A stretch of 41,462 nucleotides of DNA from Pseudomonadota bacterium (GTDB lineage: Bacteria; Pseudomonadota; Gammaproteobacteria; Xanthomonadales; Xanthomonadaceae). The position numbers were made by a program, and so were the translations under genes. Shown in pieces: positions 1 through 41,462 of this stretch (position 1 is the first letter of the stretch; each line of letters starts with the position of its first letter). The notes beneath the pieces are model-generated. The model was not told where the DNA came from and made no database searches. It saw only the letters and a list, made by a program, of their open reading frames with translations. Location: NCBI GenBank assembly GCA_029560515.1, contig JAKQKT010000153.1:1-41462 (forward strand). The letters are read 5' to 3'.

Positions 1-658
1 CCAGCATGGTTTCCGGACGCGTGGTCGCCACGACCAATGAACCCGAACCATCGGCAAGCGGGTAAGTGATCGACCACATCTTGCCGTCTTCTTCCTCGCT
101 GATCACTTCCAGATCGGAAATCGCGGTTTTCAATACCGGATCCCAGTTCACCAGTCGTTGGCCGCGATAGATCAAGCCCTGTTCGTGCAGCTTTACGAAA
201 GTTTCGATCACAGCCTGCGACAAACCTTCGTCCATCGTGAAGCGTTCGCGAGTCCAGTCGCCGGAAGTTCCCATGCGGCGCATCTGGCGCGTAATGGTGT
301 CGCCGGATTCCTTTTTCCATTCCCAGACTTTCTCGATGAACTTGTCGCGACCGAGATCGTCGCGGGTCAGGTTTTCACGGGACAGGTTTCTGCCGACCAC
401 CATTTCGGTCGCGATGCCGGCATGGTCGGTGCCGACCTGCCACAAGGTATCGAAACCGCGCATGCGGTGATAACGGATCAGGGCGTCCTGCAAGGTGTGC
501 TGGAACGCATGGCCCATGTGCAGGGTGCCGGTCACGTTCGGTGGCGGCAACATGATGGTGTAGGGCTCGCCTTTGCCGGATGGCTTGAAGCAGCCGGTGC
601 TTTCCCAGTGTTGATACCACTTGGTTTCGAAAGTGCTGGGCTCGTAACTTTTTTCCAT
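1..658 (-). CDS. valS: Valine--tRNA ligase, N-terminal part (runs off left edge)
   Basis: This minus-strand reading frame starts at the ATG at 658 and is still open at base 1, so about 219 N-terminal residues are present. The protein begins [19 protein letters not shown], as ValRS proteins do. It carries the class I aminoacyl-tRNA synthetase signature [13 protein letters not shown], the ATP-binding HIGH motif in its HMGH form. The visible end enters the region leading to the editing domain (TTRPETMLG). ValRS charges tRNA-Val in the cytoplasm and hydrolyses misactivated threonine. A purine-rich stretch lies about 10 bases ahead of the ATG. The gene is divergent from gcvT. The KMSKS motif and the C-terminus lie outside the window. 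The family call is firm. Confidence 0.96.
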
Positions 659-752
659 GGGAAATGCTCTCGCCAGGGATAAGCCGGCATTGGGGTATAA
701 AGGGATGCCACATCTTACCAAACCAAGGTTTTTGGCGCGAATCAAGGACGCC

Positions 753-808
753 AGGACCGACGGAAGTCGGGATCGTCGCGCAGGCTTATCCCGACTTCCT
801 TCGGTCCT
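753..808. repeat. REP-like palindrome between valS and gcvT
   Basis: Two 21-base arms (753-773 and 788-808) are reverse complements with one mismatch and enclose a 14-base loop. The arm core GACCGACGGAAGTCGGGA resembles the arm of the palindrome at 3882-3935 (GAGCGACGGCAGTCGCGA), so both probably belong to one dispersed REP family. There is no T-tract, so it does not look like a dedicated terminator. It sits in the divergent promoter region of valS and gcvT. Confidence 0.75.
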
Positions 809-853
809 GCATCGGTCCTACGTACTTATATGTATAGAAGACTCGGATTGGAC

Positions 854-867
854 GAGGTGCGATAATG
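854..867 (+). promoter_or_regulatory. Shine-Dalgarno-like GAGGTG with ATG 33 bases before the family-predicted gcvT start
   Basis: GAGGTG at 854-859 is followed five bases later by an ATG (865) in frame with gcvT. Using it would add 11 residues ([11 protein letters not shown]) not expected in GcvT. The ATG at 898, which fits the family N-terminus, has no clear ribosome site. The true start is therefore ambiguous: the upstream ATG may be the real initiator, or the GAGGTG may be coincidental. Confidence 0.4.
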
Positions 868-897
868 CATATCTTTGTAGCCGCCGGAATATCTTCA

Positions 898-1989
898 ATG
901 AGCAAGCAAACGATTTATAACGCCAGCCACCGTGCGCTGAATGCCAAGATGGTCGACTTCGGTGGTTGGGACATGCCGATTCATTACGGCTCGCAGATGG
1001 ACGAGCATCATCAGGTCCGCAAGGATGCCGGCATGTTCGATGTTTCGCATATGACCGTTGTGGATCTACATGGCGAGCAAGTGCGCCCGTTTCTGCGCAA
1101 GCTGGTGGCCAACTCCGTGGACAAGCTGAGCAAATCCGGCAAGGCTTTGTATTCCTGCATGCTTAACGAGAACGGCGGCGTGATCGACGACTTGATCGTC
1201 TATTACATGAGTGAATCCTATTTCCGCGTCGTGGTGAATGCCGCGACTCGCGACAAGGACATGCCGTGGATTGAAAAACATGCAGCCGACTTTGGCGTGA
1301 AGGTAACCGAGCGCCATGACCTGGCGATGGTGGCCGTGCAAGGGCCCAATGCCCGCGAAAAGGTCATGAGCCTGCTTTCTCCGGAAGCTGCGAAAGCTTG
1401 CGGCAAGCTCGGCAAGTTTGTCGCCTGCGAAGCCGATGGATTATTCGTGGCCCGCACCGGCTACACCGGCGAAGACGGTTTCGAAATCATGGTGCCGGAA
1501 ACCAAAGCGGTCGAATTCTGGAATCAACTTTTGAATGCCGGTGTAAAACCCGCCGGTCTCGGTGCGCGTGATACCTTGCGTCTGGAAGCTGGCATGGCTT
1601 TGTATGGTCAGGACATGGACGACAGTGTGTCGCCATTCGAAGCCGGTCTTGCATGGACGGTGGCACTGGATGAAGGACGCGACTTCATCGGACGCGCCGC
1701 TTTGGAAAAACAGAAAGTAAATGGCGTGCCAAGACAGACGATTGGTTTGGTCATGGATGAAAAAGGCGTGCTTCGACATGGCCAGCAAGTTTTCACCGCG
1801 AGTGGCGAAGGCGAAATTCTGTCGGGTACTTTCTCGCCGACGCTCGGCAAGGCGATTGCACTGGCGCGCGTGCCGTCCGGCGAGCTTGGCAATGTCAAGG
1901 TGGACATTCGCGGCAAGCGTTTTCCACTCCGTGCCGTGAAGTACCCGTTCGTGCGCGATGGTGCGGCGCAAGAAGGCGTTTTGGTCTGA
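898..1989 (+). CDS. gcvT: Aminomethyltransferase (glycine cleavage system T protein)
   Basis: GcvT transfers the methylene group from the aminomethyl-lipoyl arm of GcvH to tetrahydrofolate and releases ammonia. From ATG 898 the protein has 363 residues, normal for the family. The N-terminus ([20 protein letters not shown]) and the stretch [18 protein letters not shown] are hallmarks of bacterial Gcv[21 protein letters not shown], typical of the folate-binding part, follows in the middle, and a C-terminal barrel domain ends the protein. I chose 898 by comparison with the family, although ATG 865 has the better ribosome site. gcvH follows 108 bases downstream in the same direction, so the two may be co-transcribed. 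No glycine riboswitch was recognised upstream. Confidence 0.95.
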
Positions 1990-2097
1990 GCGTTCTAATC
2001 CAGGCAGAAAATAAATAGTCGCGACAGCTGAAACCTGCCGCAACAATCGTTAAACTATTCCCATACTTCCCGCCCCCCACAACCTAGAGATACTGCC

Positions 2098-2493
2098 ATG
2101 AGCGAAATTCCAGGCGATTTGAAATTCCTTAAATCCCACGAGTGGGCCCGCGTAGAAGACAACGGCAAAGTCACCGTCGGAATTTCCGATCACGCTCAAG
2201 GCCTGCTGGGTGACTTGGTCTATGTCGAACTCCCCAGCGTTGGCGATACCGTTACGATGGGCAATGCATCTGCGGTTGTCGAGTCGGTAAAAGCGGCGTC
2301 GGATGTGTATAGCCCGGTGACTGGAACGGTTGTTGCCGTCAATGAAGCCTTGTCCGACAAGCCGGAAACGATCAACGAAGACGCTTACGGTGAAGGTTGG
2401 ATTTTCGTCGTGGAGCCAAGCGAGCTCGAAGAGTTGAACGAATTGCTGTCGCCCGACGACTATGCCGAATTGCTGGAAGACGACGACCACTAA
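2098..2493 (+). CDS. gcvH: Glycine cleavage system H protein
   Basis: GcvH is the lipoyl carrier that shuttles the aminomethyl intermediate between GcvP and GcvT and is reoxidised by dihydrolipoamide dehydrogenase. The product has 131 residues, the usual length. [10 protein letters not shown] near the N-terminus, the domain core [20 protein letters not shown], and the lipoylation site ESVKAASD with Lys65 as acceptor are all visible. The C-terminus is acidic (LLEDDDH). It lies 108 bases behind gcvT and is followed by a strong intrinsic terminator at 2524-2551. gcvP, the decarboxylase, is not in the window. Confidence 0.97.
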
Positions 2494-2523
2494 TCCGTCA
2501 GCAACACGGAATGCGATGAAACG

Positions 2524-2551
2524 ACCGGCCGCCAAGCGGCCGGTTTTTTTT
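2524..2551 (+). terminator. Intrinsic terminator of gcvT-gcvH
   Basis: An 8-bp GC stem (CCGGCCGC at 2525-2532, GCGGCCGG at 2536-2543) with a three-base loop is followed directly by eight T residues (2544-2551). It lies 31 bases after the gcvH stop codon, exactly where a Rho-independent terminator is expected. Confidence 0.93.
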
Positions 2552-3073
2552 CTACTCGGGAAAATACACCCGCTTAGCTTGGCTGCAGCAATGAGCCGAC
2601 AGCCTAGCCTAAGATGTTGAGGTGATGAAAATGGATGCCGAATATCCATCGTCACCATGCAGGCGGATCGAAACAGGAGACTGAAATGCTTCTTCGCAGA
2701 TCCGGGTTTCAAGCTCCGAAAACAAGTTTTACGAGTTGGTTTTTATGTCAGTCGCCTTGCAACGGCATTTGCTTGGCATGAAAATTCGGCTGAAAAAGCT
2801 GCGCAGTTTTGCCATTTCGACTTGGAAAAATAAAAAAATCTTCGCTGTTCGATTTAACCTGGGTTCGGCATGTTTCTGCAAAACATTTTTATGCACGCGC
2901 AGCTCGGTTTTTGCATCGGAGAAAAACAGGTGGCGCTGAAAGCCGCGTAATTGCTGCGTTTTATTTTTCCGGTTGCGGAATTTGGCAAATTCGAATGTCG
3001 GCAAATCGTTTTCTGCACTAGCACAAAATCATTCCTGCGGGATGACGGTACGTGATTATTTTTATCAAAGGTG
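2552..3073. other. Gene-poor interval between gcvH and a candidate small RNA gene
   Basis: About 520 bases without a convincing gene and visibly more AT-rich than the surroundings. Two things stand out. A two-part stem-loop spans 2621-2656: GGTGA/TCACC outside and ATGGAT/ATCCAT inside. A 31-codon frame (ATG 2686 to TGA 2781) follows an AGGAG at 2675-2679, and its stop overlaps another ATG at 2779 that opens a 53-codon basic frame ending at 2939. Neither small frame resembles a family I know, and both could be chance. Confidence 0.4.
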
Positions 3074-3102
3074 TTGACAAGTGAAAAACACCTGATTAGC
3101 TT
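3074..3102 (+). promoter_or_regulatory. Sigma-70-type promoter ahead of a candidate small RNA
   Basis: A perfect -35 hexamer TTGACA occupies 3074-3079. With a 17-base spacer the -10 position is TAGCTT (3097-3102); a 16-base spacer gives TTAGCT. Transcription would start near A3109. The nearest downstream coding sequence is over 330 bases away and separated from it by an intrinsic terminator, which suggests a short non-coding transcript. Confidence 0.6.
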
Positions 3103-3108
3103 TCGCCC

Positions 3109-3291
3109 AACAAAGACTTTCTGCGGAAACGAGTGATAACAGTTCAGCCAACAAATCGCATTACCGATCGGGCCTTTGCCCGGGATGTCGATTCTCCGGT
3201 CGCTGGCTTCGTTTCCTCCAAAAAACAGATCGCATCCTGCAGGGTGCCGAACTTCCAATGCGCTCAAACCGGGTCCGGTTTGGGCGTTTTT
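3109..3291 (+). ncRNA. Candidate structured small RNA, about 180 nt
   Basis: The interval lies between a consensus -35 promoter (3074-3102) and a very strong intrinsic terminator (3261-3291), with no plausible coding frame inside. The predicted transcript folds: GGAAACGA (3125-3132) pairs with TCGTTTCC (3209-3216), enclosing ACCG/CGGT (3163-3166 with 3197-3200) and a CGGGC-CTTT-GCCCG hairpin (3169-3182). I could not match it to 6S RNA, tmRNA, RNase P RNA or another standard family by eye. It could be a trans-acting regulator or a terminated leader. Promoter, fold and terminator are seen; the function is unknown. Confidence 0.55.
3261..3291 (+). terminator. Strong intrinsic terminator of the candidate small RNA
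   Basis: A 12-bp stem with one G-T wobble pairs 3261-3272 with 3275-3286 and is followed by five T residues (3287-3291). No coding sequence ends just upstream of it, so it is best explained as the end of a non-coding transcript. Confidence 0.9.
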
Positions 3292-3350
3292 ATTGAACGA
3301 CATATTCGCAATGCGACCGCATTGCCATCCAATCTACTGCAGGGCTTCGG

Positions 3351-3387
3351 CACTGCGGCAGTTCACCGCGGAAATGTTTCCGCAGTG
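3351..3387 (+). promoter_or_regulatory. Two competing hairpins upstream of the histone-like gene
   Basis: CACTGCGG (3351-3358) can pair with CCGCAGTG (3380-3387). The inner palindrome GCGGAAATGTTTCCGC (3368-3383) uses part of the same downstream arm, so the two stems exclude each other. They lie 57 bases before the start codon at 3444 and could act in the mRNA leader or as an operator. The mutual exclusivity is seen; regulation is inferred. Confidence 0.35.
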
Positions 3388-3443
3388 GTGTACTAACTGG
3401 GCTTTACCTAAGCGTTATCTAGCCAACTGACGAGGAGTTGACC

Positions 3444-3767
3444 ATGGCAACTAAGAAAGCTGCAAAGAAGCCGGCCAAAAAGGCCGCAAAGAAAGCTGTA
3501 AAGAAAGCTAAACCGGCCGCTAAAAAAGCCGCTAAAAAACCAGCCGCCAAAAAAGCCGCTAAAAAAGTAGCTAAAAAAGCCGCTAAGAAACCAGCTGCCA
3601 AAAAAGCCGCCAAAAAAGTAGCTAAAAAACCAGCTGCCAAAAAAGCCGCTAAAAAAGTAGCTAAAAAACCAGCTGCCAAAAAACCAGCTGCAAAGAAAAA
3701 AGCTGCGAAGAAGCCTGCCAAGAAAAAGGCTGCTGCTCCAGCTGCACCTGCTGCACCTGCGATGTAA
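3444..3767 (+). CDS. Histone H1-like lysine/alanine-repeat protein
   Basis: The 107-residue product is almost wholly Lys, Ala, Pro and Val arranged as KAAKK, KPAAKKAAKK and KVAKK repeats, with a short neutral Ala/Pro end (APAAPAAPAM). Such tails occur in bacterial histone H1-like proteins and in the C-terminal part of Pseudomonas AlgP. They bind DNA non-specifically by charge and are thought to affect nucleoid compaction and transcription. No globular domain precedes the repeats. The start is the ATG at 3444, which has GAGGAG (3432-3437) six bases upstream; a TTG two codons earlier is less likely. The repetitive DNA makes length variation between strains plausible. The gene stands alone and is followed by hairpins at 3789-3821 and 3848-3873. 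Confidence 0.88.
   Translation: MATKKAAKKPAKKAAKKAVKKAKPAAKKAAKKPAAKKAAKKVAKKAAKKPAAKKAAKKVAKKPAAKKAAKKVAKKPAAKKPAAKKKAAKKPAKKKAAAPAAPAAPAM
3511..3700 (+). repeat. Tandem coding repeats of the KAAKK type
   Basis: Within the histone-like gene, near-identical blocks built from AAAAAAGCCGCT, AAAAAAGTAGCT and AAAAAACCAGCTGCC recur head to tail, always in whole codons. This arrangement can expand or contract by slippage or recombination without shifting the frame. Confidence 0.8.
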
Positions 3768-3788
3768 TTTCGCAAGCAACAGTCCTGA

Positions 3789-3821
3789 ATCTCTCCCTGT
3801 GTTGCCCAGTCGGGGAGAGAT
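3789..3821 (+). terminator. Hairpin after the histone-like gene
   Basis: ATCTCTCCC (3789-3797) pairs perfectly with GGGAGAGAT (3813-3821) across a 15-base loop. It starts 22 bases after the stop codon but has no T-tract, so it may stabilise the 3' end rather than terminate. A better terminator follows at 3848-3873. Confidence 0.5.
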
Positions 3822-3847
3822 CATTTCCAGGATTGCCTGCAGATTTC

Positions 3848-3873
3848 AAAAAAGCGCCGAAAGGCGCTTTTTT
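3848..3873. terminator. Bidirectional intrinsic terminator
   Basis: AAAAAAGCGCC (3848-3858) and GGCGCTTTTTT (3863-3873) form an 11-bp stem with a GAAA loop. The A and T tracts give terminator shape on both strands. It suits the convergent arrangement of the histone-like gene and the serine hydrolase gene (minus, ending at 3940). Confidence 0.88.
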
Positions 3874-3881
3874 ATTGGCTG

Positions 3882-3935
3882 GTAGGAGCGACGGCAGTCG
3901 CGACAGTGACAGATCGCGACTTCCGTCGCTCCTAC
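3882..3935. repeat. GTAG-type REP palindrome
   Basis: GTAGGAGCGACGG at 3882-3894 is matched by CCGTCGCTCCTAC at 3923-3935, and the inner arms AGTCGCGA and TCGCGACT extend the pairing. REP elements beginning with GTAG are known from Stenotrophomonas and relatives, where RAYT transposases are thought to mobilise them. It lies between convergent genes, a usual place for REPs. Confidence 0.8.
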
Positions 3936-3939
3936 AATT

Positions 3940-5196
3940 TCAATCCGCGCCAACCTCGTCGCTGACCGGACCCAAATCTTCGAGGCCGAGCCAGTTGCGT
4001 TTTGGCAGACCCAGCGCTTCATCGAAGAAGGTCGGCATCAGGCCGGATGGCATGGCCGATGCCGAATTCCATAGCACGACGATCCCGATATCCTGATCAG
4101 GCAAGAAAGCGATCAGGCCACGAAAGCCGCGCACGGCTCCACCATGGAAAATCATGGTGCGGCCACTGTAATTCATGACCCGCCAGCCCAGGCCGTAATA
4201 GGCATTGTTCAGACGTTCACTGCGCCAGCCCGAAGATCGGATTTCGCCGGGTGTTGCGACTTGCGGGGTGTGGATTTCATTGAGCACTTCTTTTGAGAGT
4301 ACGTCGGGACGATGCCCCAGCTGAGCCCGCAGCCATTGAGCCATATCCTGGATGCTGGCATTCACGCCCGCAGCAGGCGCCACCCGATAAAAATTCTCGT
4401 TGGGTGCGATAGGTAACCAGCCGCCCTTGCCACGGACATGGGGTTTTGCCCAGGAGGCACTCGACATCAAACCGTCGAGACCATAGCTGGCATTGCTCAT
4501 TCCCAGAGGGACAAAAATCCGCTTTTCGACCTGATGCGGATAGAAATCGCCCGTTGCCGCGAAGGTAAGATCGCCGATCAGGCTATAGGCAATATTCTGA
4601 TAACCGTAGCAGTCGCCGGGTGAGCAGGTCATTGGTGCGTCCGACAAGCGCTCGGCAATCAATGCATAGGGTTGGTCACCGGCCAGTGCGCCGTCATAAG
4701 TATGATCACGCAAACCGACACGGTGACTGAGTACGTCGCGTACGGTTACCGTGGTGCCACTGGCGAAATCCTTCAGTTTGAAAGCAGGCAGCTGATTGAT
4801 GATGGGCGAATCCCAGCTCATCGCCCCTTCTTCGACCAACTGTCCGCTCAGCGTGCTGGCAAAACCTTTCGACAAGGAAGCAAGGCGAAACACCGTGTAT
4901 GGCATGACCGGGCTGCCTTGCTGGCTGTCGGTAAGGCCGTAGCCTTTCATCGAGATTATCTGGCCGTCTTGAACGATCGCCATCGACAGACCCGGCAAAT
5001 TTTTTTCCGCCACCAGACGTTGTGCCAATGATTCGATATTACGAGCGTTGGCGCTTTGATCCGCCAATGCACCCGGTCGTTTCACGATCGGTTTTGTGGC
5101 GACTCCGCTGGGTGCATCAGCGAGGCGAGGTTGCCCGGGCACTAACAGGGCAAGGCCGAATACTGAAGCGAATAAGCTGATTTTCATGGCTTTCAT
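3940..5196 (-). CDS. Exported serine hydrolase of the class C beta-lactamase family
   Basis: The 418-residue protein starts with a basic-hydrophobic signal sequence (MKAMKISLFASVFGLALL) and is probably periplasmic. It has the catalytic SxxK tetrad Ser107-Leu-Ser-Lys110 (FRLASLSKGF), a YxN-type motif in CYGYQN, and HGG in FHGGAVRGF near the C-terminus in place of KTG. This is the pattern of the beta-lactamase/transpeptidase-like family (PF00144), which includes esterases, D-aminopeptidases and peptidoglycan-acting enzymes. Substrate cannot be told from sequence, and resistance should not be assumed. A second ATG three codons in is an alternative start; neither has a strong ribosome site. It is divergent from lemA. 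Confidence 0.88.
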   Translation of the reverse strand: MKAMKISLFASVFGLALLVPGQPRLADAPSGVATKPIVKRPGALADQSANARNIESLAQRLVAEKNLPGLSMAIVQDGQIISMKGYGLTDSQQGSPVMPYTVFRLASLSKGFASTLSGQLVEEGAMSWDSPIINQLPAFKLKDFASGTTVTVRDVLSHRVGLRDHTYDGALAGDQPYALIAERLSDAPMTCSPGDCYGYQNIAYSLIGDLTFAATGDFYPHQVEKRIFVPLGMSNASYGLDGLMSSASWAKPHVRGKGGWLPIAPNENFYRVAPAAGVNASIQDMAQWLRAQLGHRPDVLSKEVLNEIHTPQVATPGEIRSSGWRSERLNNAYYGLGWRVMNYSGRTMIFHGGAVRGFRGLIAFLPDQDIGIVVLWNSASAMPSGLMPTFFDEALGLPKRNWLGLEDLGPVSDEVGAD

Positions 5197-5303
5197 GAGT
5201 CGCAGAAGATGCGTATGCTGGGGCGTTGGGTTATTTTACTCCGCGTGGCGGTATTTCACCTGAACATTTCTAGAGACATATTTCACATTACCGGGAGAGT
5301 TTT

Positions 5304-5894
5304 ATGGGTATATCCGTCTTAGTGTTGCTGCTTGTCGTCGTTATCGCCGGATTCATGATCGTCGGCATCTATAACGGTCTGGTGACTTCCCGCAATGCTT
5401 ATAAAAACGCGTTTGCACAAATTGATGTGCAATTGAACCGTCGCTATGACCTGATCCCGAATCTGGTCGAAACCGCCAAAGGCTACATGGCGCACGAACG
5501 CGAAACGCTCGAGGCCGTGATCCAGGCGCGCGCAGCCGCTGTGAGCGGTTTGAAGGCAGCCAGTGCCAATCCAGGCGATCCGAATGCGATGGCGCAACTG
5601 GCAAATGCCGACCAGGGTTTGACCGGTGCATTGAGTCGCCTGATGGTGGTCAGCGAATCCTATCCGGATTTGAAAGCGAACCAGAACATGATGCAGCTCT
5701 CGGAAGAACTGACATCGACCGAGAATCGCGTGGCTTTCGCACGCCAGGCTTATAACGATTCGGTGATGGGCTATAACAACAAGCGTGAAGTCTTTCCCTC
5801 GAATATCATCGCGGGCATGTTCAACTTTGCGGCCGCGTCCCTGCTGGAAATCACCGAGCCGGCCAAACGCGAAGCTCCGAAAGTCTCGTTCTGA
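5304..5894 (+). CDS. lemA: LemA family protein
   Basis: The 196-residue protein has one N-terminal membrane helix (residues about 3-24) followed by the LemA signature NAYKNAFAQIDVQLNRRYDL and IPNLVETAKGYMAHERETLE, then a long helical body. LemA proteins are widespread membrane-anchored helical-bundle proteins of uncertain function. They are repeatedly encoded beside membrane metalloproteases or TPM-domain proteins, as here. GGGAGAG stands ahead of the ATG. The M48 protease gene begins 66 bases downstream in the same direction with a hairpin (5904-5927) between them. Confidence 0.95.
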   Translation: MGISVLVLLLVVVIAGFMIVGIYNGLVTSRNAYKNAFAQIDVQLNRRYDLIPNLVETAKGYMAHERETLEAVIQARAAAVSGLKAASANPGDPNAMAQLANADQGLTGALSRLMVVSESYPDLKANQNMMQLSEELTSTENRVAFARQAYNDSVMGYNNKREVFPSNIIAGMFNFAAASLLEITEPAKREAPKVSF

Positions 5895-5903
5895 TCCCGA
5901 TGC

Positions 5904-5927
5904 AAACGCCAGTGAGAACTGGCGTTT
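5904..5927 (+). terminator. Hairpin between lemA and the M48 protease gene
   Basis: AAACGCCAGT (5904-5913) pairs with ACTGGCGTTT (5918-5927) across a four-base loop, followed by TGCTTTG. The T-run is short, so it may attenuate rather than end transcription into the protease gene 33 bases on. Confidence 0.55.
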
Positions 5928-5960
5928 TGCTTTGAAGATCACATTGCCTGGTGCCGAGCC

Positions 5961-7853
5961 ATGAATTTTTTTGAACGACAAACTGTCGTCCGCCAACAAT
6001 CCAAGCGACTGGTGCTGTTGTTCGCGATGGCCGTCTTTGCGATCGTGGCAGCGATCGACCTGGTATTGCTGATTGCACTGGGCGGGTTTACCGAAGGCGT
6101 GAATCCGGTTCCGATGTTATTTGGAAGCACCATCGCCGTGCTGGCAATTATCGGTTGCGCCACCCTGTATCGCATTTCCTCCTTGCGTAGTGGAGGCGCG
6201 GCGGTCGCGCATCATCTCGGTGCGATGCCGGTGCCGGAAAACACTACCGACTACCATTTGCGGCGTTTGCGCAATGTTGTCGAAGAGATCGCCATCGCCT
6301 CCGGCGTACCGGTGCCACAGATTTTCGTGTTGAACGACGAGGCCGGCATCAATGCTTTTGCGGCCGGATTTTCTCCCAGCGATGCCGCCATTGCGGTAAC
6401 GCGTGGTGCATTGAACAGCCTGAATCGCGATGAGCTGCAGGGCGTGATCGCACATGAATTCAGCCATATCCTGAATGGCGATATGCGTTTGAACATCAAA
6501 TTGATGGGCTTGCTGTTCGGCATCATGGTGATGGCGTTGATCGGCCAGAAAATTCTCGAGCACGGGCGTTTCCGCGACAAGGAAGCGGCACCAATCATCG
6601 GCATCGCGCTTGGCTTGATGGGAATTGGCTATATCGGTCTGTTTTTTGGCCGCATGATCAAGGCCGGCGTCAGTCGCCAGCGGGAATACCTCGCCGATGC
6701 CAGCGCAGTACAATTCACCCGGCAGACCAAGGGCATTTCCGGTGCGCTGAAAAAAATCGGCGGTCTGCACGATGGTTCCAAAATCAGCAATGCCGATGTC
6801 GAGGAAGTCAGCCATATGCTATTCGGTTCCGGCAGCGCGATGTCGAGCATGATGGCAACGCATCCTCCATTGACCGATCGCATCAAGGCGCTGGACCCGA
6901 GTTTCCGGCCATCCGAATTAAATGAACTGGCAGCGCGCTGGAGTATGAAGCCGCCGGTGGGTCTTGAAGAGGACAGGCTGCTGGGCTTCGCCGAAGCCGG
7001 CGCGAATATCCCGGCGGCGGATACGAATTTGCGAGTTTCACCGCCATCGATCATTCAACAGGTCGGTTCGCCCAAGTCGGACGATTATCAACGCGCGCAT
7101 GATATTGCCGGCAGCATTCCGGAAATTCTGCAGCAGGCAGCACGCAGCCACCATGGCGTCATCCCGCTCATGTGTGCGCTGCTGTACTCGTCGGACGAGA
7201 AAGTGCAAGCCAAGCAGGCCTTCGAATTGCGTGCCCGCCACGGCGACGCACTGCCTTCTGTCGTCAAGGATTTTTTCGCGCAGGTCAGTCAGCTCAATCC
7301 GATGCACCGGTTGCCGCTCGCTTCATTGTGTTTTCCGACCTTGCGGCAACGTCCGCGTCCCGAGCTGGTGCGCTTCATGGAATCGGTTTATGCGCTCGTG
7401 CATGCCGATGGCCAGGTGGATTTGTATGAATACTGTCTCGGCCATTTGCTTGGCACCCAGGTGCGAGATTTGCTCGATCCCAGCAAAGCCTGGCGAATCG
7501 GCAACAAGCGCCTGAAAGATGTCGCGCCGCAGGCCAGCACCTTGATGGCCGTGCTGGCGCAAGTGGGTCACGACAATCCTGCCGATGCACAACGCGCATT
7601 TCTCGCCGGCATGTCGCGGGTATTGCCGCGCGAAAATATCAACTATCAGGTCACCCGCTCGTTTGCCGATGCGCTCGAAACGGTATGGCCAGCACTCGAT
7701 AGCCTGGAGCCGATGAGCAAGGAATTACTGATCGAGGGATTGGTTGCAGCGATCAGCCAGGACAATCAGGTCAACATTGCCGAAGCCGAACTGCTGCGCA
7801 CGGTGTGTGCGTCATTGCATTGCCCGCTGCCGCCAATGCTGGACAAGGTGTAG
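5961..7853 (+). CDS. M48 family membrane metalloprotease with long C-terminal extension
   Basis: The 630-residue protein starts with two membrane helices (about residues 18-40 and 50-70). A zinc protease domain follows with His165-Glu-Phe-Ser-His169 (IAHEFSHILNGD) and the third-ligand region REYLADASAVQF, the layout of HtpX/Ste24-type M48 enzymes. Two more hydrophobic stretches lie between these motifs. HtpX is about 290 residues; the roughly 300-residue C-terminal part here has two segments, HADGQVDLYEY and DNQVNIAEAELL, that recall TerB-like helical domains. The active site probably faces the cytoplasm, with a role in membrane-protein quality control (inferred). Its partner is the LemA protein encoded just upstream. 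Confidence 0.9.
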   Translation: MNFFERQTVVRQQSKRLVLLFAMAVFAIVAAIDLVLLIALGGFTEGVNPVPMLFGSTIAVLAIIGCATLYRISSLRSGGAAVAHHLGAMPVPENTTDYHLRRLRNVVEEIAIASGVPVPQIFVLNDEAGINAFAAGFSPSDAAIAVTRGALNSLNRDELQGVIAHEFSHILNGDMRLNIKLMGLLFGIMVMALIGQKILEHGRFRDKEAAPIIGIALGLMGIGYIGLFFGRMIKAGVSRQREYLADASAVQFTRQTKGISGALKKIGGLHDGSKISNADVEEVSHMLFGSGSAMSSMMATHPPLTDRIKALDPSFRPSELNELAARWSMKPPVGLEEDRLLGFAEAGANIPAADTNLRVSPPSIIQQVGSPKSDDYQRAHDIAGSIPEILQQAARSHHGVIPLMCALLYSSDEKVQAKQAFELRARHGDALPSVVKDFFAQVSQLNPMHRLPLASLCFPTLRQRPRPELVRFMESVYALVHADGQVDLYEYCLGHLLGTQVRDLLDPSKAWRIGNKRLKDVAPQASTLMAVLAQVGHDNPADAQRAFLAGMSRVLPRENINYQVTRSFADALETVWPALDSLEPMSKELLIEGLVAAISQDNQVNIAEAELLRTVCASLHCPLPPMLDKV

Positions 7854-7930
7854 CCCTTGACGTTTCGTCAGGCCTTGCATGTGCACCACAACTGGTGGCG
7901 GAAGCAGCGGTGTAAAAGTTATTGGATTGC

Positions 7931-7995
7931 TTGACATAACCTTCGTTTGCATAAGTTTTAAGCTAAAGTACTCTGTAAGTCCAAAACGTAGGAGC
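7931..7995 (+). promoter_or_regulatory. Promoter and ribosome-site region of the isolated ATPase gene
   Basis: TTGACA at 7931-7936 is a perfect -35 hexamer, but no good -10 lies 17 bases on (best guesses TAAGTT at 7952 or TAAAGT at 7964). TAGGAG precedes the ATG at 8000 by a normal distance. The block is AT-rich like the gene it serves, suggesting that the gene arrived with its own expression signals. Confidence 0.4.
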
Positions 7996-7999
7996 TAAA

Positions 8000-9292
8000 A
8001 TGTCAATTGATGCCGAAATTGGCTTTACTGCTGATGTTATTCGTGACCCTAGCCGCTTTGTCGGGCGTACAGAACTAATCCGTAATTGCATCTTAGCCAT
8101 CAATTCACCAACTGGATTAATCTCTGTTTTTGGCAAGCGAGGCGTTGGTAAATCCTCCTTACTTAGGCAATTGCAGCAAATGGCGTTGGGCGAATACACG
8201 CTAGCTCGACATGCGGGTCTTGGAAATTTGATTCCAAGTAAACCAAGAACATATCTAACTGTTTACTATGCATGCGATTCAATGATTTCTAATGGAAAAG
8301 AGTTGCTCTCTAGATTATGTAACGATCAAAATCCTGAAGATGGTTTGTTGAGATTGGTGCCTAATGATGGAAAGGAAATTGTTGAATTCACACGATCAAA
8401 GGAAGTTTCTGCAGGCGCTGATCTTAAAGTAATCAATTGGGGAGCCAAAGGTGTTGAGAGCTCGAAATATGCACGAATTGTCCCGGACGATATCGTGCAG
8501 ACATTTGGAAACTTTGTAGAAGCTGTTGTTGCCCATCAAGTCAAGGGACGAATGAAGCGAGATGCACTTCTTATCATACTTGACGAATTCGACGTCATTG
8601 AAAATAAAGATGGGATTGGTTCGCTTATTAAGTCCCTCACAACGCCAGACGTAAAGTTCGCTGTGTGTGGAATCGGGCGTGATTTATCCGATTTAATTCA
8701 CGACCATGCTTCTGTTGAGCGACTCATAGAGCAGGGTGTTTTACCAGTCAGGCCGATGCCAGCTTCGGAATCGGAAGCAATCATAACTACAGCCAGTGAG
8801 TTATTTAAAGGTGCAGTGCGTTTTGAGCCAGGAGTCGCCTCAAAAATTGCAGATATTGGTCAAGGCTATCCATATTTTGTTCAATTAGTCGGTAAGCAAT
8901 GCATAAATGAGCTAAATGCGCGCTGCACAGACTTGGTTGATGACGACGTGTTAAATAAGGTTCTGGATGACTTGAAGACGGGAAAGGCTTTTCCTGCCCT
9001 AGAGTCGGCATATCAACTAGCGATTGGTAGCTCTAGCGATAGGCAGCTTTTGCTACATCTACTGGCAGAACAAGAAACTGAGCAGCCTCGATCAGATGAA
9101 ATTGGCCGGGTGGTCCTAAAGAATACCCGGCAACTTGCCGAAGAATTAGATATTCAATATATCGATCAGCTAATGCCAAGACTAGTTGATAAGAGGTACG
9201 GGCCCGTCCTTGAAAGTATTCCGGAAAGGCGGGGGACATATGAGTTCGTGAATCCTGTTTTGCGGCAGTACATTCGACTCAGAGCTCTGTAG
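8000..9292 (+). CDS. P-loop ATPase of Orc1/Cdc6-STAND-like type, probably horizontally acquired
   Basis: The 430-residue protein opens with RFVGRTEL, the linker seen ahead of the P-loop in Cdc6-like and STAND ATPases. Walker A follows (GKRGVGKSS, Gly45-Ser53), then Walker B within LLIILDEFDVIE, a sensor-like stretch FAVCGIGRDLSDL, and a GYPYFVQLVGKQ segment typical of the lid. The C-terminus (LAEELDIQYIDQLMPRLVDK) looks like a winged helix. No nuclease or toxin domain is fused to it. Its codon use and base composition are clearly more AT-rich than those of both neighbours, and it interrupts an otherwise core-gene region, both signs of transfer. Relatives act as signal-sensing NTPases, some in phage defence; that role here is only conjecture. 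Confidence 0.75.
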   Translation: MSIDAEIGFTADVIRDPSRFVGRTELIRNCILAINSPTGLISVFGKRGVGKSSLLRQLQQMALGEYTLARHAGLGNLIPSKPRTYLTVYYACDSMISNGKELLSRLCNDQNPEDGLLRLVPNDGKEIVEFTRSKEVSAGADLKVINWGAKGVESSKYARIVPDDIVQTFGNFVEAVVAHQVKGRMKRDALLIILDEFDVIENKDGIGSLIKSLTTPDVKFAVCGIGRDLSDLIHDHASVERLIEQGVLPVRPMPASESEAIITTASELFKGAVRFEPGVASKIADIGQGYPYFVQLVGKQCINELNARCTDLVDDDVLNKVLDDLKTGKAFPALESAYQLAIGSSSDRQLLLHLLAEQETEQPRSDEIGRVVLKNTRQLAEELDIQYIDQLMPRLVDKRYGPVLESIPERRGTYEFVNPVLRQYIRLRAL

Positions 9293-9313
9293 TCTTTGAT
9301 GATTTGCAAAAAT

Positions 9314-10372
9314 TTAGGTTAAAACCCGCGAAAACTCGTGCACCGCATCGACCAATACTTTGACATGGTCGGGATTCATGTCCGGCGACATGCCGTGGCC
9401 GAGGTTGAAGATGTGGCCGGGGCCTTTGCCGTAACTTTCCAGCGTGCGTTTCACTTCGCGGCGAATGCCTTCGGGATCGGCATACAAAGTCACTGGATCC
9501 AGATTGCCCTGCAGCGCGACTTTGCCCTGGGTGCGACGGCGCGCTTCTTCAAGCGAGACCAGCCAATCGACGCCAAGGCCTTCGGCACCGGTGTCGGCGA
9601 GTTCTTCGAGATAGGGCGCGTTGCCCTTGCCGAACAGGATCAAGGGGGTTTTATCGGCGCCTTCGCCGCGTGGCAATTCGGCGGCGATGCGTTGCAGATA
9701 ACGTAATGAAAATTCGCGATACATATGCGGCGACAACATGCCGCCCCAGGTATCGAATATCTGCAAAGCTTGTGCGCCGGCAACGCGTTGTGCGCTCAGG
9801 TACGCGATAACGGCATCGGTCACGATGTCGAGCAAACGATGCAAAGCCGGTGCATCGTTCAGCGCCATGGCTTTGATCTTCGAAAAATTATCGCTGCCGC
9901 CGCCTTCGATCATGTAGCAGGCGAGTGTCCAGGGACTGCCGGAAAATCCGATCAACGGAACACTGCCGTTCAATTCCTTGCGGATCAAACTGACGGCGTC
10001 CATCACATAGCGCAATTCTTTCGCCATGTCCGGTACGAACAGTTTTTCGATATCGGCATGGCTGCGGACCGGACGGGCAAAGCGCGGACCTTCGCCTTCG
10101 GCAAACGTCAGGCCAAGGCCCATCGCATCGGGAATGGTCAGAATATCCGAGAACAAAATCGCGGCGTCGAGTTCGTAACGGCGCAAGGGTTGCAGCGTGA
10201 CTTCGCAGGCAAGTTCCGGATTGGTCGCCAGACCCATGAAGCTGCCGGCTTGCGCGCGCGTCGCTCGATATTCCGGTAAATAACGGCCGGCTTGTCGCAT
10301 CAGCCATACCGGTGTCGCATCTACGGGTTCGCGGCGCAAGGCGCGCAGAAATCGGTCGTTTTTCAAAGTCAT
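9314..10372 (-). CDS. hemE: Uroporphyrinogen decarboxylase
   Basis: HemE decarboxylates the four acetate side chains of uroporphyrinogen III to give coproporphyrinogen III in heme synthesis, in the cytoplasm. The 352-residue product has the family length and both signatures: [16 protein letters not shown] near the N-terminus and [20 protein letters not shown] in the middle. The C-terminal [19 protein letters not shown] is also characteristic. It is the last gene of a minus-strand run aroK-aroB-WGR-hemE, 18 bases after the WGR gene. Its 3' end faces the ATPase gene with only 21 bases between the stop codons. Confidence 0.97.
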
Positions 10373-10390
10373 TCTATTTTCTCGACTGGA

Positions 10391-10642
10391 TCAAGGTGCG
10401 TCGGCACCCTGCACAAACATGATCTGGAATCCGCGTTTGACCTGCGCGTCGCGCGCTTTTTCAAAGGCGGAAATGGCAAGCTCGTGCTGCAGAAATTGCT
10501 CACGTTTCAATTGGCTGCGACCACCGGTCTGCCCGCTTTCTTTCACAAGGCACCAGCCACCCAGCAAATCCTGTTCCAGAATCAACTGGACGAACTTGGG
10601 GGATTCACCGGCATTGGGCTTTTGCTGAAGGAATAATCGCAT
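10391..10642 (-). CDS. Small WGR-domain protein
   Basis: The 83-residue product is essentially one WGR-like domain. LLGGWCLVKESGQTGGRSQLKREQF corresponds to the domain's Trp-Gly-Arg core in divergent form (SGQTGGR instead of WGR.G..G). KARDAQVKRGFQIMF is the usual helix-strand end. WGR domains occur in poly(ADP-ribose) polymerases, where they contact DNA, and in many small bacterial proteins of unknown function. The gene is packed between aroB (8-base gap) and hemE (18-base gap), so it is co-transcribed with housekeeping genes; this gives no clear hint of function. The family call is by pattern only. Confidence 0.7.
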   Translation of the reverse strand: MRLFLQQKPNAGESPKFVQLILEQDLLGGWCLVKESGQTGGRSQLKREQFLQHELAISAFEKARDAQVKRGFQIMFVQGADAP

Positions 10643-10650
10643 GCCTTATT

Positions 10651-11721
10651 TTAACCGCTAAGCACACGTAAAATCGCTGTTTCAGACACATCCGCCACCA
10701 CATCGGCGCGACCAAGGCCGCGCCAGAGAATCAATCTGAGCGAACCGGACAGTGCTTTCTTGTCCAGTTTCATCCGCATCAACAGGGCTTCGCTATCCAG
10801 CTCGGCAGGCAATGAAGTCGGCAAGCCTGCGCGTTTCAGCAGGTTACCCAAGCGTTCGGCATCGGCGGCAGGCGCTCGTTTCAATTGTGCCGACAGCCGG
10901 GCAGCCAGGCACATGCCGATCGCAACGGCTTCACCATGCAGGAAACCGCCATAGCCTTGCTCGGTTTCAATCGCATGCGCAAAGGTGTGACCCAGATTCA
11001 GCAACATGCGCTCGCCTTGCTCGGTTTCGTCGCGTGACACCACGCCTGCCTTGTGGCGGCAACTGCGGGATATCGCCTCGGTCAATCCGGTTTCGTCGAG
11101 TGCCAGTAATTCCTCTACATGCTTTTCCAGCCAGGAGAAAAAACCGACATCGAACGCGGCGCCGTATTTGATCACTTCGGCCAGGCCGGCTTTCAATTCT
11201 CGCTCGGGCAGTGTTTTCAGGGTCGTCAAATCCGCGAGTACCGCGACGGGTTGATGAAAAGCGCCGACCAGGTTTTTTCCGCTTTCAAGATCGACCGCGG
11301 TTTTTCCGCCGACCGAGGAATCGACCATCGCAAGCAAAGTGGTCGGAATTTGTATGAAACGCACGCCGCGCATCCAGCAGGCGGCCGCAAACCCGGTCAG
11401 GTCGCCGACTACGCCGCCGCCGAGTGCGATCAGGGTGACATCGCGGCTGGCTTTCATTTCCGCCAAAACATGCATGACTTCGGTAAAGCGGACCAGATTT
11501 TTTTCTTGTTCGCCGGGCGGGAATATCAAGGTCTGTACCGTTTTGCTTTGCAGCGCTGCCTGGATAGCCGGCAAATAGAATGGGGCGATATTTTCATCGG
11601 TAATGATCAATGCCTGCTTGCCCATGACCAGGCTAGCAAGCGCGGCAGTGTCGGCAAGCACATCATTGCCGATCCGGATCGGATAACTGCGCTTCGCCAG
11701 ACTTACTTGAATTTGCCGCAT
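10651..11721 (-). CDS. aroB: 3-dehydroquinate synthase
   Basis: AroB converts DAHP to 3-dehydroquinate, the second shikimate-pathway step, using NAD and a divalent metal. From the ATG at 11721 the protein has 356 residues and begins MRQIQVSLAKRSYPIRIG, as expected. An ATG further upstream would add eight residues from within aroK and is unlikely. ALGGGVVGDLTGFAAACWMRG and PTTLLAMVDSSVGGKTAVD are nucleotide- and substrate-binding signatures. Metal ligands are visible in the region of KYGAAFD, LLNLGHTFAHAIE and FLHGEAVAIGM. The start codon overlaps the aroK stop (TGATG), indicating translational coupling. Confidence 0.97.
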   Translation of the reverse strand: MRQIQVSLAKRSYPIRIGNDVLADTAALASLVMGKQALIITDENIAPFYLPAIQAALQSKTVQTLIFPPGEQEKNLVRFTEVMHVLAEMKASRDVTLIALGGGVVGDLTGFAAACWMRGVRFIQIPTTLLAMVDSSVGGKTAVDLESGKNLVGAFHQPVAVLADLTTLKTLPERELKAGLAEVIKYGAAFDVGFFSWLEKHVEELLALDETGLTEAISRSCRHKAGVVSRDETEQGERMLLNLGHTFAHAIETEQGYGGFLHGEAVAIGMCLAARLSAQLKRAPAADAERLGNLLKRAGLPTSLPAELDSEALLMRMKLDKKALSGSLRLILWRGLGRADVVADVSETAILRVLSG

Positions 11722-12260
11722 CAGGCCGCCTCGGCACGTTGCCATTGGTGTTGCAGTTGCAGATGCAATCCGGCGACTGCATTGGTGACGGAATTGTCAT
11801 TCGATTGAAAAACCAGATCGGCAATTTCGAGGTAAAGCGGATGCCGGATATCGGCAAGCTTCAATAATTTTTCACGCTTGTCGCCGCCCGCCAGCAGCGG
11901 CCGGCTACGGTCGCGCGCCAATCGTTCCAGCTGCTGTTCGACGGTGACTTGCAGATACACTACGAAACCATGTTGCTGCAGTGATTTGCGATTGTCCTCT
12001 GACAATACTGCGCCACCGCCAGTAGCAATAAGTTGATTCTTGCCCTGGCACAATTCATTGATCAGTTGCGATTCGCGTTGCCGGAAACCGGCTTCGCCTT
12101 CGCATTCGAAAATCAGCGGTACGGCGACGCCGGTAATTTCCTCGAGGCGATGGTCGGCATCGACAAAATGCAGGCCGAGCAAACCCGCGAGGCGTTTGCC
12201 GATCGAGGTTTTGCCGGCGCCCATCGGGCCGATCAGGATAATGTTGGACGCGGGATTCAT
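11721..12260 (-). CDS. aroK: Shikimate kinase
   Basis: AroK phosphorylates shikimate at the 3-hydroxyl using ATP. From the ATG at 12260 it has 179 residues, the normal size; the frame is open further upstream but that extension has no family match. Walker A is GPMGAGKTSIGK and is followed by FVDADHRLEE, the shikimate-binding DxD. GGGAVL (ATGGGAVLSEDNR) and the lid RDRSRPLL with its arginines are present. It leads the aroK-aroB-WGR-hemE run. Its start is 51 bases from the divergent SDR gene, so a shared promoter region lies between them. Confidence 0.96.
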   Translation of the reverse strand: MNPASNIILIGPMGAGKTSIGKRLAGLLGLHFVDADHRLEEITGVAVPLIFECEGEAGFRQRESQLINELCQGKNQLIATGGGAVLSEDNRKSLQQHGFVVYLQVTVEQQLERLARDRSRPLLAGGDKREKLLKLADIRHPLYLEIADLVFQSNDNSVTNAVAGLHLQLQHQWQRAEAA

Positions 12261-12311
12261 AAGCCTAATGCTAACATCGCTTGAAACCAGGGAATATGCC
12301 GTGAGTGATAA

Positions 12312-13121
12312 ATGAGAAGCAGCACAATAATTGCCGGAGCCGGTGATATCGGCGGCCGTGTCGCCATCGAGTTGTGCAATGCAGCGCATGAAGTCATCAG
12401 CATCAGTCGTAGCGTCAAACAATGGCCGAGCGGCATTCGCTCGCTGGCGGCGGATTTGAATACCGGCGAGGGTTTAACAAAACTGCCACAACAGGCCGAT
12501 GCGCTTGTCTTTTGCGTTGCACCGGATGAACGAACCGCCGAGGCCTATCGCCGTTTGTATGTAGATGGGCTGCAACGCGTGATGGAGCAGTGCGAGTTCA
12601 AGCGTGTGGTGTTTGTCAGCTCGACGGCGGTCTATGCACAGGATGCCGGTGAATGGATTGATGAACAAAGCCCAGCGCTGGCCGACACTTTCAACGGCAG
12701 TATTCTGCGTGAAGCGGAACTCCTATGCGGACAGCACGAACAGGGTATCGCGTTAAGGTTCACCGGCATCTACGGCCCCGGTCGAAACTGGATGTTGCGG
12801 CGCGCACAGGCAGGCGAGGCAGGCCGTGCCCACTGGACCAATCGCATCCATGTCGAAGATGGCGTTGCCGCCATTGTCCATGCGCTGGGCTTGCCATCAC
12901 CGGCAGGGACCTATTGCGTGAACGATGATTGCCCGGCGCTGGAATCAGACGTATTGGCATGGCTCCGGATGCCGGAAACAGAAATCGAACCTGACACATA
13001 CCATGGAGAATCGAGCGGCCGCCGTGTTCGCAATGGTTTGCTGCGGGCTTCGGGATGGCAGCCGAAATACGCCAGTTATCGAGAGGGCTACCGACAACTT
13101 CTGCATCCGGCCGGCGTATAG
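12312..13121 (+). CDS. NAD(P)-dependent epimerase/dehydratase-like SDR protein
   Basis: The 269-residue protein has an N-terminal Rossmann motif GAGDIGGRVA and the strand-loop VVFVSSTAVYAQ of extended short-chain dehydrogenases, plus RFTGIYGPGRNW later. The catalytic YxxxK is not obvious: the position after the SSTAVY strand reads NGSILREAELL. It therefore resembles the atypical YeeZ-type SDRs, some of which may not be oxidoreductases. No substrate can be named. It is divergent from aroK and lies 39 bases ahead of the dodecin gene in the same direction. Confidence 0.85.
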   Translation: MRSSTIIAGAGDIGGRVAIELCNAAHEVISISRSVKQWPSGIRSLAADLNTGEGLTKLPQQADALVFCVAPDERTAEAYRRLYVDGLQRVMEQCEFKRVVFVSSTAVYAQDAGEWIDEQSPALADTFNGSILREAELLCGQHEQGIALRFTGIYGPGRNWMLRRAQAGEAGRAHWTNRIHVEDGVAAIVHALGLPSPAGTYCVNDDCPALESDVLAWLRMPETEIEPDTYHGESSGRRVRNGLLRASGWQPKYASYREGYRQLLHPAGV

Positions 13122-13160
13122 TCGACAAGCCGGTTTCGGCATAACGAGAGGATTCTTTTT

Positions 13161-13376
13161 ATGAGCAATACTGTCGCGAAAGTGATCGAAATTTCTTCTT
13201 CTTCCACCAAGGGTATCGAAGACGCGGTTCAAGGCGGCCTGAAGAAAGTATCGAGAAGCGTAAAAAACATCAGAGGCGCCTGGCTTAACGACATCAAGGT
13301 CGTGACCGACGGCGACGGCACCATTACCGAATGGCGCGTGGACATGAAAGTCACGTTTATTGTCGGCAAGGAATGA
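13161..13376 (+). CDS. Dodecin (flavin-binding dodecamer subunit)
   Basis: The 71-residue protein has the dodecin pattern: VAKVIEISSSSTKGIEDAVQ, then a helix ending in RSVKNIRGAWLNDIK, then ITEWRVDMKVTFIV. Dodecins assemble as hollow dodecamers that store and protect riboflavin or FMN, stacking the isoalloxazine rings against a tryptophan (here probably Trp in GAWL). It starts 39 bases behind the SDR gene with GAGAGGATT as ribosome site. The REP palindrome at 13390-13436 follows directly and may protect the 3' end of its message. Confidence 0.93.
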   Translation: MSNTVAKVIEISSSSTKGIEDAVQGGLKKVSRSVKNIRGAWLNDIKVVTDGDGTITEWRVDMKVTFIVGKE

Positions 13377-13389
13377 CGCATTCGTGCGT

Positions 13390-13436
13390 CGGGCCCAAGG
13401 GCCCTCCTACTAACAGTAGGAGGGCCCTTGGGCCCG
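13390..13436. repeat. Perfect 21-bp GTAG-type REP hairpin
   Basis: The arm 13390-13410 is the exact reverse complement of 13416-13436 with a five-base loop. Read outward from the centre, the right arm begins GTAGGAGGGCCCTTGGGCCC, the GTAG start of the same REP family as 3882-3935. It lies between the convergent dodecin and kinase genes. It also overlaps the last eight sense codons and the stop codon of the kinase gene. Confidence 0.9.
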
Positions 13437-14258
13437 AATGATGGGACTGCGATTTTTATCCAGCAGTACGACACGATCAACCAGCTTAGGCAATTTCGAA
13501 AAGACGTTCCTGCTGGTGCGTTCAAACAGTAAAACGAATTCTTCCACTTCGCGCTTCGTCATCGCCTTCCGATCCGGATTCGCCGCCTGCAGACTTTGCT
13601 CCTGTTGCCAGCGCCATTGTTTCACCTGATCGAAGCCGGGTCCCTGCAGAAACAGGCTGCGATCAATGCGTTTCCAGATTGACTCGTATTTTTTCAGTGA
13701 ATCGTTGCAGTAACGCCGCCATACACGTTCGGAGTCCAGATCGCGTTCCAGTCGATTGAGCGGCTTTGCCAGCGCAGCTTCTGCTTCGGGTGTCGCAAAC
13801 AGGAACCAGCCTTCGAGAAGAACCAGATCCACGCGGGTATCGATTTTTTGCCAACGCGAGGGCGACAGACGTGTGTCGTCGATCTTGTCAAACCTTGGAA
13901 TACATGCCGGCTTGCCTTGTTTGAGTTTATCGAGCACTTCGCAGGCAAGTGCAACATCGTGCGTGCCCGGAGGTCCGCGTTTTACAAATAGCGGATGAAT
14001 ATTGCGTGCCAATGCCTTTCGTTCGCGTTTGCCGAAGTAGAAATCATCGATCGATACGACGGCTATATTCAATCCCATGGTTTTTCCGAGGGCTGCCATC
14101 TGTGCAGCCAGCGTGGATTTGCCGGAACCCTGCAAGCCGACAATGCCGTAAACGCCGGGTTTGCCCGCAGTGGCAAGCGCGTGCTGTAAAATATCCGCTA
14201 CGAACCACGGGGCAAAGTCATTTTGCTTCGCGTGGTGGATGTTTCGCATCGTGATCAC
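13410..14258 (-). CDS. Glycerate-kinase-like P-loop kinase (GLYK/YggC type)
   Basis: The 282-residue protein has Walker [14 protein letters not shown], then [31 protein letters not shown] and [10 protein letters not shown]. This set of motifs is shared by plant-type D-glycerate 3-kinase and the bacterial YggC/YfdG kinases related to uridine and pantothenate kinases. It probably phosphorylates a small hydroxy acid such as D-glycerate. The last residues, RAQGPSYC, and the stop codon are encoded by the REP palindrome at 13390-13436, so the natural C-terminus may have been replaced when the REP arrived. It is divergent from pdxH. Confidence 0.85.
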
Positions 14259-14279
14259 CAGTCAGGGCAGGAAAGCATC

Positions 14280-14873
14280 ATGCAGGATTTATACAAAGAG
14301 GCGCTCGACACTTTTGCACATTTGCTCGAGCGTGCCAAACAAAGCGGCGATCGCGAACCGACGGCTATGACACTTGCGACTTTGGGCAAAAACGGACGGC
14401 CATCGGCACGAACCGTTTTGCTGAAAGCCTTCGATGCGCACGGGTTCGTTTTCTACACCAATTTCGAAAGCCACAAGGGCCGCCAGCTTGCGAGCAATCC
14501 GCAGGCCGCTTTGTTGTTCCACTGGAAAGCATTGGACAACCAGATCCAGGCGCGTATCGAAGGCACCGTCGAGCCGGTGACCGCCGAAGAAGCCGATATC
14601 TATTTTGCATCGCGTCCGCGCGAAAGCCAGATCGGTGCGTGGGCTTCGAAACAATCGGCAATCCTCGACTCGCGCGAAACTTTCGACAAGCAGATTGCTT
14701 TCTATGACAAGAAATTCGAAGGCATCGATGTACCGCGCCCTCCGCATTGGTCGGGTTTTCGCGTGGTGCCGGAAATGCTCGAGTTCTGGTATGGCGCCGA
14801 GTTCCGCCTGCATGAACGGCAATGCTATGAGCGCGTGAATGGCGAGTGGACCAAGCGGATGTTGTTTCCCTAA
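14280..14873 (+). CDS. pdxH: Pyridoxamine 5'-phosphate oxidase
   Basis: PdxH uses FMN and oxygen to oxidise pyridoxamine or pyridoxine phosphate to pyridoxal 5'-phosphate. From ATG 14280 the product is 197 residues. An earlier in-frame start lacks family support, and GCAGGAAAG precedes 14280. Signatures seen are [33 protein letters not shown] (FMN phosphate contacts), [16 protein letters not shown], and the C-terminal [18 protein letters not shown] and KRMLFP. The next gene starts eight bases after its stop codon. The yggS gene at 27760 is another PLP-related gene in the window. Confidence 0.97.
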
Positions 14874-14881
14874 TCCCGACA

Positions 14882-15685
14882 ATGAAAACCATCGGCCCGC
14901 AACGCATCGTCTGTCTTACCGAAGAACCGACCGAGGTGCTGTATGCACTCGGCGAGCAGCATCGCATTGTCGGCATTTCCGGCTTTACCGTTCGCCCTGC
15001 GAAAGCGCGCAAGGAAAAACCGAAAGTCAGTGCATTTACGTCGGCGAAGATTGATGAAATCCTGAAACTGAAACCGGATTTCGTCATCGGATTTTCCGAT
15101 ATCCAGTCCGAGATCGCGGCGGCCTTGATCAAACAGGGGGTCGAGGTATGGATCAGCAATCATCGCAGCGTGCAGGGAATTCTCGATTACATCAGGCGAC
15201 TCGGCGCCCTGGTCGGCGTTGCCGACAAGGCCAACGGCTATGCCGATGAGCTGGAAAAGAGTCTTGAGCAAATCAGTCTGCAGGCCGGCCGGTTAAAACA
15301 ACGCCCGAAAGTCTATTTCGAGGAGTGGGATGAACCACTGATCAGCGGCATCCAATGGGTTTGCGAGCTGATCCGGATTGCCGGCGGCGACGATATTCTT
15401 CCGGAACGCGCCGAGAAAAGCCTGGCGAAGGATCGCATCATGGCCAATGGCGATGAGGTCATTGCGCGCAACCCCGACATCATTTTCGGTTCCTGGTGCG
15501 GCAAGAAATTCCGTCCGGAAAAAGTGGCGCAGCGAGAAGGTTGGGCTAGTATCAATGCGGTAAAAAACAAGCAGATGTTCGAAATCAAATCACCGATCAT
15601 CCTGCAACCCGGTCCAGCCGCGCTGAGCGATGGCGTGATCGAAATCGCGGCGCATATCCGTCATTGGGCCGGCCGGGGCTTGTAG
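14882..15685 (+). CDS. Cobalamin-binding-protein-like (BtuF-type) domain protein without signal peptide
   Basis: The 267-residue product has the periplasmic-binding fold of BtuF/FhuD-like proteins: RIVCLTEEPTEVLYALGE at the start, a first lobe with FTSAKIDEILKLKPDFVIGF, a long linking helix, and a second lobe ending in SPIILQPGPAALSDGV. There is no signal peptide or lipobox from either possible start, so it appears to stay in the cytoplasm. An in-frame start at 14846 would overlap pdxH and is less likely. No ABC permease or ATPase gene adjoins it. Ligand and partners are unknown. It follows pdxH by eight bases and is probably co-transcribed. Confidence 0.8.
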   Translation: MKTIGPQRIVCLTEEPTEVLYALGEQHRIVGISGFTVRPAKARKEKPKVSAFTSAKIDEILKLKPDFVIGFSDIQSEIAAALIKQGVEVWISNHRSVQGILDYIRRLGALVGVADKANGYADELEKSLEQISLQAGRLKQRPKVYFEEWDEPLISGIQWVCELIRIAGGDDILPERAEKSLAKDRIMANGDEVIARNPDIIFGSWCGKKFRPEKVAQREGWASINAVKNKQMFEIKSPIILQPGPAALSDGVIEIAAHIRHWAGRGL

Positions 15686-15739
15686 GGCCGATATTGTTTC
15701 AGCTATAAGTTCGTCTTCATAATTTGAAGGGGCGAGTTC

Positions 15740-16840
15740 ATGAAAAAAATCATGTTGCCATTGCTTATCAGCGGCCTGGTCTTGACGGCTTGTTCCGCCA
15801 ATAAAGAAGAGGCCGCGCCGCTTGCTGCAGAGCCTGCTGCCGTAGCCGCTCCTGAGCCTGCAAAAAATCTCGCTCCAGCAGAAACAACGGCACCTGCTAC
15901 CACTGCCGGCACCACGCCGCTTGCCGATTCTCCTGCCACTCCCGCCGCATCGGCCGGGTTCGATATTTCCGCCGTACCGGTCGCAACTCCAACCCTGGGT
16001 GCATGGCCCTATGTCGGCCTGCTTGATGGTTATGAAAAACTGACAGTGAAAAATGGTCCCGGTGATTCGGCCCGCGAATACATGCGCGATGTCGCTTTCG
16101 ATCACTATGAGTTCTTCGATGGTACCAAGCTGATTCCGGTCGAAGGTCGTCGCATCACCTACAAGGTGATCGGAAAGGGTGCCTCCTTCTTCCAGGTCAA
16201 GAAGAATTACGAATCGGTGATCAAGGGCTGGGGCGGCGTCACCGTATTCGAAGGCAAGGGACAGGCACTGAAAGACCACAGCCTGAAATTCGAGGAAGGC
16301 GGCCACCGCGCACGTTACTGGCTCGAAAAAGACGAGATGGGCGTGTATGTGCTTCGTACTCCCGACAAGGAAATCTGGGTCGAAACCTACAAGCCGTATC
16401 CGCTGGACAATGAAGACTACTGGTTGACGGTGGTCGAGAAAAAAGCACTGGAAGTGACCTTGAAGGCGATACCGGCTGCGGAATTGAAGAAGTCGCTGGA
16501 TGCCAATGGCCATGTGGCGCTGTACATCAATTTCGATACCAACAAATCGGTGATCAAGGATGAGTCCAAACCCATCATCGCCGAAATCGTGAAGCTGCTC
16601 GAAGCGGATCCGGAGTTGAAGCTGACGGTCGAAGGGCATACCGACAACGTCGGTACCGCGCCAGCCAACCAGAAGCTTTCCGAAGCACGCGCGAACTCGG
16701 TGGTTGGTGCCTTGATCGGGCAGGGCATTGCCTACGACCGCCTGCAACCTAAAGGTCTGGGCCAAACCAAACCGCTGACCGAAAATACGACCGAAGAAGG
16801 CCGTGCCAAAAACCGCCGCGTCGAGCTGGTCAAACGTTAA
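15740..16840 (+). CDS. OmpA-family outer-membrane lipoprotein
   Basis: The 366-residue protein has a lipoprotein signal with lipobox LTAC, then an Ala/Pro/Glu-rich linker (to about residue 75), a middle domain I do not recognise (about 80-250), and a C-terminal OmpA-like peptidoglycan-binding domain. In the last, YINFDTNKSVIKDES, VEGHTDNVGT, LSEARANSV and KNRRVELV are the usual motifs, including the Asp and Arg that bind diaminopimelate. It likely links the outer membrane to the cell wall. Strong hairpins follow at 16847-16909. Confidence 0.93.
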   Translation: MKKIMLPLLISGLVLTACSANKEEAAPLAAEPAAVAAPEPAKNLAPAETTAPATTAGTTPLADSPATPAASAGFDISAVPVATPTLGAWPYVGLLDGYEKLTVKNGPGDSAREYMRDVAFDHYEFFDGTKLIPVEGRRITYKVIGKGASFFQVKKNYESVIKGWGGVTVFEGKGQALKDHSLKFEEGGHRARYWLEKDEMGVYVLRTPDKEIWVETYKPYPLDNEDYWLTVVEKKALEVTLKAIPAAELKKSLDANGHVALYINFDTNKSVIKDESKPIIAEIVKLLEADPELKLTVEGHTDNVGTAPANQKLSEARANSVVGALIGQGIAYDRLQPKGLGQTKPLTENTTEEGRAKNRRVELVKR

Positions 16841-16846
16841 GCACAG

Positions 16847-16909
16847 GGTGGGCATTGCCCACCTGAATCATCATGCGTGCGAAAAGGCGGGCAATGCCCG
16901 CCTTTTTTT
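16847..16909 (+). terminator. Tandem hairpins ending the OmpA lipoprotein gene
   Basis: The first hairpin (GGTGGGC 16847-16853 with GCCCACC 16857-16863) lacks a T-tract. The second (AAAGGCGGGC 16883-16892, GCCCGCCTTT 16896-16905) runs into seven T residues and is a classic intrinsic terminator. The cores GGGCATTGCCC and GGGCAATGCCC are reverse complements of each other, so cross-pairing is also possible. Confidence 0.9.
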
Positions 16910-16958
16910 CTGCGTGAACCTTTCGGGCGTTTCCTCCGACTACCCATAAGACGGAACC

Positions 16959-16973
16959 GAGGATTCGAACTTG
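16959..16973 (+). promoter_or_regulatory. Ribosome site GAGGA supporting a TTG start for the sigma factor
   Basis: GAGGA (16959-16963) lies seven bases ahead of TTG 16971. No ATG suits the N-terminus, and the family-like sequence begins soon after this TTG. A TTG start would keep expression of the sigma factor low. Confidence 0.55.
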
Positions 16974-17519
16974 AACACAGAGGATTTGCAATACACGGCA
17001 CGTACCGATGAGCTTCTGGCAATACGTTGCCAGCTCGGCGAGCATGCTGCATTTGACGAGCTCATAAGAAAATGGGCGCCGCCATTGCGTAGATATGTTG
17101 CGCGAGTGGTGAACAATCACGATGTCAGCGACGACATCATGCAGGAAATATGGATTTCGGTGCTGCGTGGTGTTGCCGGATTGCGTGATTGCTCAAAATT
17201 TCGTTCCTGGCTTTTCAGCATTGCCCATCGCACACTGATGGATCGTCTGCGCGGACAGTACTCGATTTCAATCGACAACGACATGGCGCTTGATGAAATC
17301 GCGGTCGAGGATATGGAAGCTCGACACAATGAAGCACGCCGGATTGTCGAAGGCGGACTATCTTCATTGCCGCTGTTAGAGCGCGAAGTACTGACTCTTT
17401 TTTATTTGCAGGAACTTTCGCTGGTCGAAGTCGCCAGCGTGCTTGCCCTGCCGATTGGTACCGTTAAATCACGACTTTTCAGGGCGCGAATCATGCTTCG
17501 CGACCAAATCGCCCATTAG
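16971..17519 (+). CDS. ECF (sigma-70 family) RNA polymerase sigma factor
   Basis: The 182-residue protein has only regions 2 and 4, the hallmark of ECF sigma factors. Region 2 includes FDELIRKWAPPLRRYV, DDIMQEIWISVLRG and FRSWLFSIAHRTLMDRLR. Region 4 includes LPLLEREVLTLFYLQELSL and the helix-turn-helix VLALPIGTVKSRLFRARIML. It directs polymerase to a small regulon, often including its own operon. The start appears to be TTG. The next gene begins nine bases after its stop codon and encodes a membrane protein, which would be the expected place for an anti-sigma factor. No zinc-binding HxxxCxxC anti-sigma motif is seen there. Confidence 0.93.
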   Translation: MNTEDLQYTARTDELLAIRCQLGEHAAFDELIRKWAPPLRRYVARVVNNHDVSDDIMQEIWISVLRGVAGLRDCSKFRSWLFSIAHRTLMDRLRGQYSISIDNDMALDEIAVEDMEARHNEARRIVEGGLSSLPLLEREVLTLFYLQELSLVEVASVLALPIGTVKSRLFRARIMLRDQIAH

Positions 17520-17528
17520 GAAAACATC

Positions 17529-18032
17529 ATGAACCAGAACAGCCACAAATCATCGTCCGATTACAACGTCAGGCTTGAACAGCTCACAAGCCATGCATTA
17601 TCAGCTCCTGCGCGCTTCTGGCATGTCGGGTTGTTACTCGCCGCACTCGCGATGAGCATTATCCTGATAGCCCTATTGGTGACCGAGCCGGCAATTCCCA
17701 TGCGGACACGCATTGCATTCGCAGTGATGCTGGCGATGTCGCTTTCCTGGATGGCCTACTCGATCTGGGTGCTGAAAAACCGCTTGACGCTGCTGGCCAA
17801 TCACCGAATTGTTGCAGGGAAAATGGCGGTAGCATTCACTGCTATTTTCACTGTATCCGCACTGGCCACGGGTTTTTTTGCCGGTAAAGCGACAGGGTTT
17901 TTGGCTGCCGGCATGGGAGCTGCATTGCTTGTCATTGCCCTTGGCTTGCTCGCTCGCGCAAAACGACGTTTCGCCATCCTGCACAATCGGCGCCAACAAC
18001 TTGAGCGCGAACTGGCCGGAGAAAAGACATGA
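17529..18032 (+). CDS. Four-helix membrane protein next to the ECF sigma factor
   Basis: The 167-residue protein has an N-terminal hydrophilic stretch of about 30 residues, four predicted membrane helices (about 32-53, 60-82, 98-117 and 121-142), and a basic, charged tail ending RRQQLERELAGEKT. I do not recognise a family. Its position behind an ECF sigma gene suggests that it may sense a signal or restrain the sigma factor, but the sequence shows no known anti-sigma domain. Its stop overlaps the start of the hydrolase gene (ATGA at 18029-18032), so the two are translationally coupled. Confidence 0.8.
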   Translation: MNQNSHKSSSDYNVRLEQLTSHALSAPARFWHVGLLLAALAMSIILIALLVTEPAIPMRTRIAFAVMLAMSLSWMAYSIWVLKNRLTLLANHRIVAGKMAVAFTAIFTVSALATGFFAGKATGFLAAGMGAALLVIALGLLARAKRRFAILHNRRQQLERELAGEKT

Positions 18033-19465
18033 AGCCTTATCGCCAAATATTTGTCGCTATCACTTTGGTTTGCGCACTGTGGACCGTGCAAACGGCTTCG
18101 GCACAAATCATTTCGCAACAAGATCAGCCATTAAAATCCGCTGACGGCAGCACCCATATAGTTACCACCGGAAGAATCCGGGTTCCAGACTTGCATGCCG
18201 AAGCGGCAACGCTATCCAACACGATTGAACTTGCCTTTATTCGCGTAAGGCAATCGGACAGGCCGGGTTTGTCGGCACATATCGTGCTTGCCGGCGGCCC
18301 GGGAGACTCTGGTGTGAGCCTTGTCTGCAACATGGTGCTGCAAGGCGGGGCCGGTTTACTGGATCTGTTTGATGGCGACATCATCGGCATTGACCAGCGC
18401 GGCACTGGTGCCTCGCTTCCGAATCTTTCGGTTCAAACCAGCTATCAACTACCCTTGGACCAGCCTGGCTCATTGGCACTTTGGCTGCCCTTGATGGAGC
18501 AAACATCCAGCAAGGTCGCTGCTGAATTCCGGTCGCGCGGCATTCGTCTGGAAGCGTACAACACGCTGGAAAGTGCCGGCGACGTCAACGATGTCCGGCT
18601 TGCGCTTGGCTACGAAAAACTAAGCTTGTGGGGGCGCAGTTACGGCACTCATCTGGCACTAGCGGTATTAAAGCAATACCCGGAAAAAATAGATCGCATG
18701 ATACTCGTTGGGCCGGAAGGTCCCGATCAAACCTGGAAGCTGCCATCACAGGCGGATGCCGTAATACAAAGAATCAGTGAGCAGTCAAACGAGCCTGATT
18801 TGCTTCGACGGATGCAATCGGTAATTGATCGTCTGAAGAAAACACCGGTCACGGTAAATGTAGTTGACCCGGCAACGCAAAGATCCATTGCGATCAGCAT
18901 TGGTGCATTCGATGTGCAATGGTTAACCGTTCAGGCATTGGACAATCCACGTACCATCGCCACGCTGCCCGCGGCCTATCGTAAAATGGAAAAAGGCGAT
19001 TTCCAATCTATTGCACAACTGGCATTGATGTTTCGCAAACGTCTCGGTGTGGAGTCCGCAATGAAGCATATGATGGATGGAAGCTCGGGAGCCTCCACGC
19101 ATCGACGCCAGCAGATTGAAAGCCAGGCTGCCACTGCCACACTGGGAAATATTCTGAATTTTCCAGGAATGTATTTATCGAAGGCTTGGGGAGCGCAGGA
19201 TTTGGGCGATTTTTTTCGCGAGCCTGTCAGCAGCAAAGTACCAACTCTTATTCTTGCCGGGGAGCTCGACCCGAGAACGCCCGTTGCAAACGGGCAACAG
19301 ATCGCCAATACCTTGCCCAATGCAAGAGTCATCGTGGTGAAGAATGCGAGCCATCAGTTTGACGTGTTCGGCTCAGCCGATATTCGCAGCTTGCTTGCCA
19401 GATTCTTGCGCAATGAGCCTATCACAGAGGAAAGCATTACCTTGAAGCCCATCGTTTTTCAGTAG
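18029..19465 (+). CDS. Exported alpha/beta hydrolase (peptidase S33 / TAP-like)
   Basis: The 478-residue protein has a signal peptide (hydrophobic core to about residue 22, ending ALWTVQTASA) and is probably periplasmic or secreted. The alpha/beta-hydrolase fold shows HIVLAGGPGDSG (oxyanion region), IIGIDQRGTGAS, the nucleophile elbow GRSYGTH with Ser as nucleophile, LAGELDPRTP holding the acid, and KNASHQF holding the catalytic His. This resembles proline-iminopeptidase and tripeptidyl-aminopeptidase-like S33 enzymes. The substrate is unknown. It is translated from an ATG overlapping the membrane-protein stop, completing a sigma factor/membrane/hydrolase operon. Confidence 0.9.
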   Translation: MKPYRQIFVAITLVCALWTVQTASAQIISQQDQPLKSADGSTHIVTTGRIRVPDLHAEAATLSNTIELAFIRVRQSDRPGLSAHIVLAGGPGDSGVSLVCNMVLQGGAGLLDLFDGDIIGIDQRGTGASLPNLSVQTSYQLPLDQPGSLALWLPLMEQTSSKVAAEFRSRGIRLEAYNTLESAGDVNDVRLALGYEKLSLWGRSYGTHLALAVLKQYPEKIDRMILVGPEGPDQTWKLPSQADAVIQRISEQSNEPDLLRRMQSVIDRLKKTPVTVNVVDPATQRSIAISIGAFDVQWLTVQALDNPRTIATLPAAYRKMEKGDFQSIAQLALMFRKRLGVESAMKHMMDGSSGASTHRRQQIESQAATATLGNILNFPGMYLSKAWGAQDLGDFFREPVSSKVPTLILAGELDPRTPVANGQQIANTLPNARVIVVKNASHQFDVFGSADIRSLLARFLRNEPITEESITLKPIVFQ

Positions 19466-19487
19466 TGTCCAATGATGATCGGGCTGT

Positions 19488-19931
19488 CTATCCGCGTATC
19501 CGTTGTGTAAACCACCACATATGGCCTTCCGGATCGAGCGCACCATAACTGCGGTCGGCCCAATATGCTTCGCCGTAATCATGCAGCGAAGGCTCGTCGA
19601 TTATCTTCGCACCGGCAGCGCGGGCATGGGCGCAATGGGCATCGACATCATCGACAAATACCATCAGGCCTTGAGTATTGGCACCGCCCACCGAAAGCGG
19701 ACTTTTCATGTCCACATTCCATCGTGATGCCGGGCCGACGCGTTCTTCGCCGACCATGATCAAGCCTTCGCCATAAACGAGTTCGCTGTGTTCGATGCGA
19801 CCATCTTCGCCTTCGACTTTAAGTCGAATTTCAAAACCGAACGCAGTGCATAGCCAGTCGATCATTTTGGACGCTTCGCGGTAATACAGTCCCGATGAAA
19901 TGCGTGGCCAGTCTTTTGGAGTATTTTTCAT
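19488..19931 (-). CDS. VOC (glyoxalase/bleomycin-resistance-like) family protein
   Basis: From ATG 19931 the product is 147 residues; the frame is open further upstream without family support. ISSGLYYREASKMIDWLCTA is the usual first beta-alpha unit of a PhnB-like VOC protein. GLMVFVDDVDAHCAHARAAG begins the second unit, and SYGALDPEGHMWWFTQ is the end signature. VOC proteins include metal-dependent dioxygenases, isomerases and antibiotic-binding proteins; no specific activity can be assigned. It is the last of three minus-strand small genes (DUF1801, GyrI-like, VOC) reading away from the integrase gene. Confidence 0.88.
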   Translation of the reverse strand: MKNTPKDWPRISSGLYYREASKMIDWLCTAFGFEIRLKVEGEDGRIEHSELVYGEGLIMVGEERVGPASRWNVDMKSPLSVGGANTQGLMVFVDDVDAHCAHARAAGAKIIDEPSLHDYGEAYWADRSYGALDPEGHMWWFTQRIRG

Positions 19932-19999
19932 CGCAGTTTCCCTGGTTGACGGAATGGGATGCCGTTCAGTGCAATGTATGTCGGGCTGTGCCCAAAACA

Positions 20000-20465
20000 C
20001 TAATCGAGCAACGGACGATGGAGTTCGGTACGCCAGTTGGCCGGGTCTGGGCTTGATTCAGGGCCATTTGCATAGACCTCCCAGAGATCCGGTGCAGGCC
20101 TGTGGCCATTGGCTTCAATCCAGCATGAATTTGCCCCAAGCCTCGGAGAGGCCTTCGTAGGGGCCATGGTAAACAGTCCGAGCGACATTTTTTCTTGCTT
20201 TCAATTCGCCGGGCTGGACTCGACCGACAGCCGTGACGGGAGTGGATACCGGTACGCAAATGTCGAAATCGAATTGTTCGGGGCTCATTTTCAAATGATG
20301 GGTAAACCAGGGCCCGACGTGAGCAATGCCCTGTGCCTTGAGGGCAGAAAATATTTCGGTAATGCCCGGCCCCATCACGTGAGGGATTTCCTCGCGCGGA
20401 ATTTGAAGGTGGATGAAGGCGATGGTTTGCGCAGCGGTTTCGGTGATGTATGGAGTATCGATCAT
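20000..20465 (-). pseudogene. GyrI-like small-molecule-binding domain protein, frameshifted
   Basis: The first 116 codons (20465 to the stop at 20115) encode MIDTPYITETAAQTIAFIHL, ending VYHGPYEGLSEAWGKFMLD. This matches the AraC-effector-binding / GyrI-like fold. The expected continuation, WIEANGHRPAPDLWEVYANG to RTELHRPLLD, is present just downstream in another frame, ending at 20000. Reading frames would join if the single C of the minus-strand ATGCTGG (base 20123) were removed or two bases added there. It is therefore either a recent pseudogene or a sequence error. Such domains bind drugs or other small ligands. The gene starts 12 bases after the DUF1801 stop codon. Confidence 0.8.
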
Positions 20466-20477
20466 CGTGCCCTTTTC

Positions 20478-20885
20478 CTAGAGTAAGTGCGTCAACCATT
20501 GCCTGATGATGTCTTGAAATGCGTCGCCCTTGAGCGTGATTTCCGGCAAGTCCCTGAACTTGATGAAGGCACGATCTTTCCCGAGCCATTGCAGCAGATT
20601 GTCAGGGTCTTCGACCGCAATACGCTGCTTGATATCTTCGCGCTTTTTTGCGCCCAGATGCAAAATAATCTGGACGGCATCCTTGCAGTTCAGGTGGATG
20701 GTCGCAAACCATTCCTTGTAAAAAAAGCTCGGGGCATTCCATTTTACGCCGACCAGGATTTCCGGCTGCGCCGCACGAACCAGCATGATCAGGGCTTCTA
20801 TTTCGGATTTCTTCGGGTGCTCAAGCAGACGCATGAACTCTTCAATATCGGCGGCCGTGGTTTTGTTTGTCTTCGCCATCGTCAT
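20478..20885 (-). CDS. DUF1801 family protein
   Basis: From the ATG at 20885 (GGA seven bases upstream; 20879 is an alternative) the protein has 135 residues. KTTAADIEEFMRLLEHPKKS, EIEALIMLVRAAQPEI, VKWNAPSFFYKEWFATIHLN and LHLGAKKRED are the DUF1801 (YdhG-like) pattern. The function of the family is unknown; members are small cytoplasmic proteins often encoded near AraC-effector-type and VOC genes, as here. It is the first of the three-gene minus-strand group, divergent from the integrase gene about 290 bases away. Confidence 0.88.
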   Translation of the reverse strand: MTMAKTNKTTAADIEEFMRLLEHPKKSEIEALIMLVRAAQPEILVGVKWNAPSFFYKEWFATIHLNCKDAVQIILHLGAKKREDIKQRIAVEDPDNLLQWLGKDRAFIKFRDLPEITLKGDAFQDIIRQWLTHLL

Positions 20886-21060
20886 GTCATATTCCATCGT
20901 CAGCGCGTATGCAACGCACAAATTCAATAAACGTGTCGCGATGTTGCCGACGACACTCAGGCCAGGATACAAGGTCAGTGCTGGCGAGTGTGCAGCGTAT
21001 GCCTGATTGTCAGCCGGGTAAAGTTTTTGGGTTTTTTCAATATGCGTAGAGGTACTGTTG

Positions 21061-21073
21061 GCGGGCTTCCCGC
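21061..21073. other. Short hairpin in the DUF1801-integrase intergenic region
   Basis: GCGGG-CTT-CCCGC forms a five-bp stem. It lies in the 286 bases between the divergent DUF1801 and integrase genes. I searched this interval by eye for an integron attI-type core (GTTRRRY on either strand) and saw only near matches such as GTTGGCG just left of the hairpin. A weak promoter-like TTGTCA at 21112-21117 points toward the integrase. Confidence 0.3.
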
Positions 21074-21211
21074 TTTACGTGCCGCCTTCCCGCGCGAAAA
21101 ATACTTTCGCCTTGTCAGCCGGAAAAATGCGCTATCGTGACTTTTTTAACCACGTGAAAGGAGCGATTGTGATGGGGTATTTCGTCTGCGGTACAGGCTG
21201 CACCCCGATTG

Positions 21212-22153
21212 ATGGATCAGGTTTCGACGGTTTGCAGGCGGCGGCATTTTAGCCCTCGAACCGAGGAGGCTTACCGGTTCTGGATTCGGAAATATATTTA
21301 TTTTCACAAGGTCAGGCACCCACGCGATGTTGGTATCGAGGGCATTGCGCCCTACATCAATTTTCTGGCGGTGGAAAAACATGTTGCCGCCACCACGCAA
21401 TCGCAGGCCCTGAATGCATTGATATTCCTGTATCGCGATGTGCTGGAAATGCAGGTCGGCCATATCAAGGGTCTGAAGCGTGTCCAGCATATCAGCAGGA
21501 TTCCGGTCGTATTGATGGTGGAAGAAGTCCGGCTCGTGCTGTCCCATATGTCGGGTACTCCGAGATTGATGGCAGAGCTCATTTATGGTGCGGGATTGAG
21601 AGTGACCGAGGCGATGACGTTGCGCATCAAGGACATCGATTTCCAGGCAAGGACGATCAGCATTCGAAATGGAAAAGGAAGCAAGGATCGAACCAGTCTT
21701 CTGCCTTTGCGTTTGTCCGACGCGCTGCAGCGTCATTTGCTGAAGGTTATTGCGCTATACAAGGAGGACGCGATGAATGGCCGCGGATTCGCCCCCTTGC
21801 CCGGAGCCTTGCACAGGAAATATCCGGGCTCGGCCCGCAGTGTCGCTTGGCAATTCGTCTTTCCCTCCACTGCCGTCAGGCCCTGTCCCGAAACCGGACG
21901 AATGCTGCGCTGGCATGCGCCCGATTCGACGGTGCAGCGGGCATTCAAAAGCGCCTTGGCAAAAGCGGAAATACACAAACATGCCAGTGTCCACACGCTT
22001 CGCCATTCGTTTGCGACCCATTTGCTTGCGGATGGTACCGACATTCGGACCATCCAGTTGCTACTGGGGCACCGCAATATCAATACAACCATGATTTACA
22101 CCCACGTTGAACACTCCATTCGCCGTACTACCAGTCCATTGGACCGGATATAG
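21212..22153 (+). CDS. Integron-type tyrosine recombinase (IntI), 5' end probably frameshifted
   Basis: From ATG 21212 the product is 313 residues. The N-terminal SAM-like domain reads MDQVSTVCRRRHFSPRTEEA and HPRDVGIEG. The catalytic domain has the active-site Arg in GAGLRVTEAMTLR, Lys in GKGSKDR, HxxR in HTLRHSFATH, the second His in LLGHRNI and Tyr in MIYTHV. The insert ALHRKYPGSARSVAWQFVFPS is the additional patch that marks integron integrases. No ribosome site precedes ATG 21212. An AAAGGAG with ATG at 21172 opens the wrong frame; removing one G from GGGG (21174-21177) would give MGISSAVQAAPRLMDQV, a normal IntI start. The C-terminus is near normal (TSPLDRI). No cassette array or attC was recognised. 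Confidence 0.88.
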   Translation: MDQVSTVCRRRHFSPRTEEAYRFWIRKYIYFHKVRHPRDVGIEGIAPYINFLAVEKHVAATTQSQALNALIFLYRDVLEMQVGHIKGLKRVQHISRIPVVLMVEEVRLVLSHMSGTPRLMAELIYGAGLRVTEAMTLRIKDIDFQARTISIRNGKGSKDRTSLLPLRLSDALQRHLLKVIALYKEDAMNGRGFAPLPGALHRKYPGSARSVAWQFVFPSTAVRPCPETGRMLRWHAPDSTVQRAFKSALAKAEIHKHASVHTLRHSFATHLLADGTDIRTIQLLLGHRNINTTMIYTHVEHSIRRTTSPLDRI

Positions 22154-22222
22154 ATTGGTCAATGAAGAATGACGTTGAATCATAGTTTTAATTGAGCATT
22201 TTTCAGCCTGTCTGGGCCAGCA

Positions 22223-22243
22223 AGGCAGTCGTGTGGACTGCCT
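22223..22243. other. Hairpin downstream of the integrase gene
   Basis: AGGCAGTC (22223-22230) pairs with GACTGCCT (22236-22243) across a five-base loop. No T-tract follows. It stands next to the longer bulged palindrome at 22246-22295. Confidence 0.6.
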
Positions 22244-22245
22244 GC

Positions 22246-22295
22246 ATGGATGCGCGAAGCAGGACAAGGAATAGTTTCACTGCTTGCGCATCCAT
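22246..22295. other. Bulged 16-bp palindrome downstream of the integrase gene
   Basis: The left arm 22246-22262 and the right arm 22280-22295 are reverse complements over 16 bp except for one extra G in the left arm (GGATGCGC-G-AAGCAG against CTGCTTGCGCATCC), with a 17-base loop. A long folded stem with one extrahelical base recalls attC sites, but the conserved outer AAC and GTT of attC are not at its ends. It could instead be a processed 3' structure of the integrase mRNA. Confidence 0.5.
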
Positions 22296-22367
22296 ATCAA
22301 TCCTGCACTTTTAAAAAGTACTGGGCATCGAACATTCATACTGAGACCCAGCGCTTGCAGTGGGTGT

Positions 22368-23033
22368 TTATTTGTTGCCGAAAGAAGCACGAATCCCCAG
22401 GCCGCAACTGCTGATGCCCGAGGAGTTGACTTGCGTGTTAAGAGTCACTGCCCACGTCGGATTGAATTTGTACATTCCGTCCAGTTCCACGGCCAAGCGC
22501 GACTCATAGTCTTCGGCGCCGTTATCTTTATACGCAAGCTTGGCAAGCGTTTCCAGACGATTGCCGAACGATGTGCGTAGACCAGCTGCGGCTTGAAGAT
22601 TTTTATTGGTGTATTTGCCTCCGCCAAACGAAGAGTCATTCAAAAACAACTGGGTGTCATTGCTGTAGGATTCGCGTCCGATTTCCGCAATGAAGTCGTT
22701 GTTTTCACTAACAGACAGGTGATAACCAAAATTTAGGGCCCAATAGGTAAAGTCTTCTTCAGCACGGAAATTCATTCCCAGGATATCGCCTTCGACGTGG
22801 AAATCTGCTTTGCGGTAAGCACCCGAAACATAAAAATGGTCGGCAAAGCCAAAAGCGCCTGAAAGATTGCCGTCGCCATTGATAGACTCGCCTCGGCCGT
22901 AGCTGGCATCGCCTTGGCCGTATTTGGCCTTATCCAGACCAAGCTCGATATAGTTGTAATTGAATTGGCCGGCATGGGCCGACATCGGTATTGCCGTAGC
23001 GAGAATCGCGGCAAAAATGGGACGCTTGAACAT
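22368..23033 (-). CDS. Outer-membrane beta-barrel protein (Ax21/OmpW-like)
   Basis: From ATG 23033 the product is 221 residues with a signal peptide (FKRPIFAAILATAIPMSAHA). The mature part alternates polar and hydrophobic residues and has many aromatic-ended strands: FNYNYIELGL, HFYVSGAYRKADFHV, WALNFGYHL, LAKLAYKD, ELDGMYKFNPTWAVTLN and CGLGIRASFGNK. This is typical of a small 8-10-stranded outer-membrane barrel. It resembles the Ax21-type proteins of Xanthomonas and Stenotrophomonas in style, but I cannot confirm homology by eye. It is a single gene on the minus strand, facing the integrase gene. Confidence 0.75.
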   Translation of the reverse strand: MFKRPIFAAILATAIPMSAHAGQFNYNYIELGLDKAKYGQGDASYGRGESINGDGNLSGAFGFADHFYVSGAYRKADFHVEGDILGMNFRAEEDFTYWALNFGYHLSVSENNDFIAEIGRESYSNDTQLFLNDSSFGGGKYTNKNLQAAAGLRTSFGNRLETLAKLAYKDNGAEDYESRLAVELDGMYKFNPTWAVTLNTQVNSSGISSCGLGIRASFGNK

Positions 23034-23166
23034 GGGAATACCTGAGGGCAAATGAGCGCGGAGTCTAACGGCCTTAAGGCGGGGACGCACTCTAATTCGA
23101 CAGATAGTGGAACACACTCTGCAATTCCAAGCTCAAAAGAAAATTAAATGCCGGTATCTGGATTTT

Positions 23167-24189
23167 TCAATCCAATACTTTTAAACCCATTTGCGCGAGC
23201 AATGCCGTCATCTGCCCCGCTTGGGCCGCCTGTTCATTCGAGGCATTGCCTTGCTGCGCCCTTTTGGCGACACCCTGCGCAATGGCCGCTAGGCGGAAAA
23301 AACAGAAGGCCAGCACGAACGGCCAGTCCTCTGGAATTTCGCGCCCGGTCAGTTCCGCATAACGCGCGAGGATTTTTTCTTCGGACGGAATGCCAAGTTC
23401 CTTGCGGTTCATGCCTGCCAAGCCTGGTAGCGCGGGATTGCGTGGAAGCCGCAATGCCATGCAGAAATAACCGAGGTCGGCGAGTGGATGGCCAAGTGTG
23501 GATAATTCCCAATCGACGATCGCGGCGATTTTCGCTTTGCCTTTCGCGAACATCAGATTATCAATACGAAAATCGCCATGCACCAATGCGACGCTGCCGT
23601 CGTCATCTGGACAGCGGAGCGGCAGCATTTCGATCAAGGCATTCATCGCTTCGATGTCGTCGGTTTCGGCGGCGCGATATTGTTCCGACCAGCGCGATAT
23701 TTGTCTGGCGAAATAATTGCCGGGTTTCCCGTAATCGGCCAGGCCTGCCGTTTCGATATCGACCGAGTGCAAGGCGGCCATCGTTTGCAGGATGGCTTCG
23801 TAATAATCGCCGCGTTGTGCCGGCGTGAAATCCGGAAACGACGGGTCCCAGAAAATATCGCCGTTGATATATTCCATCACGTAAAACATGGAACCGATGA
23901 CACTGTCGTCCTTGCATAGATGGTAGGGCTTGGCGACCGGCACCTTGCTGCCGTGCAGTGCCGTCAATACGCGGAACTCGCGGTCCACCGCATGCGCCGA
24001 CGCCAACAACTTGCCCGGTGGTTTACGACGCAGCACGTAATTGCCGCTTTTCGCTTCCAGCAAATAGGTCGGGTTGCTCTGGCCACCCTTGAATTTTTTC
24101 GACGTTAGCGGACCGCAGAAACCATCGAGATGTTTTGCGAGATAAATGGCCAGTATTTCGTCATCAAGATCGAGGGTAGTGGTGTTCAT
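23167..24189 (-). CDS. ACAD10/11-type phosphotransferase (APH family)
   Basis: The 340-residue protein has a protein-kinase-like fold: FKGGQSNPTYLLE (nucleotide loop), YVLRRKPPGKLL (catalytic Lys region), LVHGDFRIDN (catalytic Asp loop) and AAIVDWELSTLGHPLADLG (metal-binding Asp). This pattern marks the phosphotransferase domain found at the N-terminus of eukaryotic ACAD10/ACAD11 and in bacterial LvaA, which phosphorylate 4-hydroxyacyl-CoA. The acyl-CoA dehydrogenase gene lies 30 bases upstream in the same transcript and corresponds to the other half of ACAD11. Together they may convert 4-hydroxyacyl-CoA for beta-oxidation. Confidence 0.9.
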   Translation of the reverse strand: MNTTTLDLDDEILAIYLAKHLDGFCGPLTSKKFKGGQSNPTYLLEAKSGNYVLRRKPPGKLLASAHAVDREFRVLTALHGSKVPVAKPYHLCKDDSVIGSMFYVMEYINGDIFWDPSFPDFTPAQRGDYYEAILQTMAALHSVDIETAGLADYGKPGNYFARQISRWSEQYRAAETDDIEAMNALIEMLPLRCPDDDGSVALVHGDFRIDNLMFAKGKAKIAAIVDWELSTLGHPLADLGYFCMALRLPRNPALPGLAGMNRKELGIPSEEKILARYAELTGREIPEDWPFVLAFCFFRLAAIAQGVAKRAQQGNASNEQAAQAGQMTALLAQMGLKVLD

Positions 24190-24219
24190 TCGGGGGTCCG
24201 GTGTGTCAGGGTTTCAACA

Positions 24220-25422
24220 TCAGGCTTTCAACATCGACCGTGCAAGTGCGGCAATATGCACTTCATCCGGGCCATCTGCCAGTCGCAGGCAGCGCGCGCC
24301 GACGAACGCATGCGCCAGGAACGGATCCTGCAAGCCACCGGCGCCGTGCATCTGGATCGCGCGGTCAATCACATTGCAGGCCATCCGTGGCGCAACGATC
24401 TTGATCATGCCGATTTCGTCTTTGGCGGTTTTATTATTGCCTTGGTCGAGTGCCGCGGCGGCATTCAAGGTGAGTAAACGTGCCTGTTCGATTTCGCAGC
24501 ACGACAAGGCGATCGCTTCCTGCGCCATACCCTGTGCGCCGAGCGGTTTGCCGAAGGCCACGCGGGTTTGCGCACGATGGATCATCATTTCCAGCGCGCG
24601 CTGTGCCAGGCCGATCAAACGCATGCAGTGATGGATGCGACCCGGGCCGAGCCTTGCCTGCGCCAAGGCAAAGCCGCTGCCTTCGGTCTGGATCAGGTTT
24701 TCTTTCGGCACACGCACGTTTTGGAAATTCAATTCGACGTGGCCACTGGGCGCATCGTCGAAACCGAAGGCTTCAAGCGCATGCGCGACTTTCAGGCCGT
24801 GTGTGTCCATCGGCACCAGGATCATCGAGTGTTGCGAATGCTTGTCGGCCTCGGGATTGGTCACACCCATCACGATCAGAATCTTGCAGCGCGGATCGCC
24901 GGCGCCGGTGATCCACCATTTGCGGCCATTCAACACGTAGTCATCGCCGTCGCGATGGATGCGCAATGCAATATTGGTGGCGTCGGAAGAGGCGACGTCG
25001 GGCTCGGTCATCGCAAAGGCCGAACGGATATCGCCGTTGAGCAGCGGCGTCAGCCATTTTGATTTTTGTTCGTCACTTGCGAAATGTGCGAGTAATTCCA
25101 TATTGCCGGTATCGGGCGCGTTGCAATTGAAGACTTCGGAAGCCCAGAGCACGCGCCCCATTTGTTCGGCGAGTGGCGCGTAATCGAGATTGGACAATCC
25201 GGCACCATGGGTTTTGTCGGGTAGAAACAGATTCCACAGGCCGGCTTTTTTCGCTTCGCTTTTCAGGGCGTCGATAACCGGTGCCGAAGTCCAGCGCTTC
25301 GCGGGATCGGCATCCCAGGCGGCGACTTCTTTCTCGGCCGGATAAACATGCGCGCTCATGAAGGTGGCAAGTTGTTGTTGCAGCTCGAGTGCGCGCGGCG
25401 AGAAACTGAAAAGAGAGTTCAT
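24220..25422 (-). CDS. Acyl-CoA dehydrogenase (ACAD11-like)
   Basis: From ATG 25422 (AAGGAAG upstream) the product is 400 residues. Family signatures include the FAD-contacting AFAMTEPDVASSDATN, the WITGAGDPRC strand, RLGPGRIHHCMRLIG, and AFGKPLGAQGMAQE. The C-terminal IQMHGAGGLQDPFLAHAFVG is followed by RCLRLADGPDEVHIAALARS. These are characteristic of the ACAD10/11 subgroup rather than short- or medium-chain dehydrogenases. FAD is the cofactor, and electrons would pass to electron-transfer flavoprotein. The gene is followed by the phosphotransferase and preceded by a histidine phosphatase, all on the minus strand. Confidence 0.93.
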   Translation of the reverse strand: MNSLFSFSPRALELQQQLATFMSAHVYPAEKEVAAWDADPAKRWTSAPVIDALKSEAKKAGLWNLFLPDKTHGAGLSNLDYAPLAEQMGRVLWASEVFNCNAPDTGNMELLAHFASDEQKSKWLTPLLNGDIRSAFAMTEPDVASSDATNIALRIHRDGDDYVLNGRKWWITGAGDPRCKILIVMGVTNPEADKHSQHSMILVPMDTHGLKVAHALEAFGFDDAPSGHVELNFQNVRVPKENLIQTEGSGFALAQARLGPGRIHHCMRLIGLAQRALEMMIHRAQTRVAFGKPLGAQGMAQEAIALSCCEIEQARLLTLNAAAALDQGNNKTAKDEIGMIKIVAPRMACNVIDRAIQMHGAGGLQDPFLAHAFVGARCLRLADGPDEVHIAALARSMLKA

Positions 25423-25471
25423 TGGTGCTTCCTTGATTCGAAAATGCCGATGTTGCCTTTCGCCCACCGTA

Positions 25472-26152
25472 TCAAAAATACGTCCACATATCCCGCGCGT
25501 TATGCAAATGGGGCAAAGCATTCCACATGCCAAGACGCCATTGCTTATCGCGGGCATGAAATTCGCTGAGCGCGGAATTGCGCAGCGAGATATTCAAATC
25601 GACGGCGCGGTGGTCTGGCACTTCCAGCGCGGCCTGCGCGATTCGCGAAATCAGCCCGCCGGAACTGATGACCAGGGTTTCGTCGCCGTCGACATCATGC
25701 AGGCGGTCGGCCGCCTGGCGCGCACGCGCGCCGAAGCCGTGCCAGGTCTCGGGCAGCTCGCCGAGACTGTCGTTCATCCAGGCAACTAGCGCGGCATAAA
25801 CCATGGCGCCGGTGGCACGGGTTTCGCCGCCGGCAGCGGCTTTGACTATATCGGTATGGGCGTGCTGTTGCATGTAGGCGGAAAAAACGCTGCCGTGATC
25901 GAATTCGTTCAAGTCTGCGTCCACGTCGGCATTCGGCAACGACAGACCGCGTTCCTGATAAGCCTTTTGAATGCCTTCAAGCGTCTGCCGGTGGCGTTTC
26001 ATATTGCCAATGCGAACATGCGAAAACTGATGCCGGTGATCGGCCAGCCAAAGACCCAATTGATAGGCCTGCGAATGTCCACGTTCGGACAGTTCATCGT
26101 AGTTTGCCTTGCCGAAACTGGCCTGGCCGTGGCGTACCATTAACAGAGTCAC
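25472..26152 (-). CDS. Histidine phosphatase family protein
   Basis: The 226-residue protein starts MTLLMVRHGQASFGKANYDE with the RHG catalytic motif, and has ELSERGHSQAYQLGLWL, the Arg-containing GNMKRHRQTLEG, NEFDHGSVF and the second catalytic His region VISSGGLISRI. In canonical members that position is GH, here GG, so the second histidine may be missing or displaced. The family includes phosphoglycerate mutases and many small-molecule phosphatases; the substrate is unknown. Its start overlaps the DUF4426 stop by four bases. The acyl-CoA dehydrogenase gene follows 49 bases downstream, possibly in one operon. Confidence 0.9.
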   Translation of the reverse strand: MTLLMVRHGQASFGKANYDELSERGHSQAYQLGLWLADHRHQFSHVRIGNMKRHRQTLEGIQKAYQERGLSLPNADVDADLNEFDHGSVFSAYMQQHAHTDIVKAAAGGETRATGAMVYAALVAWMNDSLGELPETWHGFGARARQAADRLHDVDGDETLVISSGGLISRIAQAALEVPDHRAVDLNISLRNSALSEFHARDKQWRLGMWNALPHLHNARDMWTYF

Positions 26153-26589
26153 TGGCTGAAAAACTCCTGGAAAAAAGTCATCCGCATCGGTTTCTGTTTA
26201 TCGATCTGGGTAATGATTTCGAAGTTGATGGCTTCGTTTTTCGAAATGTTCAGCTCGCCCAGATAGTAAACATCCTGACCTTCCTTGGTGAGCTGCATAT
26301 TGATGCTGCTTCGCTCGCCGTTTTTACGGATGCCGATCGCCGTAATTGTCGCAGGCAGGGTCTTGTCCTTGCCTGGCGTACCTTCGCGCACAACCACATG
26401 CAGCAATACCCGCGAGGCAGAACGGGTAATGCCGTATTGCCGTGCGACTTCGGCATTCAGTTGCGAGCTCGGCATGGCATTCGCGTAAACGCGGATGTCA
26501 CCGGATTTCAGGAATTGGGCGCAGGCAAGATTGGAAACAGACAGGAGCAGCAGCAAAACGATGCCCTGAAATTTCGGGAATATTTTCAT
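26149..26589 (-). CDS. Exported DUF4426 protein
   Basis: The 146-residue protein has a signal peptide ending near SVSNLACA, so it is periplasmic or, if the Cys is lipidated, a lipoprotein. The mature domain (SGDIRVYANAMPSSQLNAEV, ITRSASRVLLHVVVREG, ITAIGIRKNGER and the end QIDKQKPMRMTFFQEFFSQ) fits DUF4426. This family of unknown function is often encoded near proC/yggS in gammaproteobacteria, as here. It overlaps the phosphatase gene by four bases. Confidence 0.82.
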   Translation of the reverse strand: MKIFPKFQGIVLLLLLSVSNLACAQFLKSGDIRVYANAMPSSQLNAEVARQYGITRSASRVLLHVVVREGTPGKDKTLPATITAIGIRKNGERSSINMQLTKEGQDVYYLGELNISKNEAINFEIITQIDKQKPMRMTFFQEFFSQ

Positions 26590-26593
26590 GGTG

Positions 26594-26866
26594 TCAGTAC
26601 ACTCCGATTAACAGGAAGGCCGATGAAACGAGAGCTGCAAGAACAATGGAACCCGCCAAGGCATAGGCGATGCGGCCGCTTATTCGATGAATGAAAAATT
26701 GGGTCAACTTGTAGGCAATCGTGATGCAGACGAAGGCAAACAGGCTTGCCAGCGAAAAGACATACAAGGGTTCATGTAGTTGGAGTGATGAAGCAAGGAA
26801 GATACCGAAGACAAAACCGGCAATGCCCGCCAGAAACCATAAAACCATATTGGTCGGCGAATACAT
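26594..26866 (-). CDS. Small membrane protein between proC and the DUF4426 gene
   Basis: The 90-residue protein is almost wholly hydrophobic with three predicted helices (about residues 8-27, 33-57 and 66-89). It starts MYSPTNMVLWFLAGIAGFVF. I do not recognise a family; it is shorter than YggT, which often sits next to proC. It is packed between proC (8-base gap) and DUF4426 (4-base gap), so it is almost certainly translated from the same message. Confidence 0.72.
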   Translation of the reverse strand: MYSPTNMVLWFLAGIAGFVFGIFLASSLQLHEPLYVFSLASLFAFVCITIAYKLTQFFIHRISGRIAYALAGSIVLAALVSSAFLLIGVY

Positions 26867-26874
26867 GGCCCGGT

Positions 26875-27705
26875 TTAATCATTCGCCGCCGACAGTGTCC
26901 GTCCACGCTGGGTCGCCGCTTCAATCGCCTTGTTCACGATGCCGCGAAAGCCTTGCGCTTCGAAACTTTCAATCGCCGCCTGCGTAGTGCCGCCGGGGGA
27001 GGTCACGCGTTGACGCAACACATCGGCGGGCTCGCCGGTTTCCGCCAGCATGCGTGCGGCCCCCAGCAAGGTTTGATTTGTAAGAGCGCGTGCGGCGTCT
27101 TCGGACAAACCTTGTGCAACACCCGCCGCCTGCATCGCTTCGGCCAGCAAAAAAACATAGGCAGGACCGCTACCGGAAACGGCCGTTACCGCATCCATCA
27201 GGTTCTCGTTTTCAATCCACACGGTAATGCCGGTGGCTTGCATCAAATCCTGTGCATGCCGTTTTTGCTCCGCATTGACATGGGCATTGGCAAATAATCC
27301 GCTGGCCCCGGCGCCGAGCAGGGCGGGCGTGTTCGGCATGATGCGGACGACCGGCATATTTCCGCCCAGCCAGACATCCAACTGTTCTGAAGTGATGCCG
27401 GCCGCAATCGACACAATCAGCGGTTTGTTTGCCTGTGCCAGTGGCGCCAATTGCTGGCAGACCGATTTCATCACCTGCGGCTTTACCGCAAACACCCAGA
27501 TAGTGGAGTTGCCGGCCGCTTGATTGTTGTCATTAAACGTCGCAACTGAAAAATCTTTCGCCAAGGCTTCGGCCAACGCGGCAACCGGTTCGGCGACCTT
27601 GATTTTATCGGCGGGCAAACCTTTCTGAATCATGCCGCCGATCAGGCTGCGCGCCATATTGCCGCCACCAATGAAAGTAATGCTTATGTTCGAGTTCGAA
27701 GACAT
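26875..27705 (-). CDS. proC: Pyrroline-5-carboxylate reductase
   Basis: ProC reduces pyrroline-5-carboxylate to proline with NAD(P)H. From ATG 27705 the product is 276 residues. The Rossmann motif FIGGGNMARSLIGGM, the AVKPQVM strand, VVRIMPNTPALLGAGASGL and the C-terminal DAVTAVSGSGPAYVFLLAEA and RVTSPGGTTQAAIESFE are diagnostic. It follows yggS in the same direction with a 54-base gap. The yggS-proC pairing is common in bacteria. Confidence 0.97.
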   Translation of the reverse strand: MSSNSNISITFIGGGNMARSLIGGMIQKGLPADKIKVAEPVAALAEALAKDFSVATFNDNNQAAGNSTIWVFAVKPQVMKSVCQQLAPLAQANKPLIVSIAAGITSEQLDVWLGGNMPVVRIMPNTPALLGAGASGLFANAHVNAEQKRHAQDLMQATGITVWIENENLMDAVTAVSGSGPAYVFLLAEAMQAAGVAQGLSEDAARALTNQTLLGAARMLAETGEPADVLRQRVTSPGGTTQAAIESFEAQGFRGIVNKAIEAATQRGRTLSAAND

Positions 27706-27759
27706 GGGAACGAATCTTGAAGGTGATGAATCATTATGGTCCGTGCGCAAAGCCGCGCG

Positions 27760-28446
27760 CTAGGCTTTTCGCGCGCCGAACAATGCCGAACCAATTCGCA
27801 CCAGCGTGGAACCTTCGTGAATCGCCAGTTCGAAGTCATCACTCATGCCCATTGAAAGCGTATCGCAGTCCGGATGGCGCGATTGGAGAAGCTGAAACAG
27901 GCCGTTCAATTGCCGGAAGCTGGAACGCCGTTTTTCGAGGTCAGGCGATGGTTCGGGAATGGCCATCAATCCTCTCAATTTGAGGCGGGGTGCTTGGAGT
28001 ATGGCATCGGCAATGGAATCGATTTCGTTCGGCGAGCAACCTGATTTGCTGGCTTCACCATCAATATTCACCTGAATCAGCACATTGAGCGGTTTCGCAT
28101 TTTCCGGACGATAACGGTTCAGTGGTTCGACCAGCTTGATCCGACTCACGCTGTGAACCCAGTCAAAATGTCGGGCCGCTTCGGAACATTTATTGGATTG
28201 AAGTGGACCGATCAGATGCCATTCCAGCTTCAAGTCCTCTAATTCACCTTGCTTGGCCAGTGCTTCCTGCACGTAATTTTCGCCAAAGGCACGCTGGCCC
28301 AGCATGGCCAATTCACGGATGGCGGAGGCCGGCTGCATTTTCGATACTGCCAGTAAAACGGCCTTGTCTGGCCGATTGGCGGCATGGCTTGCGTTATCTA
28401 TTTTTTGCAAGGTGGTGCGCAGTGCCTGGTCTAAAAGATTGTTCAT
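27760..28446 (-). CDS. yggS: YggS/PLPBP pyridoxal phosphate homeostasis protein
   Basis: The 228-residue product from ATG 28446 has the alanine-racemase-like barrel of the family: AVLLAVSKMQPASAIRELAM with the PLP lysine in VSKMQ, RAFGENYVQEAL, EWHLIGPLQSNK, and TLSMGMSDDFELAIHEGSTL with GSALFG. It binds PLP and buffers its level and amino-acid balance in the cytoplasm; no enzyme activity is known. It is divergent from pilT (92 bases apart) and heads the long minus-strand run yggS-proC-membrane-DUF4426. Confidence 0.96.
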   Translation of the reverse strand: MNNLLDQALRTTLQKIDNASHAANRPDKAVLLAVSKMQPASAIRELAMLGQRAFGENYVQEALAKQGELEDLKLEWHLIGPLQSNKCSEAARHFDWVHSVSRIKLVEPLNRYRPENAKPLNVLIQVNIDGEASKSGCSPNEIDSIADAILQAPRLKLRGLMAIPEPSPDLEKRRSSFRQLNGLFQLLQSRHPDCDTLSMGMSDDFELAIHEGSTLVRIGSALFGARKA

Positions 28447-28538
28447 GCCGGGGATTGTTGAGTTCGTCGAGAGGGTTATACTGCCCCGAGGACATAGCTT
28501 GTGCCTACACACGATTTGCACATTAGGGGAGTTTGGCA

Positions 28539-29576
28539 ATGGATATCGCAGAATTACTGGCATTTTCGGTAAAGAACAAAGCCTCGGATTTACATCTTTC
28601 TGCGGGTTTGCCGCCGATGATTCGCGTCGATGGCGATGTTCGCCGCATCAATATCCCGGCGCTTGACCACAAGCAGGTGCATTCGCTGGTTTACGACATC
28701 ATGTCCGACAAGCAACGTCGCGACTATGAAGAATTTCTCGAGGTCGATTTCAGTTTTGAAATCCCCGGTCTGGCACGTTTCCGCGTCAACGCATTCAATC
28801 AAAACCGTGGTGCCGGCGCGGTTTTCCGTACCATTCCGAGCCAAATCCTGACGCTGGAGGAATTGGCCTGCCCGAAAATCTTCCAGGAACTGATCAATCA
28901 ACCCCAGGGCTTGATTCTGGTGACCGGTCCTACCGGTTCCGGCAAGTCGACCACGCTTGCCGCGATGGTGGATCACATCAATAAAAACGAGTTCGGCCAT
29001 ATCCTGACGGTCGAAGACCCGATCGAATTCGTGCATACCTCGCAAAAATGCCTGCTTAACCAACGCGAAGTTCATCGTGATACCCATGGCTTCAACGAAG
29101 CACTGCGCTCGGCATTGCGGGAAGATCCCGACTACATCCTGGTCGGCGAGTTGCGTGATCTTGAAACCATTCGTCTGGCGCTCACGGCGGCGGAAACCGG
29201 CCACTTGGTGTTCGGTACCCTGCATACCAGTTCTGCGGCGAAAACCGTGGACCGGATTATCGACGTGTTCCCGGCCGGCGAAAAACCGATGGTGCGTTCG
29301 ATGTTGTCCGAATCGCTTCGTGCCGTTATTTCGCAATCGCTGCTTAAGAAAGTGGGCGGTGGGCGTATTGCGGTCCATGAAATCATGGTGGCGGTGCCTG
29401 CCATTCGAAACCTGATTCGTGAGGACAAGGTGGCTCAGATGTATTCCGCTATCCAGACGGGTCAAAACGTCGGCATGCAGACGCTGGACCAGAATCTGCT
29501 GGACTTCGTCAAACGCGGCTTGATCACCAAAAACCAGGCCCAGGAATACGCCAAGGACAAGCGCATTTTCGATTAA
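28539..29576 (+). CDS. pilT: Type IV pilus retraction ATPase PilT
   Basis: PilT powers depolymerisation of pilin and thus twitching motility; it is a hexameric cytoplasmic ATPase at the inner-membrane base. From ATG 28539 (AGGGGAG upstream) it has 345 residues. The N-terminal domain begins MDIAELLAFSVKNKASDLHL. Walker A is GPTGSGKSTT, the Asp box is TVEDPIEFVH, and the Walker B region includes DPDYILVGELRD. The His box is TGHLVFGTLHTSSA. The C-terminal motif AIRNLIREDKVAQM is the PilT-specific AIRNLIRE. pilU follows 186 bases downstream. Confidence 0.98.
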   Translation: MDIAELLAFSVKNKASDLHLSAGLPPMIRVDGDVRRINIPALDHKQVHSLVYDIMSDKQRRDYEEFLEVDFSFEIPGLARFRVNAFNQNRGAGAVFRTIPSQILTLEELACPKIFQELINQPQGLILVTGPTGSGKSTTLAAMVDHINKNEFGHILTVEDPIEFVHTSQKCLLNQREVHRDTHGFNEALRSALREDPDYILVGELRDLETIRLALTAAETGHLVFGTLHTSSAAKTVDRIIDVFPAGEKPMVRSMLSESLRAVISQSLLKKVGGGRIAVHEIMVAVPAIRNLIREDKVAQMYSAIQTGQNVGMQTLDQNLLDFVKRGLITKNQAQEYAKDKRIFD

Positions 29577-29613
29577 GCCAGGATTTGTCTGGTTTCGGCT
29601 TGCCTTGTTGCTG

Positions 29614-29644
29614 CCATTCGTTCATCCGGAAAATGAACGAATGG
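29614..29644. other. Perfect 12-bp inverted repeat between pilT and pilU
   Basis: CCATTCGTTCAT (29614-29625) and ATGAACGAATGG (29633-29644) are exact reverse complements around a seven-base loop. No T-tract follows in either direction, so this could be an mRNA-stabilising stem or a protein-binding site in the 186-base pilT-pilU gap. Confidence 0.65.
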
Positions 29645-29762
29645 AAACCCGTCTCGGTGCCCTTCGGCCGTGGGCAGACGCCATGCCCAAGTTGGGGTAT
29701 CTTAGACAAACCTGAAAGGAACGGGCTCCCCCGGGCACGTTTCGTCACTCGCGGAGTTCGCC

Positions 29763-30893
29763 ATGAGCAGCATTGATTTCACCTCGTTTCTAAAACTGAT
29801 GGCGCACAAGAAAGCGTCCGATCTTTTTATTACCGCAGGCGTGCCGCCTTCCATGAAGGTAAATGGCAAGCTTTCGCCGATTACCCAGAACCCGCTCACA
29901 CCTCAGCAAAGCCGTGATCTCGTGTTGAACGTGATGAGCCCGGCCCAGCGCGAAGAATTTGAAAAGACCCATGAATGCAACTTCGCGATCGGTGTTTCCG
30001 GCGTGGGTCGCTTCCGTGTCAGTTGCTTCTATCAGCGCAATCAGGTCGGCATGGTGTTGCGTCGTATCGAAACCCGCATCCCGACCATTGAAGAATTAAG
30101 CCTGCCGGCGGTCATCAAGACACTGGCGATGACCAAGCGCGGCATCATCCTGTTCGTCGGTGCGACCGGTACCGGTAAGTCGACCTCGCTCGCCGCGATG
30201 ATCGGCTACCGCAACATGAATTCTTCCGGTCACATCATTACGATCGAAGATCCTATCGAATTCGTGCATAAGCACGAGGGTTGCATCATTACCCAGCGCG
30301 AAGTCGGCATCGACACCGATAGCTGGGAAGCCGCGCTGAAGAACACGCTGCGCCAAGCGCCCGACGTGATCATGATCGGCGAAATCCGTACCCGTGAAGG
30401 CATGGACCATGCAGTCGCCTTCGCCGAAACCGGTCACTTGGTGCTTTGTACGCTGCATGCCAACAACGCCAACCAGGCGCTGGACCGGATGATCAACTTC
30501 TTCCCGGAAGATCGCCGCAGCCAGTTGCTGATGGATCTGTCGATGAACCTGAAAGGTATCGTTGCGCAACAGTTGATTCCGACACCGGACGGCAAAGGCC
30601 GCCGGGTCGCGATGGAAATTCTGCTCGGCACGCCGCTAGTGCAGGATTACATCCGCGACGGCGAAATCCACAAGATCAAGGAGGTCATGAAGGAATCGAC
30701 CAACCTCGGCATGAAAACCTTCGACCAGGCCTTGTTCGAGCTGTATCAGGCCGGCGAAATTTCCTATGAAGATGCGTTGCGTTACGCCGACTCGACCAAC
30801 GAAGTCCGCCTGAAAATCAAACTGGCGCAGGGCGGCGATGCCCGTTCATTGTCGCAAGGCATGGATGGCGTGGAATTGTCCGAAGTGAAGTAA
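29763..30893 (+). CDS. pilU: Type IV pilus PilT-paralogue ATPase PilU
   Basis: PilU assists PilT in retraction. The 376-residue protein reads KASDLFITAGVPPSMKVNGK, then Walker A GATGTGKSTSL, TIEDPIEFVH, DVIMIGEIRTREGMDHA and TGHLVLCTLHANNANQALDR. The C-terminus is longer than in PilT and has DQALFELYQAGEISYEDALR and the PilU-like ending with QGMDGVELSEVK. It is followed by a strong terminator at 30913-30940. Confidence 0.97.
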   Translation: MSSIDFTSFLKLMAHKKASDLFITAGVPPSMKVNGKLSPITQNPLTPQQSRDLVLNVMSPAQREEFEKTHECNFAIGVSGVGRFRVSCFYQRNQVGMVLRRIETRIPTIEELSLPAVIKTLAMTKRGIILFVGATGTGKSTSLAAMIGYRNMNSSGHIITIEDPIEFVHKHEGCIITQREVGIDTDSWEAALKNTLRQAPDVIMIGEIRTREGMDHAVAFAETGHLVLCTLHANNANQALDRMINFFPEDRRSQLLMDLSMNLKGIVAQQLIPTPDGKGRRVAMEILLGTPLVQDYIRDGEIHKIKEVMKESTNLGMKTFDQALFELYQAGEISYEDALRYADSTNEVRLKIKLAQGGDARSLSQGMDGVELSEVK

Positions 30894-30912
30894 TTTCGCG
30901 ATGTCATGAACG

Positions 30913-30940
30913 AAAAAGCCGGGCAATGCCCGGCTTTTTT
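30913..30940. terminator. Intrinsic terminator after pilU
   Basis: AAAAAGCCGGGC (30913-30924) pairs with GCCCGGCTTTTT (30928-30939) around AAT, with T-runs on the top strand and A-runs ahead of it. Its core CGGGCAATGCCCG is the same as in the terminator at 16883-16909. Confidence 0.93.
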
Positions 30941-30973
30941 GTGGAAATCGACCGCGGAGGCTAAAATAACGCC

Positions 30974-31537
30974 ATGCCGCCCAACTCATCGCTTACCGCG
31001 CACTTTCTTATTGCCATGCCGGCGATGGATGATCCGAATTTTGCCCAGGGCGTGACCTTGCTCTGCCAGCACGATGCCGAAGGTGCGATGGGTTTGACGA
31101 TCAACCGGATCTCCGACTTCACGCTAGGCGAAGTGTTTGAACAGATGCAGATTGACTGCGAGTCGAAGGAAATGGCCGATATTCCGGTATTGCTTGGCGG
31201 GCCGGTTCAACCGGATCGCGGCTTCGTATTGCACGATGATTCCCGCGAATGGAGTTCCACCCTGCGTTTCGGCAATGGCCTGGCCGTAAGCACCTCGCGC
31301 GACATTCTGGAGGCGATGGCAAAGGGGCAGGGCCCCAAGAACGCGGTCATCATGCTGGGTTATGCGGGCTGGACCGCCGGCCAACTGGAAGCGGAAATCG
31401 CTGCCAATTCATGGCTGACCGTCGAAGCCGATCAGGCCATCCTCTTTCATACTGCCATCCATGAGCGCTGGAAGGCGGCGGCAAAAAGTCTTGGTGTCAA
31501 TCTCTCGCAAGTCGCCGACTATTCGGGGCGAGCCTGA
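30974..31537 (+). CDS. yqgE: YqgE/AlgH family protein
   Basis: The 187-residue product starts LTAHFLIAMPAMDDPNFAQG and has VTLLCQHDAEGAMGLTINR, VLLGGPVQPDRGFVLHD and VIMLGYAGWTAGQLEAEI, all characteristic of YqgE/AlgH. AlgH was linked to alginate regulation in Pseudomonas, but the biochemical role is unclear. Its stop codon overlaps the ruvX start (TGATG at 31535-31539), and ruvX in turn overlaps pyrB, so these are one translationally coupled operon. Confidence 0.95.
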   Translation: MPPNSSLTAHFLIAMPAMDDPNFAQGVTLLCQHDAEGAMGLTINRISDFTLGEVFEQMQIDCESKEMADIPVLLGGPVQPDRGFVLHDDSREWSSTLRFGNGLAVSTSRDILEAMAKGQGPKNAVIMLGYAGWTAGQLEAEIAANSWLTVEADQAILFHTAIHERWKAAAKSLGVNLSQVADYSGRA

Positions 31538-32052
31538 TGAGCGTCACCACCGTGCTTGGTTTCGATGTCGGTGCGCGACGTATCGGTATTGCGGTCGGGA
31601 ATTGCATTTCGATGAGTGCGCGCGAGGTGGGTGTGCTGGATGTTTTCGATAACCAGGTCGATTGGGCAAGCCTGAATCGTTGGATAAAAGAATGGATGCC
31701 GCAGGCTCTGGTGGTCGGTGACCCTCAGACGCTCGATGGCGGTGACCAGGCTTCCCGGCAACGCGCAAGAAAATTCGCCATCGAGATCGGCAAGCGCTAT
31801 CAACTTCCGGTCGAGCAAATCGACGAGCGCAATTCTTCGATCGAAGCGGCGCAGCGATTTGCCGAAGCACGTCGCGCCGGCACCAAAAAACGTCACCAAG
31901 CCGCCAACCTGGATGCCCTTGCCGCCGTCATTATTGTAGAGCGCTGGTTGAATGAACCGGGCGCACGTACTTTGGTGGATAACGCGGCATCCCAATCTTC
32001 TTCAGCCAATTCTTCGCCATCAAATCCTGCTTCCGGAGTGGAACCCCTATGA
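31537..32052 (+). CDS. ruvX: RuvX/YqgF pre-16S rRNA nuclease (putative Holliday-junction resolvase)
   Basis: The 171-residue protein has the RNase H-like fold: VLGFDVGARRIGIAVGN with the first catalytic Asp, ALVVGDPQTLDGG, VEQIDERNSSIEA, and the end AANLDALAAVIIVERWL with the C-terminal Asp. The family processes the 5' end of pre-16S rRNA and was long annotated as a Holliday-junction resolvase. About 30 extra C-terminal residues are Ser/Pro-rich and probably disordered. It overlaps yqgE and pyrB. Confidence 0.94.
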   Translation: MSVTTVLGFDVGARRIGIAVGNCISMSAREVGVLDVFDNQVDWASLNRWIKEWMPQALVVGDPQTLDGGDQASRQRARKFAIEIGKRYQLPVEQIDERNSSIEAAQRFAEARRAGTKKRHQAANLDALAAVIIVERWLNEPGARTLVDNAASQSSSANSSPSNPASGVEPL

Positions 32053-32993
32053 GTCTGCAATTTTTTCCCGACGGTCGCTTTCGGCATTTTCTGAGTCTGG
32101 AGGATGTGCCGCATGCAGCCTTGGAAAAATTGCTCGAATCTGCACGCGAGCTCCGTGCCGATGCGCTCGGCGGTACTGCACTTCGACAGCATTTGCTGGG
32201 CAAGACGGTCTGCAACCTTTTCTTCGAAAATTCCACACGGACGCGTAGCTCTTTTCTGCTGGCAGCCCAGCGTCTGGGGGCTGACGTCTTTACCTTTGAT
32301 GCATCGACATCGTCCGGGAAAAAGGGCGAGACCGATATCGACACGCTGAAAAACCTCGAAGCGATGGGAGTCAATGCTTTCGTCATCCGGCATTCGGAAA
32401 ATGGCGCCGTCGCGAAGCTCGCGGAAGCCGCTGGCCCAGGCACCTGCGTCATCAACGCCGGCGATGGTCGCCATCAACATCCGACCCAAGGCTTGCTGGA
32501 TATGCTGAGCATCCGCGAGTTCAAGGGCAGCGATTTTTCCAGCCTAAAGATATTGATTGCTGGCGATATCAAGCATTCTCGCGTCGCGCGTTCGGATTTG
32601 AACGCGCTGCGCACCTTGGGTGCCGCAGAAATTCGTGTATGCGGCCCTGCCAGTCTGCTGCCGACCGATGGCACCATCGATGGGTGCAAACGCTTTGAAG
32701 ATTTAGATCAGGCAATACAAGGCGTGGATGTCGTGATGATGCTACGCCTGCAGCGCGAACGCATGGAAGAAGGCCTGATCAATTCTCTGGATGGCTATTT
32801 CCGCGATTACGGCCTGACGCAAAAGCGACTGGCACTCGCGAAGCATGATGCCATCGTGATGCATCCGGGCCCGATGAATCGCGGCGTCGAAATTGCCGAT
32901 GAAGTGGCCGATGGCCCGCAATCGATCATCCTGCCGCAAGTGAGTAATGGCGTGGCGGTGCGGATGGCGGTATTGAAAGCTTTGCTCGCCTGA
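32049..32993 (+). CDS. pyrB: Aspartate carbamoyltransferase catalytic subunit
   Basis: PyrB condenses carbamoyl phosphate with aspartate in pyrimidine synthesis. The 314-residue product has FFENSTRTRSSFLLAAQRLG (carbamoyl-phosphate site), INAGDGRHQHPTQGLLD, ILIAGDIKHSRVARSDLNAL and the C-terminal VMHPGPMNRGVEI. Its ATG overlaps the ruvX stop by four bases (ATGA). In Pseudomonas a pyrC-like inactive dihydroorotase gene follows pyrB; here it is absent, and convergent tonB comes next. Confidence 0.96.
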   Translation: MSLQFFPDGRFRHFLSLEDVPHAALEKLLESARELRADALGGTALRQHLLGKTVCNLFFENSTRTRSSFLLAAQRLGADVFTFDASTSSGKKGETDIDTLKNLEAMGVNAFVIRHSENGAVAKLAEAAGPGTCVINAGDGRHQHPTQGLLDMLSIREFKGSDFSSLKILIAGDIKHSRVARSDLNALRTLGAAEIRVCGPASLLPTDGTIDGCKRFEDLDQAIQGVDVVMMLRLQRERMEEGLINSLDGYFRDYGLTQKRLALAKHDAIVMHPGPMNRGVEIADEVADGPQSIILPQVSNGVAVRMAVLKALLA

Positions 32994-33006
32994 TTTTATT
33001 TTTTGC

Positions 33007-33035
33007 GTAGGGGCGCAGCAAGCAACGCGCCTAGG
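33007..33035. repeat. Degenerate GTAG REP-like fragment
   Basis: GTAGGGGCGCAGC at 33007-33019 is followed by GCGCCTAGG (33027-33035), which pairs only partly with it. Its GTAGG start and convergent-gene position suggest a decayed member of the GTAG family. Low confidence. Confidence 0.35.
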
Positions 33036-33036
33036 C

Positions 33037-33957
33037 TCAAAACGTTTCCAAATCCCCGTTCCCGTAAAACTTGAAAGTACGGGTGATGTAAAGCACGTCG
33101 ATATTTTCCGAAGTTTTTGGAATCGGGGCGAAGGGTTGTGCGAGGCGAACGAATTTTATCGCAGCCTGATCAAGGACCACGATGTTGCTGGGTGTAGTCA
33201 GCACGATGTCTTCCACGCTACCGTCCCGGCGGATGGCCACCGTCATTACCAGCGTGCCGGATAGGTTCTTGATGCGAGCCTGTTCCGGATAATTGGCATT
33301 GCCTACCCGTTCCACCTTGCGCACCCAGTCGCGCATATAAGAAGCGTATTCATAAGCCTGGGTGCTGGCGGAAATAAACTTTTTCTTGGGCCGCTTGGCG
33401 TAAAGCTCCTGCTTGCGTTCGATTTCGGCTGCCAGTCGGGCCATCTCGAGGCTTTGCTGCATCAGTTCGCGGCCAGTGGGCAACTTTTGTGGCGTGGTGA
33501 TGGGGTGCTCTTCCGGCTTGACGACTTTTTGCTCGCTATCGGCCGTAGTGCTCAAAACGCGTTGCTTGGAGTCCGGTTCCGGCGCAGGCGCCTGTTGCGT
33601 CATCTGGATCGGGGCAATGCCGGGGTCCGGTTTGGGTACGCTGGCCAGTTGGGATTCCCTTGGACGGCGCGCTTCATCCTTGTCACCTCCGCCCTTATTG
33701 TTCGCCTGCGCAATAAAGTCGGCCTGCTTAGGCGCTTCGGTGGTCTGGGTTTCGGTCAGGATGACGTCCAGTGTCGGCATCACCGGTGCCGCGTCTTCCA
33801 GACTGAAGCCGACGCCAAGAATCACGATGCCATGCAAAATCGCGGCCAAAGCCAAGGTCGCGCTCAAGCGTTCATTGGGGCCGATTTTTGGGGCAACGGG
33901 AGGCGTTGCAGTGCTCGAATCAGGAATGCCGCTCAAGTCGTACCTCGATAGCGTCAA
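33037..33957 (-). CDS. tonB: Energy transducer TonB
   Basis: TonB transmits proton-motive force from ExbB-ExbD to outer-membrane receptors. The 306-residue protein has a cytoplasmic start, one membrane helix (LSATLALAAILHGIVILGVG, about residues 31-50), a long charged periplasmic stretch rich in Lys, Pro and Gln, and a C-terminal domain. The latter includes WVRKVERVGNANYPEQARIK, GTLVMTVAIRRDGSVEDI and VRLAQPFAPIP, the TonB-CTD pattern. The start overlaps the 3' end of gshB by 38 bases; no exbB or exbD is nearby. Confidence 0.9.
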   Translation of the reverse strand: MTLSRYDLSGIPDSSTATPPVAPKIGPNERLSATLALAAILHGIVILGVGFSLEDAAPVMPTLDVILTETQTTEAPKQADFIAQANNKGGGDKDEARRPRESQLASVPKPDPGIAPIQMTQQAPAPEPDSKQRVLSTTADSEQKVVKPEEHPITTPQKLPTGRELMQQSLEMARLAAEIERKQELYAKRPKKKFISASTQAYEYASYMRDWVRKVERVGNANYPEQARIKNLSGTLVMTVAIRRDGSVEDIVLTTPSNIVVLDQAAIKFVRLAQPFAPIPKTSENIDVLYITRTFKFYGNGDLETF

Positions 33958-34876
33958 ACATTTGGCCGGCGATGTTCAATCCGAATTGTTTATCCAGTTC
34001 GCGAATACAGGTGGGGCTGGTAACGTTCACCTCGGTCAGATAGTCGCCAATGACATCGAGCCCGACAAAAATCATGCCGCGGCGTTTCAGTTCCGGCCCG
34101 ACCTGGGAAGCAATCCAGTGGTCCCGTTCGCTCAGGGGGCGACCTTCGCCACGCCCGCCTGCGGCCAGATTGCCTCTGAACTCGGTTCCTTGCGGAATTC
34201 TGGCCAGACAATAAGGAACCGGCTCGCCGTCAATCAACAAAATACGCTTGTCGCCCTGGGTAATCTCCGGGATGTAACGCTGAGCCATTGTGAGCGAGCG
34301 ACCGCCATCGGTCAGGGTTTCGATGATGACATTGAGATTCGGGTCGCCATGCTTGGATCGGAAAATGGAGCGTCCGCCCATGCCGTCCAACGGCTTCAGA
34401 ACCACCTCGCCATGGGTTTCGGCAAAGTCTTTCAACTGGGCCTTGTCACGGCTGACCAGGGTTTCCGGGCAGCACTGCGGGAACAGGAGTGCTGCAAGCT
34501 TTTCGTTCAGGTCACGCAGGCCTTGCGGGTCGTTGACGACGAGTACGCCTGCTTTTTGTGCCAGGCTCAGAATGATGGTGTCGTGCAGATAATGCGAATC
34601 CACCGGCGGGTCGGTACGCATCAGTACGACCTGAGTATCGGTCAGGGCTTTTGCCTCGAATTCGCCGAGTTGAAACCAGTTTTCCTTGCTGTCGGCAACT
34701 TTCAAACTCGCCATTTGCGCCCATGCCTGACCACTTCTTACGCTCAAGCTGTGGGGTTTGATGTAATAAAGTGTATAGCCACGCCGCTGTGCTTCCAGCA
34801 GCATGGCAAAAGTGGAATCCTTCGCCGTGTTGATTGCGTTAATCGGATCCATTACAACGGCACAAACGATCGACAT
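33920..34876 (-). CDS. gshB: Glutathione synthetase
   Basis: GshB joins gamma-glutamylcysteine and glycine using ATP. The 318-residue product shows the ATP-grasp fold: CAVVMDPINAINTAKDSTFA at the N-terminus, MRTDPPVDSHYLHDT, GEVVLKPLDGMGGRSIFR, and the C-terminal FVGLDVIGDYLTEVNVTSPT with the metal-binding Glu/Asn. It is followed by tonB with a 38-base overlap. It is divergent from pilG across a 174-base region holding a strong pilG promoter. Confidence 0.97.
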   Translation of the reverse strand: MSIVCAVVMDPINAINTAKDSTFAMLLEAQRRGYTLYYIKPHSLSVRSGQAWAQMASLKVADSKENWFQLGEFEAKALTDTQVVLMRTDPPVDSHYLHDTIILSLAQKAGVLVVNDPQGLRDLNEKLAALLFPQCCPETLVSRDKAQLKDFAETHGEVVLKPLDGMGGRSIFRSKHGDPNLNVIIETLTDGGRSLTMAQRYIPEITQGDKRILLIDGEPVPYCLARIPQGTEFRGNLAAGGRGEGRPLSERDHWIASQVGPELKRRGMIFVGLDVIGDYLTEVNVTSPTCIRELDKQFGLNIAGQMFDAIEVRLERHS

Positions 34877-34968
34877 TCCAAGACTCCGGCTTCAAGAAGG
34901 TGTAGCCTAACAGGGCTAAGCTGCAAGGTGCAGAGTGTCACGTTTTGTTAAAAAAGTGCTTATAAGGC

Positions 34969-34999
34969 TTGACACCTTAACGGGTGATTGAGATATAAG
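34969..34999 (+). promoter_or_regulatory. Sigma-70-type promoter of the pilG operon
   Basis: TTGACA (34969-34974) is a consensus -35. The -10 is either GATATA (34992-34997, spacing 17) or TATAAG (34994-34999, spacing 19). It lies 52 bases ahead of the pilG ATG at 35051. A palindrome CTTATAAG (34959-34966) directly precedes the -35 and could be an operator. Confidence 0.7.
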
Positions 35000-35050
35000 T
35001 CAGTGTGTAAATGCCAGACATGGCGCCTGAAACAGGGAATGGGGATTGAG

Positions 35051-35440
35051 ATGGAAGACAACAACCTGACCGGCTTGCGTGTCATGGTGATCGACGACTC
35101 GAAGACGATTCGTCGAACTGCGGAAACTTTATTGAAAAAAGAAGGTTGCAATGTCGTTACGGCGACGGATGGCTTCGAAGCATTGTCGAAAATTGCCGAC
35201 CATCAGCCACAGGTGGTATTTGTCGACATCATGATGCCGCGCCTCGATGGCTACCAGACTTGTGCCCTGATCAAAAACAACCAGATGTTCAAGGGTATTC
35301 CCGTCATCATGCTGTCCTCGAAAGACGGTTTGTTCGACAAAGCCCGTGGTCGCATCGTCGGTTCGGACGAATATCTGACCAAGCCGTTCACGCGTGACGA
35401 GTTGCTTTCCGCAATTCGCAAATACGTGAAAGCAAGCTGA
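35051..35440 (+). CDS. pilG: Twitching-motility response regulator PilG
   Basis: PilG is a single-domain CheY-like regulator that relays phosphate from ChpA and promotes pilus extension. The 129-residue product from ATG 35051 starts MEDNNLTGLRVMVIDDSKTI, with RRTAETLLKKEGCNVVTATD, the phospho-acceptor Asp in VVFVDIMMPRLDGYQ, VIMLSSKDGLFDKARGR and EYLTKPF with the conserved Lys. Near-identity to Pseudomonas PilG in these blocks makes it PilG rather than PilH. The ATG is preceded by a G-rich stretch; an in-frame start at 34988 lacks family support. No pilH follows: the next gene is pilI. Confidence 0.96.
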   Translation: MEDNNLTGLRVMVIDDSKTIRRTAETLLKKEGCNVVTATDGFEALSKIADHQPQVVFVDIMMPRLDGYQTCALIKNNQMFKGIPVIMLSSKDGLFDKARGRIVGSDEYLTKPFTRDELLSAIRKYVKAS

Positions 35441-35447
35441 GGCGGCC

Positions 35448-35999
35448 ATGGCAAATAACGCAGCCCCCCACCTAAGTTCCTTTGACGTTCTGCAGGATTA
35501 CGAACAGCGTTCGCTGGTGCATGCTCCGGGACGTCCGGAAATGATCGAGGCGGCGGGTCACTGGCGTGGTGTTGGTTATCGTTTGGGCAAACGCCGGTTT
35601 GTTTCGTCATTCGATGAAATCGTCGAAATCATTACCTTGCCCAGCGTCACTGCGGTGCCCGGCGCAAATCCTTGGATGCTCGGTGTTGCCAACGTCCGCG
35701 GCAGCTTGCTGCCCGTGGTCGATCTAAAGCAATTTCTCGAAGGCGACCGCACGGTGGTGCACGACGGCCAGCGCGTACTAGTGATTCGCCAGGCAGGCGG
35801 CAATGTCGCCGTGCTGATCGACGAGCTATTCGGCCAGCGTACCTTCAATGACACCCATCGCGTTGAAATCGAAGAGCAGTACGAAGGGCGTTACAGCAAC
35901 TTTGTCAGTCAGGTTTACCAATTGAATGATTCACAATGGGGTGTGTTCAACATGTCTTTGTTGGCACGCACACCGGAATTTCGGCAGGCTGTCCTATGA
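35448..35999 (+). CDS. pilI: CheW-like adaptor PilI
   Basis: PilI couples the receptor PilJ to the kinase ChpA. The 183-residue product is a CheW domain: RFVSSFDEIVEIITLPSVTA, VPGANPWMLGVANVRGSLLP, VVDLKQFLEG, VLVIRQAGGNVAVLIDELFG and the end WGVFNMSLLARTPEFRQAV. GAGGCGG precedes the ATG. It follows pilG by seven bases and precedes pilJ by 40. Confidence 0.95.
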   Translation: MANNAAPHLSSFDVLQDYEQRSLVHAPGRPEMIEAAGHWRGVGYRLGKRRFVSSFDEIVEIITLPSVTAVPGANPWMLGVANVRGSLLPVVDLKQFLEGDRTVVHDGQRVLVIRQAGGNVAVLIDELFGQRTFNDTHRVEIEEQYEGRYSNFVSQVYQLNDSQWGVFNMSLLARTPEFRQAVL

Positions 36000-36039
36000 A
36001 GGCGGCTTCTAATGTTTTTTTATGGGGTGAGGTTTAACT

Positions 36040-38079
36040 ATGAGCAGCAAATTCAGCTCGGTATCGAATAAAGTCTCGGGTTTCGGCACCAGGATGTGGG
36101 CCGGCATTCTCGTCGCTTCGCTCTTGGTGCTCGGTGCGAACGTCACCTTGCAAACCTATTTGAGCGGACGGGAAAACAACGCCCGAGCCGTCAGCGCCGA
36201 GTTGCAGGTGCTATCGCAGAAGTTGGCGAAGTACTCGCAGGAAGCCGTGGGCGGTAAAGCCGAATCCTTCGATGCGTTCCAGACCACCAAGGCCCGCATC
36301 GATACCATCGTCAAATCGCTGAACGACGGCGGTAACGGGGTTGACGCCTACCGTAACAACCTCAATGCACTGGGCGTGAAGTCCGCATTGGCGAAGGTGA
36401 CCGAAGTCTGGACTCGCATGTCCAAGGATGCCAACCGCATTTCCACCAGTCAGAAGCAGATTCTGGAATTCTCCGACAATGCCGGCAGCTTCTCAGCCCG
36501 AATCCCGCAAATTTCTGCGCGTCTGGATGAAGTGGTTCGCCAGATGGCTGATAGCGGTGCGCCTGCATCACAGATCAATCTTGCCAACCGTCAAATCGTG
36601 CTCGCAGACCGGATGTCGCGTCGTGTAACGGAAATCCGCGCTGGTGGCGACAATGCCATCACGGCTGCCGATGCTCTGTCGCGCGACTCCTCGGTGTTCT
36701 CGCAGGTGCTGACGGGTTTGCAAAAAGGCGACACCCGCATGGGTATCAGCCAGGTGACTTCACCGACCGCTGCCAGTGCCGTGGGCGCGGTGGAAAAGCT
36801 GTATGTCGATTCGCAAAAGGAAATGGATGCCATTTTGCAAGCATCGACCGATTTGTTCGAAGTGCAACAGGCCAACGAACAAATCTCCGGTGATTCCAAC
36901 GTGCTCGAAGAAAATTCATCAGCTCTGCTGAAATCCTTCGATACCATCAACCAAAAACGACTGTTCCCCAACGTCTGGATTGCCGGTATTTCGGCAATCA
37001 TCGCCATTTTCGCCCTGGTTGGCTTGTTGAGAACCGCCTCGGCAGCGCAACGCATCCAGTTGAGCGAAACCAAACAAATCAACCAACGTAACCAGGAAGC
37101 TATTTTGCGCTTGCTGGACGAAATCGGTTCGCTCGGTGAAGGTGACTTGACCGTAAAAGCGACGGTGACCGAAGACATTACCGGCGCGATCGCGGACTCC
37201 ATCAACTTCGCCGTGGATCAGCTGCGATCCCTGGTGTCGACCATTAATGAAACCGCCGTGCAGGTGGCTGCTGCTGCCCAGGAAACCCAGGCAACCGCGA
37301 TGCATCTGGCGGAAGCTGCGGAACACCAGGCGCAACAGATTACATCGGCTTCGCAACAGATTAACTCGATCGCAAGCTCCATCGACCAGGTGTCCAAGAA
37401 CTCCGCCGAGTCGGCCGACGTGGCATCGCGCTCCGTGCAAATTGCTGCTAAAGGCGCCGACGTCGTGCGCCAGACGATTCAGGGCATGGACAACATCCGT
37501 GACCAGATTCAGGAAACCTCGAAACGTATTAAACGACTGGGTGAAAGCTCGCAGGAAATTGGTTCGATCGTGGAACTGATTAACGACATCGCCGAACAAA
37601 CCAACATTCTTGCTCTTAACGCCGCTATTCAGGCGGCATCCGCCGGTGAAGCAGGCCGCGGCTTCGCCGTGGTGGCCGACGAAGTGCAACGACTCGCAGA
37701 ACGCGCTTCGAATGCGACCAAGCGAATTGAAACACTGGTTCAAACCATTCAATCCGATACCAACGAAGCCGTGAGTTCGATGGAACAAACGACGGCCGAA
37801 GTGGTGTCCGGTGCCCGCCTGGCAGAAGACGCCGGCTTGGCACTCGGCGAGATTGAAAAGGTGTCGAACGATCTTGCAGATCTGATTCAAAACATTTCGA
37901 CCGCCGCCCGTCAGCAATCCACCGCTGCTACGAATATCACCGCAACGATGTCCGTGATTCAGGAAATTACGACACAGACCTCGCAAGGTGCCAGTCAAAC
38001 GGCCGACTCGATTGGTAACTTGGCGCAGCTCGCTGCAGATCTACGTCGTTCGGTAGCCGACTTTAAATTGCCAGGCTAA
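36040..38079 (+). CDS. pilJ: Type IV pilus chemoreceptor PilJ
   Basis: PilJ is the methyl-accepting receptor of the Pil-Chp pathway, thought to sense pilin or pilus tension. The 679-residue protein has a membrane helix near residues 15-35, a periplasmic domain (about 36-305) with type IV pili methyl-accepting (PilJ) sensor repeats, a second helix (about 309-331), a HAMP-like segment, and the cytoplasmic signalling tip. The last has [20 protein letters not shown] and [20 protein letters not shown], the conserved hairpin. GGTGAGG precedes the ATG. chpA follows after 87 bases containing a UUCG hairpin. pilK, the methyltransferase often found here, is absent. Confidence 0.96.
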
Positions 38080-38123
38080 GGCTTGGTCATTTAACGATGG
38101 ATTTTTTCAATGCTGGTTTAAAC

Positions 38124-38149
38124 GAGTTGTTTGGTTCGCCAAACAGCTC
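38124..38149 (+). other. UUCG-tetraloop hairpin between pilJ and chpA
   Basis: GAGTTGTTTGG (38124-38134) pairs with CCAAACAGCTC (38139-38149), including one T-G wobble, around a TTCG loop, which is exceptionally stable in RNA. No T-tract follows, so it is not a terminator. It ends 17 bases ahead of the chpA start and may set the pilJ:chpA ratio through mRNA processing or translation. Confidence 0.7.
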
Positions 38150-38166
38150 ACCATGAGGACCTCGGC

Positions 38167-41100
38167 ATGAGGCTGCACGACAATAACGATTTCACCACGC
38201 TCACCTGGGTAAAGCCGGAACTTGACGAAACATTGCGTCAAGCCCGTAATGCTTTGCAGATATACGTTGAAGAGGGTGAAGATCCCACGCAGCTGAAAGA
38301 CTGCGCTTCATTCCTGCATCAGGTGCAAGGTACTCTTCGCATGGTCGAGCTCTACGGCGCCGCGATGGTGGCCGAAGAAATGGAGCAGCTGAGCAAAGCA
38401 CTGATCGACGGCAAGGTCGACAATCGCGACAACGCTTACGGCGTATTGATGCAGGGCATCGTTCAGTTGCCGGATTATCTCGAGCGTTTGCAAACCGGCC
38501 ATCGTGATATCCCGATCGTGCTGCTGCCCTTGCTCAACCAATTGCGCGCGAGCCGTGGCGAACAGGGTTTGTCGGAAAGCGTGCTGTTCTCGCCGGATTT
38601 GTCCAGGCCATTGCCCGATTCCGCCAAGGGTCCGACTTATCCATTGGCTGCAGATGAATTGTCCCGTCGCGCCGACACATTGCGAAATCTGTTCCAGGGC
38701 GCCTTGCTGCGCTGGCTGAAAGACGACAACAGCTCCAGCAACATCAAGGACATGACCGATGTTTGCGACCAGCTGGTACCGATTACCTTTTCCGAGCCGG
38801 CCCGGCGTTTGTTCTGGGTGGCCTCCGGAACATTGGATGCCCTCAGCAAGGGTGCTTTTCAGGCCAGCAATGCCCTGAAACAATCGCTCGGCAAAGTCGA
38901 GCGCGAAATCAAGAGATTGGCAGAAGGCGGCGATGATGCATTCCGCAACGATCCGCCAATCGAACTGACGCGCCAACTGCTTTATTTCGTCGCGCACGAA
39001 GCGACCGATGCTGGTCGTATTGGTGAAATACGTGAAGTTTTCGGCCTGAACGACAATGTCCCGAATGCGGCAGAGCTTGCGCATGCACAGGGCAGTTTGA
39101 CCGGACATAATCGTGCCTTGCTTGCGACTGTTGCGGTCGCGATCAAGGAAGATTTGATGCGGGTCAAAGACTCGCTCGATTTGCATCTTCGCACGCCCAA
39201 TGCAGCTTCCTCGGATCTGAATCTGCAAGTGGATGCACTGGATCGGGTTGGCGACACACTCGGCATGCTGGGTCTTGGCGTTGCGCGTCGCGTGGTGCAG
39301 GAGCAGCGCACTGCGATCAATGATGTGGTTTCAGGCCAGCGTAAAGCCGATGAAGCAACTTTGCTGGATATTGCAGGTGCATTGCTCTATGTCGAAGCTT
39401 CGCTGGATGACCAGGTCGCCAGACTGGGTCAAGACGACAACGCGGAAGCCGGCACAAGCAAAGGCACCCCCTTGCCGAGTTCCGAAGCACGCAAAGTACT
39501 CGATGTATTGTTGAAAGAAGCGGCTACCAATTTCACCCAGGCGCGCCAATGCTTTGTCGCCTTTGTCGAAACCCACTGGGATCACACCCAGCTCAATGAA
39601 GTGCCGCGTTTACTTGAAGAAGTCGCTGGAGCACTCAGAGTTCTGGATGTCGATAAGGCGCCGGATTACCTGACCGGTGTGCGACGTTTCACCGAAAACG
39701 AATTATTGCGGCGCCAGCGTGTGCCCAATGGCCAGCAAATGGATCGGCTTGCAGATGCATTGGCGAGTCTGGAATATTTCCTTGAGGCGGTTCGTGATCG
39801 TCGCCCCAATCGCGATCAAATTCTTGAAGTAGCACAGCATAGCCTCGAGGCTCTCGGTTACTGGCCGTTGCCGGCACAGGAAGCGCCGGTTCCGGTGGCA
39901 AAAATCGAGCCAGCCAAGCCCGCAGCGGTCGAGCCTGTCGCTGCCGCACCGGAACCTTTCGTTCCAGTGCCGGAAGCTCCTCGTGTCATAGAAGAAATTG
40001 CTCCTGCCGCATTTGCTCCGGCACCTGTTGTTGCAGAAGCAGAGGTCAGCGAACCAAGCTTTGCCGATATTTTGAAAGAAGCTGCTTCGGCACCTGCTTT
40101 CGATACCGAAACTTTTGAAGTCCCGGCCATCCCGGTTGCCAGTGTTGCTGTTGCAAGCGTGGCCGCACCTGCGGTCCCGGCTTCATCGGTACCCGTGGTG
40201 GGAGAATTGATTGGCAGTTTTGATGCCGCCAGCGACGAAATCGACGATGAAATTCGCGAAGTTTTTTCCGAGGAATTCGAGGAAGAGATCGGCAATCTGG
40301 AACAGTTGCTGCCGCCATGGCGTTCGGCTCCCGACAATCCTGAATTGCTTCGACCGATTCGTCGCGTTTTCCATACCCTCAAAGGCAGTGGTCGCCTTGT
40401 GGGTGCAAAAACTTTGGGCGAATTCAGCTGGAAAGTCGAGAGCTTGCTGAACCGGGTTCTTGATGGAACACGCGCTGCCTCTCCGGCAGTGGTGGCCTTG
40501 CTGGACAAAGCTTTTCATACACTGCCATTACTGCGCGCCGCCTTAATGGGTGAAACCGTTTATGCCGACCTGAAAGGGATCGAAGCGGTTGCCGAAAAAT
40601 TGACAGCGGGTGAAGAGGTTTATTACGAAACGGCTCCACTGGCAGCAGTGGCTGCCAATATTCCCGTTGGCGGCTTGGTCGATATGCCGACGCCCGTCGC
40701 CGAAACTCCGGAAACATTCGTCATTGCCGCCGACGCTGTCGAAGCGGAAGCCGATGTTGCCGATGGTGTTGAATTCTCGATTGATCCGGTTCTGTTTGAA
40801 ATTTTGAAACCGGAAGTGGCTGGTCATCTGGAAACGGTCGAAAACTGGATCTCCGAATCCAGAGCGAATAACAACACCGCAGTGACTGAAGTATTGCTCC
40901 GCTCCGTACACACCATGAATGGCGCTTTCGGGATGACCGAAGTAACCACGATTACGGACGTGACCGCTCCATTGGAAGGTTATCTGAAGCGTGCGATGGC
41001 ACATTCCGTCAGTTTGGACGCCAATGCGGTCGCACTTGTATCGGAAGCCGCTGCGGCAATTCGTCAAACGATTACCGCACTCGATCGTCCGAAGCCCGTC

Positions 41101-41462
41101 TTGCCTAAATTTGAAGATTTGGCTGCCCGCATTCAAGGCTTGCGTGATGCATTGCCTGAATCGACCCAGCCATCCGTGCCGATTCACATGGATGCCGAGG
41201 CAGAACCTATGCCATCGGTCGCCATGATCGAGAAACCCGATATCTCCGCGATCCCGGATTTCGCTGGCGAAGCTGCAGCAGCAGAAGCCGCAGCAGCAGA
41301 AGCCGCAGCAGCAGAAGCCGCAGCAGCAGAAGCCGCAGCCGCAGAAGCCGCAGCAGCAGAAGCAGCGGCAGCAGAAGCCGCAGCAGCAGAAGCAGCGGCA
41401 GCAGAAGCCGCAGCAGCAGAAGCCGCAGAAGCCGCAGAAGCCGCAGCAGCAGAAGCCGCCGC
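38167..41462 (+). CDS. chpA: Pil-Chp histidine kinase ChpA/PilL (runs off right edge)
   Basis: ChpA is the large hybrid CheA-type kinase of twitching motility. The frame from ATG 38167 is still open at 41462, giving about 1,098 residues. Residues to about 560 are the FimL-like N-terminal region. Two histidine-phosphotransfer-like domains follow, with His736 in VFHTLKGSGRLVGAKT and His915 in VHTMNGAFGMTE; the second lacks the usual Lys after His-Thr-Leu. Ala/Pro/Val-rich linkers separate the parts, and from about 41270 the linker is an Ala/Glu repeat. The CheA dimer, ATPase, CheW and receiver domains must lie beyond the window. GAGGAC precedes the ATG. Confidence 0.93.
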   Translation, partial: MRLHDNNDFTTLTWVKPELDETLRQARNALQIYVEEGEDPTQLKDCASFLHQVQGTLRMVELYGAAMVAEEMEQLSKALIDGKVDNRDNAYGVLMQGIVQLPDYLERLQTGHRDIPIVLLPLLNQLRASRGEQGLSESVLFSPDLSRPLPDSAKGPTYPLAADELSRRADTLRNLFQGALLRWLKDDNSSSNIKDMTDVCDQLVPITFSEPARRLFWVASGTLDALSKGAFQASNALKQSLGKVEREIKRLAEGGDDAFRNDPPIELTRQLLYFVAHEATDAGRIGEIREVFGLNDNVPNAAELAHAQGSLTGHNRALLATVAVAIKEDLMRVKDSLDLHLRTPNAASSDLNLQVDALDRVGDTLGMLGLGVARRVVQEQRTAINDVVSGQRKADEATLLDIAGALLYVEASLDDQVARLGQDDNAEAGTSKGTPLPSSEARKVLDVLLKEAATNFTQARQCFVAFVETHWDHTQLNEVPRLLEEVAGALRVLDVDKAPDYLTGVRRFTENELLRRQRVPNGQQMDRLADALASLEYFLEAVRDRRPNRDQILEVAQHSLEALGYWPLPAQEAPVPVAKIEPAKPAAVEPVAAAPEPFVPVPEAPRVIEEIAPAAFAPAPVVAEAEVSEPSFADILKEAASAPAFDTETFEVPAIPVASVAVASVAAPAVPASSVPVVGELIGSFDAASDEIDDEIREVFSEEFEEEIGNLEQLLPPWRSAPDNPELLRPIRRVFHTLKGSGRLVGAKTLGEFSWKVESLLNRVLDGTRAASPAVVALLDKAFHTLPLLRAALMGETVYADLKGIEAVAEKLTAGEEVYYETAPLAAVAANIPVGGLVDMPTPVAETPETFVIAADAVEAEADVADGVEFSIDPVLFEILKPEVAGHLETVENWISESRANNNTAVTEVLLRSVHTMNGAFGMTEVTTITDVTAPLEGYLKRAMAHSVSLDANAVALVSEAAAAIRQTITALDRPKPVLPKFEDLAARIQGLRDALPESTQPSVPIHMDAEAEPMPSVAMIEKPDISAIPDFAGEAAAAEAAAAEAAAAEAAAAEAAAAEAAAAEAAAAEAAAAEAAAAEAAAAEAAEAAEAAAAEAA
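41271..41462 (+). repeat. 15-bp tandem repeat encoding an EAAAA linker in chpA
   Basis: Units of GCAGCAGCAGAAGCC (Ala-Ala-Ala-Glu-Ala) recur to the window edge with codon variants and a few shorter GCAGAAGCC units. The encoded EAAAA pattern favours a rigid alpha helix separating phosphotransfer domains. The unit is in phase with the reading frame, so copy-number changes in multiples of the unit would not break the gene. Confidence 0.85.

Follow-up and report, generated by a model that had tools for sequence, protein, structure and literature searches.

A conserved unit upstream of a histone-H1-like gene in Xanthomonadaceae is probably a translated attenuator leader

Between gcvH and a Lys/Ala-rich open reading frame (ORF), the stretch of DNA analysed here (the window; 41,462 nt in full) carries a promoter-like block and a terminator-like hairpin, and the question is whether what lies between them is a gene for an RNA of its own or a part of the gene that follows. 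An earlier note on this DNA favored the former, namely an orphan small RNA gene that encloses no coding frame. Comparison of the locus with its relatives suggests that it is probably no orphan small RNA gene, but belongs to a histone-H1-like gene as a conserved attenuator leader that is probably translated.

Promoter block and downstream gene

The promoter block is located at 3074-3104 on the plus strand. The TTGACA that had been noted at 3074-3079 is present and is followed, after a 17-bp spacer, by the -10 hexamer TAGCTT at 3097-3102, a weak one with a 3/6 match to the consensus. A generic promoter scan of the plus strand from 2000 to 4500 listed no promoter, and the case for this one is made by conservation and not by such a scan. 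Its family form, TTGACA-N13-TGATTAG[GC]TTTC, was matched with up to two mismatches in 265 of the 297 family genomes (reversed control pattern: 3 genomes). Within the window's own genome, a draft assembly of 486 contigs, up to three mismatches gave a single, perfect match, against two matches for the reversed control. Concerning the 175 loci compared below, they were collected by promoter pattern or DNA similarity, so that promoter conservation among them is largely built in and 265/297 is the fair figure. At least 80 named loci were found, mostly in Xanthomonas, Stenotrophomonas, Lysobacter, Luteimonas, Pseudoxanthomonas and Arenimonas (among the matches listed). Additionally, two contigs labelled Bacillus subtilis SK7B5 and Rhizobium (L119 and L123) bear the Xanthomonadaceae promoter pattern and are probably contamination or mislabelled bins. 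RNA polymerase would initiate just 3' of 3102, with a start near 3109-3111 as judged from the -10.

The gene proposed to be regulated is located at 3444-3767 on the plus strand and encodes a 107-aa, Lys/Ala-rich protein (MATKKAAKKPAKKAAKK...). Its product has no NCBIfam or Pfam match, and therefore the label "histone-H1-like" rests on composition. It is preceded at 3428-3437 by a TGA and the Shine-Dalgarno motif CGAGGAG. The 175 distinct loci leave out duplicates over the first 200 nt; in 160 of them, 276-488 nt 3' of TTGACA, we recognised a Lys/Ala-rich histone-H1-like ORF. As for the 15 without a recognised start, seven had less than 260 nt of fetched DNA past the promoter, three (L095, L104, and L139) were cut before the histone-like start, two (L138 and L158) had a visible but cut start, two (L079 and L094) had a diverged N-terminus and one (L005) lay at a contig end. 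Promoter-like sequence 3' of the terminator scored a mean of 1.6, against 3.0 in shuffles (109 loci); a promoter-like match (6-8 of 12), which could serve the gene alone, was found there in 26/109 loci and none in the other 83, and the window has no such match between terminator and histone-like gene. Since the same gene lies downstream in 160/175 loci and promoter-like matches after the terminator fall below the shuffle level, the unit is nearly certainly the leader of that gene and not an orphan small RNA gene; the earlier label of orphan is wrong, given the ORF at 3444-3767 and its counterparts downstream of the unit in relatives.

On the other side of the unit, gcvH was found within the fetched DNA of 153/175 loci. 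In the window a separate terminator-like hairpin, with a long run of Ts, follows gcvH (2523-2545), and thus gcvH and the leader probably form separate transcription units. A serine hydrolase with a beta-lactamase fold (PF00144) is encoded on the minus strand at 3940-5196, convergent with the histone-like gene, and a homologue was present in the fetched DNA of 119/175 loci. Two palindromes with 22-nt arms, 95% complementary, are located at 3882-3935 and 752-809 (the GTAGGAGCGACGGCAGTCGCGA type and a related one); we take them to be REP-like.

The earlier note could assign the unit to no standard RNA family, and this is borne out: at the gathering score, neither the window nor 38 related loci (20 + 18) had an Rfam match. 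A permissive Rfam scan of 2480-3450 gave five sub-threshold matches, none of them within 3074-3291, and a plasmid collection gave no match. For placing the known sRNA-Xoo6 of X. oryzae, we relied on an assumed genome size and origin position of PXO99. It is unlikely to be the same RNA, as the locus lies ~1.6 Mb from dnaA in three genomes inferred to be Xanthomonas, and sRNA-Xoo6 near the end of the PXO99 map, according to the accessible text of PMC3039613. Xanthomonas sRNA-Xoo1 to Xoo8 (PMC3039613, accessible part) and the sX RNAs resemble the unit in similar length, intergenic or leader origin and bacterial family. Nevertheless, in the main text of PMC3039613 the terms "gcvH" and "glycine cleavage" are absent and "histone" appears once, in the reference list, and the accessible parts of PMC3039613, PMC3771888, and PMC5559785 name no RNA of this locus. 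Among the best matches listed in the open-access literature, no leader ORF or attenuator was described for this gene; a 2012 transcriptome of X. campestris pv. vesicatoria may already show the transcript.

Extent and product of the leader ORF

Contrary to the earlier statement that the unit holds no coding frame, an ORF of 87 codons on the plus strand (3133-3396; GTG at 3133-3135, TAA at 3394-3396) covers most of it and crosses the terminator. By eye, no strong Shine-Dalgarno motif precedes the GTG. Of 171 loci, 164 have a GTG or ATG at +55 to +62, compared to 0-26 of 168 for seven control windows; the other seven of the 171 have neither codon at this position. The frame that is thereby set is free of stops over 34 codons in all 115 distinct sequences of constant spacing, compared to a stop in 111 and 19 of them for the other two frames, the 111 being largely owed to a TGA that overlaps the GTG. 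Measured against the expectation for independent columns, the GTG frame has 0 stops for 26.5 expected, and the others have 47 for 82.7 and 17 for 40.3; stops are thus below expectation in all three frames, and part of the deficit is therefore compositional. Only two of the 155 loci with GTG have a stop within 35 codons, namely L113 (codon 7) and L032 (codon 18).

The place where the frame ends is conserved as well. The leader ORF ends at most 70 nt before the ATG of the histone-like gene in 146/153 loci (five end earlier and two past the ATG), compared to 32 and 52 loci for the other frames. Loci fetched later agree, with such an end in 21/21 and, for the other frames, in 8 and 5; of 40 hand-picked loci in this set, 17 duplicates were dropped, and the 23 new sequences came mostly from genera already sampled. 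These frame counts omit the loci without GTG or ATG, seven of the 160 and two of the 23. In 53 strongly thinned representatives, four of them without the start, the stop is so placed in 47/49 (other frames 10 and 12); Fisher values for stop placement are nominal, given that the thinned loci are still related. The median length of the ORF among thinned loci is 93 codons. The phase between the leader start and the histone-like ATG is variable (33, 27, and 16 of 76), and consequently one inherited frame does not explain the placement of the stop. The gap between stop and ATG is most often 14 nt (37 loci), and for some stops it is 40-60 nt. In 154/160 loci a TGA or TAA lies directly 5' of the Shine-Dalgarno motif, and in 95/153 the triplet at this place shares the frame of the leader start; the TGA of the window does not, and the leader ORF there ends earlier, at TAA 3394. 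Immediately 3' of that stop lies the motif CTGGGC (3397-3402, plus strand), with a per-base conservation above 85% in an alignment of 127 loci, and 35/147 leader ORFs stop at it. Between the leader ORF and the Shine-Dalgarno motif CTGGGC is strongly conserved, and it reads CCGGGC in another family.

The frame also holds across the terminator, which it crosses in 121/122 loci with both start and terminator, and it is open over codons 35-75 in 30/32 loci without a passing terminator (other frames 17 and 19). Taken together, the pattern of sequence evolution makes it likely that the leader is translated.

The product is a different matter. The dN/dS of the leader ORF is 1.03 in the GTG frame and 0.94 and 0.90 in the other frames (73 tree-linked pairs from 149 ORFs of at least 60 codons, picked by leader similarity and each read to the first stop only), and 69 of 91 leader indels are not multiples of three. 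By the same method gcvH, used as a control, gave 0.12 over 56 of those pairs, and 6/6 of its indels were multiples of three. For the first 68 nt, permutations gave a synonymous fraction of 0.218 and the observed one is 0.206, with no excess at third positions. On all these figures a conserved small protein was rejected. After the result for the first 68 nt a purely non-coding leader was our early reading, which the openness of the frame and the placement of the stop overturned. Of the conserved coding frame that the earlier note had held out as counter-evidence, the start, the openness and the stop position were therefore found, and the conserved amino acid sequence was not. Selection seems to act on translation and not on what is made. 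The possibility that the ORF encodes a genuine but fast-evolving small protein is very slight: start and open frame are conserved and the products are rich in Ala, Arg, Ser, and Thr, but dN/dS, third positions and indels speak against it, and the product of the window was matched neither by Pfam at E 1 nor by NCBIfam.

Outside Xanthomonadaceae, promoter and histone-like gene are shared by two other families of the order, with five loci in all; one of these families is represented by a single genome and, in the other, 4/10 genomes were matched by a slightly relaxed pattern. Outside the family, an order-wide scan gave about as many matches as the reversed control, and of ten such loci that were read, two had a histone-like gene downstream. 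All five other-family loci have, in place of the GTG of Xanthomonadaceae, an ATG at +58 or +59, followed by frames of 49 to 64 codons, four of which end within ~70 nt of the histone-like gene and one (L217) ~140 nt before it. No terminator was seen in them by eye. Because these loci have the ORF and no visible terminator, the translated leader seems older than the attenuator.

The terminator and the structure of the leader

The terminator-like hairpin, proposed here as the attenuator, is located inside the leader ORF at 3260-3291 on the plus strand, with a stem of 12 pairs (3260-3287), a 4-nt loop and the T run TTTTT at 3287-3291. The 12-bp stem with five Ts that had been described at 3261-3291 is thus confirmed. 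A terminator-like hairpin was found in the promoter-to-gene interval of 127/160 loci, against 9-28 in five shuffles. Of the 127, 109 lie at +160 to +240, and they comprise 102 distinct stem-loops; the search takes the best hairpin, so that pairing in the located hairpins is partly by construction. The other 33 of the 160 loci did not reach the terminator thresholds; several of them keep a hairpin without a T run, and three (L014, L039, and L157) look like near misses. In L050, L078, L114, and others, a second conserved hairpin 3' of the terminator, CGCGGGTCCGACTCCCGCG, resembles by eye a tRNA T-arm. The window itself, as read directly, has palindromic hairpins at 3308-3325 and 3368-3383 in the post-terminator leader (3308-3383, plus strand), which is still within the leader ORF, and such palindromes are, by eye, present in relatives too.

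Between promoter and terminator, a conserved core (3105-3225, plus strand) is seen in the alignments, with the family motifs GAGTGAG, a CTCCRCC...GGTGGA hairpin and a pyrimidine tract near TTTCC. The arms of this hairpin are degenerate in the window, as read directly, and the core shows modest covariation in an alignment of 105 loci (of 119 thinned loci, divergent ones removed by hand). The fold of the unit is moderately stable (z = -2.08; 7/200 shuffles at least as stable). The earlier note had also proposed a long-range pairing between 3125-3132 (GGAAACGA) and 3209-3216 (TCGTTTCC), both on the plus strand. The two arms are complementary, and their 8-bp pairing is part of the minimum-energy fold, but covariation does not support it: in 51 distinct box pairs, the window not among them, a mean of 5.51 of 8 positions pair, against 5.44 when reshuffled, and 8% of shuffles are at least as good. 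It was dropped as a conserved structure. A pairing of a 5' GCCCAG with CTGGGC was likewise dropped, having no covariation by eye. For the 5' arm of the terminator, a simple ungapped scan against mononucleotide shuffles found no antiterminator pairing (mean z -0.16 over 109 loci).

These structural data bear on the reading in which RNA structure and not translation sets the terminator, as in a riboswitch-like attenuator, with the open frame incidental. The conserved sequence motifs, the core hairpin and the lack of selection on the peptide are in its favor. However, the start codon, the openness of the frame and the place of the stop are kept while the phase drifts, the scan gave no antiterminator pairing and the covariation of the core is modest, and we regard this reading as improbable.

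Proposed mechanism and competing explanations

In the reading that we prefer, at a probability of roughly 0.6, the unit serves the histone-H1-like gene at 3444-3767 as a translated 5' leader, in which ribosomes would override a built-in terminator. Sequence evolution supports the status as a leader, the start codon, the open frame, the stop position, the terminator and the neutrality of the peptide; from these we infer the attenuation itself, the coupling to the downstream start and the fate of the short RNA. Ribosomes would initiate at GTG 3133, ~22 nt past the transcription start, and read the leader ORF through the intrinsic terminator. With the first ribosome abreast of RNA polymerase, the terminator hairpin would be blocked and the polymerase would continue into the histone-like gene, and a ribosome that had traversed the leader ORF would finish near the histone-like start codon. 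When translation lags, transcription would stop at ~3291 and leave a short RNA without a stop codon, the ribosomes on which would be a substrate for tmRNA. The synthesis of a DNA-packing protein would in this way track ribosome traffic. Several observations weigh against this reading, namely the seven loci without GTG or ATG, the early stops of L113 and L032, the frame being open where no terminator passed, the promoter-like matches in 26/109 loci, the lack of a strong Shine-Dalgarno motif before the GTG, the negative scan for antiterminator pairing and the compositional part of the stop deficit.

By analogy with known systems, such a coupled-attenuation mechanism is plausible. The trp, his, and phe leaders encode peptide runs of the regulated amino acid and form alternative hairpins; they share with the present leader translation and a terminator, while the peptide here is unconstrained and no alternative pairing appeared in the simple scan. 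A programmed stop-less mRNA is known from arfA, and ArfA is a conserved rescue factor; here too termination within an ORF would leave the mRNA lacking a stop codon, but, unlike in arfA, the leader peptide is not conserved. In the E. coli pyrBI leader, pyrL has 44 codons, the sequence of the leader peptide is not essential and polymerase pausing is UTP-dependent; we know of no UTP sensing for the histone-like leader. According to the accessible text of PMC5021804, pyrBI has a leader peptide ORF and an intrinsic terminator before the regulated genes, as here, and termination is prevented when the ribosome is tightly coupled to the polymerase. The present ORF likewise spans the terminator (121/122 loci) and has an unconstrained peptide (dN/dS 1.03). 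Still, pyrBI controls pyrimidine synthesis and the present locus a Lys/Ala-rich histone-like gene, so it is not a member of that system, and its leader ORF differs in being longer, in ending just before the gene and in being kept where no terminator was found. Concerning terminators in general, the accessible part of PMC4824070 describes that ribosomes suppress those close to translated ORFs, and less so those inside, that functional terminators inside ORFs would yield non-stop RNA, and that one terminator, within an ORF's first 100 bp, evaded the ribosome, a further point against our reading. In comparison to that 100-bp zone, the terminator of the unit lies ~127 nt into the leader ORF.

The most serious competitor, which we nonetheless consider unlikely, holds that the leader ORF exists only for translational coupling or protection from Rho, and that the terminator is a secondary addition of one family with little regulatory weight. 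It is consistent with the frame being open where no terminator passed, with the five other-family loci that have the ORF and, by eye, no terminator, and with the commonest stop-to-ATG gap of 14 nt. Furthermore, with the upstream leader removed, the predicted opening of the Shine-Dalgarno motif has a median of 0.56 instead of 0.43 (a gain above 0.2 in 28/73). Against it, terminator-like hairpins in 127/160 loci, 109 of them at one place and as 102 distinct stem-loops, suggest that the terminator itself is kept, and stops that lie 40-60 nt before the ATG are far for reinitiation. Part of this competitor is nevertheless absorbed by our reading: the ORF is open even without a passing terminator (30/32), and therefore suppression of the terminator cannot be its only or original role; ribosome delivery or Rho protection is probably an added, older one.

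Finally, an independent, trans-acting small RNA gene was rejected as the main reading and has a very small chance of being correct: the conserved promoter block, the ~180 nt, the terminator and the promoter-like matches that could serve the gene alone in 26/109 loci would suit it, but the unit precedes the same gene in its relatives, those matches stay below the shuffle level with none in the window, the leader and the gene remain in the 33/160 loci without a passing terminator, and the open frame is kept. Of the small RNA reading as first put forward, the part that survives is a conserved promoter-leader-terminator module, with its own promoter and terminator backed by sequence and conservation, which could give an RNA of ~180 nt; its independence does not, the module being the leader of a neighbor found downstream in nearly all relatives and containing a conserved open frame. 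Such an RNA, ending at the terminator, may arise as a by-product of the leader.

At about even odds, a broader view can be put forward on the grounds of these comparisons, in which a long leader ORF is selected only for being translated. Its frame and its peptide would drift, and its start, its freedom from stops and the position of its stop would be kept in at least three bacterial families. This would make the synthesis of a histone-H1-like nucleoid protein depend on ribosome traffic, and in Xanthomonadaceae short RNAs without stop codons would be produced when translation lags. The pattern of an ORF selected for its extent, and for neither its frame nor its product, suggests a way to test for translated leaders that are overlooked by searches for coding sequence or RNA families: here dN/dS reads as non-coding and Rfam matches nothing, but translation is indicated by where the stops lie. 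If the translated attenuator leader is true, the level of a bacterial histone-H1-like protein would be set by how well ribosomes keep pace with transcription, and protein synthesis would thereby be linked to the packing of the chromosome.
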